Shown here: piece by piece, positions 1-64,000 of the stretch | How the letters are laid out: each line of letters starts with the position of its first letter | Numbering within the stretch: position 1 is the first letter of the stretch | From: Oscillospiraceae bacterium | GTDB taxonomy: Bacteria; Bacillota; Clostridia; Oscillospirales; JAAYXM01 | Length of the DNA: 64,000 nt | Direction of reading: 5' to 3' | Assembly (NCBI GenBank): GCA_017421025.1 | Contig: JAFQME010000020.1 | Coordinates: 1 to 64,000, forward strand | Translations under genes and position numbers: made by a program | The notes under the pieces: generated by a model | Told to the model about the DNA's origin: nothing | Database searches by the model: none | The model's input: the letters and a program-made list of their open reading frames with translations, nothing else

Positions 1-21
1 AATCCGGGTAACAGCTCCAAA

Positions 22-59
22 AAGCCTTGAAAACTTCGGTTTTCAAGGCTTTCTTTTTG
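22..59 (+). terminator. Rho-independent terminator of an upstream gene outside the window
   Basis: A 13-bp perfect stem (arms 22-34 and 39-51) with a TTCG loop is followed by TTCTTTTTG. It would end a plus-strand transcript entering from the left; no coding part of that gene can be assigned in the first 21 bases. Confidence 0.8.
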
Positions 60-68
60 CGTATATGT

Positions 69-99
69 AAAAAACCGCATCTGCTGATGCGGTTTTTTT
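69..99. terminator. Bidirectional terminator
   Basis: The arms AAAAAACCGCATC (69-81) and GATGCGGTTTTTT (86-98) enclose a TGCT loop. A/T tracts on both sides let it work on either strand. It directly follows the stop of the decayed XRE gene on the minus strand. Confidence 0.8.
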
Positions 100-295
100 A
101 ATCTCTGAAATCAAATAATTCTTTCGGCGTAATTTCCAAAACCTCACACAGTTTGAAGATGACATCAAAAGAAACGCCGACATTCCCCAACTCAATGGCA
201 CTGATATGACTGCGATCAATCTCTGCAAGTTCAGCCTATGTATGTTTAAACGATGCTTTTTTAGTAACCGAATAAAAAACTTCAAAAAAAGACAT
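98..295 (-). pseudogene. Decayed XRE/Cro-CI family HTH regulator
   Basis: Read from position 295 on the minus strand, the frame gives a short unrecognisable N-terminus. A TAG then sits exactly where XRE proteins carry the Gln of the TQAELA helix, followed by AELAEIDRSHISAIELG and a normal C-terminal half ending KELFDFRD. The second half is therefore a clear HTH_3 domain (recognition helix, then hydrophobic helices 4 and 5), while helix 1 is missing or scrambled. The putative start codon lies inside a terminator stem (284-325), so the real 5' end has probably been lost. I read this as a remnant with one nonsense codon and a truncated N-terminus, not a working gene. The family assignment of the C-terminal part is firm; the start is a guess. 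Confidence 0.6.
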
Positions 296-325
296 CCACG
301 GAAAATTCCGTGGATGTCTTTTTTT
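284..325. terminator. Bidirectional terminator downstream of the GH31 gene
   Basis: A 13-bp perfect stem, GACATCCACGGAA (291-303) with its complement (306-318), is flanked by A7 on the left and T-tracts on the right. It terminates the minus-strand GH31 gene, whose stop lies at 324-326. Confidence 0.85.
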
Positions 326-2777
326 AGATGGTCATTTGTTCTACAAGTGCGTCAACAAGGGCGGTATGGTCAGGAGAATTGAGTACGGCAAAATAGATAT
401 CGTGCATTTTTCGCCAAAGCTTCATATCCTCATTTTGGATCACCTGAGTGACCTTTTGTTTGAGTCCGATATCGACTCTTGCACGTCGCAGGATGGGAAT
501 GCAGCGTTCGACTACATCGCCGTTATCTGCGATGACGTCCGCGCCCACGAGGGTAACCGCGACCGTATCGGTGGGTGCCACGGTGAATGTGACCTTGAGC
601 GACTTGGTGGCTGCATCATATTCGGCATCGGTTTTGACAGCGGTGCCGTTTTTGCATGCAGAAACCTCGACATTGTTCACGCCACGGAACACGACAGTAA
701 CATTCCTTGTTTCCGGGAGCAGCGAGAGGTCCCCATTTGCAGGATGCATGGTAAAGGTCTTCCCTGCCCAATCAAGGGACAGTTCGGTTTTGACACAAAC
801 CCCGTTTTTGTATTCACTGCCATCACCGCCATCTTCATACAGCGTGAAGGAATTGTCTGCGCCCGGGAATACAGCGATTTCCAAATCTGCACCTGCTTCC
901 AGGAGATAGGAATTCTGCATCGGAACAATTGCACCCGCTTTTGCAAAGACCGGATAGGAATCCGATGCACGGTGCACAGAGAGGGTTTTGCCGTGTGCGC
1001 TGATATAACGTGCACCACTAAAGAAGTCAAACCACTCGCCCTTCGGGAACCAGACCTTGGTACTTCCCATTTGGGTGATCGGGTTGGTGGGACTGGTAAT
1101 CGGTGCAACCATCAGCTCGCTGCCAAAGAAGAATTGGTTCTTCCTTTCATACGCTGCACTCTGCATCGGGTAAGCGTAATACATCGGCTGTACCAACGGC
1201 TGAAGTTCCGCATGGTTGCGATAGTTCATGGTGTAAAGATACGGGAACAGGCGGTGACGCAAACGCAGCGCTTCTTTTACGATAGCTTCGCTTTTCTCCG
1301 AGTAGCACCAGGGCTCTTTCCGCAGATATTCGTTGGGAGAGCTGTGCAGACGGTTGATGGGAGAGAATACACCGAGTTGGAGCCAACGGATTTGCAAATC
1401 TTCATCGGTATATCCGCCCATGTGTCCGCCAATGTCGTGACTCCACCAGCTGTAACCTACGTTGGATGCGGTAGCGGTGAACTCAGGCTGAAAGTCCAAT
1501 GCATCCCATGTGCTGTAAGTATCACCCGAGAAGCCAACCGGATAGCGCTGAGAGCCTATTCCACTGAAACGGGAGAAGAACATGGGGCGTTTGCCGTTGC
1601 GCTGAATGTCGGCAATGTGCAGATGATTGAGCATCCAGAGCGGATCAAGGACTTCACGCTCGTCCTGGAGCTTACCGTCCACATTCGGCTCGTGAATCCA
1701 CCCGTAGCGTTTGCCCTGCTGCCAATCCATCCACCAGAAATCCACCCCGTCATCTTCTTACGGGTGATGGATGATATCGAAGTACTTTGCCATGAATTCA
1801 GGCGAGAGGATGTCGAGTTTTACACGCTTACGGGTTTTCGGGTCGATCCCGCATGCGGTGGCAAGTTCCTCGTACATTACTTCATGGCAGGCAACACCCT
1901 GCGCAGGATGGAGGTTTAAGGAAACCTTGAGGTTATGCTCACGCAGGAAGCGGAGAAATGCTTTGTAATCCGGGAAGAGCTCTTCATTCCAGGTATAGCC
2001 TGTCCAACCGCTTTCGAACTCCCAGCCTTCCCCGTTTTTATACTCGTCGGGAATGTTTACGATATGCCAATCCATATCCACCACGCCGACCGAGAACGGA
2101 ACTTCTTCTTTTTCAAAGCGCAGGACCAAATCCTGATACTCCTCCTGGGTGTAGGCATGATATCTGCTCCACCAGTTGCCGAGTGCATAAGCCGGAAGCA
2201 TGGGAGGGATACCGGTCAAACGGTACAAATCCGCAACCGCTTCACGGTAACGGAAGCCGTAGCCCCAGAAATAGCAGTCAACGGTGTTTGGGGTACGCAC
2301 TTCTACCCAACCCTCATCGTTTAAGAGCATGGTGGTACTGTCATCCATGACAGAGAAACCGTTTCTCGAGCAAACGCCTTGGCCCAGCGGGACTTCGCCG
2401 TTTGACATATCCAATGTTTTATAAGTACCGCCGAGGTCCTCAAACTCATCGCCAAAGTTCCAACTTGTTGCCGGTGCATTTTTCAAGCGGAGACTCAGGG
2501 TTTCTGCAGAGAAAGGCGCATTTTCACAGTAGGTCAGCACCAACTCTTCGGTCTCCACGGTAAGGATACCGTTCTCCAGTTTTTTGGAATAGGAAACCTC
2601 AGGGAAATCACGGAAGAACACGCTTTGGCTTGCACGGTCTTCAAACACACCGTTTGAATGAAACTCCATACGAATCAAAGACGGTGTAAGCACGGTAAAA
2701 CGGTAGCATGCACCTACCACGAGATTCGCTGCAAGCGCCTTCGGACGTGTTTCATATTGGAAACGGGACATATCCAT
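324..2777 (-). pseudogene. Glycoside hydrolase family 31 (alpha-glucosidase/alpha-xylosidase type) interrupted by an in-frame TAA
   Basis: The reading frame encodes a complete GH31 enzyme of about 817 residues with one premature TAA at 1758-1760, after ...FDIIHHP. The same frame resumes without any shift as EDDGVDFWWMDWQQG. Homologues usually have a hydrophobic residue there, so TTA (Leu) to TAA is the simplest explanation. Both catalytic Asp residues lie after the stop: the nucleophile in WWMDWQQG and the acid/base in GFSGDT. The upstream 339-residue piece therefore holds only the N-terminal beta-sandwich and the first part of the barrel and cannot be active alone. A beta-sandwich (DUF5110-like) C-terminus follows the barrel. 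No good ribosome site precedes the GTG at 1745. The start at 2777 has AAGGAGG eight bases upstream. There is no signal peptide, so it would act on short oligosaccharides in the cytoplasm. A divergent AraC gene is the likely regulator. A sequencing error at this one base cannot be excluded. Confidence 0.8.
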
Positions 2778-2811
2778 CAAGAACTCCTCCTTGCATTTTC
2801 TTTGTAATTAT

Positions 2812-2840
2812 ATTATATTAAGAGTGCAACCTCTTGAAAA
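2812..2840 (-). promoter_or_regulatory. GH31 promoter with an operator-like dyad in the spacer
   Basis: On the minus strand, TTTTCA (2835-2840) and TATAAT (2812-2817) are separated by 17 bp. The spacer overlaps an inverted repeat, AAGAG-N6-CTCTT (2820-2835). This would be a natural site for the divergent AraC regulator. The promoter is seen in the sequence; its control is inferred. Confidence 0.6.
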
Positions 2841-2890
2841 GACTCTATTTTCACTTAAAATTGCACAATCTTACGATCGGAGGAGAAAAA

Positions 2891-3733
2891 ATGAGTCCAG
2901 TTTTAGAGACCAAACTGCGTGGAACCGAATCCTTCCGTTTTGCCCACTATCACCACGCTGCTCCAACCCGCTCCATTTCACTCCATTGGCATCCCGAAAT
3001 CGAAGTTCTTTACGGGGTGGATGGTACGCTTGCAGTCACGGTTGCGGAGGAGACACACCGTTTGCGTGCAGGGGAAATTTTGTTCATCAATCCGGACGAG
3101 TTGCACACTTTTACCCCACTCACGAAGGACACGCACTACCATGCGGCGGTGTTTGATCTCTCCCTGTTTCGATTTCAGACACCGCATTTTTTCGAACAAG
3201 AGATGATTACACCGCTTGCCAACGGAGCATTGAAATTCCCACGTTTGATCGATTCCGACTCCCCGCATTATGATACGCTCAAAAACGCCGTGCATCGTTT
3301 GTTTCATGAGGACTGCACGTCTAATGCGATGGTGTTTGCAGATTTGATTGTGGTTTTCTCCACGCTTTGGGAGCACGGAATGTTTACCCAATCGGAACAT
3401 GAGCCAAAATCAGCGGAAATCAAAGAATGTATCAAATATATGAAAGCACATCTTTCCGAACGTATTTCACTCTCTACACTCGCAGGGCTTGTTCACCTCT
3501 CCCCCAATTATTTCTGCTCGTATTTCAAAAGCCACACAGGGGTCACCCCGTTTGAGCATCTGCACCATCTGCGACTCATGCATGCAGCACGGCTTCTTGA
3601 GCACAGCGACGATGCGGTTTCCGAAATCGCAGAGGAGTGCGGGTATGAGTCGGTGAGTTTTTTCATCCGAAAATTCAAAGAACAATTCCACTGCACTCCT
3701 GCAAACTATCGCAAACGCACCCATGAGGAATAG
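2891..3733 (+). CDS. AraC family transcriptional regulator with cupin sensor domain
   Basis: This 280-residue regulator has an N-terminal cupin (about residues 20-130; histidines in HWHPEIE and the segment PDELHTFTP are typical of sugar-binding AraC cupins). Two C-terminal HTH motifs follow (about residues 180-278), with the second signature around SEIAEECGYESVSFFIRKFKEQF. The start at 2891 was chosen because GGAGG lies just upstream; an in-frame start at 2834 has no ribosome site. It diverges from the GH31 gene across 113 bp containing a dyad, so it probably controls that gene in response to an oligosaccharide. A 12-bp-stem terminator follows. The family is certain, the ligand unknown. Confidence 0.93.
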   Translation: MSPVLETKLRGTESFRFAHYHHAAPTRSISLHWHPEIEVLYGVDGTLAVTVAEETHRLRAGEILFINPDELHTFTPLTKDTHYHAAVFDLSLFRFQTPHFFEQEMITPLANGALKFPRLIDSDSPHYDTLKNAVHRLFHEDCTSNAMVFADLIVVFSTLWEHGMFTQSEHEPKSAEIKECIKYMKAHLSERISLSTLAGLVHLSPNYFCSYFKSHTGVTPFEHLHHLRLMHAARLLEHSDDAVSEIAEECGYESVSFFIRKFKEQFHCTPANYRKRTHEE

Positions 3734-3788
3734 ATTCCGCTTGCCCCTCATCCTTCACCTAAGGAGAATTTGGACGTTTAGAAACGAA

Positions 3789-3826
3789 GAGAGAGCATCC
3801 AAAAAAAGGATGCTCTCTCATTTTTC
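3789..3826. terminator. Terminator between convergent AraC and XRE genes
   Basis: A 12-bp stem, GAGAGAGCATCC (3789-3800) with its complement (3808-3819), has an A7 loop and is followed by ATTTTT. It can serve both converging genes. Confidence 0.85.
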
Positions 3827-4030
3827 GATTTTGGGATTGTTTGAGATTTCCAAAATATAATCTACCGATACGTTGTAAAAAGCAGAGAGTCTGATGAGAA
3901 TGTCGGTTGGAATGTCACGTTGCCCGAGTTCATAATTGCTATATACCTGTTGCGAACAATTGAGTGCGGCGGCGAGTTGTTTTTGCGTCAAATCCCGATC
4001 TTCCCGCAAATCACGTATCCGTCGAAACAT
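3818..4030 (-). CDS. Small XRE family repressor (70 aa)
   Basis: This is a single-domain Cro/CI-type HTH protein: DLREDRDLTQKQLAAALN forms helices 1-2, the recognition helix is around SQQVYSNYELG, and the end is PTDILIRLSAFYNVSVDYILE. AGGAGG stands upstream of the ATG. Its own -10 (TATAAT on the minus strand, about 4052-4057) and the promoter of the divergent surface-protein gene share an intergenic region with two palindromes. The protein is therefore very likely an autoregulating repressor that also controls the SLH/Big2 gene. No sensor domain is present, so the signal is unknown. Confidence 0.93.
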   Translation of the reverse strand: MFRRIRDLREDRDLTQKQLAAALNCSQQVYSNYELGQRDIPTDILIRLSAFYNVSVDYILEISNNPKIEK

Positions 4031-4061
4031 CTCGGCTCCCCTCCTTTATTTCATTATACCC

Positions 4062-4107
4062 TACCGCAATTTGCGGTATTGACATTTACTGCAAATTGCA
4101 GTAAAGT
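4062..4107 (+). promoter_or_regulatory. SLH gene promoter overlapped by twin palindromic operators
   Basis: TTGACA (4079-4084), a 17-bp spacer and TAAAGT (4102-4107) form a strong promoter for the gene at 4140. A 17-bp palindrome with arms TACCGCAA/TTGCGGTA (4062-4078) lies just upstream. A 21-bp palindrome with arms TTTACTGCAA/TTGCAGTAAA (4085-4105) fills the spacer. The shared half-site is AC(C/T)GCAA. The left palindrome also lies next to the -10 of the divergent XRE gene. Binding of this DNA by that protein is inferred from position. Confidence 0.8.
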
Positions 4108-4139
4108 AGATACATAACTTTACAAAGGAGTGTTTTATC

Positions 4140-6509
4140 ATGAAGCAAAAACTACTTTCCCTGTTCCTTGCGTTTGCACTCTTGATCGGCATCATGCCGC
4201 AGATGCACGCAGCAGCCGCAACCCCCGGATTGTCCAATTTTAAAACCGAAAACAAATTCACAGCAAACCTCTTTACGGACGTCGCCTCCTCTGCATGGTA
4301 TGTTGCCGGAGTCCAGTCTGCTTATGAGTACAATTTGATGAAAGGAAGCTCCGCTTCCAAATTCAACCCAACCGGTAACATGACCGTTGCTGAAGCACTC
4401 GCTTTGGCAAGCCGTATTCATTCCATTTACAACACCGGAAGCGCTAACTTTGTGCAGGGTAGTCCTTGGTATCAAGTTTACGTGGATTACGCAACTAAGA
4501 ACAATCTGATCAGTTCCGGTGAGTTTTCCAGCTACACCGTTGCTGCAACTCGTGCACAGTTCGCCAGCGTTTTGTCTCGTGTACTTCCGGCTGCAGAACT
4601 GAAAGCAATCAATAACATTGGCACTATCCCCGATGTCCCATCCAACGCCGCATATCGTAACAGCGTGCACCTGCTTTACTCTGCAGGCATTTTGACCGGC
4701 AGTGACAAGTACGGCAGTTTCCGCCCGACCACTACCATTCAGCGTTGTGAAGTTGCAACCATCGTAACTCGTATGGTTGATCCGAAACAAAGAAAACAAG
4801 TTGTTTTGGAAACCAGACCTGCTTTAACCGGAATCAAACTTGCAGGCAAAACCTCTATCATGGTCGGCACTACTACCACCTGGACTGCTTCTGCAGACCC
4901 TGCTGATGCAGCGTTCGGAAAAGTCACCTGGACATCCGGTAACCCTGGTGTTGCAACCGTTGATGCAAACGGCAAAATCACTGCTCTTAAGGCAGGTCAA
5001 TCAAATATTACAGCATATTATGGTAGTTTCAAAAAAACAGTCCTGCTCACAGTTACCTCTCCTACACCTACATTGACCGGAATCAAACTTGCAGGCAAAA
5101 CCTCTATTATGGTCGGCACCTCTACCACCTGGACTGCTTCTGCAGACCCTGCCGGAGCATTGCTTGGGAAAGTCGCTTGGACCTCCGGCAACCCCGGTGT
5201 TGCAACCGTTGATGCAAACGGCAGAATTACCGCTCTTAAGGCAGGTCAATCAAATATTACAGCATATTATGGTAGTTTCAAAAAAACAGTCCTGCTCACA
5301 GTTACCTCTCCTACACCTACATTGACCGGAATCAAACTTGCAGGCAAAACCTCCATTATGGTCGGCACCTCTACCACCTGGACTGCTTCTGCAGACCCTG
5401 CTGGCGCAGCGTTCGGCAAAGTCACCTGGACCTCCGGTAATCCCGGTGTTGCAACCGTTGATGCGAACGGCAGAATCACCGCTCGCAAAGCTGGTCAAGC
5501 TCACATTTCCGCATCTTATGGTTCTGTGAAAAAGACTGTACTTCTCACAGTTACTCCACTGCCCACCCCACAATCTGTACAACTCGCCGGCACAACTTCC
5601 ATCTATGTTGGAGCCATCACCAAGTGGACTGCAAAAATCACCCCCTCCAACGCAAACCAGTGGGTCAGTTGGTCGTCTGGCAATCCGAGTGTTGCTACCG
5701 TTGATAAAAACGGCAACATTAAAGGACTGAAAGCCGGTCAATCAAATATCACAGCAACAGCCGCCAACGGTGTAAAGAAAACCGCTTTAATCACAGTGTC
5801 TAACAGACCCACTGCAAATTCTGCAAAAATCGATACAAGTGCAGTTGATTCGAGCAAAATTTCCACTTCCTATCGTCGCACAATTACAATGGAAGTTGGC
5901 GAAACAATCAGATTAAACAAAATAGCATCGCCTTCCGGCTCGAATTCCTCTCATATTATTTGGGGCTATACTACAGGCTATGAAAAATTCATTTCCGTTA
6001 ATGAGGGGCAAAACGACAGTTACACAGAAATTACCGCACGCGAATTAACAGGAAGTAAGACCATCTACGTTTCCCTTATGAAGCAAGATGATTTTTCCTA
6101 TGAGTATGACGAAATTGAAATCGAAATCGTTAAGCCCGCACCAAAAATAGTTTTGAGAACAGCGATTCCAAAAACTTTGCATGAATACAACTATAATAAA
6201 AGCATTGAATCTAGTTATATAATTACTAATTTCAAATACACATGCACTTCCAGTTATGATGGAACATTTAGAGCAGAAATTCACTTTGGAGGCACAAAAA
6301 TTTACGATCGTCAAGGTTCTGGACATAGCAGCAGCTGTGAAATTGGTTGGAAACTTTACGATTCCTCCGGTTATGTTATCGACAGTGGCACATGTTATTC
6401 GACAGGCTTGGCTATGGGCGAAAAATTCAAAGATGAGAATGACTACATATACTACTTAGAGAGTGGCGAAACATATTATCTTGAAATTCTCAATAGTTCT
6501 GCGACCTAA
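4140..6509 (+). CDS. Secreted SLH-domain surface protein with four bacterial Ig-like (Big2) repeats
   Basis: This 789-residue protein starts with a signal peptide (MKQKLLSLFLAFALLIG..., cleavage near MHAAAA). SLH modules follow at about residues 45-225 (LFTDVASSAWYVAGV; IPDVPSNAAYRNSVHLLY; GSFRPTTTIQRCEVATIV), which in this group bind the pyruvylated secondary wall polymer. Residues about 228-560 are four Big2 domains with the core VTWTSGNPGVATVDANGKI; the first three are almost identical 83-residue units, the fourth is divergent. The last 230 residues, rich in Ser, Tyr and Thr, match nothing I recognise and may be the exposed functional part. AAAGGAG precedes the ATG. The promoter carries palindromic operators probably bound by the XRE protein next door. 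Ligand or partner unknown. Confidence 0.93.
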   Translation: MKQKLLSLFLAFALLIGIMPQMHAAAATPGLSNFKTENKFTANLFTDVASSAWYVAGVQSAYEYNLMKGSSASKFNPTGNMTVAEALALASRIHSIYNTGSANFVQGSPWYQVYVDYATKNNLISSGEFSSYTVAATRAQFASVLSRVLPAAELKAINNIGTIPDVPSNAAYRNSVHLLYSAGILTGSDKYGSFRPTTTIQRCEVATIVTRMVDPKQRKQVVLETRPALTGIKLAGKTSIMVGTTTTWTASADPADAAFGKVTWTSGNPGVATVDANGKITALKAGQSNITAYYGSFKKTVLLTVTSPTPTLTGIKLAGKTSIMVGTSTTWTASADPAGALLGKVAWTSGNPGVATVDANGRITALKAGQSNITAYYGSFKKTVLLTVTSPTPTLTGIKLAGKTSIMVGTSTTWTASADPAGAAFGKVTWTSGNPGVATVDANGRITARKAGQAHISASYGSVKKTVLLTVTPLPTPQSVQLAGTTSIYVGAITKWTAKITPSNANQWVSWSSGNPSVATVDKNGNIKGLKAGQSNITATAANGVKKTALITVSNRPTANSAKIDTSAVDSSKISTSYRRTITMEVGETIRLNKIASPSGSNSSHIIWGYTTGYEKFISVNEGQNDSYTEITARELTGSKTIYVSLMKQDDFSYEYDEIEIEIVKPAPKIVLRTAIPKTLHEYNYNKSIESSYIITNFKYTCTSSYDGTFRAEIHFGGTKIYDRQGSGHSSSCEIGWKLYDSSGYVIDSGTCYSTGLAMGEKFKDENDYIYYLESGETYYLEILNSSAT
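4826..5572 (+). repeat. Three tandem 249-bp repeats encoding Big2 domains
   Basis: The units begin near 4826, 5075 and 5324 (for example GAATCAAACTTGCAGG recurs at 4831, 5080 and 5329), an exact 249-bp period that keeps the frame. DNA identity is high even at third codon positions, which points to recent duplication or gene conversion. A fourth, older copy follows to about 5810. Confidence 0.9.
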
Positions 6510-6523
6510 AAACTCATCACTCC

Positions 6524-6557
6524 AAGGAGCAGGGATTCCCCCTGCTCCTTACTTTTT
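6524..6557 (+). terminator. Terminator of the SLH/Big2 gene
   Basis: An 11-bp stem, AAGGAGCAGGG (6524-6534) with its complement (6540-6550), is followed by ACTTTTTG. Confidence 0.85.
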
Positions 6558-6569
6558 GTTGAATAGTTC

Positions 6570-6598
6570 TTGAAAAAAGAAGCAAGTCACAGTACAAT
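6570..6598 (+). promoter_or_regulatory. Promoter of the second SLH gene
   Basis: TTGAAA (6570-6575), 17-bp spacer, TACAAT (6593-6598), 22 bases before the start codon at 6621 with AAGGAGG between them. Confidence 0.65.
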
Positions 6599-6620
6599 AA
6601 AGTTATCAAGGAGGTGTGAT

Positions 6621-8591
6621 ATGAAACGTTTGACCGCCTTTATGGTATCTGTCTGCATTCTGCTTTCTGCATCCTATGCCGGTGGCATTGAGCCGGCATC
6701 TTACGAACGACCCGTTGTTTTCGAGGATGGCGGGTATGTTCAGTTGGTAGAAAACAGCATTGGTATTGTTTGTGATTCCGCCGGAAATGCAGTTCTTCCC
6801 GAAGTCGGAAAAAGCCAACTTTTGATGAATGGATATGTCATCGTACAAGAGGAAGATGACACTTACTCTGTATATGGTTTGGACGGGAGCCGACGCACCG
6901 ACCGGTACAATGCAATCAAAACCATCACCGCAGGCATTGCGGTTTGCGGCAACGGCACTTGGGTTCCGCCCGGAACACTGCGTGGGAAATACGGTGCAGT
7001 TGATTTGGAGAGCAAGCGGATTGTCGCTCCCATTCAATTTGATGAGGTGCGTATTTCCGCAGACGGACAATATATCATCGGGATGAAAACTGCCGCTTAT
7101 GTAGCTCAACCAAACACTTACACGGTTTATGATCGGTCCGGCCAAGATGTCACCGCATCTGTCGGCTTGGTTTCTTGGGAAGAACGTCCCCCCTTCATCC
7201 AGGTTTTAGATCCGTGCTCCGGTCGTTTCGGTTTGATTTCCAAAGAGAAACAAACGATTCTCCCAGCAAAGTTTACTGAGATTCGTGAAGTTTCCGAATC
7301 TGCGGCACTTGTGAGAGACGGCATGAAATTTGGCATCTGTTCCACCGACGGAAGCGGAACAATGCTTCTTCCGATGCATTACGAATACGACCAGATTGAC
7401 CTGTTGCCAAACGGAATGTATGCCGCAAAAGACGGCGGGTCGTTTTTTCATCACAACAGCGGCAATTCGGTTACATTCTATTTCAGCGACGGCGGCAGAG
7501 TTCCGATTTACGGTTACAGCGCTCTGATCGGTGCTTTGGGAGATGTACTGTTTTGCAAAAAGCCGCAGGATGACACGTTATATTGTCTTTCACTCACCGG
7601 TCAGGTACTCGGAAGTTATCCCGGCGGATATCTCGCCTTTTCTGCAGACACGCATGATTTTGTCATCATTGGAAGAAACGGTGCTCTCGAACACACGGTT
7701 TTGGTCAACCGTTGGGGTGAACAGATCCCGACCACTCCATCCGAATCGCTTTTGAGTAGTTTTTCCGGTGGAAAAGGGCTTGCCCTTTTGGATCAAGATA
7801 CCGGGAACACTCGCTTTTTGATGACAGATGGCACAAGCATCCCGGCCCAGGAAAGTGATTATCTGGATGCAGAGTGCGGGCTGATTCTGCGAAAAGGAAC
7901 CATTCTGGATGTCACTGGGGCAGAACTGATTTCCGATCCGACATACACACGCATTTCAACCGGATCATATTTCATAGCAGGTCACAATGTTGCAATTGAC
8001 GGTTATTTAGTTGAAGATACAAACGGCAGGTATCGCCTCCTCCCGTTTGATTTCAAGCCATATGAATACGCTGCACATACTTGGGCTATCCCGGAACTGG
8101 AAACTGCAATTGCTTGCGGTTTGGTTGACAAGTCTCAGCAGCGCAACTGGCGTGACGTCTGCACACGTGGGGATTTTTGTCGGATGTTGACCGTACTGCT
8201 GCAAGACCTCTCTCCAACAGAGACTCCGCTTGTCTTCTCCGACACTTCTGATCCTGCAATTCAAATGGCATCCGCATTTGGAATCGTCAATGGGATCGGA
8301 AACGGAGTCTTTGCCCCAAGCCGACCTATCACACGCCAGGAAGCGGCGGTGATGTTGGCACGAACGGCAAAACTGTTTCATTTGAATCCAACCGAAAAAC
8401 CACTCGTGTTCGAAGATGAAATTGCACATTGGGCGGCGGATGCTGTTTCCTATATCACTTCCGTTAAAGGCTCAACATCTGCGATTATGCAAGGAATCGG
8501 AGGGCAAATGTTTTCTCCGCTTGGATTATACACACGAGAGCAGTCAATCATAACGATTCTGCGACTCTATCAAGCAATTACAAACCGGTAA
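6621..8591 (+). CDS. Secreted protein with WG-like repeats and C-terminal SLH domains
   Basis: This 656-residue protein has a signal peptide (MKRLTAFMVSVCILLSASYA). A long region of WG-repeat-like beta units follows (GKYGAVDLESKRIVAP, GRFGLISKEKQTILP, MKFGICSTDGSGTMLLP). The C-terminal 150 residues form SLH modules (VFSDTSDPAIQMASAFGIVNGIG, RPITRQEAAVMLART, EDEIAHWAADAVSYI). The start at 6621 has AAGGAGG at the right distance; an in-frame upstream start at 6570 would overlap the promoter. It is wall-anchored at the C-terminus, whereas the previous SLH protein is anchored at the N-terminus. It has its own promoter, so the two SLH genes need not be co-expressed. Biochemical role unknown. Confidence 0.88.
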   Translation: MKRLTAFMVSVCILLSASYAGGIEPASYERPVVFEDGGYVQLVENSIGIVCDSAGNAVLPEVGKSQLLMNGYVIVQEEDDTYSVYGLDGSRRTDRYNAIKTITAGIAVCGNGTWVPPGTLRGKYGAVDLESKRIVAPIQFDEVRISADGQYIIGMKTAAYVAQPNTYTVYDRSGQDVTASVGLVSWEERPPFIQVLDPCSGRFGLISKEKQTILPAKFTEIREVSESAALVRDGMKFGICSTDGSGTMLLPMHYEYDQIDLLPNGMYAAKDGGSFFHHNSGNSVTFYFSDGGRVPIYGYSALIGALGDVLFCKKPQDDTLYCLSLTGQVLGSYPGGYLAFSADTHDFVIIGRNGALEHTVLVNRWGEQIPTTPSESLLSSFSGGKGLALLDQDTGNTRFLMTDGTSIPAQESDYLDAECGLILRKGTILDVTGAELISDPTYTRISTGSYFIAGHNVAIDGYLVEDTNGRYRLLPFDFKPYEYAAHTWAIPELETAIACGLVDKSQQRNWRDVCTRGDFCRMLTVLLQDLSPTETPLVFSDTSDPAIQMASAFGIVNGIGNGVFAPSRPITRQEAAVMLARTAKLFHLNPTEKPLVFEDEIAHWAADAVSYITSVKGSTSAIMQGIGGQMFSPLGLYTREQSIITILRLYQAITNR

Positions 8592-8616
8592 TACAACATT
8601 GAAAGGAGACCATACA

Positions 8617-9267
8617 ATGGCAGATCTGAAGAAGGTATTGGCTGCACTTGAGGCAAACTGCATGACGGGCGAGATTGTGGAAAGCCGTGATGAGGTTGTT
8701 GCGGCAGTAGCAAAACTCCTGCACGAGGGTGATGTAATCGCATCAGGCGGGTCGATGACACTCAAAGAGTGTGGCGTGATTGAGTATGTAAAGAGTGGTC
8801 CTTACAAGTATCTCGACCGTGCGACCCCGGGACTTACCCGGGAGCAAATGGAATACCAGGTGTTTCGTGGTGCATTTACCTCCGATGTGTATCTGATGAG
8901 CAGCAATGCAATCACCGAACACGGTGAACTTTATAACGTAGACGGAAATTCCAACCGTGTGGCGGCACTGCTTTACGGGCCTAAAAAGGTCATTATCGTT
9001 GCGGGCCAGAACAAAATCGTTCCTAACCTTGCCGAGGCAGCGGTGCGAGTCAAAACCAAAGCGGCACCGCCAAACTGTGTCCGCCTCGATTGCAAGACCT
9101 ATTGCAACGAGACCGGGGCTTGCGTTTCCTTAAAAGACGAAGATGCGTTCCTTTGCGACGGGTGCAAGAGCGATGATCGTATTTGCTGTAATTATGTGGT
9201 ATCCGCAAAGCAGCGTCAGAAAGGTCGCATCCATGTCATTTTGGTAAAAGAAGATCTTGGGTTCTAA
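8617..9267 (+). CDS. LUD-domain (LutC/YkgG-like) protein
   Basis: This 216-residue protein belongs to the LUD domain (DUF162) family: GDVIASGGSMTLKECG is the substrate-loop region, followed by LMSSNAITEHGELYNVDG and KVIIVAGQNKIVPNL. Clostridial members of this stand-alone type carry a cysteine-rich tail, seen here in CKTYCNETGAC, LCDGCKSDDRICC. In LutABC the domain takes part in lactate oxidation, but lutA and lutB are not adjacent here and the substrate of the stand-alone form is not established. GAAAGGAG precedes the ATG at 8617. A terminator follows after 40 bp. Confidence 0.88.
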   Translation: MADLKKVLAALEANCMTGEIVESRDEVVAAVAKLLHEGDVIASGGSMTLKECGVIEYVKSGPYKYLDRATPGLTREQMEYQVFRGAFTSDVYLMSSNAITEHGELYNVDGNSNRVAALLYGPKKVIIVAGQNKIVPNLAEAAVRVKTKAAPPNCVRLDCKTYCNETGACVSLKDEDAFLCDGCKSDDRICCNYVVSAKQRQKGRIHVILVKEDLGF

Positions 9268-9292
9268 ACCTCTGTTCTTTTTTGGAAATGTG

Positions 9293-9346
9293 TGGTATAA
9301 TAAAAAAGGATCCGCCTGCAGAAGACGATCTGCAGGCGGATTTTTT
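9293..9346 (+). terminator. Extended -10 promoter element running straight into a strong hairpin terminator
   Basis: TGGTATAAT (9293-9301) is an extended -10. It is followed at once by a 13-bp stem (arms 9310-9322 and 9329-9341) and T6. The hairpin terminates the LUD transcript. A transcript starting from the -10 would begin with this same hairpin, which could attenuate the rpe operon. That last point is inference. Confidence 0.7.
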
Positions 9347-9348
9347 CA

Positions 9349-9411
9349 GGTGGAGTTACGCATTGCGTACTGAAGGATTCGGGAAAGCATGACCGAAACG
9401 ACGCATCCACC
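9349..9411 (+). other. Possible structured 5' leader of the rpe operon
   Basis: Between the terminator and rpe there is a closed fold: GGTGGA (9349-9354) pairs with TCCACC (9406-9411). Inside it are the short hairpin ACGC-ATT-GCGT and a second stem, TTCGG pairing with CCGAA around a 10-nt loop. I could not match it to any riboswitch class I know. It may be a small regulatory leader or chance pairing. Confidence 0.3.
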
Positions 9412-9466
9412 TGCTGTATTCTATGCTGATTTGACGGACTCAGTTCCGCAGTTGGAGGTAGTGATC

Positions 9467-10114
9467 ATGATCCAGGTTTCCCCTTCCATTCTTTCCGCTG
9501 ATTTTGCAAATTTAGAGCGAGATCTTTCGATGCTTGAGGAGTGCGGCGCAGATATGGCGCATGTGGATGTGATGGACGGACATTTCGTCCCGAATCTCAC
9601 CATTGGCGCACCGGTGGTCAAGGCACTTCGCAAGGTGACCAAACTCCCACTTGATGTACATTTGATGATTTCGGATCCCGACCGTTACTTGGACGATTTT
9701 ATCAAAGCAGGTTCGGACTACATCACCATTCACGAGGAGTGTAACGCACCGATTCGAGAAACGTTAGAGCGAATTCGTTCTGCAGGGGTCAAAGCTTCCC
9801 TGTCCATCAAACCGAATACTCCGGTCTCGGTTTTGGAAGAATATCTCCCGATTCTCGATATGGTGCTCATCATGACGGTGGAGCCCGGCTTTGGCGGGCA
9901 GTCTTTCATCCCCTTCTGCATGGAGAAAATCAAAGAGACACGAGAGATGATTGACCGAATCAATCCAAAGTGTCTCCTGGAGATTGACGGGGGTGTGACC
10001 GTACAAAATGCGCCGGACTGTATCCGTGCCGGTGCGGAAGTCTTGGTTGCAGGAAGTGCGGTATTTGGTGCAAGCGACCGTGCAGAAGCCATTGCCGCAA
10101 TTCGTGGCAGATAA
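9467..10114 (+). CDS. rpe: Ribulose-phosphate 3-epimerase
   Basis: This 215-residue TIM barrel interconverts D-ribulose 5-phosphate and D-xylulose 5-phosphate in the pentose phosphate pathway. The family opening VSPSILSADFANLE, the metal and catalytic site segments HVDVMDGHFVPNLTIG and LDVHLMI, MTVEPGFGGQSF and the phosphate-binding end LEIDGGV plus AGSAVFG are all present. The start at 9467 is set by GGAGG eight bases upstream and gives the usual family length. The next gene begins 11 bp downstream. Confidence 0.96.
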   Translation: MIQVSPSILSADFANLERDLSMLEECGADMAHVDVMDGHFVPNLTIGAPVVKALRKVTKLPLDVHLMISDPDRYLDDFIKAGSDYITIHEECNAPIRETLERIRSAGVKASLSIKPNTPVSVLEEYLPILDMVLIMTVEPGFGGQSFIPFCMEKIKETREMIDRINPKCLLEIDGGVTVQNAPDCIRAGAEVLVAGSAVFGASDRAEAIAAIRGR

Positions 10115-10125
10115 GGAGGCAGACG

Positions 10126-11874
10126 ATGGCTGATTCTTCACGCAAGAAACAGAGTTTCCTCAAAGGCACCTTGATTTTATCCATCGCCGCCGTGATTGTG
10201 AAAGTAATTGGTGCAGTCTTCAAAATCCCGCTCATGAATATTTTGGGCGGAGACGGCATGGGATATTTCAGCACAGCATACGACTTGTATATGCCGGTGT
10301 ATGTTCTCTCCACCGCAGGACTTCCGGTAGCAATCGCACGTGTGGTGGCGGAATTCTCCTCACAGCACAGATTCCAAGATGTCAAAAAGACGCTAAAAGT
10401 CGCAAACCGCACATTCTTTGTCACAGGTTTTATCGGCTTTTGTATCATGTTTTTCGGTGCAAAATTCTTTGTCACCACCATTGAGAATCCGGGTGCATAC
10501 CTGGCAGTCCTCGCCATGGCGCCGACCGTGTTTTTCGTCTGTCTGACCAGTGCGTACCGTGGCTATTATCAAGGTCTTCAAAACATGTACCCCACCGCCA
10601 TTTCTCAGGTGGTAGAATCCCTGCTCAAGTTGGTTTTGGGCTTGGGGCTTTCCCTCTTGGTTTACAATGCGGGCATGAACGGATTTGATGCATCGGGTGC
10701 AGTTTTTGGCAAACACGCCGCCGATTTTGAAGCGGCTCGTCTCATCGCATTGCAATATGCTTCTGCCGCAGCAATCTTAAGCGTTGCAATCGGCTCCTTT
10801 GGCAGTGCACTTTCCACTTGGTTGTATTACCGATTCAAGGGCGACAGAATCTCAAAAGAAGAACTCTCCGCTCCGCAAGAAACGATTTCAGCAAATGCAA
10901 TCTTCAAAAAAGTGGTAAAAATCGCAGTTCCGATTGCACTCGGCTCTATGGTCGGGCAAGTCACCGGACTCATCGATCTTTGGAGTGTGCTCAACCGATT
11001 GGGCCATGCAGTGGAAACCAATTACGGCGCAATTGCCGAAATGTACGGAAGTGCCATCCCGGTTGGGAAAACACTGGAATCTATCCCGAATTACTTAAAC
11101 GGATGTTATAAAGGAATGGCAGTTACCCTGTACAACCTCATCCCGACATTCACGGTGGCAATGGGCGTGAGCGCCCTTCCTGCAGTTACCGTTGCTTGGG
11201 AAACCAAAGACCTCCCCGCACTCAAGCAGAATATTGAATCAGTTTTGCGTGTGACCCTGCTCTTCGTTCTGCCCGCCGGGCTTGGGATGTCCGCACTGTC
11301 ACAGCCCATTCTCACCCTGCTCTATGGTGGGAGACCAGACGAAGTCATCATTGCGACCCCGCTTTTGGCATACCTTGGTCTTGCAGTGATTTTTGCTGCC
11401 GCATGTTCCCCAATCAACAGTATGTTGCAGGCAGTGGGACGTGCAGATCTCCCGGTCAAGATCATGGTGGTCTGCGCTTCGTTAAAATTGATTATCAACT
11501 ATATCCTGGTCGGAATCCCTGAAATCAACATCCGTGGTGCCGCAATCGGAACACTGATCTGCTATGTTTTAATCATGACAATCAGCTTGTTCTTCCTGTT
11601 CCGAATTGCAAATATCAGACCAAATTTCAAAACCACCTTTATCCGCCCCACACTATCTGCTGTGATTTGTGCAGCGGCGGCATACGGTGCATATGAACTC
11701 TTCCACATTGTCCTTCCCGGAAATCTTTCCACGATACTTGCAATCGGAGTTGCGGCAGTGGTCTATGTGGTTTGTTTGGTGCTCTTACGTGCCATTACCG
11801 AGGATGATATCAAAATGCTTCCCAAAGGTGAAAAACTCGCTCAACTTTACCGCAAGCTCCCCGGAATCAAGTGA
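10126..11874 (+). CDS. MOP-superfamily lipid flippase (SpoVB/YtgP/MurJ-like)
   Basis: This 582-residue membrane protein has about 14 predicted hydrophobic helices. Its N-terminus (FLKGTLILSIAAVIVKVIGAVFKIPL, then GMGYFSTAYDLYMPVY) is typical of the YtgP/SpoVB polysaccharide-transport family; RGYYQGLQNMYPTAISQVVE is the conserved TM5 motif. Members flip lipid-linked wall precursors such as lipid II. AAGGAGG precedes the ATG and rpe lies 11 bp upstream, so the two are co-transcribed. A second member of the family is encoded at 54044-55609. Whether this one serves growth or the spore cortex cannot be told from sequence. Confidence 0.88.
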   Translation: MADSSRKKQSFLKGTLILSIAAVIVKVIGAVFKIPLMNILGGDGMGYFSTAYDLYMPVYVLSTAGLPVAIARVVAEFSSQHRFQDVKKTLKVANRTFFVTGFIGFCIMFFGAKFFVTTIENPGAYLAVLAMAPTVFFVCLTSAYRGYYQGLQNMYPTAISQVVESLLKLVLGLGLSLLVYNAGMNGFDASGAVFGKHAADFEAARLIALQYASAAAILSVAIGSFGSALSTWLYYRFKGDRISKEELSAPQETISANAIFKKVVKIAVPIALGSMVGQVTGLIDLWSVLNRLGHAVETNYGAIAEMYGSAIPVGKTLESIPNYLNGCYKGMAVTLYNLIPTFTVAMGVSALPAVTVAWETKDLPALKQNIESVLRVTLLFVLPAGLGMSALSQPILTLLYGGRPDEVIIATPLLAYLGLAVIFAAACSPINSMLQAVGRADLPVKIMVVCASLKLIINYILVGIPEINIRGAAIGTLICYVLIMTISLFFLFRIANIRPNFKTTFIRPTLSAVICAAAAYGAYELFHIVLPGNLSTILAIGVAAVVYVVCLVLLRAITEDDIKMLPKGEKLAQLYRKLPGIK

Positions 11875-11877
11875 AAA

Positions 11878-11916
11878 TTAAAAGCGATGAAGAAATTCTT
11901 CATCGCTTTTTTCTTT
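11878..11916. terminator. Shared convergent terminator
   Basis: The perfect stem AAAGCGATGAAGAA with its complement has T-runs on both strands and separates the flippase gene (plus) from the symporter gene (minus). Confidence 0.85.
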
Positions 11917-13339
11917 AGTCTTGCCAGAAATCGGTTGTATCTTTAAGTCCGATATTCTTTGCTTGAAAGACCGGGTTTTTGCCCGCTTTGCGCTGTTTGA
12001 CATAATCATCCAAACTGCGGATTGCAGGTTTTCCAAGCAAAACAATTACCGGCAGATTGATGATTGCCATAAAGCCCATGATGACATCAGACAAATTCCA
12101 AACCATACCGAATTCCATCTGTGCACCAAGGAAAACCAAGATACATGCAATCACATAGAAAACACGCATTTCCCATTTGCGCAGGGTACGCTTTGCGAGA
12201 TAATTGAGGCAGCTTTCACAATAGAACAAGTTGCCAATGAGCGTGGTAAATGCGAAAAGCAAAAGTGCAACAGTGACAAAATAAAAGCCGAATGAACCGA
12301 AGTTTACACTGAGTGCAGTTTGCACAAACGGAGCACCCGCAAGGGTTTCGTTTGGAACAAGACCACCGGAGAGACACATCATTGCGGTTGCGGTACAAAT
12401 GAGCAGAGTATCGATGAACACGCTGAGCATCTGAACCAAGCCCTGCTTGACCGGGTGGGTAACATCTGCGCTCGCTGCTGCGTTCGGTGCCGAACCCACA
12501 CCCGCCTCATTGGAATACAGGCCACGCTTGATGCCGTGCATGAGTGCCGAGCCGGCAAACCCGCCGAAGATTGCCTTGAAATCAAAGGCAGAAACAAAGA
12601 TGTTGCGGAACACTTCGGGCAGCATTTTGAAATTCAGAACCATCACCACAAGTGCCATGAGGATGTAGGTAACACCCATGATTGGGACCAAAACACCTGC
12701 CACCTTGACAATGCGTTTGCCTCCGCCAAGGACGCAGAAGCCCACCAAAACCGCAAGGATTGCACCGCAGATAAGCGGGACTTTTGAGGTGAGCGGATCA
12801 CCGTAGAAACTGTATTCGGAAAGACTGCTGACCAAGTTAAACGAGCAGAGCATGTTAAATCCAATCGCATAGGTTGCAATCAGTGCAATTGCAAAAATGA
12901 CACCCAGCCAACGCTGCTTGAGGCCGCCTTGAATGTAATATGCAGGACCGCCGTAGCTTCCGCCGTTTTCATCTCGTTTTTTGTAAATCTGAGCCAGAGT
13001 ACTCTCAATAAATGCAGAAGCACCGCCGATAAGTGCAATCACCCACATCCAAAACACAGCGCCGTAACCGCCAATTGCAATCGCATTTGCAACACCGACG
13101 ATATTTCCGGTGCCGACACGGCTGGCAGTAGAGACCATGAGTGCCTGGAACGGCGAAACTGCTTTTTTGTTATCGGATTTTTCAGTCGTCAGACGAATGG
13201 ATTCCCCCAGCATACGGAACTGGACGAATTTGGTGCGGATGGTGAAATACACTCCCACCGCCAAAAGCATGATGATCAGCACATAACTGTACATCACGTT
13301 GTTGATATCCCCAATCAACTGATCAAAAAATGCGTACAT
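11915..13339 (-). CDS. Alanine/glycine:cation symporter (AGCS family)
   Basis: This 474-residue transporter has about 10 hydrophobic segments. AGCS hallmarks are VSTASRVGTGNIVGVANAIAIGG near residue 75, FWMWVIALIGGASAFIESTLAQ, and KRGLYSNEAGVGSAPNAAA near residue 275. It takes up alanine or glycine with Na+ (or H+). AAGGGG lies eight bases before the ATG at 13339. It is transcribed alone and converges on the flippase terminator. Confidence 0.95.
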   Translation of the reverse strand: MYAFFDQLIGDINNVMYSYVLIIMLLAVGVYFTIRTKFVQFRMLGESIRLTTEKSDNKKAVSPFQALMVSTASRVGTGNIVGVANAIAIGGYGAVFWMWVIALIGGASAFIESTLAQIYKKRDENGGSYGGPAYYIQGGLKQRWLGVIFAIALIATYAIGFNMLCSFNLVSSLSEYSFYGDPLTSKVPLICGAILAVLVGFCVLGGGKRIVKVAGVLVPIMGVTYILMALVVMVLNFKMLPEVFRNIFVSAFDFKAIFGGFAGSALMHGIKRGLYSNEAGVGSAPNAAASADVTHPVKQGLVQMLSVFIDTLLICTATAMMCLSGGLVPNETLAGAPFVQTALSVNFGSFGFYFVTVALLLFAFTTLIGNLFYCESCLNYLAKRTLRKWEMRVFYVIACILVFLGAQMEFGMVWNLSDVIMGFMAIINLPVIVLLGKPAIRSLDDYVKQRKAGKNPVFQAKNIGLKDTTDFWQD

Positions 13340-13404
13340 GTCATTTCCCCTTAAAACAAAATTTGTTCCATTATAGCATAATTCTTTCTCAATTTCCAGA
13401 CTTT

Positions 13405-13443
13405 TTGAAAAAACGTGGGGTTAAAATCTTAACCCCACGTTTT
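13405..13443 (-). terminator. Terminator of the small lipoprotein gene
   Basis: The stem AAACGTGGGGTTAA (13411-13424) and its complement (13429-13442) is followed on the minus strand by a T-run at 13405-13413. Confidence 0.8.
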
Positions 13444-13461
13444 CCACTTTTGGTTTTCCGA

Positions 13462-13650
13462 TTATGCGTTTTCGAGGTCAATGTCGTCACATTCTGCGCA
13501 GAATACGATCCAGTCATCTGTCATGTTCGAGGTTTCAGAAACTTCCACTTGGGCACCACAACCATCACAAGTGAGGATCTTGGTTTTTCCACAACCGGAA
13601 ACAAAAACAAATAACCCCAATGCAAATATCAAACAAACAAGTTTTTTCAT
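13462..13650 (-). CDS. Small cysteine-rich lipoprotein
   Basis: This 62-residue protein starts at 13650, where AAAAGGAG precedes the ATG. Its lipoprotein signal peptide, MKKLVCLIFALGLFVFVSGC, is followed by a tiny mature part with two CxxC-like pairs (TCDGCGA and FCAECDD), suggesting a zinc ribbon or redox pair outside the membrane. No known family recognised. Confidence 0.7.
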   Translation of the reverse strand: MKKLVCLIFALGLFVFVSGCGKTKILTCDGCGAQVEVSETSNMTDDWIVFCAECDDIDLENA

Positions 13651-13666
13651 TAAATACGCACTCCTT

Positions 13667-14812
13667 TTAAGAAATTTGAACAAAGTCGATTTTGGTCAAT
13701 GACAATTTCACATCATAACCTAACCATTCCGCAACCTCTTCCAGCGGCACCATTGAAAGATCTGGCCTGTCAATAGAATAATCCGGAATATAGCCGTAGA
13801 ACTGCTTTTGCTGACCGGTTGCCTGATTTTGTAATGTAATCACCGCAAAGCGTTTTTCAATTGGGTTACCCATGTCAAAGAACAGTGCGTCGTCAGTTTC
13901 TTCCGGAACAAGTGAAGCACTGGTTGCAACAACACCTGCACAGAATTCTTCTGTGGTACTCGGGTAGCAATACATCTTCCCTTTCCAGTTTTTGTAGACA
14001 CCTACACCTCTGTAAGTCGGTTCTTCTCCGCGTTCAAGAATAATAAGTTGCCCGTTTATGGAACCAAGATAGGACTTGTAATGATAGCGATTACTCATAT
14101 CTGCGAGATGGAACAATGCCACCAGCGAAACCACAAAAGCAACAACTGCAATCAAGACTTTGGATTTCGATTTTCGAAAGATGAGGAAACCAAAAATTGC
14201 TCCAAGCGCAGCCGAGAGGATCACACATGAGATAACAGGATGGTTTCTCCAAAAATCCGAAACGGCAACACAGATGACTCCAATCAAAAGAAGCCACCAA
14301 AAAGAGAATCCGGAGCAGCCCGGCAACCTGGCACCTGAGCCATTGTCGGAACTTGATGTTCCCGAGTTGTAGTCAATATGAGACGTAACACTCGTTGCAT
14401 GAACCCCTGAGCTCAAGTGCAAAAGTGCAATCGCTGCCGCAGCAGCTGCACCATCAGCATCCCCGTCATACATTCCAATCACATCACTATACTGCATCGC
14501 TCCATTTGATCGGTAGATTTTCCCGCTCCCGTAGGTTGCAACAGTTCCTGCGGTAACAACCCCACCGCCTACTCCGGAGCTGACTCGACAGATTTTTCCA
14601 CCGCCATAGTTCCCGATGCAATAGGCACGAGAATATGATGAAACGCTATATACAAATCCGTTTTCATATTCACCAATCAATGTTCCTTTTGATGTAACAC
14701 CGCCAAAGCCCGGAGTTGCACTGTATATTTTCCCATTTTCATAAATTGCAACAGGGCTATCGACAGCTGTATTCCCGAGTGAATCTTCAAATGCACGATA
14801 TAAGGTGCCCAC
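13667..14812 (-). CDS. Unknown membrane protein with N-terminal GKIYxxxG repeats
   Basis: This 381-residue protein reads from GTG at 14812, chosen because AAAGGAG stands eight bases upstream. The N-terminal 130 residues hold at least five copies of a short beta unit of the form (Y/I)xxGKIYxxxG (for example YENGKIYSATPG, YGGGKICRVSSG, YGSGKIYRSNG). Three closely spaced transmembrane helices follow (about residues 180-255), then a soluble domain ending VKLSLTKIDFVQIS. No signal peptide is present. It has its own strong promoter and diverges from the TIR operon, so it may or may not belong to that system. Function unknown. Confidence 0.75.
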   Translation of the reverse strand: MGTLYRAFEDSLGNTAVDSPVAIYENGKIYSATPGFGGVTSKGTLIGEYENGFVYSVSSYSRAYCIGNYGGGKICRVSSGVGGGVVTAGTVATYGSGKIYRSNGAMQYSDVIGMYDGDADGAAAAAAIALLHLSSGVHATSVTSHIDYNSGTSSSDNGSGARLPGCSGFSFWWLLLIGVICVAVSDFWRNHPVISCVILSAALGAIFGFLIFRKSKSKVLIAVVAFVVSLVALFHLADMSNRYHYKSYLGSINGQLIILERGEEPTYRGVGVYKNWKGKMYCYPSTTEEFCAGVVATSASLVPEETDDALFFDMGNPIEKRFAVITLQNQATGQQKQFYGYIPDYSIDRPDLSMVPLEEVAEWLGYDVKLSLTKIDFVQIS

Positions 14813-14834
14813 ATCACCATCTCCTTTTATCAAA

Positions 14835-14863
14835 ATTATATTCTCTTTGCACACCAAAGTCAA
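14835..14863 (-). promoter_or_regulatory. Promoter of the repeat membrane protein gene
   Basis: On the minus strand, TTGACT (14858-14863), 17-bp spacer, TATAAT (14835-14840). The start codon lies 22 bases downstream of the -10. Confidence 0.8.
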
Positions 14864-15022
14864 TCAATCCCTAACTGAAACCAAGGATTGTCGCAAGCAT
14901 TCTTTTGTGTTTGATATCCTAGACACAGCTCAAAACAGAGTCAATCGACATCGTGATTATGACACTCTCACTCTCTTCTCAAAACAGAACTCACTTGTTG
15001 TTTGCAAAAAGTGTCGAATTGT

Positions 15023-15051
15023 TTGACAAATATGAAGATTTTGTATAAAAT
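15023..15051 (+). promoter_or_regulatory. Promoter of the TIR/AdoMetDC-like operon
   Basis: TTGACA (15023-15028), 17-bp spacer, TAAAAT (15046-15051), 37 bases before the GTG start of the TIR gene. No other comparable promoter was seen in the short gaps of the operon. Between 14864 and 15022 I see nothing coding. Confidence 0.75.
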
Positions 15052-15088
15052 AAATAAATGATTAAACATGATATGGGAGGTTGGTTTT

Positions 15089-16123
15089 GTGCCTAAGATT
15101 TTTCGCTACGAAGAAGTTACAGACGAACCATTTCTTTTCATTAGTTACAGCCATAAGGATAAACCTCTCACCGAAATGATGGCAACAACGTTATTGGAAA
15201 ACGGAGTGCGACTTTGGTATGACGAAGACTTGGCTTACGGAGATGAGTGGGAACAACGAGTAAGGCATTTAATTACTCATCCCAATTGCCACGGAGTCAT
15301 TTTCATGTGCAGCCCCGATTCCTATCTCAGCCCGGCAGTCCATACAGAGCGCTCGCTTGCATTGGAGACTCAGCAAGTGCGAGGGGAAGATAATTACCAA
15401 TTATTCCTGGTAAATGTGTGCGACGATCCAATTTCCGGAAGTTATATGAATCTTTTAAAAGCAACTTTTGCACGGTTATCAGCCGATTTGATTGATAAAC
15501 ACTTCCCGATCAAAGCCATGCACACGTTGATTAGCATTATAGGCAGAGATTCCATTGCCAGCAAAACCTGCGATGAAAACTGGGTTTTCGATCTATTGGA
15601 AAAAGGGATTCGTTGTCGAGCAAAGGAAACGATCGACAAAGGCGCTGTGATTCTTGACAATATGCAAAGTGCTGCGCATTTCGGCAACATAAGTCTTCCC
15701 TTTGGGACACTTCAGGTTGGCGAGGAGACTCTCCCGCTCAAATGGCAATTGATTGACCGAGAGCAATCCGATGGATTATTTTTATTGGAAGCGCCTCTCC
15801 CTGCAATGAATGGGGGCGACAATCTGTCAAAGTGGCTCAATGGAGAATTCCGAAAAAAAGTTTTTTCTCCGGAGCAGGATGCCAAAATCATTGGCAATAT
15901 TCGGCTTTTGACGCTGAAAGAAGCAAAAAAAATCCCCGCAACGGCTATGAAAACTGGAAACCGTTGGTGGTTGGCTGACCGCCAAGGAGGAAAACAAGCT
16001 TGGGTAGATGCCGAAGGATGTGTAAGCGAGCGAAATTATTCCATCGCTTCCCGTTTTTCCTTTGATGTTCGCCCGACAATTACACTCACAATGCAAGATG
16101 CAGAACAGTTGTTCCAACAATAA
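15089..16123 (+). CDS. TIR domain protein with C-terminal DUF6273-like domain
   Basis: This 344-residue protein starts at GTG 15089, which has GGGAGG eight bases upstream; an in-frame ATG at 15068 lacks a site. Residues about 15-140 are a TIR domain: FLFISYSHKDKPLTEMM (strand A and box 1), GVRLWYDEDLAYGDEWEQRV, GVIFMCSPDSYLSPAVHTERSLALE. TIR domains are protein adaptors or NAD+-consuming enzymes; the LExG glutamate of SARM1-type NADases reads LAYG here, so catalysis by that residue is doubtful, though HTERSLALE could supply a glutamate. Residues about 215-340 resemble DUF6273 (WLNGEFRKKVFS, NRWWLADRQGG, VRPTITL), a domain often fused to signalling or surface modules. The next gene begins 18 bp downstream. 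As the only effector-like domain in the operon, it is the probable output. Confidence 0.88.
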   Translation: MPKIFRYEEVTDEPFLFISYSHKDKPLTEMMATTLLENGVRLWYDEDLAYGDEWEQRVRHLITHPNCHGVIFMCSPDSYLSPAVHTERSLALETQQVRGEDNYQLFLVNVCDDPISGSYMNLLKATFARLSADLIDKHFPIKAMHTLISIIGRDSIASKTCDENWVFDLLEKGIRCRAKETIDKGAVILDNMQSAAHFGNISLPFGTLQVGEETLPLKWQLIDREQSDGLFLLEAPLPAMNGGDNLSKWLNGEFRKKVFSPEQDAKIIGNIRLLTLKEAKKIPATAMKTGNRWWLADRQGGKQAWVDAEGCVSERNYSIASRFSFDVRPTITLTMQDAEQLFQQ

Positions 16124-16141
16124 TAAAAGGAGATGTGTATC

Positions 16142-18418
16142 ATGAGTAATAGCAATGTGCAAGACGCCACTACCGAAAGAAAGATTCCTTTGGTTTTCGA
16201 AGCTCATAACGATAAGGAAGATGTCGCAAAAAACATATTTGTTGAGTTAAACAAGCGTTTTATCACCATCACTGAAAATGGCAGAAAGCGCAAGGGTTTC
16301 TGCATGGAAGACGGTTCCCGCCGCATCGGTTTGCTTTCTCAGTGCCATTCGCTGCAAACCATGGTTTCCTTGGCGCAGGATTTTGGATTGGACTTTACAG
16401 ATGCAAATATTATTGAAAAACAAAACGGAACCATCCGTGAAATGATGGACGCCGTCATCGAAGATGTTTTGGAACTTTTATATGTCAAGAATGAAAACGG
16501 CGATGTCACGGGTTACAAATTTGACGCTTCTCCCTATGAAACCGATGCATTTAATGAAACTTATTCCAACATTGACTCTATCACCTGGGTCATCTCGTCC
16601 TTCCTTCTCATTTTAAAACACCATGCACACATTCATGAGGTATGTAAATGGGAGTCGGTTTTGGTAGACGTCATCAAACGTGGCTTAAATTATATCAACA
16701 ATTCTTTTATCTCCAAAAAAGGTGACGGTACCTCTTTGACAACCGGTTGGAACTTTACCGCTGAGTGCGAAGAGCCGTCTTTGTATTTCACTTTTGCTGT
16801 TTGTGATTGTTACATTTCTTTTTACAATACATTTGAAGTCTTTTTGAAGTACTTGCATGCAGAACGCAACAAAGAACAGCTCGGCGGTGTGCGAATCAAT
16901 GAAGACGACGAAAAGCAGCGAGAACGCTACAAAGAGTGGGAAGATACCTACAAAAAGAACTTGTTGGAATACGAAGAGCACCGCGATGACGTTGTTGCCG
17001 ATGAGAAGACTGCGCGTCACAATGAATATAACGAACTGATCCGTGTATTCCGTCTAATCAACGACATTAACGACCGTGATGAAGTGCGGATTGAAAATAC
17101 ATTATATGAAAAACTCGCAACAAACTGCATGACGGTTGCAAAGCAGGTTTGGGCTTGCACCAAAGAGAATCTCGCTGAGAAATTTTTCTACAACGATTTA
17201 AAAAATACAGTTACCGAGCAGGAACTCAAAATGAGTACTACCAGTGACGTCTTGTTTAACACTGTGTATATCATCAACATCATGCTGAGTGCCGGTTTAG
17301 ACGCAGACTTGGAGTTAGAGCGTGAGAAAGCCAAGCGTTGGGGCGACATGGAAACTGTGCGTGAAAAACAGCGTGAATACGATAACTTGCTGGAAAGCTG
17401 CATGCTCGCAGTTCAGAGAGCATTCCGCACCTACGAAAGCCTGCGCAATGCCGGCAAGGATTACATCGTTGACCAATTCCTGATCGGTTTCAACGAAAAC
17501 TTTGACGGACATAAAATGCCAATCAGTGAGTTGCGTAAACTCCGCATGCGTGTATTCTCCCTTGTTCCGCTGCTGATCCATACAAACAACACCATCAGCG
17601 AATACCTCATCAAATATCCGCATTACAATATGCGTAAGTACCATCAGTATATTTTGGACAACCGCTTTGTTGACAAAAACAATAAAGTGCATTGGATTTG
17701 GGAACGTGACGGCTTCTTCAGCGGCAGCAATTTCTATTATGTGCTCTCCCTTAAGGAATTCTATAACTATCACGAAACCTACGAAGATCCCTACATTGAA
17801 ATCCACAGCAAGAATTCAGAGCAGCGCAAAATCATTGAGGGACGTTACAAAAAAGACCTGGAGTTACCGGACGGAGCGATCGGCAAATTAGAAATCGAGA
17901 AGAATTCTCTTGAACGGGCAAACTCGGCACAAGCCGCTGAAATCAAGGAACTGAAACAGCAGCTTGAAAATATAGAACGTCCGGTTGAAGATGCGGTGCG
18001 CAACATTGTAAACGAAGAGTTTGAAAAGCAGTTTGCGCTTCGCTTGTCTCAGGCGTTCTCTACCACATCCAAGGTACTGACTTTACCCTCAGTGGATGAC
18101 ACATCTGACATTCCGTTACCCAGCGTTCAGAAAACGACCGACGGCGACGAAACAACATCGGATGACAAGAAGAAGAGGAGAAAAAAGAAAGAGAGAACTC
18201 CCGGCATTTACGAATCCATCAACAATTCATTGTTCGAGTTAATTTGGAGATCAATGTTGGCAAGGTTCTGTGACTCGCAAATTGGCACTACAATTACAGC
18301 GGATGAGTATCTTGCATTCCAGGAAAAAGTAAAAAAAGAATTTGCTCGAACTGTTCGCCGTTATATTAACGATATTTGCTATCAAAGTGAGCAAATATCT
18401 GACACAGAAAACAAATAA
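16142..18418 (+). CDS. Large orphan protein of the TIR operon (758 aa)
   Basis: I recognise no family. Start at ATG 16142, nine bases after AAGGAG. The protein is soluble, charged and mostly helical by composition. A segment around residues 205-240 (GWNFTAECEEPSLYFTFAVCDCYISFY) is the most conserved-looking part. Residues about 260-300 are very rich in Glu, Lys and Arg and probably a coiled coil. A second coiled coil lies at about 583-613 (LERANSAQAAEIKELKQQLE). A disordered Ser/Thr/Asp linker and a lysine-rich patch (KKKRRKKKER) follow, then a helical end. It may be a scaffold or sensor. It sits between the TIR gene and the ATPase gene with gaps of 18 and 34 bp. Confidence 0.75.
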   Translation: MSNSNVQDATTERKIPLVFEAHNDKEDVAKNIFVELNKRFITITENGRKRKGFCMEDGSRRIGLLSQCHSLQTMVSLAQDFGLDFTDANIIEKQNGTIREMMDAVIEDVLELLYVKNENGDVTGYKFDASPYETDAFNETYSNIDSITWVISSFLLILKHHAHIHEVCKWESVLVDVIKRGLNYINNSFISKKGDGTSLTTGWNFTAECEEPSLYFTFAVCDCYISFYNTFEVFLKYLHAERNKEQLGGVRINEDDEKQRERYKEWEDTYKKNLLEYEEHRDDVVADEKTARHNEYNELIRVFRLINDINDRDEVRIENTLYEKLATNCMTVAKQVWACTKENLAEKFFYNDLKNTVTEQELKMSTTSDVLFNTVYIINIMLSAGLDADLELEREKAKRWGDMETVREKQREYDNLLESCMLAVQRAFRTYESLRNAGKDYIVDQFLIGFNENFDGHKMPISELRKLRMRVFSLVPLLIHTNNTISEYLIKYPHYNMRKYHQYILDNRFVDKNNKVHWIWERDGFFSGSNFYYVLSLKEFYNYHETYEDPYIEIHSKNSEQRKIIEGRYKKDLELPDGAIGKLEIEKNSLERANSAQAAEIKELKQQLENIERPVEDAVRNIVNEEFEKQFALRLSQAFSTTSKVLTLPSVDDTSDIPLPSVQKTTDGDETTSDDKKKRRKKKERTPGIYESINNSLFELIWRSMLARFCDSQIGTTITADEYLAFQEKVKKEFARTVRRYINDICYQSEQISDTENK

Positions 18419-18452
18419 ATATGTTCATTTCAATCAGAAAAGGAGTTAAATT

Positions 18453-19391
18453 ATGCCTGCAAATGTGATATCTTATTTTTCTTATAAAGGCGGTGCAGGG
18501 CGCAGTACCCTGGCATACAACACCATTCCGCTGATGATAAACGAACACATTCATCCCACGAAAGAGCATCCTGTCGTGGTGGTTGATATGGACATTGACA
18601 GTTGCGGTATGTCCTATCTGCTCGGAATTCCCGCAAAAGACATTCGTGGCGATGCCTGTGTACAGCATATTTTAAAAGAAGGTTGCGACACGAGGGTTGC
18701 CGGATGTATTCAAGATCATGCGTTTTTGAAACACTTGATCCCAGTCGGAAACAAATTCAACTATGCTGACAACGATGCGGTTCTCTTTTTACCTGCAAAA
18801 GATAACAAAAACATCAACCAAGACACTGTTTACGGGAATTATGAGGGGCCGGGTCCGTTTACCGAGTGTATGCGCAGTTTCATTGATGCCTGCGAAAACC
18901 ACGGTGTTTCCACAGTGATTTTGGACTCTGCAGTTGGTTATCAAGCAACCGCCAATGTTTCCAACACCCTTGCAGACACCATTGTCTGCTGCATGCGTCC
19001 GACCAAGCAGTTTGTCGACGGTACTGTCCGTTATTTGGAGTCTTTGGATTCAGATGAAGATTCTCCGATCGGTGGCGGTGAAAAACGAATTATCATCGTC
19101 CCCAACGTCATTCCGCAAACCCAGATGAGCATCGATGGGCTAGAGTATCCCAGTACCGCAATTTCTTATTTCCGTTCTCTCCTTTCAGATGTATTGGACC
19201 GCGATGAGGATGACGACATTCAATACGCCATTGATATGATGGAAGGAAACGGTGTTGATTTTGGCATTCCCGCACTTCCAAGTTTCATGTGGCGAGAAGG
19301 ACAGCTGTGTTCTATGACCAAATTGGACGAGGACGAACAGCATGTTCTTGTTCGATACCGCAAATTGGCAGGAGTTATTTGTGATTTCTAA
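18453..19391 (+). CDS. ParA/MinD-like P-loop ATPase with KGGAGRST Walker A
   Basis: This 312-residue SIMIBI-class NTPase has the deviant Walker A SYKGGAGRST at residues 10-19: the signature Lys12 is kept but the usual P-loop Lys before Ser/Thr is Arg17. Switch I-like VVVVDMDIDSCG follows near residue 45, then VILDSAVG (Walker B) near 155 and IIIVPNVI near 210. ParA-like proteins with YKGGxGR loops occur in multi-gene signalling and conflict operons rather than in plasmid partition (general knowledge of the family). No centromere-like repeats or parB are nearby, arguing against partition. AAAGGAG precedes the ATG. Likely a nucleotide-dependent switch for the operon. Confidence 0.88.
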   Translation: MPANVISYFSYKGGAGRSTLAYNTIPLMINEHIHPTKEHPVVVVDMDIDSCGMSYLLGIPAKDIRGDACVQHILKEGCDTRVAGCIQDHAFLKHLIPVGNKFNYADNDAVLFLPAKDNKNINQDTVYGNYEGPGPFTECMRSFIDACENHGVSTVILDSAVGYQATANVSNTLADTIVCCMRPTKQFVDGTVRYLESLDSDEDSPIGGGEKRIIIVPNVIPQTQMSIDGLEYPSTAISYFRSLLSDVLDRDEDDDIQYAIDMMEGNGVDFGIPALPSFMWREGQLCSMTKLDEDEQHVLVRYRKLAGVICDF

Positions 19392-19415
19392 CGTTAAAAC
19401 CAGAGAGGGATAACA

Positions 19416-21779
19416 ATGAGTGAATACGAAACCATGAGTCAAGAGGAACTCAAAGCCGAACTAAAACGGATTAGAGCACAATTGCAGTATGTTTTTGAAG
19501 ATGAAATTACGGATGAAAATATTCGGCACTTTATTTTCGGGAAATATGGGTATGATCTGAAAACAATCAAAGCAACCAATGAATTCCCAAAATATTTCAA
19601 AAACATTCTCACGTTGACATATTTCTTTGCGTTCGCCTGCTACCAGAGGGACCTCAATGAAGGCTTTGGTGATATGGACAACGTGAAAGGACATGTGGCA
19701 TTGCGTGTCAAACGTTATTTGGAAGATTCCCTTGCCACAAACCCCATCACAATGTCCTTAATCGAGTTTGTTTTATCAGATATACAAACCGATTTAGCGC
19801 TCGGCGGAAGCAGCGAACTGAATGCCACCTTTTCCAATCTCGGAACATTTGATAATGGGTTTAATTTTCAGCCGTATCTTAAGTCAATTTCTAAATATGA
19901 GGAATCGCCGAATCGTTTTAGAGCAAGCAAGCTTGAAATGACAGTTTTATTGCTCCGTATGGTGGAAAACCTGACGTTTTTGAAAAAGTATAATTTGATT
20001 GAAGATGCGCCCGGCAAGTTCCGTTTCGCATCAGATACCTGCCTAAAGAAGCAGAAACTCGGTATCGAATTGAGTAAATCTGAACGCTATGACGAACTTC
20101 CGGTCGACCATCTCTTCTTCAAAGATAGTACTCTCCCCGGCATTATTTTCCGTCTATACAGTTTGGAAACCGGCGAAAGTTCTGAGGGCGCTGTTGCGCA
20201 AAATCTCCTGCGGTTGCGTTATGTTTCCACAATTGGAAATCAAACCCGCATTTTTACAGTTCCCGGTGAAACCGGTGACTCTCATCTCTCAGATGCAGAT
20301 CCGATCCTTCTCTACGAGGAGATCGTCGCATTTGAATGGAACAAACACAAAGAATTGCGTTCTGCCGGGATGGATGCCTTGAGCATTTGCCAAATCCATA
20401 CCGTAAATTACAAGTATCTCAAACCATTGGCACTCGCAATTTCAGATGTCCTCAGCGACCATGATGAAGCCAAGCGAAAATTACATGGTCTTTTCTCAAA
20501 AAAATACTCATATATCTTCGAACAAAAGAGACAAATGATTCTTTCCAACGAAACCGGAAGCGATCAGTATGATCTATTGGATTGGGATTCCATCATCATC
20601 ATGCTTCTCATCGAGGCAAGTCCTACTGTTGTACTGGAAGCAATCACGCAAATCAACCGAGACTTGTTTTATCTGATTTGCCAAGATTTATACAAGCGTG
20701 TATACGATGTGGAAAACTTGACTCTGTTCAAAGGAACAAAAGACCAAATCAAGGCTGCAATTGATGCTATCATCGAGAAAAAGCTTGCTTTGATGAGCAA
20801 AGACAGCAGTTTCAGTAAACTATCCGCAAATCAAATGCGCGACAAGCTCTTCCCCAAGGCTGCCTCCATGTTGTTGCTCACCAAACTGAACGACCTTCAG
20901 AATGACGATATTGAAGAAAATCTTGTATATACAGGCGATCTTGATACCTATCTTTCCCTGCTCAAAAGAACCAAGGAAGAGTTGGATTCCGAAAAACAGA
21001 TCAAATATTCCTGTATCATCTTAGGTGAAACCATCAAACGTCTCATTTGTTTCTACGAGGGATTGATCGCATACGGGGAAAAAAAAGCACCGTATGACAA
21101 ACAAGCTCGCTGTAAATCCTTGGACAAAGACGAAATTAAAAAAGTCCAAAATAAGCTGGAAAAAGTATTTCTGAATGCGGCAGAAACTGCAGCAAGCGAC
21201 TTCCCGTCCGAGCCAAGCCGCGATCCGGCTTCTGCGCTTGCAATTTTGGATCAATTCTGTACTTTGTGCAAAAAATGTGCCAGTTTGGACAACAACAAAA
21301 TGTCACAGCACCTTGTTGCAGCGATCGGACGTTTTGAAATCGTTGATGCGACCCGTTTCGGCAAGTTTGTACAACAACTTCGCACTTTGAACACACCTTC
21401 CTTGGAGCAGCATGCCGGCAAGTGGCTTGATGTTACTCTTGAAATGCTCGAGTATTTCAAGAGTGGCAGAACTCGCAAGATAACCATGGACGATGATTTG
21501 CTCAATGCGGTATATCCTTTCACAATCTCCTTCAAGAAAGGCAAAGAGAATCTTGATGGATACAAAACTGTCACATTTTCATTGGACATCGTGATGGACG
21601 AGAAGAACAAGGAAGAAGAGATCAATGTTCTCTCTGAGTTCATTTACGAGCCAAACGAAGCATACTATTGTCTTCCTAACATCATTCGTTCCAACTACAA
21701 ATGGTGGATTGATCCTGTTTTAGTCAGTTTCCGGAAGTTTAACCATATTTTGTCCGCCGAAAGAAAGGAAGATGAATGA
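19416..21779 (+). CDS. Large orphan protein of the TIR operon (787 aa)
   Basis: No family recognised. It is a soluble, largely alpha-helical protein with an N-terminal short coiled coil (SQEELKAELKRIRAQLQ), an acidic helical middle and a C-terminal part with likely beta strands (YPFTISFKKGKENLDGYKTVTF). No catalytic motif stands out. GAGAGGG precedes the ATG. It ends in ATGATGA, so the next gene starts inside its stop codon, implying translational coupling and near-equal dosage with the AdoMetDC-like protein. It could be its structural partner. Confidence 0.75.
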   Translation: MSEYETMSQEELKAELKRIRAQLQYVFEDEITDENIRHFIFGKYGYDLKTIKATNEFPKYFKNILTLTYFFAFACYQRDLNEGFGDMDNVKGHVALRVKRYLEDSLATNPITMSLIEFVLSDIQTDLALGGSSELNATFSNLGTFDNGFNFQPYLKSISKYEESPNRFRASKLEMTVLLLRMVENLTFLKKYNLIEDAPGKFRFASDTCLKKQKLGIELSKSERYDELPVDHLFFKDSTLPGIIFRLYSLETGESSEGAVAQNLLRLRYVSTIGNQTRIFTVPGETGDSHLSDADPILLYEEIVAFEWNKHKELRSAGMDALSICQIHTVNYKYLKPLALAISDVLSDHDEAKRKLHGLFSKKYSYIFEQKRQMILSNETGSDQYDLLDWDSIIIMLLIEASPTVVLEAITQINRDLFYLICQDLYKRVYDVENLTLFKGTKDQIKAAIDAIIEKKLALMSKDSSFSKLSANQMRDKLFPKAASMLLLTKLNDLQNDDIEENLVYTGDLDTYLSLLKRTKEELDSEKQIKYSCIILGETIKRLICFYEGLIAYGEKKAPYDKQARCKSLDKDEIKKVQNKLEKVFLNAAETAASDFPSEPSRDPASALAILDQFCTLCKKCASLDNNKMSQHLVAAIGRFEIVDATRFGKFVQQLRTLNTPSLEQHAGKWLDVTLEMLEYFKSGRTRKITMDDDLLNAVYPFTISFKKGKENLDGYKTVTFSLDIVMDEKNKEEEINVLSEFIYEPNEAYYCLPNIIRSNYKWWIDPVLVSFRKFNHILSAERKEDE

Positions 21780-22588
21780 TGAGAGCGACAAGACATTTTA
21801 TGTTAGATGCTTACGACTGCAACTTCGAACAAGCCAACAGTTTCATGGTTGTAAACACCTTGTTGGTCACATTAGCAAACGAGTTGGAAATGAACCCCAT
21901 TATGCCCCCGTTTGTTCTGCCGTACTACTACTGTGATGAAACCGAAGACGGTGGGATTAGTGCATTTGTTCTTTGCGAGAACGGCTCTCACATCACCGTA
22001 CATACATTCCCCTATCGCTACTGCTACTTCATTGATATTTTAACGGATAAATTCTTTGAAGAGGAACGAGCAAAGGAATTAATTTTGCGACAAATTTATG
22101 CAAAAAAAATGAATGTACTGGTGACTGACCGTCGATACGATTCTCTGAAAGAGAGTGTTATTAACAGTTCAACGGATTTTGGACCACACTACATGATAAC
22201 AATCGAAAACCTAGATGCTTCTATGGAAAGCATCTATAGTTGGTTAGATTCTGTGGCGCCAAAGATTAACATGCTTCCTATCTCACGTCCGTATGTTATC
22301 TTTGATCGCATTGAAGATCACGACTATATCTCCGGGGTATTGGTTGTAGCACAAAGCCATATCGCATTCCACTATTCCACAAAAGAAAGATGTGCTCATG
22401 TTGATATTTTTTCTTGTAGTTTCTTAGACGACGGAGTTGTTGAAAACATCTTGGAGCAATCTTTTGGGCAGGATGTCAAAATTCAGCTTTTCGCACGTGG
22501 AAGTAAGCATAAACACAATATACAATATACAGAAAAGCACAATGACAACGTTCGCATGAACAAGTCTTGGCGCACAAGTATCATGTAA
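21776..22588 (+). CDS. Tandem S-adenosylmethionine decarboxylase-like protein
   Basis: This 270-residue protein contains two copies of the prokaryotic AdoMetDC (SpeD/SpeH) fold. In copy 1 (residues about 5-108), RHFMLDAYDCNFEQANS matches the family opening and GSHITVHTFPY the processing site: Ser71 and His76 align with the pyruvoyl serine and catalytic His, Asp87 with the conserved Asp, but the catalytic Cys position is Asp91. In copy 2 (about 136-245), GVLVVAQSHIAFHY, then VDIFSC, puts Ser194, His199, Asp210 and Cys214 at exactly the canonical +5, +16 and +20 spacing, while the Glu before the serine is Gln193. Classical enzymes are single-domain, about 120-130 residues, and sit with polyamine genes; none is near. 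The protein may bind or process SAM-like ligands. It overlaps the previous gene by 4 bp and ends the operon. Confidence 0.8.
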   Translation: MMRATRHFMLDAYDCNFEQANSFMVVNTLLVTLANELEMNPIMPPFVLPYYYCDETEDGGISAFVLCENGSHITVHTFPYRYCYFIDILTDKFFEEERAKELILRQIYAKKMNVLVTDRRYDSLKESVINSSTDFGPHYMITIENLDASMESIYSWLDSVAPKINMLPISRPYVIFDRIEDHDYISGVLVVAQSHIAFHYSTKERCAHVDIFSCSFLDDGVVENILEQSFGQDVKIQLFARGSKHKHNIQYTEKHNDNVRMNKSWRTSIM

Positions 22589-22597
22589 TTTACAAAC

Positions 22598-22636
22598 ACA
22601 AGAGGTGCTCCGTAATCGGAACACCTCTTGTTTTCC
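22598..22636 (+). terminator. Terminator of the TIR operon
   Basis: ACAAGAGGTG and its complement form a stem of about 10-13 bp with an 8-nt loop, followed by TTTTCCCTTT, ten bases after the last stop codon. Confidence 0.85.
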
Positions 22637-22741
22637 CTTTAAGGCACTCACTTTTTAGACTCACTCCAATCCTTTGAAGAATCGTTCTAGTTGTGGTATG
22701 ATTTGTTAAAAAAGAAAGAAACGGCAGTCTTCTTTGTCAAC

Positions 22742-23043
22742 TCAGAGAACGAGAGAGGGTGCGGTATAGATTCTTGCGGCGTATTCGCTGTCCAGCGAGT
22801 AGAGACCTTTGCTGTCTCCGCCGAAGAGTTCCATCTTCTTGATCATATCATCCGCGTTTTTCTCTTCCTCAAGCTGCTCTTTTACGAACCAGTCGAGGAA
22901 TTGCATGGTGCGGAAATCCTTTTCTGCATAAGCTGCAGCATAGATATCGTTGATGAGACTTGTTACATAACGCTCATGTTCAAGGCCTGCTTTCAGCGGA
23001 TCCATCAGGCTCTTCAGTTCTTTGTCCGGTCCGTCATCGCACC
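22742..23043 (-). pseudogene. 3' fragment of a duplicated ferritin gene
   Basis: The minus strand repeats the last about 100 codons of the intact ferritin gene at 24645-25157 (MDPLKAGLEHERYVTSLIND ... YAARIYTAPSLVL) with only about four differences in the first 290 bases. Towards its 5' side the match breaks down near 23030: one base is missing relative to the intact gene (frameshift in the APDKELKSL region) and similarity stops at about 23045. The four-helix bundle lacks its first half and most ferroxidase ligands, so it cannot be functional. The duplicated stretch continues past the stop to about 22688 but has lost half of the terminator hairpin. Confidence 0.9.
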
Positions 23044-23164
23044 GAGAGTTGCCTATTTTTCTCTCAACGGGAGATGTTTTAGAAACAACATTGACGTGAT
23101 TTCACTGCATTTTTCAAAATTTTCTTTCATTTTTCCACATTTTTAAGATTTTCCAAAAATAAAA

Positions 23165-23193
23165 TTGACTCTATTATTCAAGAGTAATATAAT
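23165..23193 (+). promoter_or_regulatory. Promoter of the LRR gene
   Basis: TTGACT (23165-23170), 17-bp spacer, TATAAT (23188-23193). The spacer and -35 contain an inverted repeat, ACTCT-N8-AGAGT. The interval 23046-23164 holds no gene that I can support. Confidence 0.75.
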
Positions 23194-23226
23194 AGACCCA
23201 AAGACAAAAGAAAGCAGGGACGGAAA

Positions 23227-24321
23227 ATGAACCAGGATTTTAAAATTCAGAATGGCGTGTTGTACGCATACAATGGATCTAAAGAAATAGAAGAACTCAT
23301 AATACCCGAAGGTGTAACAGAAATCTATTCGTGCAAAATAGTTTATACCAACATCCGTTCCATTGTTTTTCCTACAACATTGATGCATATTAGAAGCGAA
23401 GTTTTCTGCAACTGCTCTAGACTAGAACGTATTACTTTCTTGTCAAAAAAAGTCTCAATAAGCGATAATGCGTTTGCAAAAAGTTCCTTAAGCGAAATAA
23501 TAAACCCTGAAAGAATCTCTGCTGTTGGTAGCTATGCTTTTTCTGAAACGAAACTGACTCATATTATCCTTGTCAACATTGACGATTTAGGCGTAGAAGC
23601 TTTTTCGCATTGTCGCCTTTTACAACACGTTGAATTATCCGACAATTTGCGTTGTATTCCCCACAAATGCTTTTATTCCTGCCCTTCCTTGAGATTTATA
23701 AAATTACCGAAAAACCTTGAACGGATATCGGACGGAGCTTTTAATTTTTCTCCTGTACCTGTTATCAAGATACCAGATACAGTACATGAAATAAAGTTAT
23801 TAGGAAATTATGCAACTTTTGACGATTCTACAAAAATTGAATTTGGCGAAAACCATCCTTATTTTCAGTTTACTAACAACAAAATCATCAAACGTCCCTT
23901 TCACGAAGAAGGCGGATTATATACAATTGTACCTTACGATGTGGCAGGGCGTGCCACTACTAAAAGAATCGCAAATCAAAACGAGTCCTGTCATCTAAAA
24001 AAGGTTTTGTATAAAGAGGAACAAATAAGAAAGTTTCAAAAGCTTTGCTCTGAGTATTGCTTCTTGGTAACAACTTATGACATTGAAGGAAATGATGATT
24101 TGGATATCGAAACAGAGACCCTTGTAAGCAAGACTTACCGTGATATTTCTATTGATAGCATGGTGATCAAAGACAACGAGGTGATCGGTTTCATGTGCGC
24201 AGACAGTGTTATAATGATTGCCGATGTTGGCACTTCTGTAACAGAGAAGAGTTGTTACAGAAGTACATCCGCATCTTGTTATACTGAAAGAAAAGAAGAA
24301 TACCTACTTTTAAAAAGATAA
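23227..24321 (+). CDS. BspA-like leucine-rich repeat (LRR_5) protein, cytoplasmic
   Basis: This 364-residue protein has LRR_5 (BspA-type) repeats over residues about 15-200: EELIIPEGVTEIYS, RSIVFPTTLMHIRSEVFCNCSRLERITF, LTHIILVNIDDLGVEAFSHCRLLQHVELSDN, LRFIKLPKNLERISDGAF. There is no signal peptide or anchor, unlike surface BspA proteins. The C-terminal 160 residues are a separate domain that I do not recognise. The gene is richer in A+T than its neighbours and lies between broken copies of ferritin and rubrerythrin, so it was probably acquired. GGGACGG is a weak ribosome site for the ATG at 23227. Confidence 0.85.
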   Translation: MNQDFKIQNGVLYAYNGSKEIEELIIPEGVTEIYSCKIVYTNIRSIVFPTTLMHIRSEVFCNCSRLERITFLSKKVSISDNAFAKSSLSEIINPERISAVGSYAFSETKLTHIILVNIDDLGVEAFSHCRLLQHVELSDNLRCIPHKCFYSCPSLRFIKLPKNLERISDGAFNFSPVPVIKIPDTVHEIKLLGNYATFDDSTKIEFGENHPYFQFTNNKIIKRPFHEEGGLYTIVPYDVAGRATTKRIANQNESCHLKKVLYKEEQIRKFQKLCSEYCFLVTTYDIEGNDDLDIETETLVSKTYRDISIDSMVIKDNEVIGFMCADSVIMIADVGTSVTEKSCYRSTSASCYTERKEEYLLLKR

Positions 24322-24351
24322 ATCTATGTTGATCCATTGTGTTTAATATCC

Positions 24352-24388
24352 CCCCCTTGACAACCGGTATTACCTATTGTCAAGGGGG
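24352..24388 (+). terminator. Inverted repeat after the LRR gene, probable terminator
   Basis: A 12-bp perfect stem, CCCCCTTGACAA (24352-24363) with its complement (24377-24388), has only a weak T-run after it (ATAATTTGTTGCTATTTT). It is probably a terminator, though the unusual C-run leaves doubt. Confidence 0.55.
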
Positions 24389-24435
24389 ATAATTTGTTGC
24401 TATTTTAGCAGAGTCCTTATATGCTTACCGTTGTT

Positions 24436-24512
24436 GAGCTTCGTCCTTTGCCATTTCGTGGGCGGTGGCGTGGATTGCATCCAGCGGTGACAACTTCGCT
24501 AAGCGGTTGTGG
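24436..24512 (-). pseudogene. Rubrerythrin gene remnant
   Basis: The plus-strand stretch 24436-24484 matches the 3' coding part of the intact rubrerythrin gene near 25228-25280 at roughly nine bases in ten. The following 28 bases (24485-24512) match a second stretch near 25372-25400, with the intervening bases deleted. No open frame survives. It is more diverged than the ferritin fragment. Between 24513 and 24589 I see no further feature. Confidence 0.7.
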
Positions 24513-24589
24513 CTCCCCCCTGCAGTAATTATCTGTGGGGGGCGGAACATTTTACTCCCTTGAGGAATTGGCATAGTTGTGGTATGATT

Positions 24590-24632
24590 TGGGGGGATAA
24601 AAAAGAAAGACCGCCGTTAAGAAACGGCAGTC
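24590..24632 (-). terminator. Terminator of the ferritin operon
   Basis: On the minus strand, GACTGCCGTTTCTTAACGGC and the flanking GGTC form a hairpin followed by TTTCTTTTTTAT. Confidence 0.85.
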
Positions 24633-24644
24633 TTCTTTGTCAAC

Positions 24645-25157
24645 TCAGAGAACGAGAGAGGGTGCGGTATAGATTCTTGCGGCGTATTCGTTATCCAGCG
24701 AGTAGAGACCTTTGCTGTCTCCGCCGAAGAGTTCCATCTTCTTGATCATATCATCCGCGTTTTTCTCTTCCTCAAGCTGCTCTTTTACGAACCAGTCGAG
24801 GAATTGCATGGTGCGAAAATCCTTTTCTGCATAAGCTGCAGCATAGATATCGTTGATGAGACTTGTTACATAACGCTCATGCTCAAGGCCTGCTTTCAGC
24901 GGATCCATCAGGCTCTTCAGTTCTTTGTCCGGAGCATCCACAGCACCGAGTGTGACTTTCTCACCGTTTTGCTGCAGGTATTTGAGGAACAGCATTGCAT
25001 GATCACGCTCCTCTTGTGCCTGGATCATGTACCAGTTTGCAAAGCCGTCAAGGCCTTCTGCTTCGTAGTAAACCGAGAAATCCAAATACAGGTATGCGGA
25101 ATAGAGTTCTTTTGTGATCTGCTCATTGAGCAGTCTGGAAACATTTGGATGTAACAT
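24645..25157 (-). CDS. ftnA: Ferritin (bacterial non-haem, FtnA-like)
   Basis: This 170-residue four-helix ferritin stores iron as ferric mineral in a 24-mer shell. Ferroxidase-centre ligands are visible in LNEQITKELYSAYLYLD (Glu17-type), YEAEGLDGFANWYMIQAQEERDHAM (ExxH) and FVKEQLEEEKNADDM (Glu and Gln). ATG 25157 has GAGGTG upstream. It is last in a perR-rubrerythrin-ferritin operon (24 bp after the rubrerythrin stop), which ties iron storage to peroxide defence. A truncated near-identical copy lies at 22742-23043. Confidence 0.96.
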   Translation of the reverse strand: MLHPNVSRLLNEQITKELYSAYLYLDFSVYYEAEGLDGFANWYMIQAQEERDHAMLFLKYLQQNGEKVTLGAVDAPDKELKSLMDPLKAGLEHERYVTSLINDIYAAAYAEKDFRTMQFLDWFVKEQLEEEKNADDMIKKMELFGGDSKGLYSLDNEYAARIYTAPSLVL

Positions 25158-25181
25158 GAAACTCACCTCATTTTCAAAGAT

Positions 25182-25727
25182 TTAACCGAAATAACGGTTG
25201 AGGAGTCCGACAAAGCCGCAGCCATGGCGAGCTTCGTCCTTTGCCATCTCATGGACGGTGTCGTGGATTGCATCCAGATTCATTGCCTTTGCACGCTTTG
25301 CAAGATCCATCTTACCGGCGCAAGCACCATGCTCTGCATCTGCACGCATCTCGAGGTTCTTCTTGGTGCTGTCGGTAACAACTTCGCCGAGCAGTTCTGC
25401 GAATTTTGCAGCATGCTCTGCTTCTTCAAATGCATAACGCTTGAATGCCTCTGCGATTTCCGGATAGCCTTCACGGTCTGCCACACGGCTCATTGCCAGG
25501 TACATACCGACTTCGGTGCACTCCCCTTCAAAGTTCATGCGCAGGCCCTTGATGATCTCTTCATCTACGCCCTGAGCAATTCCGACACGGTGCTCATCAG
25601 CATAAGCGATTGCACCGTCTTTCTTCTCGACAAATTTGTCCTTCGGTGCACGGCAGGTGGGGCAGATATCCGGTGCCTCGTTGCCTTCGTGAACATAACC
25701 GCAAATGGTGCATACAAACTTTTTCAT
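25182..25727 (-). CDS. Reverse rubrerythrin (NADH-peroxidase component)
   Basis: This 181-residue protein has its rubredoxin domain at the N-terminus ([17 protein letters not shown], residues 6-26), followed by the diiron four-helix domain ([52 protein letters not shown]). Domain order is the reverse of classical rubrerythrin, as in the clostridial enzymes that reduce H2O2 and O2 with electrons from NADH via an oxidoreductase. It is the middle gene of the perR operon. This is a strong sign of a strict anaerobe. Confidence 0.95.
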
Positions 25728-25755
25728 TGAAATTTCCTCCTAAAAAATTTTTTCC

Positions 25756-26154
25756 TTAATTTGTTTTTTTCAAACAGCAGCGACACAACCCGTAAGCAGT
25801 CAGATGAATTCTGGATGCCTGCGCACCGCAACGCTCGCTGATTTGTTTTGAGATTGCTTCTGTTTGGAGATCAAGCTCCAAATCCTCGACTGCGCCACAC
25901 GCAGTACAAACAAGGTGTTCGTGCGGAGAGGTATCTCCGTCGATACGATCGATCCCATCTACCACCGCAACGCTCATCACCTCGCCCGATTCCTTGAATT
26001 CGGCAATGTTGCGGTAAACAGTCCCCAGACTCAAATTCGGAAAGTCTTCCCGCAGTTGCTCGAATACCCATTCGGCGCTCGGATGCGATTTTGTGGAGCG
26101 GATGGTCTCAAGGATCGCATCACGCTTTTTGCTGTGATTTCTTCGTCGTTCCAT
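25756..26154 (-). CDS. perR: Fur family regulator, PerR-like
   Basis: This 132-residue protein has an N-terminal winged helix (HPSAEWVFEQLREDFPNLSLGTVYRNIAEFKESG). The C-terminal metal site includes DGDTSPHEHLVCTACG and CRCC, the CxxC pairs of the structural zinc. PerR of Clostridia senses peroxide by metal-catalysed His oxidation; the GTVYRN recognition helix and the gene order with rubrerythrin and ferritin support PerR rather than Fur. It is probably autoregulated through a box at 26175-26189. Confidence 0.9.
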   Translation of the reverse strand: MERRRNHSKKRDAILETIRSTKSHPSAEWVFEQLREDFPNLSLGTVYRNIAEFKESGEVMSVAVVDGIDRIDGDTSPHEHLVCTACGAVEDLELDLQTEAISKQISERCGAQASRIHLTAYGLCRCCLKKTN

Positions 26155-26174
26155 CAGACCTCCTCCTTAAAAAA

Positions 26175-26231
26175 TAGGAATCATTCTTGTTTTTGCGATT
26201 TTAGTTTAACACATGGAATCTCATTTGTAAA
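26175..26231 (-). promoter_or_regulatory. perR operon promoter with Per/Fur-like box
   Basis: On the minus strand, TTTACA (26226-26231), 17-bp spacer and TAAACT (26203-26208) form a promoter. Downstream, an inverted repeat GAAT-G-ATTC within 26175-26189 resembles a Per/Fur box and would block early elongation. Binding is inferred. Confidence 0.6.
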
Positions 26232-26278
26232 GAGTTTTTTTGAAAATTTTCAAAAATTTTTTGAAAGGAGTTTGCCAC

Positions 26279-27841
26279 ATGGTCAAAGTATCCAACCTCT
26301 CGCTCCCTCTCGACCATACAGAGGATGACCTCAAACGCTTGGCTGCCAAGGAATTGAAGGTTTCTGCAAAGCAAATTCTCTCGCTTGATATTCTAAAGAA
26401 ATCTGTGGATGCAAGAAAAAAACAAGCAGTCCATTTTGTCTATACCGTGGCGGTCTCACTGGCAGACGAGCGTGCATTTCCCTCTTATGAACTTCCCAAA
26501 GCGCCCGCTGTCCGGCTTGCAAAACGCTGTTGCCGACCCGTGGTGATCGGGGCAGGTCCTGCCGGTCTTTTTGCGGCGCTCACCCTTGCAGAGGCAGGGT
26601 TGAATCCGACACTGGTCGAGCGTGGTGCAGATGTAGAAAGCCGCACCCGTGCGGTGGAGCGGTTTTGGAAAGACGGAATCCTCTCTCCGCTCACCAATGT
26701 GCAATTCGGAGAAGGCGGCGCCGGAACCTTTTCAGACGGAAAACTCAACACCGGTACCAAAGATATCCGCCAGCGCAAGATTTTGGAAACGTTTGTAGCA
26801 TGTGGTGCTCCGCATGAGATTCTCTATCTTGCAAAGCCGCACATCGGGACAGATGTTTTGCGCAAGGTGATTCAATCCCTCCGGGAGCGCATCATTTCTC
26901 TGGGTGGAACTGTTAAATTCGGTCATCGGGTGTGTGATTTTATTTGGGAAAACGGTGCACTGTGCGAAGTGGTTTGCGAAACCGAAAGCGGTATGGTGAG
27001 TATTCCTGCCGACTGTGCAGTGCTTGCAATCGGACATTCCGCACGTGATACCTTCTCTCTTTTGGTGGAACGGAATGTTGTCCTCTCGCAAAAGCCCTTT
27101 TCGGTCGGTGTGCGCATTGAGCATTTACAGCGCATGGTGGATGCCGCACAGTACGGCAGTTTTGCAGGGCATCCGGCACTCCCCGCCGCAGATTATAAAC
27201 TCTCTGCGCATCTGCCAAACGGACGCTCTGTATATACCTTTTGTATGTGTCCGGGCGGCGAGGTGGTTGCGGCAGCAAGTGAAGAAGGCGGCGTTTGCAC
27301 CAACGGTATGAGTTTACACGCACGAGCCGAAAAAAATGCCAACAGCGCTGTTTTGGTCAACGTCACTCCATCGGATTTTGAAAGTGACCATCCCCTCTCC
27401 GGCGTGACGCTCCAACGTACGTTGGAACAAGCGGCGTATCGCTTGGGCGGTGAAACCTACCGTGCACCGGCACAATGCTTTGCAGATTTTGCTACGGGAA
27501 GAAAAACCTGCTCTTTCGGAGCGGTTTCGCCAACTTACCGTCCGGGTGTGACAGGCGCAAATCTGCGTGAGATTTTACCCGAATTTGTTGGTGAATCGCT
27601 GATACAGGGAATCCGTCTGTTTGATCGGAAACTTGCCGGTTTTGCTGCTCCCGATGCGGTGTTGACCGGTGTGGAAGCACGGTCTTCTTCTCCGGTAAGA
27701 ATCGAGCGAAACGAACTGCTTCTCTCCTCCCGCCCCGGGATTTATCCTTGCGGCGAGGGTGCCGGGTATGCAGGTGGAATCCTCTCTGCTGCAGTAGACG
27801 GAATCCGTGTTGCGGAAGCGATTTTAGAACAAAAAGCTTAA
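26279..27841 (+). CDS. FAD-dependent oxidoreductase of the large uncharacterised NAD(P)/FAD-binding family
   Basis: This 520-residue flavoprotein starts with a small alpha/beta domain (residues 1-85: VSNLSLPLDHTEDDLKRLAAKEL). The FAD dinucleotide motif VVIGAGPAGLFAALTLAEAG is near residue 95, with VERGADVESRTRAVERF, GEGGAGTFSDGKLNTG and the C-terminal YPCGEGAGYAGGILSAAVDG. This architecture is common in Firmicutes and annotated only as FAD-dependent dehydrogenase; the substrate is unknown. GAAAGGAG precedes the ATG. It diverges from perR, but no link to oxidative stress is shown. Confidence 0.9.
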   Translation: MVKVSNLSLPLDHTEDDLKRLAAKELKVSAKQILSLDILKKSVDARKKQAVHFVYTVAVSLADERAFPSYELPKAPAVRLAKRCCRPVVIGAGPAGLFAALTLAEAGLNPTLVERGADVESRTRAVERFWKDGILSPLTNVQFGEGGAGTFSDGKLNTGTKDIRQRKILETFVACGAPHEILYLAKPHIGTDVLRKVIQSLRERIISLGGTVKFGHRVCDFIWENGALCEVVCETESGMVSIPADCAVLAIGHSARDTFSLLVERNVVLSQKPFSVGVRIEHLQRMVDAAQYGSFAGHPALPAADYKLSAHLPNGRSVYTFCMCPGGEVVAAASEEGGVCTNGMSLHARAEKNANSAVLVNVTPSDFESDHPLSGVTLQRTLEQAAYRLGGETYRAPAQCFADFATGRKTCSFGAVSPTYRPGVTGANLREILPEFVGESLIQGIRLFDRKLAGFAAPDAVLTGVEARSSSPVRIERNELLLSSRPGIYPCGEGAGYAGGILSAAVDGIRVAEAILEQKA

Positions 27842-27847
27842 AGTATC

Positions 27848-27891
27848 AAAAAACCTCGGTCATACCGGTGTATGACCGAGGTTGTCTTTTT
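27848..27891 (+). terminator. Terminator of the FAD protein gene
   Basis: The stem AACCTCGGTCATA with its complement (27852-27864 and 27871-27883) is followed by GTCTTTTTG. Confidence 0.85.
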
Positions 27892-27917
27892 GAAACACGT
27901 TTGCCGCCAAAACTTTT

Positions 27918-28694
27918 TTACTCATTTTTGGCTTCAAAGCGAGGGATAAGCTGCTCGGCGAGACGGCTTTTATTCCGCCCGTGCAGGTAGAAAAAGCCGA
28001 CGATAGAAAAGAGAATTGCACCGATGCAGTTGACGATGAGGTCTTTCATGGTGTCGATGATTCCGACATCCAAAAGTCCCCCCTCCACCGTGTAGGTTTC
28101 ACCCTCGCCGTAGGAAATCACGGTTTCGGTAATCTCCTCAAGGCGGATAGGGTCATTGAGTCCCGAGGGATTGAGTTTGACCGAGGAGACCGACTCGATG
28201 ACACGGTCTTTCTGCATATCGGTTTTCACCATTTGGTCCATACCGAATTCAAAAAATTCCCACACCACACCCACGGTCATCGAAAAGCAGAATGCGACAA
28301 ACGCCACGAAGATGGGAGAAAGATTAAAATGGAAGCGTGGCGAATCGTTGAGCAAATCAATCATAGCAAAGCCGATTGCTGCCATGAGGAATCCGTTGAC
28401 TGTATGGAGAAGTGTGTCCCACCACGGGAGGACGGTATAGAAACTTCCGATTTCACCCAGAATCTCGGCACAGAAGATAAAAATCAGTACAATGGCTTCC
28501 AAGACGCTTGGGAGTTTTAGATTGAGCTTTTTATCCACGATACGGGGAATGTTAAACAGCGCCAGCGTCAATACACACAAAAAGACCGGAAAAAAGTCCC
28601 GCCGTAAGAGGCGTGCAACCAAAACAAGAAGGACCATGGCTTCCAGCACAAGACGGATGGCGGATTTGCTTTTTTGATATTCTCTGAGTTTCAT
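27918..28694 (-). CDS. Polytopic membrane protein (YjdF/DUF2238-like)
   Basis: This 258-residue protein has about seven hydrophobic helices. WWDTLLHTVNGFLMAAIGFAMIDLLN and VGVVWEFFEFGMDQ contain the His, Asp and Glu residues typical of the YjdF-like membrane family. A soluble loop (residues about 165-210, KTDMQKDRVIESVSSVKL) precedes the last helix. Role unknown. GAAAGGAG precedes the ATG at 28694. It is transcribed alone. Confidence 0.8.
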   Translation of the reverse strand: MKLREYQKSKSAIRLVLEAMVLLVLVARLLRRDFFPVFLCVLTLALFNIPRIVDKKLNLKLPSVLEAIVLIFIFCAEILGEIGSFYTVLPWWDTLLHTVNGFLMAAIGFAMIDLLNDSPRFHFNLSPIFVAFVAFCFSMTVGVVWEFFEFGMDQMVKTDMQKDRVIESVSSVKLNPSGLNDPIRLEEITETVISYGEGETYTVEGGLLDVGIIDTMKDLIVNCIGAILFSIVGFFYLHGRNKSRLAEQLIPRFEAKNE

Positions 28695-28731
28695 ATCAAT
28701 TCTCCTTTCTACTATATTGTATCATAGAAAA

Positions 28732-28768
28732 GAAAAAAATGCGATGAATCAGTTCATCGCATTTTTCT
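28732..28768. terminator. Bidirectional terminator after the sugar operon
   Basis: AAATGCGATGAA and its complement form a stem around TCAG, with A- and T-runs on both sides. The epimerase stop codon lies in the loop region at 28749. Confidence 0.8.
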
Positions 28769-29666
28769 TTCTATAATATTCCATTGTTTCACGGAGACCT
28801 TCCGCAAGGGTGTACTGCGGGACAAACCCAAGGAGTTTTTCTGCCTTGGAGTTGTTGAGTGCGCTGTGGAGGATATCTGCCGCACGGGGCGGAAGATATT
28901 CCGCTTTGACATTCCCTTCGCTCAGGGTGTCCAACAGTTCATTGACTGTGATGCGGCGGTTGGTGGAGACATTGATGATTTCGTTATCCCCTTTTGTGAG
29001 CGCAAGCAGATTCGCCGCTGCAATATCCTTGACATAGACAAAGTCACGGGTCTGCTCTCCATCACCGAAGATTTTCGGGGTGTTTCCCTTAAGGAGGCAG
29101 TCCACAAAGATGGAGACTACGCCGCCCTCGCCTTTCGGGTCCTGACGGATGCCGTAGACATTCGCATAACGCAAGATGGTGTATTTGATTCCATAGAGAT
29201 GGGCAAAAGTTTTGATATAGAGCTCCGGTGTGAATTTAGAAACTCCATAAAATGAGAGCGGAGCTACCTGGTGGACTTCATCCACCGGGAGGTACTGCGG
29301 GTCGCCATAAACCGCAGCGGAAGATGCATAGATGATCTTCTTTACCCCGAAATCCCGACAGCAGGATAAAACATTCACTGCACCGAGAATATTCACCGAG
29401 GCATCAAACCCCACATCACGAACCGATTTTGCAATATCAATCTGCGCCGCTTCATGATAAACCACGTCTGGTTTCACCTCGGAGAATACATCAGCAAGCG
29501 CCGCATCCCGTACATCCAATTCATAAAACTTTGCTGCTGCGTTTAAGTTTTCAAGATTTCCTGTGCTGAGGTTATCGACCACAAACACGTCATGCCCGGC
29601 TTCCACCAAGCCGTCTGTGATATGCGAGCCGATGAAGCCGCAGCCTCCGGTGACCAAAATACGCAT
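28749..29666 (-). CDS. galE: NAD-dependent nucleotide-sugar epimerase (UDP-glucose 4-epimerase type)
   Basis: This 305-residue extended SDR has the NAD motif TGGCGFIGSHITDGL at the N-terminus. DNLSTGN binds the cofactor ribose, and the catalytic set is Ser in YASSAAVYG with YGVSK (Tyr and Lys). GDGEQTRDFVYVKDIA is typical of UDP-hexose 4-epimerases. The residues that fix the substrate cannot be judged, so UDP-Glc/UDP-Gal or UDP-HexNAc are all possible. It starts 3 bp after the mutase stop and is the last gene of the kinase-mutase-epimerase operon. Confidence 0.88.
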   Translation of the reverse strand: MRILVTGGCGFIGSHITDGLVEAGHDVFVVDNLSTGNLENLNAAAKFYELDVRDAALADVFSEVKPDVVYHEAAQIDIAKSVRDVGFDASVNILGAVNVLSCCRDFGVKKIIYASSAAVYGDPQYLPVDEVHQVAPLSFYGVSKFTPELYIKTFAHLYGIKYTILRYANVYGIRQDPKGEGGVVSIFVDCLLKGNTPKIFGDGEQTRDFVYVKDIAAANLLALTKGDNEIINVSTNRRITVNELLDTLSEGNVKAEYLPPRAADILHSALNNSKAEKLLGFVPQYTLAEGLRETMEYYRKKNAMN

Positions 29667-29669
29667 GGA

Positions 29670-31076
29670 CTACACCCCCAAAAATTCACGCATAACCGAG
29701 ATCGCCTCTTCTGCCACAGCGTGGGTTTCCATTTCACTGAAAACACGGATGAGCGGCTCGGTGCCCGAGAAACGTGCAATGATCCAGCCTCCGTTTTTGA
29801 AGTTGATCTTGCAGCCGTCCAGATAAGTGACCGACTCGATCTCCCACGGGAAGGTCGGAAGTTCTTTTTTTGCAAACAAACGATCCTGCAGTTCGGCTTT
29901 CTTTTCTGCCGAGAAACGGGTGTCAAACTCCGCCATTTCCAGGCGGCCGTAACGCTCGTAGATTTCATCCAACAATTCACGCAGGGTCTTGCCTGTCACG
30001 CACAGCATTTCCACCAACAAAGCGGAGGCGAAGATGCCGTCTTTGCCACGGATGTGACCACGGATGGTGAGACCGCCTGAACTTTCGCCGCCGATGAGTG
30101 CATCGGTTTCCTCCATTTTGGAGCTGATGTGCTTAAATCCGACCGGTACTTCATGACATTTTTGCCCGAAATCCTTTGCGATACGGTCCAAGATATGGGT
30201 GGTTGCGATGTTTCGCACCGCATCCCCACGTTCTCCTTTATAATGAAGCAGATAATAGTAGAGCAGCATCATGATTTCGTTGGGGTGGACAAACACACCT
30301 TTATGGTCAATGATGCCGATACGGTCTGCATCGCCGTCGGTACCGATTCCCAGGTCGTAGCCCTCCTCAACCACCATGTTGGAAAGTTTTTGCAAGGTGT
30401 GCGCACTGGGTGCCGGAAGGCGTCCGCCAAACAAGGTGTCATGACGGTCGTTGATGATGTCCACATCACAGCGTGCGGTGACCAAAACGGTTTGGAGTGC
30501 GGTTTTGGAAACACCGAACATGGGGTCCAACAGGATCTTCATCCGCTTTTTCTTGATTTCATCCATGCGGATGAGACTGATGATGCTATCCAAATAGGCA
30601 TTATACAAATCTGTGATTTTGATATACCCCGAGGAGATGCCCTCTTCAAACGGAACGGTTTTGACTGTTACGCCAGCATGGATGCGTGCTTCCAAAACCC
30701 CGGTTGCGACCTCGTCCGCATCACGTCCGCCCTGGGTAAAGACTTTGATGCCGTTGTAGTCTGCCGGGTTGTGGCTTGCGGTGACCGCCATACCGTACAT
30801 AGTTTTCATCGTCATAACCCCGTACATCACAAGCGGCGTGGGCGCAATTTGATCGATAAAATGTACCACCACACGGTTTGCCGCAAGCACCTCTGCGATC
30901 CAATGCGCTGCAGTATCGGAAAGGAAACGGCGATCGTATCCGAGCACGATGCCCTCTTCCCCACGCCCTGCGGCATTGATCTCATCCGCCATCGCCTGTG
31001 CAAGCAGCTGGATATTGGATTTAATAAACTCATCACCGATGATGGCACGCCATCCGCCGGTACCAAATCGAATCAT
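29670..31076 (-). CDS. Phosphoglucomutase/phosphomannomutase family protein
   Basis: This 468-residue alpha-D-phosphohexomutase has the phosphoserine loop TASHNPADYNGIK (about residue 100), the metal loop GTDGDADRIG (about 235), the sugar loop GGESSGG (about 325) and the phosphate loop RFSGTEPLIRV near the end. It moves phosphate between C6 and C1 of a hexose. Located between a GHMP sugar kinase and a UDP-sugar epimerase, it probably handles the sugar phosphate made by that kinase; the exact sugar is not determined. Confidence 0.93.
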   Translation of the reverse strand: MIRFGTGGWRAIIGDEFIKSNIQLLAQAMADEINAAGRGEEGIVLGYDRRFLSDTAAHWIAEVLAANRVVVHFIDQIAPTPLVMYGVMTMKTMYGMAVTASHNPADYNGIKVFTQGGRDADEVATGVLEARIHAGVTVKTVPFEEGISSGYIKITDLYNAYLDSIISLIRMDEIKKKRMKILLDPMFGVSKTALQTVLVTARCDVDIINDRHDTLFGGRLPAPSAHTLQKLSNMVVEEGYDLGIGTDGDADRIGIIDHKGVFVHPNEIMMLLYYYLLHYKGERGDAVRNIATTHILDRIAKDFGQKCHEVPVGFKHISSKMEETDALIGGESSGGLTIRGHIRGKDGIFASALLVEMLCVTGKTLRELLDEIYERYGRLEMAEFDTRFSAEKKAELQDRLFAKKELPTFPWEIESVTYLDGCKINFKNGGWIIARFSGTEPLIRVFSEMETHAVAEEAISVMREFLGV

Positions 31077-31090
31077 AACTTGTTCCTTTC

Positions 31091-32209
31091 TTAATCGAGT
31101 CGCACGCCGGTATCCTGTTTTAATACTTTTCCCGGATAACCGCGTTTTCCGACTGCTTCCAAAATTGCATCACATTTCTCTACCGGAGCATAGACGTAGC
31201 AGCATCCGCCACCACCCGAGCCGTTGAGTTTTCCGCCGTAAGCACCTGCTGCCTTTGCGGTCTCCAAAATCCACTCGATGGTATCGGTGCTGATACCGAG
31301 TCCGTCACGCAGCTGCGCCTGGTGCGCACTCAAGAGCTCCCCGAGTTTGGCATCGTCCATCTTGCCGCTTTCAATGAGCGCAAGACCTTCTTTGAAAATG
31401 CGATAGTCTTCGATATTTGCCTTGACCGCTTTCGCATATGCCGGGGGCAGTGTATCTGCAAGTGCCGGGTCCGCATCCCCATCCACAAAGTCCGCAATAC
31501 TCTTGACGCCCTGCTCTTTTAACAAATCAAGGCCTGCAAGAGTGGGAGTTTTGGAGGAAGCGAGGACACGCAGCGTGTCTTTTCTCTCCAAAGAATCAAA
31601 CAGGATGAAGCGACCTGCAAATGTGTGGTTTAAGCTGCGTGCTTTGGTATCTCCATTTGCAAAATCAAGATGCACCAGCCCGCCCAAAGCGGATGCCATA
31701 TGATCCATCTTGCCGCCCGGGTTGCCGAATTCCTCAACCTCTGCCTGGAACGCAAGCAGAGCAATTTTCATGGGGTCTTTTGCATCCGGATGTCCGATGC
31801 CTTCCAAAATCGCTTTGATGAGGGCAACGATCATCGTGCTTGATGAGCACATTCCCTTACCAATCGGGATTTGGGAATCCATCTTGATATCAAACCCACG
31901 CAAGTCATACCCGTTTTTGAGCAGGGTGTTGACCGTACTGGGATAGAAATCCTCGTCATTCCGATAAGTAAGAGGTTTGGAAAAGTCTACTTCATATTCC
32001 TGATAAAGTGCTTTGTCGTTTTGGACATTGAGGAAGTCCAGCGACTCATCACGAATGATGATGCGAATCACTTTGTCGTCACGGGGTGTTACCTGCGCAG
32101 AAAAGCGCAAATCGATGGCAACTGCAATGACCGAAAGCCCCAAAAAATCCTGATGTTCGCCAAAAAGGCAGAGTCTGCTCGGAGTAGATACACAAATCTG
32201 TGCTGACAT
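31091..32209 (-). CDS. GHMP family sugar kinase (galactokinase-like)
   Basis: This 372-residue GHMP kinase begins STPSRLCLFGEHQDFLG, close to the galactokinase signature GEHxDxxG that binds the sugar. Motif 2 is IPIGKGMCSSSTMIVALIKA (ATP phosphate loop) near residue 115, and motif 3 KLNGSGGGGCCYVY near 340. It is first in a three-gene operon with a phosphohexomutase and an epimerase. A sugar-1-kinase acting on galactose, a uronic acid or a related hexose fits, but I cannot name the substrate. ATG 32209 has AAGGAGAG upstream; an in-frame codon at 32320 would extend into the divergent promoter. Confidence 0.85.
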   Translation of the reverse strand: MSAQICVSTPSRLCLFGEHQDFLGLSVIAVAIDLRFSAQVTPRDDKVIRIIIRDESLDFLNVQNDKALYQEYEVDFSKPLTYRNDEDFYPSTVNTLLKNGYDLRGFDIKMDSQIPIGKGMCSSSTMIVALIKAILEGIGHPDAKDPMKIALLAFQAEVEEFGNPGGKMDHMASALGGLVHLDFANGDTKARSLNHTFAGRFILFDSLERKDTLRVLASSKTPTLAGLDLLKEQGVKSIADFVDGDADPALADTLPPAYAKAVKANIEDYRIFKEGLALIESGKMDDAKLGELLSAHQAQLRDGLGISTDTIEWILETAKAAGAYGGKLNGSGGGGCCYVYAPVEKCDAILEAVGKRGYPGKVLKQDTGVRLD

Positions 32210-32246
32210 TTCAACTTCTCTCCTTGTATTTTCACATTCGGTTTGA

Positions 32247-32284
32247 TATACTGTTAGTATAGAGCAGATCCTTTGATTTGTCTT
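32247..32284 (-). promoter_or_regulatory. Promoter of the sugar operon with dyad at the -10
   Basis: On the minus strand, AAGACA (32279-32284), 17-bp spacer, TATACT (32256-32261). The -10 lies within a palindrome TATAC-N5-GTATA (32247-32261), a likely operator for the divergent AraC protein. Confidence 0.55.
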
Positions 32285-32332
32285 TACAGAATCAGCCATA
32301 GAATTTGCACAATCGGACACGAGGTAAAAAAT

Positions 32333-33229
32333 ATGTCAAATTCCTTCCCCCGACACGACCTGCCTTCGGTGGTTTCACTCGAGAGCATTGTGACCGTGTA
32401 TCACTTCGAGTATTCGCCGGACTTTCATTTCACCGGAGAAAAGCATGATTTTTGGGAGTTTGCGTATGTGGAGAACGGTCCTGTCGGCGTGATGGCAGAG
32501 TCCACCGGTTATGCCCTGCGCCCGGGCGAGATTATTTTCCACAAACCAAACGAGTATCACAACATTTGGGCAAACGGCGAGAGTGCGCATGTGGTCATCG
32601 TTTCCTTTGTATCCCAAAGCCCGGCTTTGGAGTATTTGCGCAACAAGATTTTGACTTGCTCTGCTGTCGAACGAGGGTTGATTGAGAATATCGTTGCACT
32701 TTCCGACGAGGTGTTTTTGCCACGTCTTGCGCATTGTAATAAGGAAACGCTTCCGCAAGTTTTGGAACACAGACTAAAAAAGCGAGCCGACCAGCCGTTT
32801 GGGAGTGAGCAGCTGTTAAAACAGGCGGTGGAGAGTCTTTTGATTCGTCTGATTCGTTCCAATGCACAGATTGAGCGTGATACAAGATCTTCTCATGCAA
32901 TCAAAGAAGAAAACGAACAGCGCATTGCAGAGGCGGTCTTAAATTACATTGATGAGCATTTGTGTGAGACGATCACATTAGACGATGTGTGTTCCGCCCT
33001 GTGTTTTTCCAAAAGCTATATCAAGCGGGTATTCAAAGCACGCACCGGCAACACGATTTTGGATACGGCGCTGACCCGAAAACTGGAAGCAGCAAAAGAA
33101 CTGCTTCTCACGCACACGGTCACGCAGACCGCAGAAACTTTGGGGTTTTCCTCGATTCATTATTTCTCCCGTTTATTCCGTCAAAAAACAGGGCTGAACC
33201 CACGGGAATTCCAAAGAAAAAACGCTTAG
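32333..33229 (+). CDS. AraC family transcriptional regulator
   Basis: This 298-residue regulator has an N-terminal cupin (HDFWEFAYVENGPVGVMAES, HKPNEYHNIWANGE), a linker helix, and two C-terminal HTH motifs (ITLDDVCSALCFSKSYIKRVFKARTG and QTAETLGFSSIHYFSRLFRQKTG, ending NPREFQRKN). GAGGT precedes ATG 32333. It diverges from the kinase-mutase-epimerase operon and is followed by the ceramidase-like pair, so either may be its target. Confidence 0.93.
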   Translation: MSNSFPRHDLPSVVSLESIVTVYHFEYSPDFHFTGEKHDFWEFAYVENGPVGVMAESTGYALRPGEIIFHKPNEYHNIWANGESAHVVIVSFVSQSPALEYLRNKILTCSAVERGLIENIVALSDEVFLPRLAHCNKETLPQVLEHRLKKRADQPFGSEQLLKQAVESLLIRLIRSNAQIERDTRSSHAIKEENEQRIAEAVLNYIDEHLCETITLDDVCSALCFSKSYIKRVFKARTGNTILDTALTRKLEAAKELLLTHTVTQTAETLGFSSIHYFSRLFRQKTGLNPREFQRKNA

Positions 33230-33246
33230 AATTTCCGCAAAATCGC

Positions 33247-33274
33247 TTGACATGTCCCCCCATAATGTTATAAT
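33247..33274 (+). promoter_or_regulatory. Promoter of the ceramidase-like pair
   Basis: TTGACA (33247-33252), 16-bp spacer, TATAAT (33269-33274), 44 bases before the start codon. Confidence 0.75.
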
Positions 33275-33318
33275 GACCTTAAACTAGAAATTTCATTTTA
33301 AGAAGTGGAGTTGAAACT

Positions 33319-34578
33319 ATGAGTTTGATTCAAGTAGGCTTTGGAAAATCCTGCCTGACCCCCCGTCTCGGCGTGGAACTCACCGGTTACGGAACTTACC
33401 GTGAACGAGTTGGCACCGACGTTGAAATGGATTTGTGGGCACGCACTACCGCATGGGATGTCGACGGTGTCCGTTTTGTCATGGTAGTTTGCGATCTTTT
33501 GGCATTCACCGAAAAACTTTCCGCTGATACGGTCAATCTGATTGCGAGTGAAAACCGTATTTCGGCAGATAACGTCTTCCTCGCAGCAACTCATACCCAT
33601 ACCGGTCCTGCCACCGGTGCTTTGGTCGGTTGCGGTGAGCCGGACATCGAGACCATTGCAGCACTGCCCGGAAAAATTGCGGCATCGGTCAAGGCGGCAT
33701 TTGAAGATCTGGCGGAAGTCATTTCTGTCTCCACCAATGAAGACACCATGCCGTACACCTTTGTACTCAACCGTCAGATGAACGATGATTACCGCATTGA
33801 CCCCACCATCCGCACCATGCGGATCGAGCGCAAGGGCAAAAAGACAGTTGCAATCTCCAACTACTCCTGCCATCCGGTTTGCCCGGATCTTTCCTCGGTC
33901 ATCTCTCCGGATTACCCGGGTCACTTCTGCAAGAAGATGGAAGATGCAGGATATGAGGCAATGTACTTAAACGGCTTCTGCGGCAACCTCAACCCGATCC
34001 GCAAAGGTCAGTTCGGTTGCGCAGATCAAGCGGCTCAGCGCCTTTTCGACCGTTCGCACGAACTCTTTGAGACCGAAGTCAAGCAGGACATTGACGGTGT
34101 CGGGATCGTGGCAGGCCGTGAACCCATTGAACTGCGCCATGTTGATCCGATGGATACCGATGCAGGCGTTCAGTTCTGGCTGGACCGCAACAATTGGAAG
34201 CTTGCTCGCAGTTTTGCTGTCAACTATGACCGCATTGTGAACCGAATCCTCTACATGGAAGATCCGTATACCGAGTATATGGAATTCAAGGCACTGCGTC
34301 TTGGCAAGGCACTCTTCATTTTCCACAGCGGTGAAGTTTGCTCTCCGTTTGGCGATATGCTGCGGGAAGCATTCCCGGATTACACCGTGTTTATTGTCGG
34401 TACTGCATTTGCAACCACCCGTTACATCGGCACCGAGAAGAACGCAGACGAAGCAAACTCCATGTATATGTATGAAATCCTGGATTCCTGCGGCGCTTAC
34501 GGCACCATTCCGATCGTGCGTGGTGCAGGCGAAAAGCACTTTGCAGGCGTAATCCGCCGCATTAAGCCGATTGTTTAG
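33319..34578 (+). CDS. Neutral/alkaline ceramidase N-terminal domain-like protein, copy 1
   Basis: This 419-residue cytoplasmic protein (no signal peptide) matches only the N-terminal catalytic domain of neutral ceramidases; full enzymes are about 650 residues or more and secreted. Zinc-ligand motifs are present: AATHTHTGPATG, NYSCHPVC and HSGEVCSPFGD. The ceramidase GDVSPN motif with the catalytic serine reads GNLNPI here, so the serine is Asn. It may be a metal hydrolase of different specificity. A paralogue follows 16 bp downstream. GGAG-type site upstream of ATG. Confidence 0.8.
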   Translation: MSLIQVGFGKSCLTPRLGVELTGYGTYRERVGTDVEMDLWARTTAWDVDGVRFVMVVCDLLAFTEKLSADTVNLIASENRISADNVFLAATHTHTGPATGALVGCGEPDIETIAALPGKIAASVKAAFEDLAEVISVSTNEDTMPYTFVLNRQMNDDYRIDPTIRTMRIERKGKKTVAISNYSCHPVCPDLSSVISPDYPGHFCKKMEDAGYEAMYLNGFCGNLNPIRKGQFGCADQAAQRLFDRSHELFETEVKQDIDGVGIVAGREPIELRHVDPMDTDAGVQFWLDRNNWKLARSFAVNYDRIVNRILYMEDPYTEYMEFKALRLGKALFIFHSGEVCSPFGDMLREAFPDYTVFIVGTAFATTRYIGTEKNADEANSMYMYEILDSCGAYGTIPIVRGAGEKHFAGVIRRIKPIV

Positions 34579-34594
34579 GAAGGAGGAGAGATTG

Positions 34595-35848
34595 ATGATG
34601 AAATTAGGTTTTGGAAAATCTTGTCTCACTCCGAAGCTCGGAGTAGAGCTGACCGGATTCGGTACCTTTGGCTACCGCCGTGCCACCTCGGTGGAAGAGA
34701 ATCTCTACGCCCGTGCAACCGCATGGGAAATTGACGGTGTCCGCTATGCGATGATCGTCTGTGATCTTTTGGGCTTCACCGAAAAACTCAGCAAAGAAAT
34801 CATTTCTTTGATTGCAAGAAACAACGATATGAAGGAAGAAAACGTGCTCCTTGCAGCAACCCATACCCACACCGGTCCTGCTACCGGTTGCTTGGTCGGT
34901 TGCGGTGAGCCGGACTTTGAGACCATCAAAGAACTCCCCGCCAAGGTTGCAGCTTCTGTTTCGGCAGCATTTGAGGATCTCGCCGAGATCACTTCTGTCA
35001 CAACAAACGAGGGTGAATTCCCGTTCACCTTTGCATTCAACCGTCAGATCAACGACGATATCCGCATTGACCCCTCTATCCGCACCATGCGAATCAATCG
35101 TGAGGGTGCAAAGCCGGTTGCGATCGTGAACTATTCCTGCCATCCGGTTTCCCCCCGTGCGGTCGGCATCATCACGCCGGACTATCCCGGTTTCCTTTGC
35201 AAGCAGTTGGAAGAGGACGGTTTTGAGGCGATGTACATAAACGGCTTCTGCGGTAACATTGACCCCTACAACACCGGTCACGCAGGTTGTGCACAGAATG
35301 CGGCGCAGCTTTTGTATGAGCGTTCCAACGAACTCTTTGACGCAGATTCCGAGATGAAGGTTGACTCCGCATCGGTTTGCGGCGGAAACATCCCGCTTGA
35401 GCTTCAGCACGTTACTTTGGCTGAGGAAGAGCAGTTTGTTAAGGATGCGGAAGCAAAGGGCGATTGGCCGCTCACACGCATGATGGCGGTTTGCTACGAC
35501 CGCTCCTCCCTGCGTTTGATGTATGACCCTGAGCCGTATACCGATTACATGGAATTCAAAGCATTCCGTCTCGGCAAGGCGCTGTTTGTCTTCCACGGCG
35601 GCGAAATCTGCTCCCCGTTTGGTGATATGATCCGTGATGCATTCCCGGACTACACCGTGTTCCTCGCAGGCACCTCCTTTGCAACCAAGCGTTATGTTGC
35701 AACCGAGAAAAACTGGGACGAATCTCAGGAAATGTATATCTACGAGATTTCCCATTCCTGCAAGGCTTACGGCTGTTTCCCGATTGCTCGTGGGGCAGGC
35801 GAAAAGCACTTTGCAGAAGTCATCAAAGTAATCAAAGAAAACATCTAA
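34595..35848 (+). CDS. Neutral/alkaline ceramidase N-terminal domain-like protein, copy 2
   Basis: This 417-residue tandem paralogue of the previous gene is closely similar along its whole length (SCLTPKLGVELTGFGTF, AATHTHTGPATG, NYSCHPVS, HGGEICSPFGD). The position of the ceramidase nucleophile is Asp (GNIDPY). AGGAGG precedes ATG 34595. The two genes share one promoter and one terminator (35862-35889), so they could form a heteromer or process related substrates. No membrane or export signal. Confidence 0.8.
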   Translation: MMKLGFGKSCLTPKLGVELTGFGTFGYRRATSVEENLYARATAWEIDGVRYAMIVCDLLGFTEKLSKEIISLIARNNDMKEENVLLAATHTHTGPATGCLVGCGEPDFETIKELPAKVAASVSAAFEDLAEITSVTTNEGEFPFTFAFNRQINDDIRIDPSIRTMRINREGAKPVAIVNYSCHPVSPRAVGIITPDYPGFLCKQLEEDGFEAMYINGFCGNIDPYNTGHAGCAQNAAQLLYERSNELFDADSEMKVDSASVCGGNIPLELQHVTLAEEEQFVKDAEAKGDWPLTRMMAVCYDRSSLRLMYDPEPYTDYMEFKAFRLGKALFVFHGGEICSPFGDMIRDAFPDYTVFLAGTSFATKRYVATEKNWDESQEMYIYEISHSCKAYGCFPIARGAGEKHFAEVIKVIKENI

Positions 35849-35861
35849 CCATACCGTTTTC

Positions 35862-35889
35862 AGAGTCGCCCTCGGGCGACTCTTTTTTT
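35862..35889 (+). terminator. Terminator of the ceramidase-like operon
   Basis: The stem AGAGTCGCCC/GGGCGACTCT is followed by T7. Confidence 0.85.
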
Positions 35890-35939
35890 GCATTGACTCT
35901 GATTCTTTCGCATATGTTTTTGTAAAAGGAGCTGAGCAT

Positions 35940-36209
35940 ATGCGAGACATACTCAAACGTGTTTCCAATCTACTTTTTCTTCCGCCCGAGGCGGTGGCGG
36001 GAGTCTTTCGTTTAGAACTCATCGGGGCCGAGGAATTGTATTTAGAAAACCACAAAGGGATTTTGGAATACTCAGACACCGAGGTGGTCCTGCACGGAGG
36101 CGACCGGATTCTGCGGATTTGCGGCAAACATCTCTCACTGTGTACCATGACCGACTCCGAAGTGCTTTTACGGGGTGAATTTGAGCAGATTTCATTTGCA
36201 GCAGTTTAG
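35940..36209 (+). CDS. yqfC: Sporulation protein YqfC (YabP/YqfC family)
   Basis: This 89-residue protein of the YabP/YqfC family (LFLPPEAVAGVFRLELIGAEELYLENHKGILEY ... LRICGKHLSL) is expressed in the mother cell during sporulation in Bacilli and Clostridia. AAAGGAG lies eight bases before the ATG. It is the first gene of the yqfC-yqfD-phoH-ybeY-dgkA cluster, an order conserved in Clostridia and Bacilli. Confidence 0.9.
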   Translation: MRDILKRVSNLLFLPPEAVAGVFRLELIGAEELYLENHKGILEYSDTEVVLHGGDRILRICGKHLSLCTMTDSEVLLRGEFEQISFAAV

Positions 36210-36221
36210 GAGGCAAGCGAT

Positions 36222-37379
36222 ATGTCATCACTCATTCGACTCTTACAGGGAACGGTCACACTGCGGATTTGCGGTGCGGAATTGGAGCGGTTTCTCAATT
36301 TATGTGCCGAGTGTCAAATCCGATTCTGGAATCATACCAAACACACCTTTGATGAAATGGGACTGACGATAGCGGCACGGGATTTTTTTCGTCTCCCTCC
36401 CATTGTGCGAAAGACCCGATGTCGGGTACATCTCTGTTCTCGCCACGGGCTCCCCTTTCTTCTCCGAAAAGTCCGTCCGGTTTTGGCAATTGGTGTGATT
36501 CTGTTTGTGTTGATTGCTTGGGTGATGAGCGGGTTTCTTTGGTCAATTGAGATTACGGGTGCGGATGCGGCGTCCCACGATTTGATTCGGAGTGCTTTGG
36601 CGGAAAACGGAGTGAAGCCGGGGGCCTATACCAAGCGGCTGGATTTGGAAAGAGTCCGCAATCAAATCCTGATTGACCTTCCCGAATTCATTTATCTCAA
36701 CATCAATTTACACGGAAGTCATGCGGATGTGGCGGTAAAAAAGCGCATCCGACCGCCCGAGATCGTCCGTGAAAACGGGTTTGCAAACATTGTGGCAAAA
36801 GAGGGTGGCGTGATTGAACGAATCACGGTATATGAAGGGACACCCGAGGTCTCGCCCGGGGATTTGGTGGTGCCCGGGCAGTTGTTGGCAAACGGGTACA
36901 TGACCGGACGGAGCGGGGTTTCGGTCCCGACCCATGCACGAGCGGATGTGTATGCACGCACATGGCAAACAAAACGCATCTTGTTCCCGCTGGAAGCCGA
37001 GCAAATCACACTGACCGGAGACACTTATCGCAAATACACCCTGGTTTTTGGAAAAAAACGGATAAAAATCTTGCAAAAAGGTAGCATCCCTGAGCACGAA
37101 TGTGATAGAATAATAAAAAAGACGCAACTATCTCTCCCGGGTGGTCTTACCCTTCCACTCTATTTGGAACTCGAGACCGCACAAGTGTGCCGGCTGGACC
37201 GTGCGCTTCTCCCGCTCCCCTATGCGATCACATTTGGGACGCAGGCTTTGGAAGACTCGCTCGTTCTCTCGGACACCGACCGACTGCTGGACTTACGATT
37301 TTCCGCAACCGAGCAAAACGGTACAGTGGAGTTAGAGATGATTGCGGAATGTGTGAAACAAATCGGGGTGGAACAATGA
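36222..37379 (+). CDS. yqfD: Sporulation protein YqfD
   Basis: This 385-residue single-pass membrane protein has an N-terminal cytoplasmic domain (GTVTLRICGAELERFLNLC), a transmembrane helix near residues 86-108 (VLAIGVILFVLIAWVMSGFLW) and an extracytoplasmic domain (IEITGADAASHDLIRSALAENGVKPG). It is required for efficient sporulation in homologues; the biochemical role is unclear. Its TGA overlaps the ATG of phoH. Confidence 0.93.
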   Translation: MSSLIRLLQGTVTLRICGAELERFLNLCAECQIRFWNHTKHTFDEMGLTIAARDFFRLPPIVRKTRCRVHLCSRHGLPFLLRKVRPVLAIGVILFVLIAWVMSGFLWSIEITGADAASHDLIRSALAENGVKPGAYTKRLDLERVRNQILIDLPEFIYLNINLHGSHADVAVKKRIRPPEIVRENGFANIVAKEGGVIERITVYEGTPEVSPGDLVVPGQLLANGYMTGRSGVSVPTHARADVYARTWQTKRILFPLEAEQITLTGDTYRKYTLVFGKKRIKILQKGSIPEHECDRIIKKTQLSLPGGLTLPLYLELETAQVCRLDRALLPLPYAITFGTQALEDSLVLSDTDRLLDLRFSATEQNGTVELEMIAECVKQIGVEQ

Positions 37380-38350
37380 CAGAAAAAACCATCAATGTAG
37401 AACGTTTGGAACAAATCATCAATGTATTCGGCTCATTTGACGAAAATGTCGTCCTTTTGGAAACCGAATTAGGGGTACGTGTCATCAACCGTGACACCGA
37501 ACTCAAAGTGATTGGCGATGTGGAAGCGGTGGACCGTGCGGTGCGTGTTTTGGAGGGACTTCTCTCTCTGTCCGCACGAGGCGAGCCTATCACCGAGCAA
37601 AATATCCGCTATATCATCGGGCTGGTGGAGGATGACCGTGAAGATAAAATCGAAGAACTTGCAAAAGATGTGGTCTGCATCAACAACAACGGCAAGCCCA
37701 TCAAAGCAAAGACCATCGGTCAGAAGGATTATCTGAACGCCATCAAGAATAACATCATCACACTTGGTATCGGTCCTGCCGGCACGGGAAAAACCTACCT
37801 TGCGGTAGCATGTGCGGTGGCGGCATTCCGTGACAAAAGTGTCAACCGAATCATTCTGACCCGCCCTGCTATTGAAGCGGGTGAAAAACTCGGCTTTCTC
37901 CCCGGTGATTTACAAAGCAAGGTTGACCCATATCTGCGTCCGCTTTATGACGGTCTCTTTGATATGTTGGGCCCCGAGGGGTATCAGAAGTATTTCGACC
38001 GGGGAAACATTGAGGTTGCTCCGCTTGCGTATATGCGCGGTCGCACCCTGGACGATTCTTTTATCATTCTTGACGAAGCGCAAAACACCACCCCGGAACA
38101 GATGAAGATGTTTTTAACCCGTCTCGGGTTTAACTCCAAGGCGGTCATCACAGGCGACATCACTCAGATCGACCTGCCCGACGGGAAATACTCTGGGCTG
38201 AAAGACGCCATGCGTGTTCTCAAAAATGTGGAAGGAGTTGCGCAGTGCATGTTGACCAACCGTGACGTGGTACGTCATCCGCTGGTTCAGCGCATCATTG
38301 CAGCATACGAAGAATCCGAGAAAAAGCAACAGAATCGGAGGGATAAATGA
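37376..38350 (+). CDS. phoH: PhoH-like ATPase
   Basis: This 324-residue PhoH/YbeZ protein has an N-terminal KH-like region and the ATPase core with Walker A GPAGTGKTYLAV near residue 138 and Walker B FIILDEAQNTTPEQMKMFLTRLG near 230. It acts with YbeY in rRNA and RNA metabolism (known for the family). The start at 37376 overlaps the yqfD stop by 4 bp; ybeY begins within its own stop. Confidence 0.95.
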   Translation: MTEKTINVERLEQIINVFGSFDENVVLLETELGVRVINRDTELKVIGDVEAVDRAVRVLEGLLSLSARGEPITEQNIRYIIGLVEDDREDKIEELAKDVVCINNNGKPIKAKTIGQKDYLNAIKNNIITLGIGPAGTGKTYLAVACAVAAFRDKSVNRIILTRPAIEAGEKLGFLPGDLQSKVDPYLRPLYDGLFDMLGPEGYQKYFDRGNIEVAPLAYMRGRTLDDSFIILDEAQNTTPEQMKMFLTRLGFNSKAVITGDITQIDLPDGKYSGLKDAMRVLKNVEGVAQCMLTNRDVVRHPLVQRIIAAYEESEKKQQNRRDK

Positions 38351-38862
38351 TGAATCATGCGGTTACTGTGGTCCCTGCAATCGAGGGAATTTGTGATCTT
38401 GACACTTTCACTCCTCTGCTCACTCGCTGCATCACGCACACGCTTGAGCAACAAGGGGTGGAGCAGGCGTGCGACATTTATGTGATGCTCACAGACGATG
38501 CGGGCATTCGTGAATTGAATGCCGAGCATCGGGAGATTGACCGGGAAACCGATGTACTCTCCTTTCCCATGCTGGAACTCACTCCGGGTGAGCCGATCGT
38601 GGTCGGTCCATTGGAACTGGATCCGGAAACCGGACGTCTGATGTTGGGAGACATGGCGATTTCGGTGGAACGGGCGAAGGTACAGGCGGAGGAATACGGG
38701 CACTCGCTTGAGCGTGAAATGTGCTTCCTTGCGGTGCACTCCACCCTTCACCTCTTGGGGTATGACCATGAAAAATCTCCCGAGGATGAGGCGGTACACT
38801 TTGCACTGCAAGAGCAAATCCTGGAGGAGTGCGGGATTCGGAGGGATTCGGATGCTGAATAG
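38347..38862 (+). CDS. ybeY: Endoribonuclease YbeY (16S rRNA maturation)
   Basis: This 171-residue protein has the zinc-binding motif HSTLHLLGYDHE (three histidines) near residue 135 and RETDVLSFPM of the family. It matures 16S rRNA 3' ends and takes part in ribosome quality control. It overlaps phoH by 4 bp and dgkA by 11 bp. Confidence 0.95.
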   Translation: MMNHAVTVVPAIEGICDLDTFTPLLTRCITHTLEQQGVEQACDIYVMLTDDAGIRELNAEHREIDRETDVLSFPMLELTPGEPIVVGPLELDPETGRLMLGDMAISVERAKVQAEEYGHSLEREMCFLAVHSTLHLLGYDHEKSPEDEAVHFALQEQILEECGIRRDSDAE

Positions 38863-39292
38863 TTTCCGCTATGCCGTTTCGGGAATCCTTCATGCAATCA
38901 AATCCGAGCGGAATCTTCGCATCCATCTGTGCATGATGGGGTATGTCCTCTTTTTTGCATGGTTCGGCGAGGTTTCAAGCCGACAGATCCCGATCCTCTT
39001 TGTCTGTTTCGGGATGGTACTTACCGCAGAACTCATCAACACTGCAATTGAGCAGATTTGTGATTTGGTGCAGCCGGACAAGCATCCTGCTGTAAAAATC
39101 ATCAAAGATATTGCCGCCGGTGCGGTGTTGTTCTCCGCAATCATGGCGGCTGCGGCAGGGCTTTGGATTTTTTTGGATCCCGCCGTGTTTCTCACCGTGA
39201 TTGCCAAATTCCTTGAATCCCCTTATATTCCGGTCCTTTTGGCGGTTTCGGTCGCTTTTTCGCTTTTGTTCTGTAAAGCGAAAAAATCTTAA
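38852..39292 (+). CDS. dgkA: Diacylglycerol/undecaprenol kinase (DgkA family)
   Basis: This 146-residue membrane kinase has family motifs SFRYAVSGILHAIKSERNLRIHL at the N-terminus, AELINTAIEQICDLV (catalytic Glu and Asn) and HPAVKIIKDIAAGAVLFSAIMAA. Gram-positive members phosphorylate undecaprenol or diacylglycerol. The ATG at 38852, within the end of ybeY, follows GGAGGG. Confidence 0.93.
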   Translation: MLNSFRYAVSGILHAIKSERNLRIHLCMMGYVLFFAWFGEVSSRQIPILFVCFGMVLTAELINTAIEQICDLVQPDKHPAVKIIKDIAAGAVLFSAIMAAAAGLWIFLDPAVFLTVIAKFLESPYIPVLLAVSVAFSLLFCKAKKS

Positions 39293-39325
39293 GAAAAAAT
39301 TTTGTGTAAAATTACCGATTTACAG

Positions 39326-39354
39326 TTGTAATTGTTAAGAAATTGTTATATAAT
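39326..39354 (+). promoter_or_regulatory. Promoter of the EF-G-like gene
   Basis: TTGTAA (39326-39331), 17-bp spacer, TATAAT (39349-39354), then a 56-base leader to the start codon. Confidence 0.7.
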
Positions 39355-39410
39355 AACAACAAGATGTGTCTCGCGCATATTCAATCAGCAACAAAGGAGA
39401 GAACAAAACT

Positions 39411-41483
39411 ATGAAAGTCTACCCCTCTGCAAACATTCGTAACGTCTGTCTCCTTGGGCATGGCGGCGATGGCAAAACTTCACTGTTAGAAAGCTTGCTT
39501 TTCATGACCAAGACGACTGACCGTCTGGGCAAGATCGTTGACGGCAACACCGTCAGTGACTACGATCCCGAAGAAATCAAGCGTAAAATTTCGATTTCCG
39601 CAGCACTCGCTCCGATCGAGTTTAACAATTGCAAGATCAATGTGATCGACACCCCGGGTTACTTCGACTTTGCAGGCGAAGTGTACCAGGCTCTGCGTGT
39701 TGCAGACACCGCTGTGATCGTCTGCTCCGCAAAGAACGGTGTTGGCGTTGGCACCGAAGTTGCATGGAAGCATGCAGAAGAAAAGAAGATGCCGCGCATC
39801 GTTTACATATCCAAGATTGATGAAGAAAATGCTGATTTCAACAAGGCATACGAAAGCCTTCGTGAGAAATTCGGTATTTCGGTCTGCCCAATTGTCATTC
39901 CGGCAATCATTGACGGCAAGACCACCGGTATCATCGACCTCGCAACCGCAAAGTACTATGAACTGAAAGATGGCAAGGCTGTTGACACTCCGGTCCCGGA
40001 TGCTTTGGTCTCCACCATTGAAGAGTACCGTGCTCACGTTGCGGAAAGTGTCGCTGAAACCAGCGATGAATTCATGACCAAGTACTTCGACGGCGAAGAA
40101 TTCACCACCGAAGAATATTTGGCAGGCATCAAAGCGGGTGTTACCGCAGGCAGCCTGGTTCCGGTCGTTTGCGGCTCCGCTGCAACCGGCATCGGTTCCC
40201 TTGCACTCCTCCGTGCAATCGTGGACTATGCTCCCTCGCCCATCGCAGTCAGCCCGGAAGTTGCAACCGACGCAAATGGCGAAGCGGTTGAGCTCGACGG
40301 CGGCGAAAATGGCCCGGCTGTTGCATTCGTCTTTAAGACCGTTTCTGACCAGTACGGCAAATTCTCCTTCTTCAAAGTTATTTCCGGTACCGTGAAGGGC
40401 GACAGTTCCCTGACCAATGCACGCACCGGACAGGCTGAGAAGATGGGTCACTTAAACTATGTCTTCGGCAAAAAGCAGATTGCGACCGATACCGTTGTTT
40501 GCGGTGATATCGCAGCTGTTTCCAAACTTGCACACACCAAGACCGGTGACACACTCTGTGCTTCCGGCAACGTGGTTTCCCTCGAGGGCATTAAGTTCCC
40601 CACCCCGACCTATGCACGTGCAATGGCTCCGCAGGTCAAGGGCGGTGAAGAAAAGATCGCAACCGGCATGAACCGCATGGCGGAAGAAGATCTCACCTTT
40701 AAGACTGTCAACAATGCAGAAACCCATCAGTATGTCGTCACCGGTTACGGCGACATTCATATCGACGTTTTGGTTTCCCGCCTCAAGAGCCGTTTCGGCG
40801 CTGATGTCATCCTGGAAGATCCGCGTGTACCGTACCGTGAAAAGATCCGTAAAAAGGTCCGTGTTCAGGGTCGTCACAAGAAACAGTCCGGCGGTCACGG
40901 TCAGTTCGGTGATGTTTGGGTCGAATTTGAGCCGGGTGATCAGGAAGATCTGGTATTCGAAGAAAAGGTTGTCGGCGGCGCTGTCCCGAAGAACTTCTTC
41001 CCGGCAGTTGAAAAGGGTCTGCGTGACTGCATCTCCAAGGGTGTTTTGGCAGGCTTCCCGGTCGTCTTCTTAAAGGCTACTTTGGTGGACGGTTCTTACC
41101 ACGATGTTGACTCCTCTGAAATGGCATTTAAAGTTGCAGCAGGTCTTGCTTACAAGGCAGGTCTCCCGCAGGCTGACCCGGTCATTCTTGAGCCGATCGG
41201 TCACCTCGCTGTCACCATTCCGGACAGTTACATGGGCGACGTCATTGGCGATTTGAACAAGCGCCGTGGCCGTGTTCTCGGTATGACTCCGGTAGCAGGC
41301 GGTCTCCAGATTGTGGAAGCAGAAGTCCCGATGGCTGAGATGAACACTTACACCATCGACCTCCGCTCCATGACCCAGGGTCGTGGCTCCTTCGAGTTTG
41401 ACTTTGAGCGTTACGAAGAAGCTCCGATGAACGTTCAGCAGAAGATCATCGAAGACCGCAAGGCATACATGACCGAAGAATAA
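39411..41483 (+). CDS. Elongation factor G-like GTPase (EF-G2 type)
   Basis: This 690-residue translational GTPase has all five EF-G domains. The G1 loop is GHGGDGKTS instead of the canonical AHIDAGKTT, G3 is DTPGYFDF with Tyr in place of the catalytic His, and G4 is SKID. Domain IV starts at RKKVRVQGRHKKQSGGHGQFGDV. These changes mark the second EF-G lineage of Firmicutes rather than the main fusA product. Its function is less certain (slow translocase or accessory role). Codon use looks strongly biased, suggesting high expression. AAAGGAG precedes ATG 39411. A separate fusA is expected elsewhere. Confidence 0.9.
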   Translation: MKVYPSANIRNVCLLGHGGDGKTSLLESLLFMTKTTDRLGKIVDGNTVSDYDPEEIKRKISISAALAPIEFNNCKINVIDTPGYFDFAGEVYQALRVADTAVIVCSAKNGVGVGTEVAWKHAEEKKMPRIVYISKIDEENADFNKAYESLREKFGISVCPIVIPAIIDGKTTGIIDLATAKYYELKDGKAVDTPVPDALVSTIEEYRAHVAESVAETSDEFMTKYFDGEEFTTEEYLAGIKAGVTAGSLVPVVCGSAATGIGSLALLRAIVDYAPSPIAVSPEVATDANGEAVELDGGENGPAVAFVFKTVSDQYGKFSFFKVISGTVKGDSSLTNARTGQAEKMGHLNYVFGKKQIATDTVVCGDIAAVSKLAHTKTGDTLCASGNVVSLEGIKFPTPTYARAMAPQVKGGEEKIATGMNRMAEEDLTFKTVNNAETHQYVVTGYGDIHIDVLVSRLKSRFGADVILEDPRVPYREKIRKKVRVQGRHKKQSGGHGQFGDVWVEFEPGDQEDLVFEEKVVGGAVPKNFFPAVEKGLRDCISKGVLAGFPVVFLKATLVDGSYHDVDSSEMAFKVAAGLAYKAGLPQADPVILEPIGHLAVTIPDSYMGDVIGDLNKRRGRVLGMTPVAGGLQIVEAEVPMAEMNTYTIDLRSMTQGRGSFEFDFERYEEAPMNVQQKIIEDRKAYMTEE

Positions 41484-41525
41484 GAATCCGCCTCGGGATC
41501 TTATTTCCCCGCAATCATGAATCAC

Positions 41526-41561
41526 AAAAGCCTTGGTGCAAATTGCACCAAGGCTTTTTTC
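41526..41561 (+). terminator. Terminator of the EF-G-like gene
   Basis: AAAAGCCTTGGTGCAA and its complement are followed by T6. The same stem recurs at 42398-42432. Confidence 0.85.
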
Positions 41562-41590
41562 TTGAAACCCACGCTGAAATGCGGTATAAT
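41562..41590 (+). promoter_or_regulatory. Promoter of the EFR1 ferredoxin gene
   Basis: TTGAAA (41562-41567), 17-bp spacer, TATAAT (41585-41590), starting right after the previous terminator. Confidence 0.75.
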
Positions 41591-41623
41591 AAAAGACGTA
41601 TTTTTTGAGTTTTGGAGGCTTAT

Positions 41624-42400
41624 ATGGTCTTATACTATTCTGCGACCGGAAACACCGAATTTATCGCAAAAGAACTTGCAAAACGCTTAAATGAGCCGTG
41701 TGTCGATCTCCTTACACGCATCAAAGAAAAGAACTATGAACCGCTTCATTCCGAGACCCCGTTTATCATCTGCGCACCGGTGTATGTCTGCGAAATGCCA
41801 CGGTTTTTGCGTGCATATCTGAAGCAACAAACATTCACGGGAAGTCGGGAGGTTTACGGTATCTTTACCAGCGGCGGATACTGCGGTCCTTCGGGTGTCC
41901 TCGCAAAAGCGTTGTTTCAAAAAAAGCATATGATCTACCGTGGTCATGCCGAATTCAAAATGCCGAGAAATTATGTGGCAAGCGATGCGTATCCCATGCT
42001 GGAAGACGCAGAAATTGAAACCCGGATTCGTGACTCTATGTGCCGTTTGGATGCGGTTGCAGCAGATATCCGTGCCGGAAAACGACTCAAGGCAAGACAC
42101 GTATTTTTCTTTGAAACTCTCATCACACTCCCCTTTAATCCGATTTGGTGCAAGTACAAACTCACCGCAAAGGCGTTTTATGCAAAAGAATCTTGCGTCG
42201 GCTGTGGAAAGTGCGAGCGGCTCTGCCCGCTCAATAACATCCAACTGACGGATGGGAAGCCCGTTTGGGGAGAGAGCTGCTCTCACTGCATGGCATGCAT
42301 CGGAAACTGCCCCACCGATGCGATTGAATACGGAACGATCACACAAGGAAAGCCCCGTTACCGCTTTGAAAAGTATCGCCATTTGGCAGACGACAAATAA
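41624..42400 (+). CDS. EFR1 family flavodoxin-ferredoxin fusion protein
   Basis: This 258-residue protein fuses an N-terminal flavodoxin-like domain (YYSATGNTEFIAKELAKRL, FTSGGYCGPSG) to a C-terminal two-cluster ferredoxin (CVGCGKCERLCPLNN and CSHCMACIGNCPTDA, two [4Fe-4S] sites). It is presumably an electron carrier whose partner is not known. GGAGG precedes ATG 41624. It is transcribed alone from a clear promoter. Confidence 0.92.
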   Translation: MVLYYSATGNTEFIAKELAKRLNEPCVDLLTRIKEKNYEPLHSETPFIICAPVYVCEMPRFLRAYLKQQTFTGSREVYGIFTSGGYCGPSGVLAKALFQKKHMIYRGHAEFKMPRNYVASDAYPMLEDAEIETRIRDSMCRLDAVAADIRAGKRLKARHVFFFETLITLPFNPIWCKYKLTAKAFYAKESCVGCGKCERLCPLNNIQLTDGKPVWGESCSHCMACIGNCPTDAIEYGTITQGKPRYRFEKYRHLADDK

Positions 42401-42432
42401 AGCCTTGGTGCAAATGCACCAAGGCTTTATTC
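42398..42432. terminator. Convergent terminator between the EFR1 gene and gatB
   Basis: AAAGCCTTGGTGCA and its complement are followed by TTATTC, with AATAAA on the other side. It is nearly identical to the terminator at 41526-41561. Confidence 0.8.
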
Positions 42433-43860
42433 TTATCCTTTGAGTTTTTCTTCCAAGAGTGCACGGATGACAGCAGGGTCACCGTTGCCACGGAGTTCAC
42501 GCATGCATGCCCCGAAGATGGACATGAATGCTTTTTCCTTACCGCTCTTGTAGTCTGCAACCGCTTTTGCATTTTCAGCGATCGCTTTGTCGACCACCGA
42601 TGCGATGAGGTTGGTATCGGTCTGTGCATCCATCCCGTTTTCCTTGCAGTAGGCTTCCGGGTCCACATCGTTTTCGATGACAGCGATGAGGATCTTTTTA
42701 CCGGCGCCACGGGTGATCTTTCCGCTGCCAACCATTTTGATGATGGAAGCGAGTTTTTCCGGAGTGATGTTGAGGTCCGAGAGAAGCTGACCGTTTTTAC
42801 GCAGAATGCCTGCACAGTCGGTGATAATCCAAGCGACAACATCGGTTGCCGAGCAACCAAGCGCAACCACAGCTTCCAACAGGTCGCACAGTTTACGCTC
42901 GCCGGTGATGGTTTCGATGTCTTTCTCCGAAATCCCGAGTGCACGGTATTCTTCCGCCTTGACCTCGGCACTGACCGGCATTTTGCTCTTGATTTCATCC
43001 AGCCATTCATCATCCACCACAATCGGCATCAGGTTCGGATCCGGGAAATAGCGGTAATCCGCTTCGGTTTCCTTGTTACGCATCGGGAAGGTTCTCCCCT
43101 TGACATCGTCCCAACGACGAGTCTCCTGCACCAAAACCTCGGTCTGACGCTCGAGCGCATCGATATGGCGTGCGGTTTCAAACTTGATGGCACGCTCAAT
43201 GGAAGTGAGCGAACTCATATTCTTAATCTCAGCACGGACGCCAAGTTCGGTTGCGCCCTCGGGGCGAACCGAGATGTTGACGTCACAACGCATTGCACCT
43301 TCTTCACACTCGGAGATATTTCCGAAGCGGAACATGGCCTTGATTTTTTCCAGATATGCGACCACTTCTTCCGCACTGTGGAAATCCGGCTGGGTAACGA
43401 TTTCGATGAGCGGAACACTGGTACGGTTGAAGTCTACCAGGGTGGTATCTGCCCATTCGTCATGAACGAGTTTCCCTGCATCCTCTTCCATATGGATCTG
43501 CTTGATGCGGATTTTGGAAGTACCGGATGAGGTTTCCACATCCACCAAACCGTTTGTGCAAATGGGGTGGAACAACTGGGTAATCTGGTATGCACAGGGC
43601 AGGTCGGGATAATAATAGTTTTTCTTATCAAAGGTGGAATAGCGGTTGATTTCACAATTCAGCATGAGCCCTGCTGTGACCGCAAGCTCGACCACGCCTT
43701 TGTTCATAACCGGGAGCATACCCGGCATACCCGAACAAGCCGGACAGACACAGTCATTTGGCTCTTTCGGACTGGAGTGACCGCCACAGGAGCAGAAGAT
43801 TTTGGATTCGGTTTGGAGTTCAACATGGGTTTCCAAGCCGATGGTTACTTCATATTTCAT
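42433..43860 (-). CDS. gatB: Aspartyl/glutamyl-tRNA amidotransferase subunit B
   Basis: This 475-residue GatB is full length: cradle domain YEVTIGLETHVELQTESKIFC with a zinc site (CVCPACSGMPGMLP), HMEEDAGKLVH, DFNRTSVPLIEIVTQPD and the C-terminal helical and YqeY-like domains. It activates Glu-tRNA(Gln) or Asp-tRNA(Asn) with ATP and hands the intermediate to ammonia. It is the last gene of aspS-gatC-gatA-gatB, starting 6 bp after gatA. Confidence 0.97.
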   Translation of the reverse strand: MKYEVTIGLETHVELQTESKIFCSCGGHSSPKEPNDCVCPACSGMPGMLPVMNKGVVELAVTAGLMLNCEINRYSTFDKKNYYYPDLPCAYQITQLFHPICTNGLVDVETSSGTSKIRIKQIHMEEDAGKLVHDEWADTTLVDFNRTSVPLIEIVTQPDFHSAEEVVAYLEKIKAMFRFGNISECEEGAMRCDVNISVRPEGATELGVRAEIKNMSSLTSIERAIKFETARHIDALERQTEVLVQETRRWDDVKGRTFPMRNKETEADYRYFPDPNLMPIVVDDEWLDEIKSKMPVSAEVKAEEYRALGISEKDIETITGERKLCDLLEAVVALGCSATDVVAWIITDCAGILRKNGQLLSDLNITPEKLASIIKMVGSGKITRGAGKKILIAVIENDVDPEAYCKENGMDAQTDTNLIASVVDKAIAENAKAVADYKSGKEKAFMSIFGACMRELRGNGDPAVIRALLEEKLKG

Positions 43861-43866
43861 TTGCGT

Positions 43867-45003
43867 TTACACTCCTTCCGTCACTTTTGCAAGGCTGAGC
43901 AACATACTCTCGTCGAAGTAATTGCCCATGAGCTGAACACCGCCGGAGACCACCGCCGGCATACCGGTGATGGAAGCAGGTGCGGTGAAAACGCTTTCGG
44001 CAAATACTTTCATGAATGCTTCTTTGCAGTCATACGCCTGATACGAAGTGCTTTTGCAAGCAGGTGCGAGAATCGCATCATAGGATGCAAAAATTGCTTT
44101 CATTCGCTCCACAATGACACGACGAATCCGAAGGGATTTGTCGTAACACTCGGTGTATCTCCCCTTGGAGAGCGCTTCACTGCCGTAGATAATGACCGAT
44201 TTGGTCAGGAAGTTGAAGGCCTCGGTACGGGTATTGACATAAAGTTCGTCAATATTGGAGTAATTCGGGGTACGGTAGCCAAACTTGACCCCGTCATAGC
44301 GGGACAGATTGTTGCAAGTTTCCGCACACATGAGGATTTGCCATGCGGTGTTTGCAATGTCTGCAAAATCAAATGCTACTTCTTCCACAGTAACGCCTTT
44401 TGCACGAAGTGCTTCGGCAAATTTGTCGATCTTTGCTTTTGTTTCCGCATCTGCACGGTCATACAAGTCCTTTGCGATGGCGACTTTTGTACCCTGAACG
44501 TCGAGTGCGGTGTCGTAGTCATAACTATCGTTTCTCAGGCTGGTGCCGTCTTTTGCATCATGCCCTGCAATCTTTGCGAGGACTTCTGCGCAGGAATCCG
44601 CAGTTTTTGCATACACACCGATTTGCTCACCCGATGCTGCACAGGAGATCACGCCATAGCGAGAAACGGTGCCGTAGGTGGGTTTTACAAAGGTGACATC
44701 GGAGAGTGCTGCCGCACGGCGGGGGCTACCGTTTAAGTCCACTGCAAGTGCAGCGTCCACTGTGCCGGCTGCGACTTTTTCCGCCGCATCACCAAGGAGT
44801 TTCCCGGTGGTGGATTCCCCGACCAGGTCCAACCCAAACTCGCCCACTGCGGTTTTTTCTGCCACGGCATAGCCGTTTGCAGTCAAACGCTCCACCGCCT
44901 CAGCGGTGAAAAGCGGGGTGAAGTTTTCAAGCATTTTGGAGCCTGCGGTTGCAGGCATCCCTGCTACCAAAATGGTATCATCAATTGCAATTCTTTTACT
45001 CAT
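43867..45003 (-). CDS. gatA: Short, degenerate GatA-like amidotransferase subunit A
   Basis: This 378-residue protein is clearly GatA in its second half (FVKPTYGTVSRYGVISCAASGEQIG, AETCNNLSRYDGVKFGYR). It lacks about the first 65 residues of the usual 485. The catalytic Lys motif IAIKDN reads IAIDDT (residues 5-10), so Lys is Asp. The GGSSGGSA loop with the cis-serine is absent (LLGDAAEKVAA stands there). Only the nucleophile-like Ser of NGSPRR remains. The amidase triad is therefore broken and glutamine hydrolysis unlikely; the complex may use free ammonia, or another gatA may exist. Start at ATG 45003 after GAGGTG; extending upstream would run into gatC. Gene order and coupling with gatC and gatB show it is part of the same operon. 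Confidence 0.85.
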   Translation of the reverse strand: MSKRIAIDDTILVAGMPATAGSKMLENFTPLFTAEAVERLTANGYAVAEKTAVGEFGLDLVGESTTGKLLGDAAEKVAAGTVDAALAVDLNGSPRRAAALSDVTFVKPTYGTVSRYGVISCAASGEQIGVYAKTADSCAEVLAKIAGHDAKDGTSLRNDSYDYDTALDVQGTKVAIAKDLYDRADAETKAKIDKFAEALRAKGVTVEEVAFDFADIANTAWQILMCAETCNNLSRYDGVKFGYRTPNYSNIDELYVNTRTEAFNFLTKSVIIYGSEALSKGRYTECYDKSLRIRRVIVERMKAIFASYDAILAPACKSTSYQAYDCKEAFMKVFAESVFTAPASITGMPAVVSGGVQLMGNYFDESMLLSLAKVTEGV

Positions 45004-45011
45004 GCCGCACC

Positions 45012-45293
45012 TCACTTTACCAGTCTCGGAACGATCCAGCTGTCTTCTGAGCGCTCTGCGCCGCAGTTGAGCAGATCCTCACGGGCGAAGTTCTGCACAC
45101 GTTTGTCCTCACGCAGAACATTGGTCATCGGCATGACATGGACCATGATCTCGGTCGCTTCGGTATCGACCGATGCGAGGATGGATTCACGGTCTGCCAT
45201 CTCCTCGAACACGCTGAGCATCACAGATGCTTCTTCTTCGGTGAAAGCGAGTTCGTTGAGCGATTCCAAGCCTTGAAGCTTTTCTCTTGTCAT
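45012..45293 (-). CDS. gatC: Aspartyl/glutamyl-tRNA amidotransferase subunit C
   Basis: This GatC has 93 residues from ATG 45293 (AAGG eight bases upstream; ATG 45299 is also possible). LAFTEEEASVMLSVFEEMADRESILASVD and the C-terminal LREDKRVQNFAREDLLNCGAERSEDSWIVPRLV follow the family pattern of a small clamp around GatA and GatB. It lies 10 bp after aspS. Confidence 0.9.
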   Translation of the reverse strand: MTREKLQGLESLNELAFTEEEASVMLSVFEEMADRESILASVDTEATEIMVHVMPMTNVLREDKRVQNFAREDLLNCGAERSEDSWIVPRLVK

Positions 45294-45303
45294 ATTCATC
45301 ACC

Positions 45304-47034
45304 TTATTCTCTGATGGAAATGTTTGCTTCGAGCAACTGTTGCTCGGTAACTTCGCTCGGTGCACCGAGCAGGAGGTCCTGTGCATTACCGTTTAACGGG
45401 AATGCGATGACATCACGGATGGTGTCTTCGTCTGCGAGGAGCATAATCATACGGTCAATGCCCGGTGCCATGCCTGCGTGAGGCGGTGCACCGTACTGGA
45501 ATGCGGTATAGAGAGCAGAGAATCTCTTTTCGAGTTCTTCCTCGGTGTAGCCCGCAATGGAGAATGCTTTCTTCATGACCTCGTTGGAGTGGTTACGCAC
45601 TGCACCGGATGCAAGCTCGATGCCGTTGCAGACCAGGTCGTACTGATATGCCAAAACCTCGGTGGGTTCTTTTTCCAGGAGTGCCTGCATCCCGCCCTGC
45701 GGCATGGAGAACGGGTTGTGGGTGAAGATGGTTTTACCGGTAGATTCGTCGATTTCGTACATCGGGAAATCCACAACGAAGCAGAATTCGAAGCTGTCCT
45801 GATCGATGATGCCGAGGTTTTCACCAAGCCAGGTGCGGATCTGACCTGCATAGCGGTCAACCACATTCTTGCCGTCACAAATGAAGAACAGGGTCTCCCC
45901 TTCCTTGACGCCGGAAAGCTCGATGATTTCCTTCTTCTGGTCGTCGGAGAGGAACTTTTCAATCGGGCCTTTGAATACACCGTCATTGAGAGTAATATAT
46001 CCCAAACCCTTCATGCCGATACTCTGAGCGAACTTGAGGGAGTCCTCAAAGAACTTTCTGGACTGACCCTGGCAGGGTGCGACGATGCCGCGAACGGGTT
46101 TTCTCTTAAAGAGCGGGAAATCAACATGGCTAAAGAATTCGGTCAGGTCGCAGATGACCAGCGGGTTGCGCAGGTCCGGCTTATCCGAGCCGTATTTCAT
46201 CATGGCGTCTGCATAAGTGATGCGTGCAAACGGTGCTTCGGTGATCTTCTTGGAAGAGAAGGTCTTGAAGGTATCATAAATGACTTCTTCACAAACGTTT
46301 AAGACATCTTCCTGGGTTGCAAATGCCATTTCAAAATCAAGCTGATAGAATTCGCCCGGAGAACGGTCCTGACGTGCGTCTTCGTCACGGAAGCACGGTG
46401 CGATCTGATAGTACTTATCAAAGCCCGAGACCATGAGCAGCTGCTTGAACTGCTGCGGTGCCTGCGGAAGCGCATAGAATTTGCCTTTGTGCTTTCTTGA
46501 AGGAACGAGGAAGTCACGAGCGCCTTCCGGAGAAGATGCGGTGAGGATCGGGGTCTGGACATCGAGGAATCCTCTTGCGTCCATGAGTTTTCTCATATGG
46601 CTGATGACCTTGGAGCGCAGAACGATATTGTTATGGATCGCAGGATTGCGCAGGTCGAGATAACGGTATTTGAGGCGGACTTCTTCACGGGTGCCTTTGG
46701 ACTCATTGACATCGAACGGGAGCATATTGTGGCACGGGCCGAGGACTTCAAGAGTCTCTGCAATCAACTCCACCTTACCGGTTGCAATTTTGTTGTTGAC
46801 GGTTTCCGCATCACGGAGAGAGACCTTCCCCTCAACCGAGATAACGGTTTCACGGTTGACGTTTGCGAGAAGTGCGTCGTTGTGCACAACCACCTGGGTG
46901 ATACCGGTGCTGTCGCGCAAGTCGATAAAAATAACGCCGCCATGGTCACGGATCTTATCGACCCAGCCTGCAAGCTGCACGGTGGTGCCGATATGGTCTT
47001 CTCTGATGTCGTTGCAATACAATGTGCGATACAT
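45304..47034 (-). CDS. aspS: Aspartyl-tRNA synthetase
   Basis: This 576-residue class II synthetase is of bacterial type: OB-fold anticodon domain (residues 1-110, VQLAGWVDKIRDHGGVIFIDLRD), motif 2 CFRDEDARQDRSPGEFYQLDFEM, a GAD insertion and motif 3 GAPPHAGMAPGIDRMIML. Being co-transcribed with gatCAB, it is likely non-discriminating and charges tRNA(Asn) too. Expression is controlled by the T-box leader just upstream. AGGAGG lies in the leader at 47040-47046. Confidence 0.96.
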   Translation of the reverse strand: MYRTLYCNDIREDHIGTTVQLAGWVDKIRDHGGVIFIDLRDSTGITQVVVHNDALLANVNRETVISVEGKVSLRDAETVNNKIATGKVELIAETLEVLGPCHNMLPFDVNESKGTREEVRLKYRYLDLRNPAIHNNIVLRSKVISHMRKLMDARGFLDVQTPILTASSPEGARDFLVPSRKHKGKFYALPQAPQQFKQLLMVSGFDKYYQIAPCFRDEDARQDRSPGEFYQLDFEMAFATQEDVLNVCEEVIYDTFKTFSSKKITEAPFARITYADAMMKYGSDKPDLRNPLVICDLTEFFSHVDFPLFKRKPVRGIVAPCQGQSRKFFEDSLKFAQSIGMKGLGYITLNDGVFKGPIEKFLSDDQKKEIIELSGVKEGETLFFICDGKNVVDRYAGQIRTWLGENLGIIDQDSFEFCFVVDFPMYEIDESTGKTIFTHNPFSMPQGGMQALLEKEPTEVLAYQYDLVCNGIELASGAVRNHSNEVMKKAFSIAGYTEEELEKRFSALYTAFQYGAPPHAGMAPGIDRMIMLLADEDTIRDVIAFPLNGNAQDLLLGAPSEVTEQQLLEANISIRE

Positions 47035-47057
47035 CTAAAGTTCCTCCTAAAGTAAAA

Positions 47058-47275
47058 AATAAGCCCCGGGAATATCGAAATATTCCCGGGACGAGCAAAC
47101 AAATCATTTTGTTTCCCGCGGTGCCACCCGCATTGATGCGAAAACCGCATCCACTTTTGCATTTAGTTGTGGGGTTACGCAGCAGAGTGTTCCCATACTT
47201 ACTACTCATCTGAAATGCGCTTGCAGTCGGTGGCGCATTCTCCCTGACAGACTTTCCATGAAAGCAGAGTCTCTA
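47058..47275 (-). promoter_or_regulatory. T-box leader of the aspS-gatCAB operon
   Basis: The minus strand carries the canonical T-box GGGTGGCACCGCGGG (plus-strand 47115-47129). It is followed by a terminator whose stem GCCCCGGGAATAT pairs across 47063-47090 and ends in a T-run, about 30 bases before aspS. Uncharged tRNA pairing would favour the antiterminator. In the stem I region I see GGGAACACTC, whose AAC could be an Asn specifier, but the specifier loop is not resolved. The rest of 47276-47362 contains only the promoter. Confidence 0.92.
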
Positions 47276-47281
47276 CCTAAT

Positions 47282-47309
47282 ATTTTACCGCAAATTTTCG
47301 GTTTGTCAA
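47282..47309 (-). promoter_or_regulatory. Promoter of the T-box/aspS operon
   Basis: On the minus strand, TTGACA (47304-47309), 16-bp spacer, TAAAAT (47282-47287). Confidence 0.7.
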
Positions 47310-47362
47310 CAGAAAAATCCTGGCTTCCCCACCAGTTTATGCAAATTTGTGCATTTTTGCCA

Positions 47363-47890
47363 CTAATCGTTTTCAATCAGACCGTAGCCACCGTCTTTTC
47401 TGCGGTAAACCACCGAGAAGGTGCCTGCTTCATCCAAACTCTTAAAGACAAAGAATTCATGCCCCAAGAGATTCATTTGGAGAATTGCTTCTTCCGGAGT
47501 CATGGGCTTGATGGAGAAGTGCTTGGTGCGGACGATATCAAACTCACGTTCTTCCTCCACCGGCTCATAGACCGCTTCTTCTGCTTGGAATGCACCGGAA
47601 CGCAAGCGTTTTTCCAAACGGGTTTTGTTCTTGCGAATCTGACGCTCAATGACAGAGACTGCGGTATCCACTGCAACATAGAGGTCCTGCATTTTTTCCG
47701 ACGCACGGAAATACATGTTGTCATGTTTGACAGTTACCTCGACCCATGTCTGCCCACGCTCGCTGCCTGCGGTGACATACGCAACCGCATCGCTCTTGAA
47801 ATACTTATCCAATTTGGATAACTTTTTCTCTGCATAAGCACGGAAATCATCTGAAAGATTCACCTTTCGCTCGGTAAACGTAAACTGCAT
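47363..47890 (-). CDS. hpf: Ribosome hibernation promoting factor, long form
   Basis: This 175-residue protein has an N-terminal S30AE domain (FTERKVNLSDDFRAYAEKKLSKLDKYF), a linker and the C-terminal dimerisation domain (IVRTKHFSIKPMTPEEAILQMNLLGHEFFVF) of the long HPF that forms 100S ribosomes in stationary phase. ATG 47890 has GAAAGGGG upstream; a longer frame lacks a site. It is transcribed alone. Confidence 0.95.
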   Translation of the reverse strand: MQFTFTERKVNLSDDFRAYAEKKLSKLDKYFKSDAVAYVTAGSERGQTWVEVTVKHDNMYFRASEKMQDLYVAVDTAVSVIERQIRKNKTRLEKRLRSGAFQAEEAVYEPVEEEREFDIVRTKHFSIKPMTPEEAILQMNLLGHEFFVFKSLDEAGTFSVVYRRKDGGYGLIEND

Positions 47891-47942
47891 ACTGACAACC
47901 CCTTTCGGTCTTATAATCCGAACAGTTTCCTGTTCTGTTTTC

Positions 47943-47971
47943 AGTATACCACAGTCATCCCTGTTTTTCAA
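47943..47971 (-). promoter_or_regulatory. hpf promoter
   Basis: On the minus strand, TTGAAA (47966-47971), 17-bp spacer, TATACT (47943-47948). The leader contains the small hairpin GAACAG-GAAA-CTGTTC. Confidence 0.7.
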
Positions 47972-48013
47972 TCAGAATTTTAGAAAAAACGTCAATTATT
48001 TTGCAGGATTTGT

Positions 48014-49888
48014 TTATTCGGTCAACAAATCTTGAAGCGCATCGGAAAACTCGGTCATATTGTCGGGAAGCAGGCCTTCCATCATAAGTGCCTGTGCGTG
48101 CAACAGTGCGGTGACGCTTTTGAGTTTCTCGTCACCGGCGGCGTGGAGATGGACGAGTTTTGCAAAGACCGGATGGGAGGGATTGAGTTCCAGGACACGC
48201 TCAGCGTGTACCCCTTCCCCGCCGGGCATTGCGCTGAGCACACGCTCCATTTCGAGCGAGATTCCACCTTGTGTGGAAAGGCAAACCGGATGGCTCTTAA
48301 GACGTGCGGAAATGCCGACACGTGCCACACGGTCCCCCAGCACTTCTTTCATGGCATCCAGAAGTTCCTGATGCTCACGGGTGGCCTCTTCGGTGTCACC
48401 TTTCTTCTCATCGGGAAGTTCCAAATCCTCTTCGGAAACCGAGCGGAACTCATGGTTGTCATAGCTCATGAGCACTTTGAGAGCAAATTCGTCGATGTCC
48501 TCGGTGCAGTAGAGCACTTCCATCCCCGCATCCAAGACACGCTCCGCTTGCGGGAGGCGAGCGAGTTTTTCCGCACTCTGACCGCTTGCAAAGTAAATGT
48601 ATTTTTGGCTTTCACGCATCCGTGCAACATACTCAGAGAGGGTGGTATACCCGTCACCCGACGAGGAGCGGAATAAAATGAGGTCCTTGAGTTTGTCTTT
48701 GTTTGCGCCGAATTCCATATAAATGCCGTATTTGAGTTGGAGCCCGAACTGAGCAAAGAATTCCTCATAGCCTGCACGGTCGTTTTTAAGGAAGTCCTCC
48801 AAATCGGTTCGAATCTTCTTTTCGATTCCGGAGGCGATCATCTTCAGGCGGCGATCCTGCTGCAGGGTCTCACGGGAAATATTGAGCGAAAGGTCCTGAG
48901 AATCCACAATTCCACGAACAAAGCTGAAATAATCCGGCAGAAGCTCCTGGCATTTCTCCATGATGAGCACACCGTTGGTATACAGTGCAAGACCCTTTTC
49001 AAAGTCTTTGGTGTAATAGTTCATTGGTGCGGCAGATGGCAGGAACATGAGTGCACTGTAACTGACCATTCCCTCCGCATCGGTACGGATGATGCGTTTG
49101 GGCGGAGTATAGTCCATAAACCGTTCCTGATAATAGGCATGGAAGGCGGCATCGTCCGCCTCGCCTTTTGCACGTTTCCAGATCGGGACCATGCTGTTTA
49201 AGGTCTCGGTTTCGTAATAGGTTTCATATTCGTCACTATCTTCTTTTTTGCGGCGTTTTTCCAAATCCATACGGATGGGATAACGGATGTAATCCGAGTA
49301 TTTCTTCACCAAACCCGAAATGCGGTAGGAATCCAAGAATTCACTGTAATTTTCCTCTTCGGTGTCCTCTTTGAGCACCAACACCACGTCGGTTCCCACC
49401 TCGGTTTTTTCGCACGGGGTAACCGTATAACCATCTGCCCCACTGCTTTCCCAGCAAAATGCAGTATCGCTCGTCATGGAACGGGTGATGACACGTACAG
49501 TGGAACTGACCATGAATGCCGCATAAAACCCTACGCCAAACTGTCCGATGATGCTCATATCCTCATCTGCGTGCTCGGTTTTATACTGAAGAGAGCCGCT
49601 CTTTGCAATCACACCGAGGTTTTCGGTGAGTTCTTCCTCGGTCATGCCGCAACCCGAATCCGAGATGGTGAGAATACGGTTTTCACGATCGATTTTGATT
49701 TCGATGGCAAGTGCTTCACGGTCGACTCCGCTCTGCCCTGCCGAGAGTGCGTTATAATAGCGTTTATCGGTTGCGTCGGACGCATTGGAAATGAGTTCAC
49801 GCAAGAAAATCTCACGGTTGGTATAGATTGAATTGATCATCAAATCCAAGACACGTTTGGATTCGGTTTGAAATTGTTTCTTTTCCAT
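48014..49888 (-). CDS. htpG: Chaperone HtpG (Hsp90)
   Basis: This 624-residue Hsp90 has a GHKL ATPase domain with ELISNASDATDKRYY, LTISDSGCGMTEEEL and GQFGVGFYAAFMV. The middle domain has IVDSQDLSLNISRETLQQDRRLK and a C-terminal dimerisation domain follows. ATG 49888 follows AAGGAG. It lies 11 bp after the fumarase alpha gene, so the two may be co-transcribed. Confidence 0.96.
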   Translation of the reverse strand: MEKKQFQTESKRVLDLMINSIYTNREIFLRELISNASDATDKRYYNALSAGQSGVDREALAIEIKIDRENRILTISDSGCGMTEEELTENLGVIAKSGSLQYKTEHADEDMSIIGQFGVGFYAAFMVSSTVRVITRSMTSDTAFCWESSGADGYTVTPCEKTEVGTDVVLVLKEDTEEENYSEFLDSYRISGLVKKYSDYIRYPIRMDLEKRRKKEDSDEYETYYETETLNSMVPIWKRAKGEADDAAFHAYYQERFMDYTPPKRIIRTDAEGMVSYSALMFLPSAAPMNYYTKDFEKGLALYTNGVLIMEKCQELLPDYFSFVRGIVDSQDLSLNISRETLQQDRRLKMIASGIEKKIRTDLEDFLKNDRAGYEEFFAQFGLQLKYGIYMEFGANKDKLKDLILFRSSSGDGYTTLSEYVARMRESQKYIYFASGQSAEKLARLPQAERVLDAGMEVLYCTEDIDEFALKVLMSYDNHEFRSVSEEDLELPDEKKGDTEEATREHQELLDAMKEVLGDRVARVGISARLKSHPVCLSTQGGISLEMERVLSAMPGGEGVHAERVLELNPSHPVFAKLVHLHAAGDEKLKSVTALLHAQALMMEGLLPDNMTEFSDALQDLLTE

Positions 49889-49899
49889 GGTAATTCTCC

Positions 49900-50739
49900 T
49901 TACAATACAGCAGATGCATGACGGGTGATATGGCAACCCATGTTAACCACGCACGGAAGCCCTGCGATATGGGTTGCAAACGGCTCAAAATGCACCGCAA
50001 GTGCAGTGACGGTGCCGCCAAGGCCTTGCGGACCGATCCCGAGTGCATTGATTTTTTCCAACGTCTTACGCTCGAGTTCCGCATACAGCGGATCCGGGTT
50101 CACACTTCCGATGTCACGGGTGAGCGCATGCTTTGCACACAGCGCAGCACGCTCGATGGTGCCACCAAGACCTACCCCGACCACAACGGGTGGGCAGGGA
50201 TTGGAGCCCGCTTTGGAAACACATTCCACCACAAAGTCGCATACGTCATCTGCGGTGTTTGCAGGCTTGAACATCCGCATTGCGCTCATGTTCTCGCTGC
50301 CAAAGCCTTTGGGGGCAACCGTGATGGTGAGCCGGTCACCGGGGACAACACGGGTATGGATAATGGCAGGGGTGTTGTCGTTGGTATTCACACGGCGCAA
50401 GGGGTCTCCCACTACCGACAGACGCAGGCAGCCTTCTACATAGCCACGGCGCACGCCCTCATGGATGGCATCCTCAAAATTTCCGACCACGTGAATGTCC
50501 TGACCAAGTTCCACGAACACAACCGCCATGCCGGTATCCTGGCATGCCGGGATGGTTGCGGTTTTTGCATACTCAGCATTTTCGATCATAACGTCGAAGA
50601 TGCTTTTGCCGATTTCGGACTCCTCCTGCGCCTTGCCGGCACAGAACGAATCGCACAAATCATTTGGCAACACACAGCAAGCTTCGATGCAAAGATCACG
50701 CACAGTACTGACGATGGTTTCTGCTTTGATTTCTCTCAT
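49900..50739 (-). CDS. Fumarate hydratase class I, alpha subunit
   Basis: This 279-residue protein is the iron-sulfur alpha subunit of the two-subunit class I fumarase/tartrate dehydratase. Cluster cysteines lie in IPACQDTGMAVVFVELGQ, KAGSNPCPPVVVGVGLGG and VVNMGCHITRHA. The beta subunit normally follows, but the next gene is htpG, so beta must be elsewhere or absent. AAAAGGTG precedes ATG 50739. Confidence 0.92.
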   Translation of the reverse strand: MREIKAETIVSTVRDLCIEACCVLPNDLCDSFCAGKAQEESEIGKSIFDVMIENAEYAKTATIPACQDTGMAVVFVELGQDIHVVGNFEDAIHEGVRRGYVEGCLRLSVVGDPLRRVNTNDNTPAIIHTRVVPGDRLTITVAPKGFGSENMSAMRMFKPANTADDVCDFVVECVSKAGSNPCPPVVVGVGLGGTIERAALCAKHALTRDIGSVNPDPLYAELERKTLEKINALGIGPQGLGGTVTALAVHFEPFATHIAGLPCVVNMGCHITRHASAVL

Positions 50740-50775
50740 GTCGTTCACCTTTTCCAAATATTTCCAAATTTATGC

Positions 50776-50804
50776 TTGACTTTATTTCCAGTTTATGGTA
50801 ATAT
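50776..50804 (+). promoter_or_regulatory. Promoter of a candidate small RNA
   Basis: TTGACT (50776-50781), 17-bp spacer, TAATAT (50799-50804), overlapped by a further TATAAT. No open frame follows on this strand. Confidence 0.55.
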
Positions 50805-50810
50805 AATATC

Positions 50811-50898
50811 AGTCACTCAAACGAGTGGCACCATTCATATCTTTATCCCCACAACCCACTTAACTTGGCGCCCGGAATTTCCGGGCGTCCTTTTTTTG
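50811..50898 (+). ncRNA. Candidate small RNA of about 88 nt
   Basis: Downstream of a plus-strand promoter, an untranslatable segment begins with the hairpin CACTC-AAAC-GAGTG (50814-50827). About 40 unpaired bases rich in C and A follow, then a GC-rich terminator hairpin CGCCCGGAA/TTCCGGGCG (50869-50887) followed by T7. There is no gene on the plus strand for this terminator to serve, and both flanking genes read away on the minus strand. I could not match it to a known RNA family. Confidence 0.5.
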
Positions 50899-50901
50899 CA
50901 G

Positions 50902-50942
50902 AAAAGAAAACCGCATCGAAACCATGGTTCCGACGCGGTAAA
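50902..50942 (-). terminator. Terminator of the yabR-end operon
   Basis: On the minus strand, ACCGCGTCGGAACC and its near-complement form a stem followed by TTTTCTTTTC, just after the S1-domain gene. Confidence 0.8.
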
Positions 50943-50945
50943 ATC

Positions 50946-51371
50946 TCAACCTCTGCGGCGTGAGCCGTGACGTTTTTCCATATGCGACTTGAGGTCTGAC
51001 ATACGGCTTTCGCTTTCTTGCATGAACTGCTTGAGTTTATCCTCGAACGAGTCGGACAGCGGTGCCTGAACCGCATCGGTTGGCGGTTGAACAAAACGCG
51101 GACGTGCGCTTTGCGGCGCCGGCTTCCGTGGTGGCGGGGCTACGGTTTGCTTGATAGACAGATTGATGCGTTTATTCTCATCAATCCCGATTATTTTCAC
51201 AGATACAGACTGGCCGACTTGCAAATGCTCCGCAACATCGCTGACATATGTATGCGCAATTTCAGAAATATGCACCAGTCCGGACTTCCCTTCCGGCAAA
51301 GCGACAAACGCACCGAATTTGGTGATACTCGTCACCTTTCCTTCCAGAATCACACCAACTGCGAGCTCCAT
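50946..51371 (-). CDS. yabR: S1 RNA-binding domain protein (YabR/GSP13-like)
   Basis: This 141-residue protein has one S1 domain (VGVILEGKVTSITKFGAFVALPEGKSGLVHISEIAH, residues 5-75), a proline-rich linker and a charged C-terminal helix. Homologues bind RNA or ribosomes; the detailed role is unknown. It closes the yabP-yabQ-divIC-yabR block conserved in spore formers. Confidence 0.92.
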   Translation of the reverse strand: MELAVGVILEGKVTSITKFGAFVALPEGKSGLVHISEIAHTYVSDVAEHLQVGQSVSVKIIGIDENKRINLSIKQTVAPPPRKPAPQSARPRFVQPPTDAVQAPLSDSFEDKLKQFMQESESRMSDLKSHMEKRHGSRRRG

Positions 51372-51413
51372 AGCTTACCCCAGATCCCCTTTCGATTTTT
51401 CCTGCGTAGTATA

Positions 51414-51701
51414 TTAGTTTCCGGAAACGTCCACGAATACTCGTGTGTCCGGCATTTCAAGACCTTGTTTTTGCGCTTCTTGCTTGATGTACTCATCATC
51501 CGGCTCGGCTTCCGCCTGCTGAGCAAGTTCCGCATTTTTGGCACGTTCTGCCTCTACTTGTTCGGTCAGGTTTTTGACCACTGCTTTTTGCTCATGGATT
51601 CTGACTTGCAGAGATACCAACGTCCAAATCGAATAGATGATAAAAATTCCTAAAATCAGTTTTGGAAAGAAACCGACTCGTTTTTTTCTTCTTGCTGCCA
51701 C
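51414..51701 (-). CDS. divIC: Septum formation initiator DivIC/FtsB-like
   Basis: This 95-residue protein starts at GTG 51701 (AAAAGGAG seven bases upstream). It has a basic N-terminus, one transmembrane helix (LILGIFIIYSIWTLVSLQV), a leucine-zipper coiled coil (KNLTEQVEAERAKNAELAQQ) and the DivIC-type end DDEYIKQEAQKQGLEMPDTRVFVDV. It is part of the FtsLB-type divisome complex. The longer upstream frame overlaps yabQ and is not used. Confidence 0.92.
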   Translation of the reverse strand: MAARRKKRVGFFPKLILGIFIIYSIWTLVSLQVRIHEQKAVVKNLTEQVEAERAKNAELAQQAEAEPDDEYIKQEAQKQGLEMPDTRVFVDVSGN

Positions 51702-51715
51702 AGAACTTCTCCTTT

Positions 51716-52174
51716 TCACGCTTGATCGGAAGGTGGTTCCAATCGTTGTGTCTTCTTTTTCCTGTGACCGTCCAAAAGCCGTCTGCAAACAAATTGCATC
51801 ATATGATAGATTCCACCGAACGCACGGTGAATGAGCCCTCCCACAAATTGCAACACACGGGTCAAAACCCGAACGCACACCGAGAGGACGGAATACACGG
51901 TGGGACTTAAGAGATACGCATACAGCATCCACCCAAGCCCGATCCCGAGCAAAACATAGAAGCGCATTTGTCCGTTTGAAACGGTGAGGACGAACCCCAA
52001 TAGCATCAGACAGGAGACCGATACAAAAACAGCATCCAAACACATGCCCACCGCTTTTTTTCGGGCAAACAAAGTTCGAATGAGGCGCACCGTATCATAC
52101 AGCACACCGAGGATTGCACCCAGCAAGGCGGAATAAAAAAACGTCATCGCCTGCTCGGAAATTGCAAGATGCAT
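51716..52174 (-). CDS. yabQ: Spore cortex/coat protein YabQ
   Basis: This 152-residue membrane protein has four or five hydrophobic helices (MTFFYSALLGAILGVLYDTVRLIRTLF is the family opening). It is required for cortex formation in Bacillus subtilis. It lies 3 bp after yabP and 14 bp before divIC. Confidence 0.9.
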   Translation of the reverse strand: MHLAISEQAMTFFYSALLGAILGVLYDTVRLIRTLFARKKAVGMCLDAVFVSVSCLMLLGFVLTVSNGQMRFYVLLGIGLGWMLYAYLLSPTVYSVLSVCVRVLTRVLQFVGGLIHRAFGGIYHMMQFVCRRLLDGHRKKKTQRLEPPSDQA

Positions 52175-52177
52175 CGA

Positions 52178-52459
52178 TCAGCGAAACAGGCGCGACCAGA
52201 AGCCCGCAGCAGAATGTTCTTCTGCGTAAATCAACCGATCGATCCTGCCTTCCACACCGAGCTCGCCTGTCTCGAGACTCAAGCGTGAGATATGTAACTC
52301 TTCGCCGCAAATCATTAAGACCCCGGCAGTGGTTACAAGAACAACAGACTGTTCGTCAAAACGCTCTACATCTGTGACTCCGGTCACACTGAGTGTACGA
52401 CGCCCATCCAGCACAATGCCGTGGGTTGCGGAGTCCAACGCAGTTTCTTGCTGAATCAT
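52178..52459 (-). CDS. yabP: Sporulation protein YabP
   Basis: This 93-residue YabP family protein (HGIVLDGRRTLSVTGVTDVERFDEQSVVLVTTAGVLMICGEELHISRLSLETGELGVEG) is paralogous to YqfC at 35940. ATG 52459 follows GGAGGG. It is mother-cell expressed in homologues. Confidence 0.92.
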   Translation of the reverse strand: MIQQETALDSATHGIVLDGRRTLSVTGVTDVERFDEQSVVLVTTAGVLMICGEELHISRLSLETGELGVEGRIDRLIYAEEHSAAGFWSRLFR

Positions 52460-52561
52460 AAAATCCCTCCTCACTTCCAACTATATTGGAAACAGCCGGA
52501 TTTTATGCTGCAGAATGCGTCCTGCTCTGAGCATGAAACATCATACCCACAGCAGAAAGCA

Positions 52562-52813
52562 TCAGCTGTCTGCAGAAATTTCTTCGTACATGGAATGTGC
52601 ATCATCTTTGCGGACATGCTCGGCAATTTCTTTGACACGGACACGAATCACACGTTCGCCAAAATGCAATTCAATCACATCGTCCACCTTGACATCGTAT
52701 GAGGCTTTGACCACACGGCCGTTTACCACGACACGTTCATGATCGCATGCTTCATTTGCCACCGTCCGGCGCTTGATGAGGCGCGAGACCTTCAAAAACT
52801 TATCAATTCTCAC
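52562..52813 (-). CDS. rqcP: S4 domain RNA-binding protein (RqcP/YabO)
   Basis: This 83-residue protein is a single S4 domain: RIDKFLKVSRLIKRRTVANEACDHERVVVNGRVVKASYDVKVDDVIEL. RqcP works with RqcH in alanine tailing on stalled 50S subunits. GTG 52813 gives the usual start (RIDKFL); a TTG at 52825 adds four residues, and the ribosome site is weak for both. The gap to yabP (52460-52561) holds no feature that I can support. Confidence 0.92.
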   Translation of the reverse strand: MRIDKFLKVSRLIKRRTVANEACDHERVVVNGRVVKASYDVKVDDVIELHFGERVIRVRVKEIAEHVRKDDAHSMYEEISADS

Positions 52814-52833
52814 AGGTAAACTCAACTTTCATA

Positions 52834-52871
52834 GGAACAAAGAGCGGGAGAAAAACACCCGCTCTTTGTAA
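52834..52871 (-). terminator. Terminator of the HU gene
   Basis: ACAAAGAGCGGG and its complement form a 12-bp stem with a T-rich loop and weak trailing T. It separates hup from rqcP. Confidence 0.75.
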
Positions 52872-52885
52872 TGATATCAGGTTAC

Positions 52886-53161
52886 TTACTTTGCAACTTT
52901 ATCCTTGAGAGCCTTGCCAGCCTTGAATGCCGGGATCTTGGAAGCCGGGATTTCGATGGTTTCCTTGGTCTTCGGGTTGCGGCCAACTCTTGCGTTGCGG
53001 GTCTTAACTTCGAAAGCACCGAAGCCGACCAACTGAACCTTGTCGCCTGCTACGAGAGCATCGGTAATTGCATCGATGGTAGCGCTAACTGCCTTTTCAG
53101 CGTCCTTCTTGGAAATAGCTGCCTTTTCTGCTACTGCATTGATCAGTTCTGTCTTGTTCAT
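52886..53161 (-). CDS. hup: DNA-binding protein HU
   Basis: This 91-residue HU protein has MNKTELINAVAEKAAISKKDAEKAV, the beta-arm signature GFGAFEVKTRNARVGRNPKTKETI with the intercalating proline, and a basic C-terminus. It is a nucleoid architectural protein. AGGAGG precedes the ATG. Confidence 0.98.
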   Translation of the reverse strand: MNKTELINAVAEKAAISKKDAEKAVSATIDAITDALVAGDKVQLVGFGAFEVKTRNARVGRNPKTKETIEIPASKIPAFKAGKALKDKVAK

Positions 53162-53213
53162 GATGAACCTCCTAAAATAGTTTTTCTTTATCTAAAGTCT
53201 GACGGAGTGTGCG

Positions 53214-54017
53214 TTATCTTTCTCCCTCAACACCTTCGATTCGTTTCACTTCATCCCACAGCTCGTCCATCTCGGAAAGAGTCATTTCTTCCAAGCGTTT
53301 TCCCTGTGCAGCCGCTGCACGCTCGACCGCACCGAAGCGGCGCAGGAACTTATCAGATGCACGGGAAAGGGCAAGCTCGGGATTGATTCCAAACAAACGC
53401 ACTACATTGACCGCTGCGAAGAGGAAATCTCCTGCCTCTTCCAAGCGATGGGCTTCGTCTGCCGATTTGAGCTCACCGAGTTCTTCCAAAAGCTTTGCTT
53501 CCGCTCCGGTGTAATCCGCCCAGTCAAAGCCAACTTTACGTGCTTTGGATTGAATTTTTTCCGCACGCATGAGCGCCGGCAGGCTCCGAGCAACAGAATC
53601 CATGGCGGCGGTGTGTGTGGAGTGACCTTTACTTTTCCGCTTGATCTCATCCCAATTCGTCAAGACCTCAGCCGAAGTATCGGCTTGGACTTCACCGAAT
53701 ACATGCGGATGGCGGAGGATGAGTTTTTTGCAAATCTCATCTGCGACATCGTGCAAATCAAAGGTGCCTCGCTCTTCTTCCATCTGGCTGTGGAACACGA
53801 CCTGAAGCAAGACATCGCCCAATTCCTCACGGAGCAGTGCAACATCCTGGTTATCAATCGCCTCACAAACCTCGTAGGTTTCCTCGATGAAGTTCTGGCG
53901 AATGCTTTGATGGGTCTGCTCACGATCCCACGGACAACCGTCCTCCGAGCGGAGCAGTTTCATAATTTGCACCAAATCGTCTACATCGTAACGATCTTTA
54001 TGTATAAAATTTACCAT
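53214..54017 (-). CDS. mazG: Nucleoside triphosphate pyrophosphohydrolase MazG
   Basis: This 267-residue protein has two MazG domains: LRSEDGCPWDREQTHQSIRQNFIEETYEVCEAI with EELGDVLLQVVFHSQM, and a C-terminal repeat with ELGELKSADEAHRLEEAGDFLFAAVNVVRLFG. It hydrolyses NTPs to NMP and pyrophosphate (house-cleaning). ATG 54017 fits AAAGG nine bases upstream better than ATG 54026. It lies upstream of hup on the same strand. Confidence 0.95.
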   Translation of the reverse strand: MVNFIHKDRYDVDDLVQIMKLLRSEDGCPWDREQTHQSIRQNFIEETYEVCEAIDNQDVALLREELGDVLLQVVFHSQMEEERGTFDLHDVADEICKKLILRHPHVFGEVQADTSAEVLTNWDEIKRKSKGHSTHTAAMDSVARSLPALMRAEKIQSKARKVGFDWADYTGAEAKLLEELGELKSADEAHRLEEAGDFLFAAVNVVRLFGINPELALSRASDKFLRRFGAVERAAAAQGKRLEEMTLSEMDELWDEVKRIEGVEGER

Positions 54018-54043
54018 ATAATTCATCCTTTTGCAAGTATTTT

Positions 54044-55609
54044 TTAGAAATTTACTCTAACTTTTCGCTTTTTTTCGGCATATTTTTTTGGAAATAAGGA
54101 AATTTTAACCAATGATGCCAGCCAAAAAAACGTAATCCCGCCGGTTAAAACACTTAGAACCACAGCAATCTTTTCAGAAAACGCAACATTCATACACATA
54201 AATGTTAGTTTTGCAAAAAAACCGGTACAAAATGCGACAAAAAGTGGTTTCCGGCAAATGCGAAGAAGCGATGCCGGACGTTCTTTCAAGAAAATCCAGT
54301 TGACTCCCGCAATCACAGTATAACACAAAACCGTGCTGAATGCTGCCCCTAAAATATGGAACTCCGGAATTCTCAGCAAGATGCGGTTGGAAGCCAGTTT
54401 GACCGCAGCCCCCAACAACATAGAAAGCACCGGAAGTCCAACTCGCCCGGTTGCCTGATGGATTGCATTGGTCACTGTGACAAGTGCAAGCGGAGGAATT
54501 CCGAAGCATAAAATCACAAGCAAGTCCCCTGCCAAGCGAATGGCGGATGCCTCCACCCCACTGCCGTAGAGCAACGATAGGATCGGATGGGAAAGCACGC
54601 CGAGTCCCGCCGCACCTGTCAACGCAATGAGAAGCCCGAGTTCCAACGAGCGCCCTTCTGTTTTTCGCAAGAGTTCTTGCTTCTGCTCAACCGTATTGGT
54701 CGCAACCACAGGGATCAAACTGACCGCAAGTGCGGTGACCAAGGCATTGGGCAGATTAAACAGGTTCGCCGCATAGGTATAGGTCCCAAACATCCACATG
54801 GCACGTGACTGAGAAATTCCGACCGATTGCAGGGTTTTCATAATCACCGCACTGTCAATCACACCTACAAGCCCGATGACAGACGCTGCTGCTGTAATCG
54901 GAATCACTTGCGAGAGCAGATGCTTGAAGGTGGACCACAAGCCGAGTTTCCCAATCTCCCGACTCATCGCCATACTGACACCGTGCGGGACAAACTTGAA
55001 GTACAAACACGAGAGTACGCACCCCAGGCTCACGCCTCCGATTGCGCCTGCCGCCTGCACAGAAAGGGGGCTTCCGGTTTCTCTGAGCCACCACGCCAAA
55101 GAGAGTCCAAGCACAAGTTTTCCCGCCGCTTCAATGACTTCACTCATCGCAGTGGGAAGCATATTACCGAAACCTTGATAATAGCCACGGTTGACGCTCA
55201 AGACGGAAACGAGAAAGACCGCAGGTGAAATCGCACGAATGGCGTTTTCCGCACTCGGTGCGCCCAATGCGCAAGAAAACCACTCAGCGCCAAACAGCAG
55301 CAGCAAACTCCCCAAGAGCCCGACACAGCCAAAGCACAGACGTGCAGTTTTGACCACACGGGAAATTTCTCCCGGCTTGCCTTTTGCCGCAAATTGCGCA
55401 ACCAGTTTCGATACTGCGGCAGGCACGCCTGCCGTTGCCAACACAAGGAGAAAGGCGTACAGATTATAGGCGACCGAAAAAATTGCGGTCCCCTCCGGCC
55501 CAAGCACGGCGCCAAGTGGGATCTTAAAGCAAGCTCCGATCACTTTCACAATCATGCTTGCACCTGCCAGATGCATGGCACCTCGAATCAAATCCGGACG
55601 GTTTTGCAT
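54044..55609 (-). CDS. MOP-superfamily flippase (SpoVB/YabM-like)
   Basis: This 521-residue membrane protein has about 14 helices. AMHLAGASMIVKVIGACFKIPLGAVLG, SVAYNLYAFLLVLATAGVPAAVSKLVAQFAA and RGYYQGFGNMLPTAMSEVIEA are typical of the SpoVB/YabM branch. Its position before mazG and the yabO-yabR genes matches yabM of Bacillus subtilis. It is probably a lipid-linked oligosaccharide flippase for cortex or wall. ATG 55609 follows GAGAGG. It is paralogous to the protein at 10126. Confidence 0.88.
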   Translation of the reverse strand: MQNRPDLIRGAMHLAGASMIVKVIGACFKIPLGAVLGPEGTAIFSVAYNLYAFLLVLATAGVPAAVSKLVAQFAAKGKPGEISRVVKTARLCFGCVGLLGSLLLLFGAEWFSCALGAPSAENAIRAISPAVFLVSVLSVNRGYYQGFGNMLPTAMSEVIEAAGKLVLGLSLAWWLRETGSPLSVQAAGAIGGVSLGCVLSCLYFKFVPHGVSMAMSREIGKLGLWSTFKHLLSQVIPITAAASVIGLVGVIDSAVIMKTLQSVGISQSRAMWMFGTYTYAANLFNLPNALVTALAVSLIPVVATNTVEQKQELLRKTEGRSLELGLLIALTGAAGLGVLSHPILSLLYGSGVEASAIRLAGDLLVILCFGIPPLALVTVTNAIHQATGRVGLPVLSMLLGAAVKLASNRILLRIPEFHILGAAFSTVLCYTVIAGVNWIFLKERPASLLRICRKPLFVAFCTGFFAKLTFMCMNVAFSEKIAVVLSVLTGGITFFWLASLVKISLFPKKYAEKKRKVRVNF

Positions 55610-55728
55610 ACGTTCACAACCTCTCGCAACTCTTATTGCGAACTTATGCAACGATTTGGAATCTTATAACGACAAAACTGCTTTTTGGGAGGCTGCGAAA
55701 AGGCTTTTGCCTGTTCGACATCCTACCT

Positions 55729-57030
55729 TCATGATGAAAAGAGACGGTCTGTCCCGTTTGTTTTGAAGTCATGCAGGATGCGCTCGGCATCCAAGGTGAG
55801 GAAGACTCCGTTTTCATAGAGGATGTTTCCTCGCACCATGGTCATGCACACATCACTGCCTCGTGCGGCATAGACCAGATTGGAGATTGGGTTATGGCAC
55901 GGGATCAGATGCGGTGCGGAGAAATCCACCAAAATGAGGTCTGCATCCATTCCAAGCGCAATGGTTCCGCACTCATGTTCACGGCCTTGCGCCTTTGCAC
56001 CGCCATAGGTTGCACAGCGGAGTGCCTGAGCTGCACTCATTGCGCATGGGTCGCCGCTCACACCTTTGTGCAGACAAGCACAGAGCTTGATTTCTTCAAA
56101 GAGATCGACATTGTTGTTGCTTGCCACACCGTCGGTGCCCAAGCCCACATTGATTCCACGTTTTAACATCTCAGGAACACGTGCAATTCCCGATGCAAGC
56201 TTTAAGTTGCTCATCGGGTTATGCGCAACACTCACCCCTTTTTCCACAAACAGGGCAAGGTCCTCATCTGTGACATGGACACAGTGTGCCGCCAGGGTTT
56301 TTACATCAAACACCCCTGCATCGTAGAAGAGGCGTGCGGGGGTTTTTCCGTATTTTTCAATACACTCCTCGTGTTCACGACGGGTTTCGGAGAGGTGCAC
56401 CTGCAGCACGAGATTTTTCTCCAATGCGAACGCACGGAGTTCCCGCCACAAGCTCTCACTTGTGGTATACTCGGCATGGATGGCGGCATCCACCAGAATC
56501 CTGCCGTCCTCCGCTTTGTGCCAGGTGTCATAGAGTTCCACTTCTTCACGGGTGCTGTAAAAGTCGAGAAGTTTGACTTCCTGCCCGAAATTGGTGACCG
56601 AACGGGCAAGATTTGCCTTGAGTCCGCTTTTATGGACCGATTCCGCCACGGTCTGCATAAAGAAATAGGAATCCGAGAACGAGGTGGTACCGTTTGCAAT
56701 CATTTCCAAAAGCGCAAGATCCACACCCGCTTTCACAATCCCGTCGTCCAAGCGATCCTCGGTTGGGAAAATATGGTTTTGCAGCCAGTCCTGCAGGTCG
56801 GTATCATCCGAAAGACCACGCATCAAAGTCATGGGGATATGGGTATGGGTATTGATCAGCCCCGGCATCAGCACTTTGCCGCTTGCATTGATTTTGCGTG
56901 CGGCGTCAGCACGCTCTTTCCCCAAATAAGCGATTTTCCCGTCTTTGACTCCGACGCAGGTATCCTCCAAAACCTGCATTGATTCATCACAGCACACCAC
57001 AGTGGCATGCTCAAACAAAATGTCATACAT
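55729..57030 (-). CDS. mtaD: 5-methylthioadenosine/S-adenosylhomocysteine deaminase
   Basis: This 433-residue amidohydrolase has metal ligands in INTHTHIPMTLMRG (about residue 62), QVHLSET, LAAHCVHVTDED and GLGTDGVASNNN, the MTA/SAH deaminase pattern. It deaminates MTA, SAH or adenosine-like compounds in purine and SAM by-product salvage. ATG 57030 has AAGGTG six bases upstream and is preferred to ATG 57045. Confidence 0.92.
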   Translation of the reverse strand: MYDILFEHATVVCCDESMQVLEDTCVGVKDGKIAYLGKERADAARKINASGKVLMPGLINTHTHIPMTLMRGLSDDTDLQDWLQNHIFPTEDRLDDGIVKAGVDLALLEMIANGTTSFSDSYFFMQTVAESVHKSGLKANLARSVTNFGQEVKLLDFYSTREEVELYDTWHKAEDGRILVDAAIHAEYTTSESLWRELRAFALEKNLVLQVHLSETRREHEECIEKYGKTPARLFYDAGVFDVKTLAAHCVHVTDEDLALFVEKGVSVAHNPMSNLKLASGIARVPEMLKRGINVGLGTDGVASNNNVDLFEEIKLCACLHKGVSGDPCAMSAAQALRCATYGGAKAQGREHECGTIALGMDADLILVDFSAPHLIPCHNPISNLVYAARGSDVCMTMVRGNILYENGVFLTLDAERILHDFKTNGTDRLFSS

Positions 57031-57045
57031 TTCATTCACCTTCAT

Positions 57046-57073
57046 GAAAAACAGGGCAGATACCTGCCCCGTT
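57046..57073 (-). terminator. Terminator after the 103-residue gene
   Basis: On the minus strand, ACGGGGCAG and CTGCCCTGT form a 9-bp stem followed by TTTTTC. Confidence 0.7.
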
Positions 57074-57076
57074 TTG

Positions 57077-57388
57077 TTATTCTTCTGTATCGTCCGACTT
57101 CAGTTCTGCAATCTGAGCCATCTTTTCATCCACAGCGGCGAATGCAGCTTCCATCGCTTCTTCATCCACATCTGCGCCGATGTGTGCATGATATGCGATG
57201 CGGCCGATTTCACGGTAGAGCATATCGATCTGGGTATTCAGCTCAAATACTTTCACACGTTTTTTGGAACTGTTCCAAACCTCTGCAGCTTTTTGCCCGG
57301 CTGCAGATGCGCCTTTTGCCGCCATCTCGCCTGCCAAAACCGCTTTTTCACGAATTTTCTGCTGCAATTCATTCCAAGTTTCTTTCAT
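57077..57388 (-). CDS. Hypothetical helical protein (103 aa)
   Basis: This small, charged, entirely helical protein (MKETWNELQQKIREKAVLAGEMAAKGASAAGQKAAEVW, then FELNTQIDMLYREIGRIAYHAH) resembles the small zinc-ribbon-less or YtxH-like helical proteins of Firmicutes, but I cannot assign a family. GAAAGG stands upstream. It lies between the uridine kinase-like gene and mtaD with its own terminator. Confidence 0.75.
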   Translation of the reverse strand: MKETWNELQQKIREKAVLAGEMAAKGASAAGQKAAEVWNSSKKRVKVFELNTQIDMLYREIGRIAYHAHIGADVDEEAMEAAFAAVDEKMAQIAELKSDDTEE

Positions 57389-57460
57389 ATCGCATACCGC
57401 CTTTCATCAATTTCTCTAACATTAGTTTGCCATATTTCACAGATAAATGCAAGTAGTTCT

Positions 57461-58390
57461 CTAAAAATTTGCGTTTCCAATGAATTCACGCAAAAGCGAA
57501 TTTTCCGGGACAAGGGATTCCTCAATCAGGTCGAAGCATGCGAGGTTTTCAGACAGCAGAAGGAGTTCCTCCCGACGGCGCACAGTTTCCGGGATTCCGT
57601 CGAAAGCGGTTTGCAAAAACCCTGCGAGCACCCCGATTTCATAAGGATGGGTGGAATTGATGATATGATCCGCACGGGACTTAAACGGAGAAATGTATTT
57701 CTTCTCTCCGAGGCGGATGTTGTACCACCAGCTCATTGTGGTGTGTGCATCAGTGTTGCGGAATTTTGCGTCACGGATGACACGGCGGCAAAGCCGGGTC
57801 CAGGTACCCCGGAACACGGTTTCATCGTCCTGTTCAAAATTCGAACGTGCACTGACATACAAGCGGGTAGCAAACTCACTTGCACCCGAGGAGACCGAGT
57901 CTCCCAGCGCATGGATGCCTTCCACAATAACCACTTCATTGTCCAACAGCCGAAGCGGGCGGAGGTCGTCTGCACGGCGCTGGGTTGGGAAATCAAACCG
58001 TGGCATTGCAATTTCGCCGCCCTCGGCAAGCGTCTTGATATGTTTGTTTAACAAAGGCAAATCCAGACACAGCGGAGATTCAAAATCCACTTCGCCCTCT
58101 GCATTTCTCGGAGCGGTGGCAAGATCTACGGTCAGGAAATAGTCATCCATTGAGATTTGCTTGCTTCCCACGCCCAGTTGCTCCAAAGCGAGGCGGAGTT
58201 TGAGCGCACTCGTGGTTTTCCCCGACCCGGACGGACCGGACAAAAGCACAACACGCCGTGTTTTGATTCCATCTGCAATGGCACGTGCCACACGTGCGAC
58301 TTTTGCATGGTAATCCGCTTCACATTCTGCGATGAATTCACGTGCATCGGAGCGGACACGTGCATTGATTTCGTTGACATTCAGTGCCAT
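57461..58390 (-). CDS. Uridine kinase-like P-loop kinase
   Basis: This 309-residue phosphoribulokinase/uridine kinase-family protein has Walker A LSGPSGSGKTTSALKL near residue 53, SMDDYFL (substrate/Asp motif), FDFPTQRR and IVEGIHALGD (Walker B-like). The C-terminal third is longer than in Udk. Nucleoside phosphorylation is likely; the exact substrate is open. Confidence 0.88.
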   Translation of the reverse strand: MALNVNEINARVRSDAREFIAECEADYHAKVARVARAIADGIKTRRVVLLSGPSGSGKTTSALKLRLALEQLGVGSKQISMDDYFLTVDLATAPRNAEGEVDFESPLCLDLPLLNKHIKTLAEGGEIAMPRFDFPTQRRADDLRPLRLLDNEVVIVEGIHALGDSVSSGASEFATRLYVSARSNFEQDDETVFRGTWTRLCRRVIRDAKFRNTDAHTTMSWWYNIRLGEKKYISPFKSRADHIINSTHPYEIGVLAGFLQTAFDGIPETVRRREELLLLSENLACFDLIEESLVPENSLLREFIGNANF

Positions 58391-58408
58391 AACGTCACCC
58401 CTGCTTTC

Positions 58409-59881
58409 TTAAAAGTTTTCCCGATAAAAGGCACGGATCTCATCGGCGTTTCGAATCAGCCGGTCATGGTCTCCGTTATACTCATACGGGTATTTCAGAT
58501 TAAAGATTCGAGTGAGTTTTCCGGTTTCGGGAGAGACGAGTTTGCTCACGCCGCCCGCTCCCAAAGAAAGAATCGTATGGATTTCCTCCATGATGAACAC
58601 GTTATAAAGACCTTCCTGCCCGGGCTTTGCATAACCCACGTTTTCCAGATTGCCTGACATATATTTCTGACGATAGAGATAATACGGGCGGAAGTCACGT
58701 GACTGCACTGCTTTTGCCGCAAAATCCACCATTTTCTGCACTTCCTCTCCGCTCGGTGATGGAAGGCGTTCCGCCCAAAGCGAGGCGGCTTTTTTGAGTG
58801 CAAGAGTGTGGACCGTGATATTCTCCGGGTCCAGCGCCAGGGTTTGCCGTACTGTATTTTGAAAACTGGGGAACGAGTCCCCGGGGAGTCCTGCAATCAG
58901 GTCCATGTTGATGGCAAGATTTGTGGTTTCACGCACGGTATGCACCATATCCACCACATCCTGTGCGGTGTGGTTGCGCCCGATCAAGCGCAGCACATCG
59001 TCGTTCATGGTTTGCGGATTGACACTGATTCGGGTTGCGCCGTTTTTGGCAATCACCGAAAGTTTTTCCGCATCCATGGTATCGGGACGGCCTGCCTCCA
59101 CTGTGAATTCCACACAGTCGGAAAGGTCAAAGTGTTTGCGGATTCCTCCCAGCACACGGTCCAACTGTTCGGCGCTCAGTGCGGTTGGCGTTCCGCCGCC
59201 CACATACACGGTTTTCACAGTGATTCCCAGTTCTTTTGCGGCTTTGCCTGTGGCTTCCATCTCCAAAAACAGTGCGGTGAGATACGGTTCGACCAAATGC
59301 TCTGCCTGACCGATGGAATGACTGACAAACGAACAGTATTTGCAGCGGGACACGCAAAACGGGATGCCCACATAGACCGATGCATCCATCGTGCGGTTTC
59401 CTGCTTTGATTCGCATTCCCGCCTTTGCCACTTCGCAGGCAAGTGCACGGCGGCGGGCAACCACGTGGTAGGAGTCTTTGAGAATACGGTCCACCGCTCG
59501 GTCATCGTGCCCCTCCGCATACAGACGTGCGGCAAGTTTTGCCGGACGGATTCCGGTCATTGCACCCCACGGAGGCGGGGTTTTGAGAAACGGACGGGAT
59601 GCACGGTAAAACGCAAGCTTGAGTGCTTGCTGGGCGTTGCGTTTATAGAGAAGTTCTTCTTCGGAGTTTTTCATGCGTGTGGTTACGGTTTCACGTTTGC
59701 CGTTGCGGCATACGGTTGCGATTCCGAAGAGAGATTTGGGAGTTTCTTTTAAGGTGAGGATGGCGAAATCCCCGTCAAGCGGGAGTTCGTCCACAAATTC
59801 CGGGCGTTCGGACGGAAACACGGTGAGCATCATCTGCTCCATCGCATACCGAAAGGGATGCCCGTCCAGATACAGTTTCAT
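58409..59881 (-). CDS. hemZ: Coproporphyrinogen dehydrogenase-like radical SAM protein HemZ
   Basis: This 490-residue protein has an N-terminal HemZ-specific region (MTGIRPAKLAARLYAEG) and a radical SAM core with CVSRCKYCSF near residue 175 (three Cys binding the [4Fe-4S]), VYVGGGTPTALS and EAGRPDT. It is related to HemN/HemW; whether it makes protoporphyrinogen or acts as a haem chaperone is unclear. It overlaps the MBL gene by 4 bp. Confidence 0.92.
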   Translation of the reverse strand: MKLYLDGHPFRYAMEQMMLTVFPSERPEFVDELPLDGDFAILTLKETPKSLFGIATVCRNGKRETVTTRMKNSEEELLYKRNAQQALKLAFYRASRPFLKTPPPWGAMTGIRPAKLAARLYAEGHDDRAVDRILKDSYHVVARRRALACEVAKAGMRIKAGNRTMDASVYVGIPFCVSRCKYCSFVSHSIGQAEHLVEPYLTALFLEMEATGKAAKELGITVKTVYVGGGTPTALSAEQLDRVLGGIRKHFDLSDCVEFTVEAGRPDTMDAEKLSVIAKNGATRISVNPQTMNDDVLRLIGRNHTAQDVVDMVHTVRETTNLAINMDLIAGLPGDSFPSFQNTVRQTLALDPENITVHTLALKKAASLWAERLPSPSGEEVQKMVDFAAKAVQSRDFRPYYLYRQKYMSGNLENVGYAKPGQEGLYNVFIMEEIHTILSLGAGGVSKLVSPETGKLTRIFNLKYPYEYNGDHDRLIRNADEIRAFYRENF

Positions 59882-60498
59882 CGCAAAAGTGCCTCCCGCA
59901 CATAGGGGTTCATGCGGCGTTCACGGTCGAGCGTGGTCTCGCTGTCATGCCCCGGAAGGACACGGAAATTGCCCGGGAGAGATGCCAGGCGTTTGAGCGA
60001 TGCGTACATTTCGGCAACACTTCCGCCCGGGAAGTCGCACCGTCCGCACGAGCCGCAAAACAGGGTGTCGCCGGAGAACATGGTGTCCTCGGTGAGATAG
60101 CAGATAGAGCCCGGGGTGTGACCCGGGGTGTTCAGGCAGGTAAGTTCCATGCCGGCGAGGGTGAGAATCTCCCCGTCTTTGACCCAAACGTCCGGGGTCA
60201 GGTGCGGAACGCTCATGCGCATACCGACCGAAGGGTCCTCCAGTACGGGGGTTTCCCCCGCCCCGACATATAGTTTGGCACCGGTTGTTTGAATCAATTC
60301 GGGGACTGCCATGATATGGTCAAAATGTGCATGTGTGAGCAAAATCGCTTCCACGGTCACTTGATGGAATTTGAGTTCGTGCAGGATGCGATCGACATGG
60401 TCGCCCGGGTCCACAACAAAGCCATGTCTGCTCTCTTCATCATATGCCAAATAGCAGTTGGTTGCAAGCGAGCCGACCGGGATGGTAATAATCTTCAT
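59878..60498 (-). CDS. MBL-fold metallohydrolase (glyoxalase II-like)
   Basis: This 206-residue protein has the dinuclear metal motif LLTHAHFDHIM near residue 57, the further ligands NTPGHTPGSICY and MFSGDTLF, and a terminal LPGHDSETTL. The stand-alone short type occurs beside dtd and relA in many Clostridia; the substrate is probably a thioester or glutathione-like conjugate but is not proven. It overlaps dtd by 4 bp. Confidence 0.92.
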   Translation of the reverse strand: MKIITIPVGSLATNCYLAYDEESRHGFVVDPGDHVDRILHELKFHQVTVEAILLTHAHFDHIMAVPELIQTTGAKLYVGAGETPVLEDPSVGMRMSVPHLTPDVWVKDGEILTLAGMELTCLNTPGHTPGSICYLTEDTMFSGDTLFCGSCGRCDFPGGSVAEMYASLKRLASLPGNFRVLPGHDSETTLDRERRMNPYVREALLR

Positions 60499-60950
60499 TG
60501 GACAGCCTCCTTGGAATCCATCAGAATTGTGATGGGGCCGTTGTTTTGAGATGAGAGTTCCATATGTGCGGCAAAGACCCCGGTTTTCACCGTGTAGCCA
60601 TATTCCTTTCGGAGGGTTTCCACATAGGATTCATACAATGCATTTGCAAGCTCAGGTGCTGCGGCACGGACAAAACTCGGGCGATTGCCTTTTCGGGTTT
60701 CTGCGAGCAGGGTGAAATTGGAAACCACCAAAATCTCGCCACCCACATCTGCACAAGAGCGATTCATTTTCCCCTCGTCATCGGAAAAGACACGCAGACC
60801 TGCGGTTTTTTTTGCAAGGTATGCAACATCCGCTTCCCCGTCACCCTCTGCCACACCGCAAAGCACCAAAAAGCCCTTTCCGATGCTTGCGTGGCAGGCG
60901 CCGTCAATGTTGACTGCGGCATGGTCCACTCTTGTAATGACTAATTTCAT
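60495..60950 (-). CDS. dtd: D-aminoacyl-tRNA deacylase
   Basis: This 151-residue DTD has the active-site motif VSNFTLLAETRKGNRPSF (SQxTL in most homologues, SNFTL here) and the cross-subunit motif NNGPITI with the cis Gly-Pro. It removes D-amino acids and glycine from mischarged tRNAs. It follows relA by 9 bp, the usual order. Confidence 0.93.
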   Translation of the reverse strand: MKLVITRVDHAAVNIDGACHASIGKGFLVLCGVAEGDGEADVAYLAKKTAGLRVFSDDEGKMNRSCADVGGEILVVSNFTLLAETRKGNRPSFVRAAAPELANALYESYVETLRKEYGYTVKTGVFAAHMELSSQNNGPITILMDSKEAVQ

Positions 60951-60959
60951 AGTATTCTC

Positions 60960-63143
60960 CTATCCAAGCTGACGTTTGACATCCATGACACCGGAAACGC
61001 CACGGAGTTTGTTTAAGATAAAATCAAGTTGCTCCATACCATTGACATCCAGCGTCAGATTGACGACCGCATAACCGTCGCCAAAGCTGCGAGCCTCCAT
61101 TTGATGCACCGGAATCTTGATGGTGCTCAGCACGGTTGCAATATCGGCGACCAGACCCATGCGGTCTTTTGCCGAGATTTGCAAGCTGCTTTGGAAGCGG
61201 TCACGCACTTTGTCTGCCCAGCTGACACGAATCCAACGGCTCAAATCGTCCGAGTTTTTCATTGCGTCGGTGACGTTTTTACAGTCGGAACGATGGACCG
61301 AAACCCCGTAGCCACGGGTGATAAAGCCGATGATTCGGTCGCCCGGAATCGGATTGCAGCAACGGGCAAATTTGACCAGACAGTTTTCCACACCCGGCAC
61401 CAAAACGCCTGAGTTGGATTTCTTTGGTTTGGGAGCACTGACCAGCTTTTCCACCACTTTTTCATCCGACTGCTGGACACGGTTGCTCTTTGCAACTTCT
61501 TCCCGAATCCGGTTGATGACACGGTTGACGGTGAGCCCGCCATACCCGATACTTGCAAGCATTTCAATCGGAGCGTTAAAGGAGATGCGCTTACACACCG
61601 CAGCAAGGATCTCTTCCATGCCGGGTTGGTTGAGAGAAAGCCCGATTTTTTTGAGTTCTCGTTCGAGTTCTTCTTTGCCTCGGGCAATATTTTCTTCTTT
61701 ACATTCTTTCTTAAACCACTGCTTGATTTTGTTTCGGGCTTCACTGGTTTTGGCGATCTTGATCCAGTCACGGCTGGGGCCGTGTCCTGCGTTGGAGGTG
61801 AGCACCTCCACAATCTCGCCGTTTTTGAGTTGGTAATCCAACTGGACAATTCTGCCGTTTGCCTTTGCGCCAATCATGCGGTTTCCGACCGCAGAGTGGA
61901 TGGAATACGCAAAGTCGATCGGGCAGGAGCCTGCCGGCAGACTGATGACATCGCCACGTGGTGTGAACACATACACCTCGTCTGCAAACATATCGGTTTT
62001 GAGCTGACGGATGAAGTCTTCCCCGTCTGCCTCCTGCTGGGTTTCAAGGAGTTGACGTACCCATGCAAGTTTTTCGTCCATTTGCGCACCGGTGACGCCG
62101 GATTTGTATTTCCAGTGTGCTGCGATACCGTATTCCGCAATGCGGTGCATCTCATAGGTACGGATTTGCACCTCAAACGGGATGCCCTCACGGCCGATGA
62201 CGGTGGTGTGCAAGGACTGATACATATTGGGTTTCGGGGTACTGATGTAGTCCTTAAACCGTCCCGGGATGGGGTGGTACATATCGTGAATCAAGCCCAG
62301 GACATTGTAGCAGTCTGCCACGTTGTTGACGATGACACGCATGGCATACAGGTCATACACCTCGCTGATGTCCTTATGCTGGCTGTACATTTTACGGTAG
62401 ATGCTGTAAATGTGCTTGACACGGCCTGCGATGGTGGCTTCGATACCACTTTCTGCAATATGCTGCTCCAGGCGAGCACGGATTTGGGTCTGGAACTCCT
62501 CCCGCTCACTGGCACGATTGTTGAGTTCCTGTGTGATCTCCTCATAGCCTACCGGGTCAAGGCAGGCAAGTGAGCGGTCCTCCAACTCCCACTTCACCTT
62601 TTGCATACCCAAACGGTGTGCAAGCGGGGCGTAGACTTCCATGGTCTCAAGCGCTTTTTCACGCTGTTTTTCGGGTTTGTGGAATTCAATGGTGCGCATA
62701 TTGTGCAGACGGTCTGCGATCTTCACCAAGATGACACGAATATCTTTGCCCATCGCAAGGAACATCTTACGCAGGTTTTCGATCTGCTCTTCTTCCTTAC
62801 TCTCGTACTGCATTTTGGTAAGTTTGGTGACGCCCTCTACAATGTCGGCAACCGTTTCCCCGAAAAGCGCTTTGATCTGCTGATATTCAAACTCGGTGTC
62901 TTCAATACAGTCATGCAAAAGAGCGGCAATGACCGAATCCATATCAAGACCCATCTCCGCAGTGATTTCCGCCACCGCAATCGGATGCGTGATATAGGGG
63001 CTGCCGTCTTTGCGCATTTGTCCGTCATGCGCCTCGGTGGCACGCTCCATCGCAAGGCGCAGACGTGCCTCGTTCATATTGGGCAGGTAATTGCGTACCT
63101 GTGCGACTAGTTTTTCATAACGTTCTTCTAACATCGGTGTCAT
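60960..63143 (-). CDS. relA: Bifunctional (p)ppGpp synthetase/hydrolase
   Basis: This 727-residue Rel protein has an HD hydrolase domain (YITHPIAVAEITAEMGLDMDSVIAALLHDCIEDT, residues about 48-82), the synthetase domain (DLYAMRVIVNNVADCYNVLGLIH, PKPNMYQSLHTTVIG), TGS (VFTPRGDVISLPAGS), helical and zinc-finger parts (CCNPIPGDRIIGFITRGYGVSVHRSDC) and a C-terminal ACT. It is full length and governs the stringent response. GGGGGT lies upstream of ATG 63143. Confidence 0.97.
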   Translation of the reverse strand: MTPMLEERYEKLVAQVRNYLPNMNEARLRLAMERATEAHDGQMRKDGSPYITHPIAVAEITAEMGLDMDSVIAALLHDCIEDTEFEYQQIKALFGETVADIVEGVTKLTKMQYESKEEEQIENLRKMFLAMGKDIRVILVKIADRLHNMRTIEFHKPEKQREKALETMEVYAPLAHRLGMQKVKWELEDRSLACLDPVGYEEITQELNNRASEREEFQTQIRARLEQHIAESGIEATIAGRVKHIYSIYRKMYSQHKDISEVYDLYAMRVIVNNVADCYNVLGLIHDMYHPIPGRFKDYISTPKPNMYQSLHTTVIGREGIPFEVQIRTYEMHRIAEYGIAAHWKYKSGVTGAQMDEKLAWVRQLLETQQEADGEDFIRQLKTDMFADEVYVFTPRGDVISLPAGSCPIDFAYSIHSAVGNRMIGAKANGRIVQLDYQLKNGEIVEVLTSNAGHGPSRDWIKIAKTSEARNKIKQWFKKECKEENIARGKEELERELKKIGLSLNQPGMEEILAAVCKRISFNAPIEMLASIGYGGLTVNRVINRIREEVAKSNRVQQSDEKVVEKLVSAPKPKKSNSGVLVPGVENCLVKFARCCNPIPGDRIIGFITRGYGVSVHRSDCKNVTDAMKNSDDLSRWIRVSWADKVRDRFQSSLQISAKDRMGLVADIATVLSTIKIPVHQMEARSFGDGYAVVNLTLDVNGMEQLDFILNKLRGVSGVMDVKRQLG

Positions 63144-63156
63144 ATGGTATTACCCC

Positions 63157-64000
63157 CTATTGCGCTGCCTGTTCGACACGCATGAGCAGTGCGGAGTTTT
63201 GTAATTCAACTTTCTTTTCCGGTTGGAATCGAATGGATACCGTCCCTCGGTAAAAAACAACATGAAGCAGATGCAGTTCATGGAACACAGAGAGTGCACA
63301 GGCAATCTGATACACAGACAGGTGGGTGGCACGTGAGAGCTCCGCTACGCTGTACTTCGCATCGCCCCGTGCTTTCAAGAATCGCCAGAAACCGCCCAGT
63401 TCACGGTATTCCACATACATGGCACGGGCAAGCTCCGGAGTGAGGTCCGCAAGCGGTGCGTCACAAGCGCAAAGCACTTCATCCCCTTGGCACAAATCCT
63501 GTACCAAAAGTTGCACGGTTTTCCCGTAATAAGTATTGATTTCGGGGCGGAACACCAACGAAACCCGGTCCCCCTGCACACCGAGAAGCTGCTCGGGTGT
63601 GGTGCGGAAAAAGACGCCGGAGAATCCGTCCACGGTGAGTTTGGTATGTTTGCCCTGACCGATGCTTTTCACCTCGGTGAGCGGACGATTGTAGAAACTG
63701 AGGGTGGGATAGGGATTGCCGCAGCCGAACGGTTCCAACACCGAGAGCGATTCGATTTGCTCCACGGTGAGATCGGACGGATCTGCTTCAAAATCAAATT
63801 CCACCGTACGTGGGAAATCGCCGGCAAAAGATGCGATTTCGTTGAGTTGCGCACGCAATGCGGGGATCTGTTCCCGACGCACCGAAAGCCCGACTGCGAG
63901 TTCATGACCGCCGAATTGGGCGAGGCAGTCGGTGGTTTTCCCGAGCGCTTCGTAGAGGTTAAAGCCGGCGACACTTCTGCCGCTCCCCTTGCCCATCTCC
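63157..64000 (-). CDS. recJ: Single-stranded-DNA exonuclease RecJ, C-terminal part (cut by window end)
   Basis: The last 281 residues are inside the window; the 5' part lies beyond 64000. The visible sequence starts in the DHHA1 domain (GKGSGRSVAGFNLYEAL, FGGHELAVGLSVR) and continues through the OB-fold (VLEPFGCGNPYPTLSFYN, FRPEINTYYGKTVQLLVQDL) to a Clostridia-type C-terminal helical extension. It degrades ssDNA 5' to 3' in repair. It is immediately upstream of relA with a 13-bp gap. Confidence 0.93.
   Translation of the reverse strand, partial: EMGKGSGRSVAGFNLYEALGKTTDCLAQFGGHELAVGLSVRREQIPALRAQLNEIASFAGDFPRTVEFDFEADPSDLTVEQIESLSVLEPFGCGNPYPTLSFYNRPLTEVKSIGQGKHTKLTVDGFSGVFFRTTPEQLLGVQGDRVSLVFRPEINTYYGKTVQLLVQDLCQGDEVLCACDAPLADLTPELARAMYVEYRELGGFWRFLKARGDAKYSVAELSRATHLSVYQIACALSVFHELHLLHVVFYRGTVSIRFQPEKKVELQNSALLMRVEQAAQ

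Follow-up and report, generated by a model that had tools for sequence, protein, structure and literature searches.

The TIR operon and its last gene, dSpeD

The window (the whole stretch of 64,000 nt that was analysed), which comes from a gut bacterium, contains a five-gene operon on the forward (+) strand, in which the genes for a TIR protein, P761, a MinD-like ATPase, P787 and dSpeD (double SpeD) follow one another in this order. The first gene (15068..16123) encodes a protein of 351 aa with a TIR_2 domain at residues 24-121 (PF13676, 2.4e-14) and a C-terminal region without assignment. Its E94, which we take to occupy the usual position of the NADase glutamate, lies in a column without variation across 20/20 aligned TIR proteins. 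Judged by sequence, the protein thus combines a TIR fold with a conserved catalytic Glu and is a candidate NADase. P761 (761 aa; 16133..18418) and P787 (787 aa, mostly helical; 19416..21779) belong to no known family and gave no match in Pfam, NCBIfam or PADLOC. No convincing relative of solved fold was found for either: the sole PDB match of P761 was a coiled-coil (vimentin), and the model of P787 (pLDDT 74.6) had no significant PDB fold match. P787 carries a conserved WWI-P motif near its C-terminus. The gene between them (18453..19391) encodes a MinD/ParA-like ATPase with a KGGxxR variant of Walker A (NF047398 AAA_KGGVGR, 3e-15; at 57 bits short of the curated cut-off of 90), whose residues K12, G13, G14, R17, T19, D45 and D47 are invariant in 16 sequences. 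The last gene, dSpeD (270 aa; 21776..22588), is the main finding of this work. It has an ATG start and no internal stop, and its start overlaps the P787 gene by 4 nt. The initial annotation had called a gene of this kind in a TIR operon unusual, and the five-gene arrangement with TIR is confirmed here.

The operon is preceded by a weak promoter-like site (TTGACA-17-TAAAAT; 15023..15051, +), a type of site whose regional count was not above that in shuffled sequences. It ends directly after dSpeD with a terminator-like hairpin identified by eye (AAGAGGTGCTCCG-TAAT-CGGAACACCTCTT, then GTTTT; 22600..22633, +), which the terminator scan missed because its T run is short. The operon has a G+C content of about 0.42-0.43, most of the flanking sequence one of 0.48-0.51. 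Rfam gave zero matches over 14000-24700. PADLOC returned generic TIR and weak ATPase matches only and no described anti-phage system, and the nine large flanking proteins that were checked had no matches to defence genes. By these searches the operon is neither a described defence system nor situated among defence genes.

A BspA-type LRR gene (23227-24321; PF13306, 2e-39) adjoins the operon; in the type B loci described below such LRRs are fused to TIR. A direct repeat of 300 bp, 99% identical, occupies 22716-23015 and 24619-24918: the ferritin-like gene (24645-25166, -) has a truncated copy of its 3' part immediately behind the operon, which suggests that this sequence was duplicated when the operon/LRR segment inserted. 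A further repeat of 49 nt (92%; 24436-24484 and 25229-25277) is a piece of the rubrerythrin-like gene (25182-25727, -), with its second copy in the stretch that separates the LRR gene from the ferritin-like one. On the other side, divergent to the operon, a gene at 13667-14863 (-) encodes a protein of 398 aa that contains hydrophobic stretches and matched no family convincingly.

The initial annotation had read dSpeD as a duplicated AdoMetDC fold, and both domain search and structure prediction agree with it. Pfam gave two matches to AdoMet_dc (PF02675; 1.9e-23, 83.3 bits against a cut-off of 25), in an N-terminal domain (21794..22132, +) and a C-terminal domain (22220..22501, +), and each half scored over the cut-off separately. 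The AF2 model, from a 23-sequence alignment (mean pLDDT 81.6, pTM 0.81), consists of two similar alpha/beta units. The comparison with Thermotoga and human AdoMetDC proposed in that annotation was carried out with Foldseek: the best PDB match was T. maritima AdoMetDC (1tmi; E 3.5e-07, TMt 0.83), and the human fused AdoMetDC matched over about 300 columns (1msv; E 8e-05). Domain score and predicted alpha/beta sandwich both place dSpeD in the PF02675 superfamily. Against TIGR03330, the model for bona fide class 1b AdoMetDC, it reached 67.3 bits, below the equivalog cut-off of 75.65, and sister dSpeDs reached 58.9 and 49.4 bits.

Related loci and phylogeny

A search of genome contigs found 22 relatives of dSpeD, every one of them in a MAG of uncultured Clostridia or Bacilli and most of them gut-derived. 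The five-gene operon is repeated in nine of these loci (type A; L003-L010, L023). Eleven others (type B; L012-L021, L024, the contig of L016 beginning within P~870) contain TIR-LRR, P~870, ATPase, P~800 and dSpeD, followed by genes for two enzymes, one of the radical SAM kind and one PEP-synthase-like. The former, present in 11/11 type B loci, is 64-78% identical to the copy of L013 and counts as one of the best conserved components of this type; it scored over the cut-off of NF045502, with a weak assignment to the MSMEG_0568 family. The latter, likewise found in 11/11, has 700 aa with PPDK_N and PEP-utilizer domains in its L013-type form, and is inverted and placed at the other end in L015. 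In L013 the two genes together occupy 10821-13995. Two loci differ from both types. L011 (7177-10804) holds TIR-LRR, a CitMHS transporter and dSpeD and lacks the ATPase, P761 and P787; as the dSpeD of L011 falls within type A, the other parts were lost or left behind and the TIR neighbour stayed. In L022 an agmatinase-like gene precedes dSpeD, and there is no TIR gene within the flanks examined.

In all TIR-type loci with a contig long enough to show it (21/21, the window included), a TIR gene lies upstream of dSpeD. The same partners were found in 20 more loci, whose flanks are unrelated; only 3 weak matches between loci were seen among 133 flanking ORFs. Types A and B share the position of dSpeD and the gene order, with an identity of only about 13-30% between their other proteins and those of the window; P761 is conserved in type A (40-54% identity) and recognisable in type B. 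The partnership of dSpeD with TIR, the ATPase and two uncharacterised proteins is fixed, and half of the loci add two small-molecule enzymes. The operon itself is rare, as a search for P761 in 391 genomes of the class found the window's own genome only. A phage or plasmid origin was considered and rejected, plasmids and viral contigs containing no full-length relative of dSpeD or P761.

Profile searches of the class and phylum yielded 11 further full-length double proteins, which make up a metabolic sister clade. In a tree of 34 doubles they form one clade (100/100), followed by L022 and then by types A and B; the exact place of L022 is unsure because of its long branch. Three of the eleven are encoded in polyamine operons: speD-speE-speB-dSpeD in L083 (speB being an agmatinase, TIGR01230, 274.8 bits against a cut-off of 174.3), speD-speE-dSpeD in L084 and dSpeD-speE-speB in L106. 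No polyamine gene (speE/speB) was present within the flanks examined of L103-L105 and L107-L111. When the halves were analysed separately, the N-halves formed one clade and the C-halves another, which points to a single duplication. Both grouped with single-domain FGPHLMLD-type SpeD homologues and were split from 7 canonical AdoMetDC sequences (100/100), in trees built without biochemically proven SpeDA/SpeDC sequences. By this placement both halves branch with putatively neofunctionalised SpeD homologues and not with true AdoMetDC.

Active-site residues

Residues S194, H199, D210, C214, Q193, S71, H76 and D91 of dSpeD are all present where the initial annotation had placed them, and the split conservation that it described extends to 34 full-length double proteins (types A and B, L011, L022 and the 11 members of the metabolic sister clade). 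S194, H195, H199, Y200, D210, F212 and C214 of the C-half are invariant in 34/34, as are S62, H72, H76, T77, F78, R81 and D87 of the N-half. The pattern is thus not a chance one, and loss of these residues at random, which would speak against the reading, was not seen. S194, H199 and C214 reproduce Ser63, His68 and Cys83 at exact spacing within one domain in all 34 proteins, and by analogy with T. maritima S63 the predicted cleavage and pyruvoyl site is at Ser194 (codon 22355..22357, +; bond Q193/S194). As these catalytic residues of the C-half are kept in every relative, dSpeD is probably a working enzyme.

The N-half has no complete set. Cys is absent from it in 34/34 homologues. Ser occupies position 71 in the type A clade alone (11/11, with L011 counted), where a one-residue insertion immediately precedes it; Gly takes its place in 23/34, namely type B (11/11), L022 and all 11 metabolic relatives. 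The D91 column is D or N in type A, D in type B and other residues elsewhere. The first-half residues S71 and D91 therefore exist as annotated but are not generally conserved, and the N-half is untenable as a second processing site. The Glu that follows HT[WF]P in canonical SpeD is also missing, in 33/34 N-halves.

It had further been proposed that self-processing may be impaired by the change of Glu to Gln before the serine. Gln193 is fixed in 23/23 proteins of types A and B, L011 and L022, and Glu is found in the 11 metabolic relatives. Since the fixation includes L022, in which dSpeD stands beside an agmatinase-like gene, decay is ruled out as an explanation of the change. The remaining active site does not vary, and selection on both halves is purifying (dN 0.09-0.21; omega about 0.05-0.06 where dS could be estimated, dS being at or beyond saturation in most comparisons), which lends impairment no support. 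Gln193 might be the Gln among the four diagnostic residues of SpeDC ornithine decarboxylases (Gln, Thr, Phe, Tyr; PMC10407285, Fig. 8), but we make no such claim, as single-domain homologues have Gln elsewhere too (...ITQPYVF...).

An explanation for the asymmetry may lie in the architecture of known AdoMetDCs. In the T. maritima and human enzymes each active site is built by two domains, one providing the pyruvoyl Ser and the Cys and the partner providing the equivalents of Ser55 and His68. The invariant residues of dSpeD fit one composite site per chain, with S194 and C214 from the C-half and S62 and H76 from the N-half. By this analogy the N-half would act as partner subunit to the C-half in one composite site, which is more economical than the 'ligand-binding half' of the initial annotation. 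A ligand-binding role for one half is possible, but binding of SAM or SAM-AMP has no specific support, given that the clade lies off the AdoMet-specific SpeD branch and that the Glu after HT[WF]P is missing.

Substrate and role of dSpeD

The initial annotation had noted that polyamine genes are absent nearby, and in the window's genome (G000, 77% complete) this holds genome-wide for agmatinase, a second SpeD and spermidine synthase (SpeE) over cut-off; one gene of the PF01276 PLP-decarboxylase type, itself over the cut-off, is present. Among all 22 TIR-operon genomes (G000, G475-G495), a second PF02675/SpeD gene and agmatinase occur in 0/22 and SpeE convincingly in 1/22 (G491), with two more weakly over cut-off. 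A role of dSpeD in the spermidine pathway of these genomes was accordingly rejected. The location of sister dSpeDs in polyamine operons instead indicates decarboxylation of arginine (or ornithine). Arginine is favoured because agmatinase-family genes adjoin three dSpeDs, those of L083, L106 and, with an agmatinase-like gene of 152.7 bits (under cut-off), L022. It is favoured also because no other ADC/ODC-type gene was found in the assembled L022 genome: PF01276 is absent, and its only PF02784 protein, encoded in the same locus, is a DAP decarboxylase. The argument is weakened by the PF01276 PLP-type decarboxylase present in each of G279, G316 and G000, which might be an arginine decarboxylase, and agmatine would have no known use in the TIR-operon genomes, since they lack agmatinase. 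AdoMet is disfavoured by the TIGR03330 score, the branching, the missing Glu and the canonical speD beside sister genes. Most likely, to judge from these sequences, the substrate is L-arginine, with L-ornithine second, and not AdoMet.

On balance we favour, as the probable though by no means secure reading, that dSpeD is a single-site pyruvoyl decarboxylase of arginine or ornithine, a fused pseudo-dimer recruited to a TIR operon where its amine is used. The C-half would cleave itself between Gln193 and Ser194, converting Ser194 to the pyruvoyl group, and Cys214 would serve as the catalytic acid. The N-half, having lost its own site, would contribute Ser62 and His76 and part of the substrate pocket. 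The product would most likely be agmatine, or next to that putrescine. In evolutionary terms, dSpeD probably descends from a polyamine enzyme of Clostridia that became a fixed gene of a mobile operon for TIR, the KGGxxR ATPase and two proteins of no known family. Within the TIR system the amine would most likely act as a ligand or as a building block, and in type B the radical SAM and PEP-synthase-like enzymes would probably process it further. dSpeD is thus probably an active enzyme that supplies an amine to a TIR system not described before, and not a broken or merely ligand-binding protein. More tentatively, the operon could encode TIR signalling of a new kind, with the TIR protein armed or restrained by an amine of the agmatine/putrescine type that the system makes for itself. 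The TIR systems known to us so far use nucleotide signals or direct sensing. Were the proposal correct, a pyruvoyl decarboxylase would be an obligate part of an immune-like machine, with an amine elaborated by the two additional enzymes in type B, and polyamine-type chemistry would be tied to TIR activity in a testable gene set.

Other explanations share part of this evidence. A dead or weakly processing pseudo-enzyme, in which Gln193 blocks cleavage and which senses SAM, polyamines or MTA for the TIR protein, would account for the Gln throughout the clade, for an N-half without its own site and for the resemblance of the operon (TIR, ATPase) to a signalling system. It is unlikely, however, because invariance of S194, H199 and C214 is unexpected in a dead site and because Gln193 is also present in L022. 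We think it rather improbable that dSpeD is a true AdoMet decarboxylase of the fused class 1b kind, acting for the TIR system through the decarboxylated AdoMet that it makes or the SAM that it uses up. dSpeD does have the fold and Pfam family of AdoMet_dc, and SAM is also the cofactor of the type B radical SAM enzyme, but all the points raised above against AdoMet apply, including the complete canonical speD next to two sister copies, and spermidine synthase is nearly absent from the carrier genomes. The poorest prospect is that an ordinary polyamine gene came to stand at the operon end by an accident of transfer. Membership of three sister-clade genes in polyamine operons and the last position of dSpeD in type A would suit such a passenger; its constant place in two divergent operon types with differing flanks, the overlap with P787 and the lack of a downstream polyamine enzyme in the genomes would not.

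SpeD-SpeD fusions, some with a degenerate member, and SpeD-derived pyruvoyl arginine and ornithine decarboxylases have been published (PMC10407285, PMC9992855). The SpeD1-SpeD2 fusions of Desulfotignum phosphitoxidans, Ca. Omnitrophica OLB16 and Victivallis vadensis resemble dSpeD in having two class 1b SpeD domains per chain (271-318 aa) with pyruvoyl sites at internal serines and a half that may be degenerate (PMC10407285). They have an active N-terminal AdoMetDC half, a C-half that is an ODC or degenerate, and an adjacent speE (PMC10407285). In dSpeD, by contrast, the N-half is degenerate (without Cys in 34/34 and without Ser in 23/34), the C-half is intact, both lie outside canonical AdoMetDC, and the context is a TIR/ATPase operon. 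The SpeDA/SpeDC arginine/ornithine decarboxylases are likewise SpeD-derived and occur without spermidine synthase, beside agmatinase or a second speD (PMC10407285, PMC9992855). This matches the near absence of SpeE from the TIR-operon genomes and the adjacent speD in L083 and L084, but those enzymes, unlike dSpeD, mostly have a single domain and are encoded elsewhere than in TIR operons. Eukaryotic class 2 AdoMetDC (human, 1msv/1jl0) is also a fused duplicated fold with one pyruvoyl site, but the human enzyme is only about 7% identical to dSpeD and its active half is N-terminal. With the second half active and the first degenerate, dSpeD would be its independent mirror image.

In its TIR protein with the Glu column and its MinD-like ATPase with altered Walker A, the operon is similar to Thoeris, SAVED-TIR and the MinD/ParA-like domains in VMAP systems (PMC7159879); P761 and P787, lacking a PADLOC family match, are unlike components of described TIR defence systems. 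The literature searched contained no SpeD-type decarboxylase alongside Thoeris, SAVED-TIR or VMAP systems and no paper tying SpeD/AdoMetDC or pyruvoyl enzymes to TIR systems, an absence that is not proof. What appears to be new is the TIR-operon partnership, the presence of radical SAM and PEP-synthase-like genes alongside, and the inverted order of active and degenerate halves off the canonical branch.

A single-domain FGPHLMLD-type gene was also found in the Microcystis phage MaAM05, beside a canonical speD and speE. The region (L049, 92-1584) comprises two adjacent speH genes and speE, one speH product being a canonical SpeD and the other the FGPHLMLD-type homologue, which may be an ornithine or arginine decarboxylase. 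It shows the same pattern as the adjacent speD pairs with ODC or ADC activity described by Li et al. (PMC10407285).
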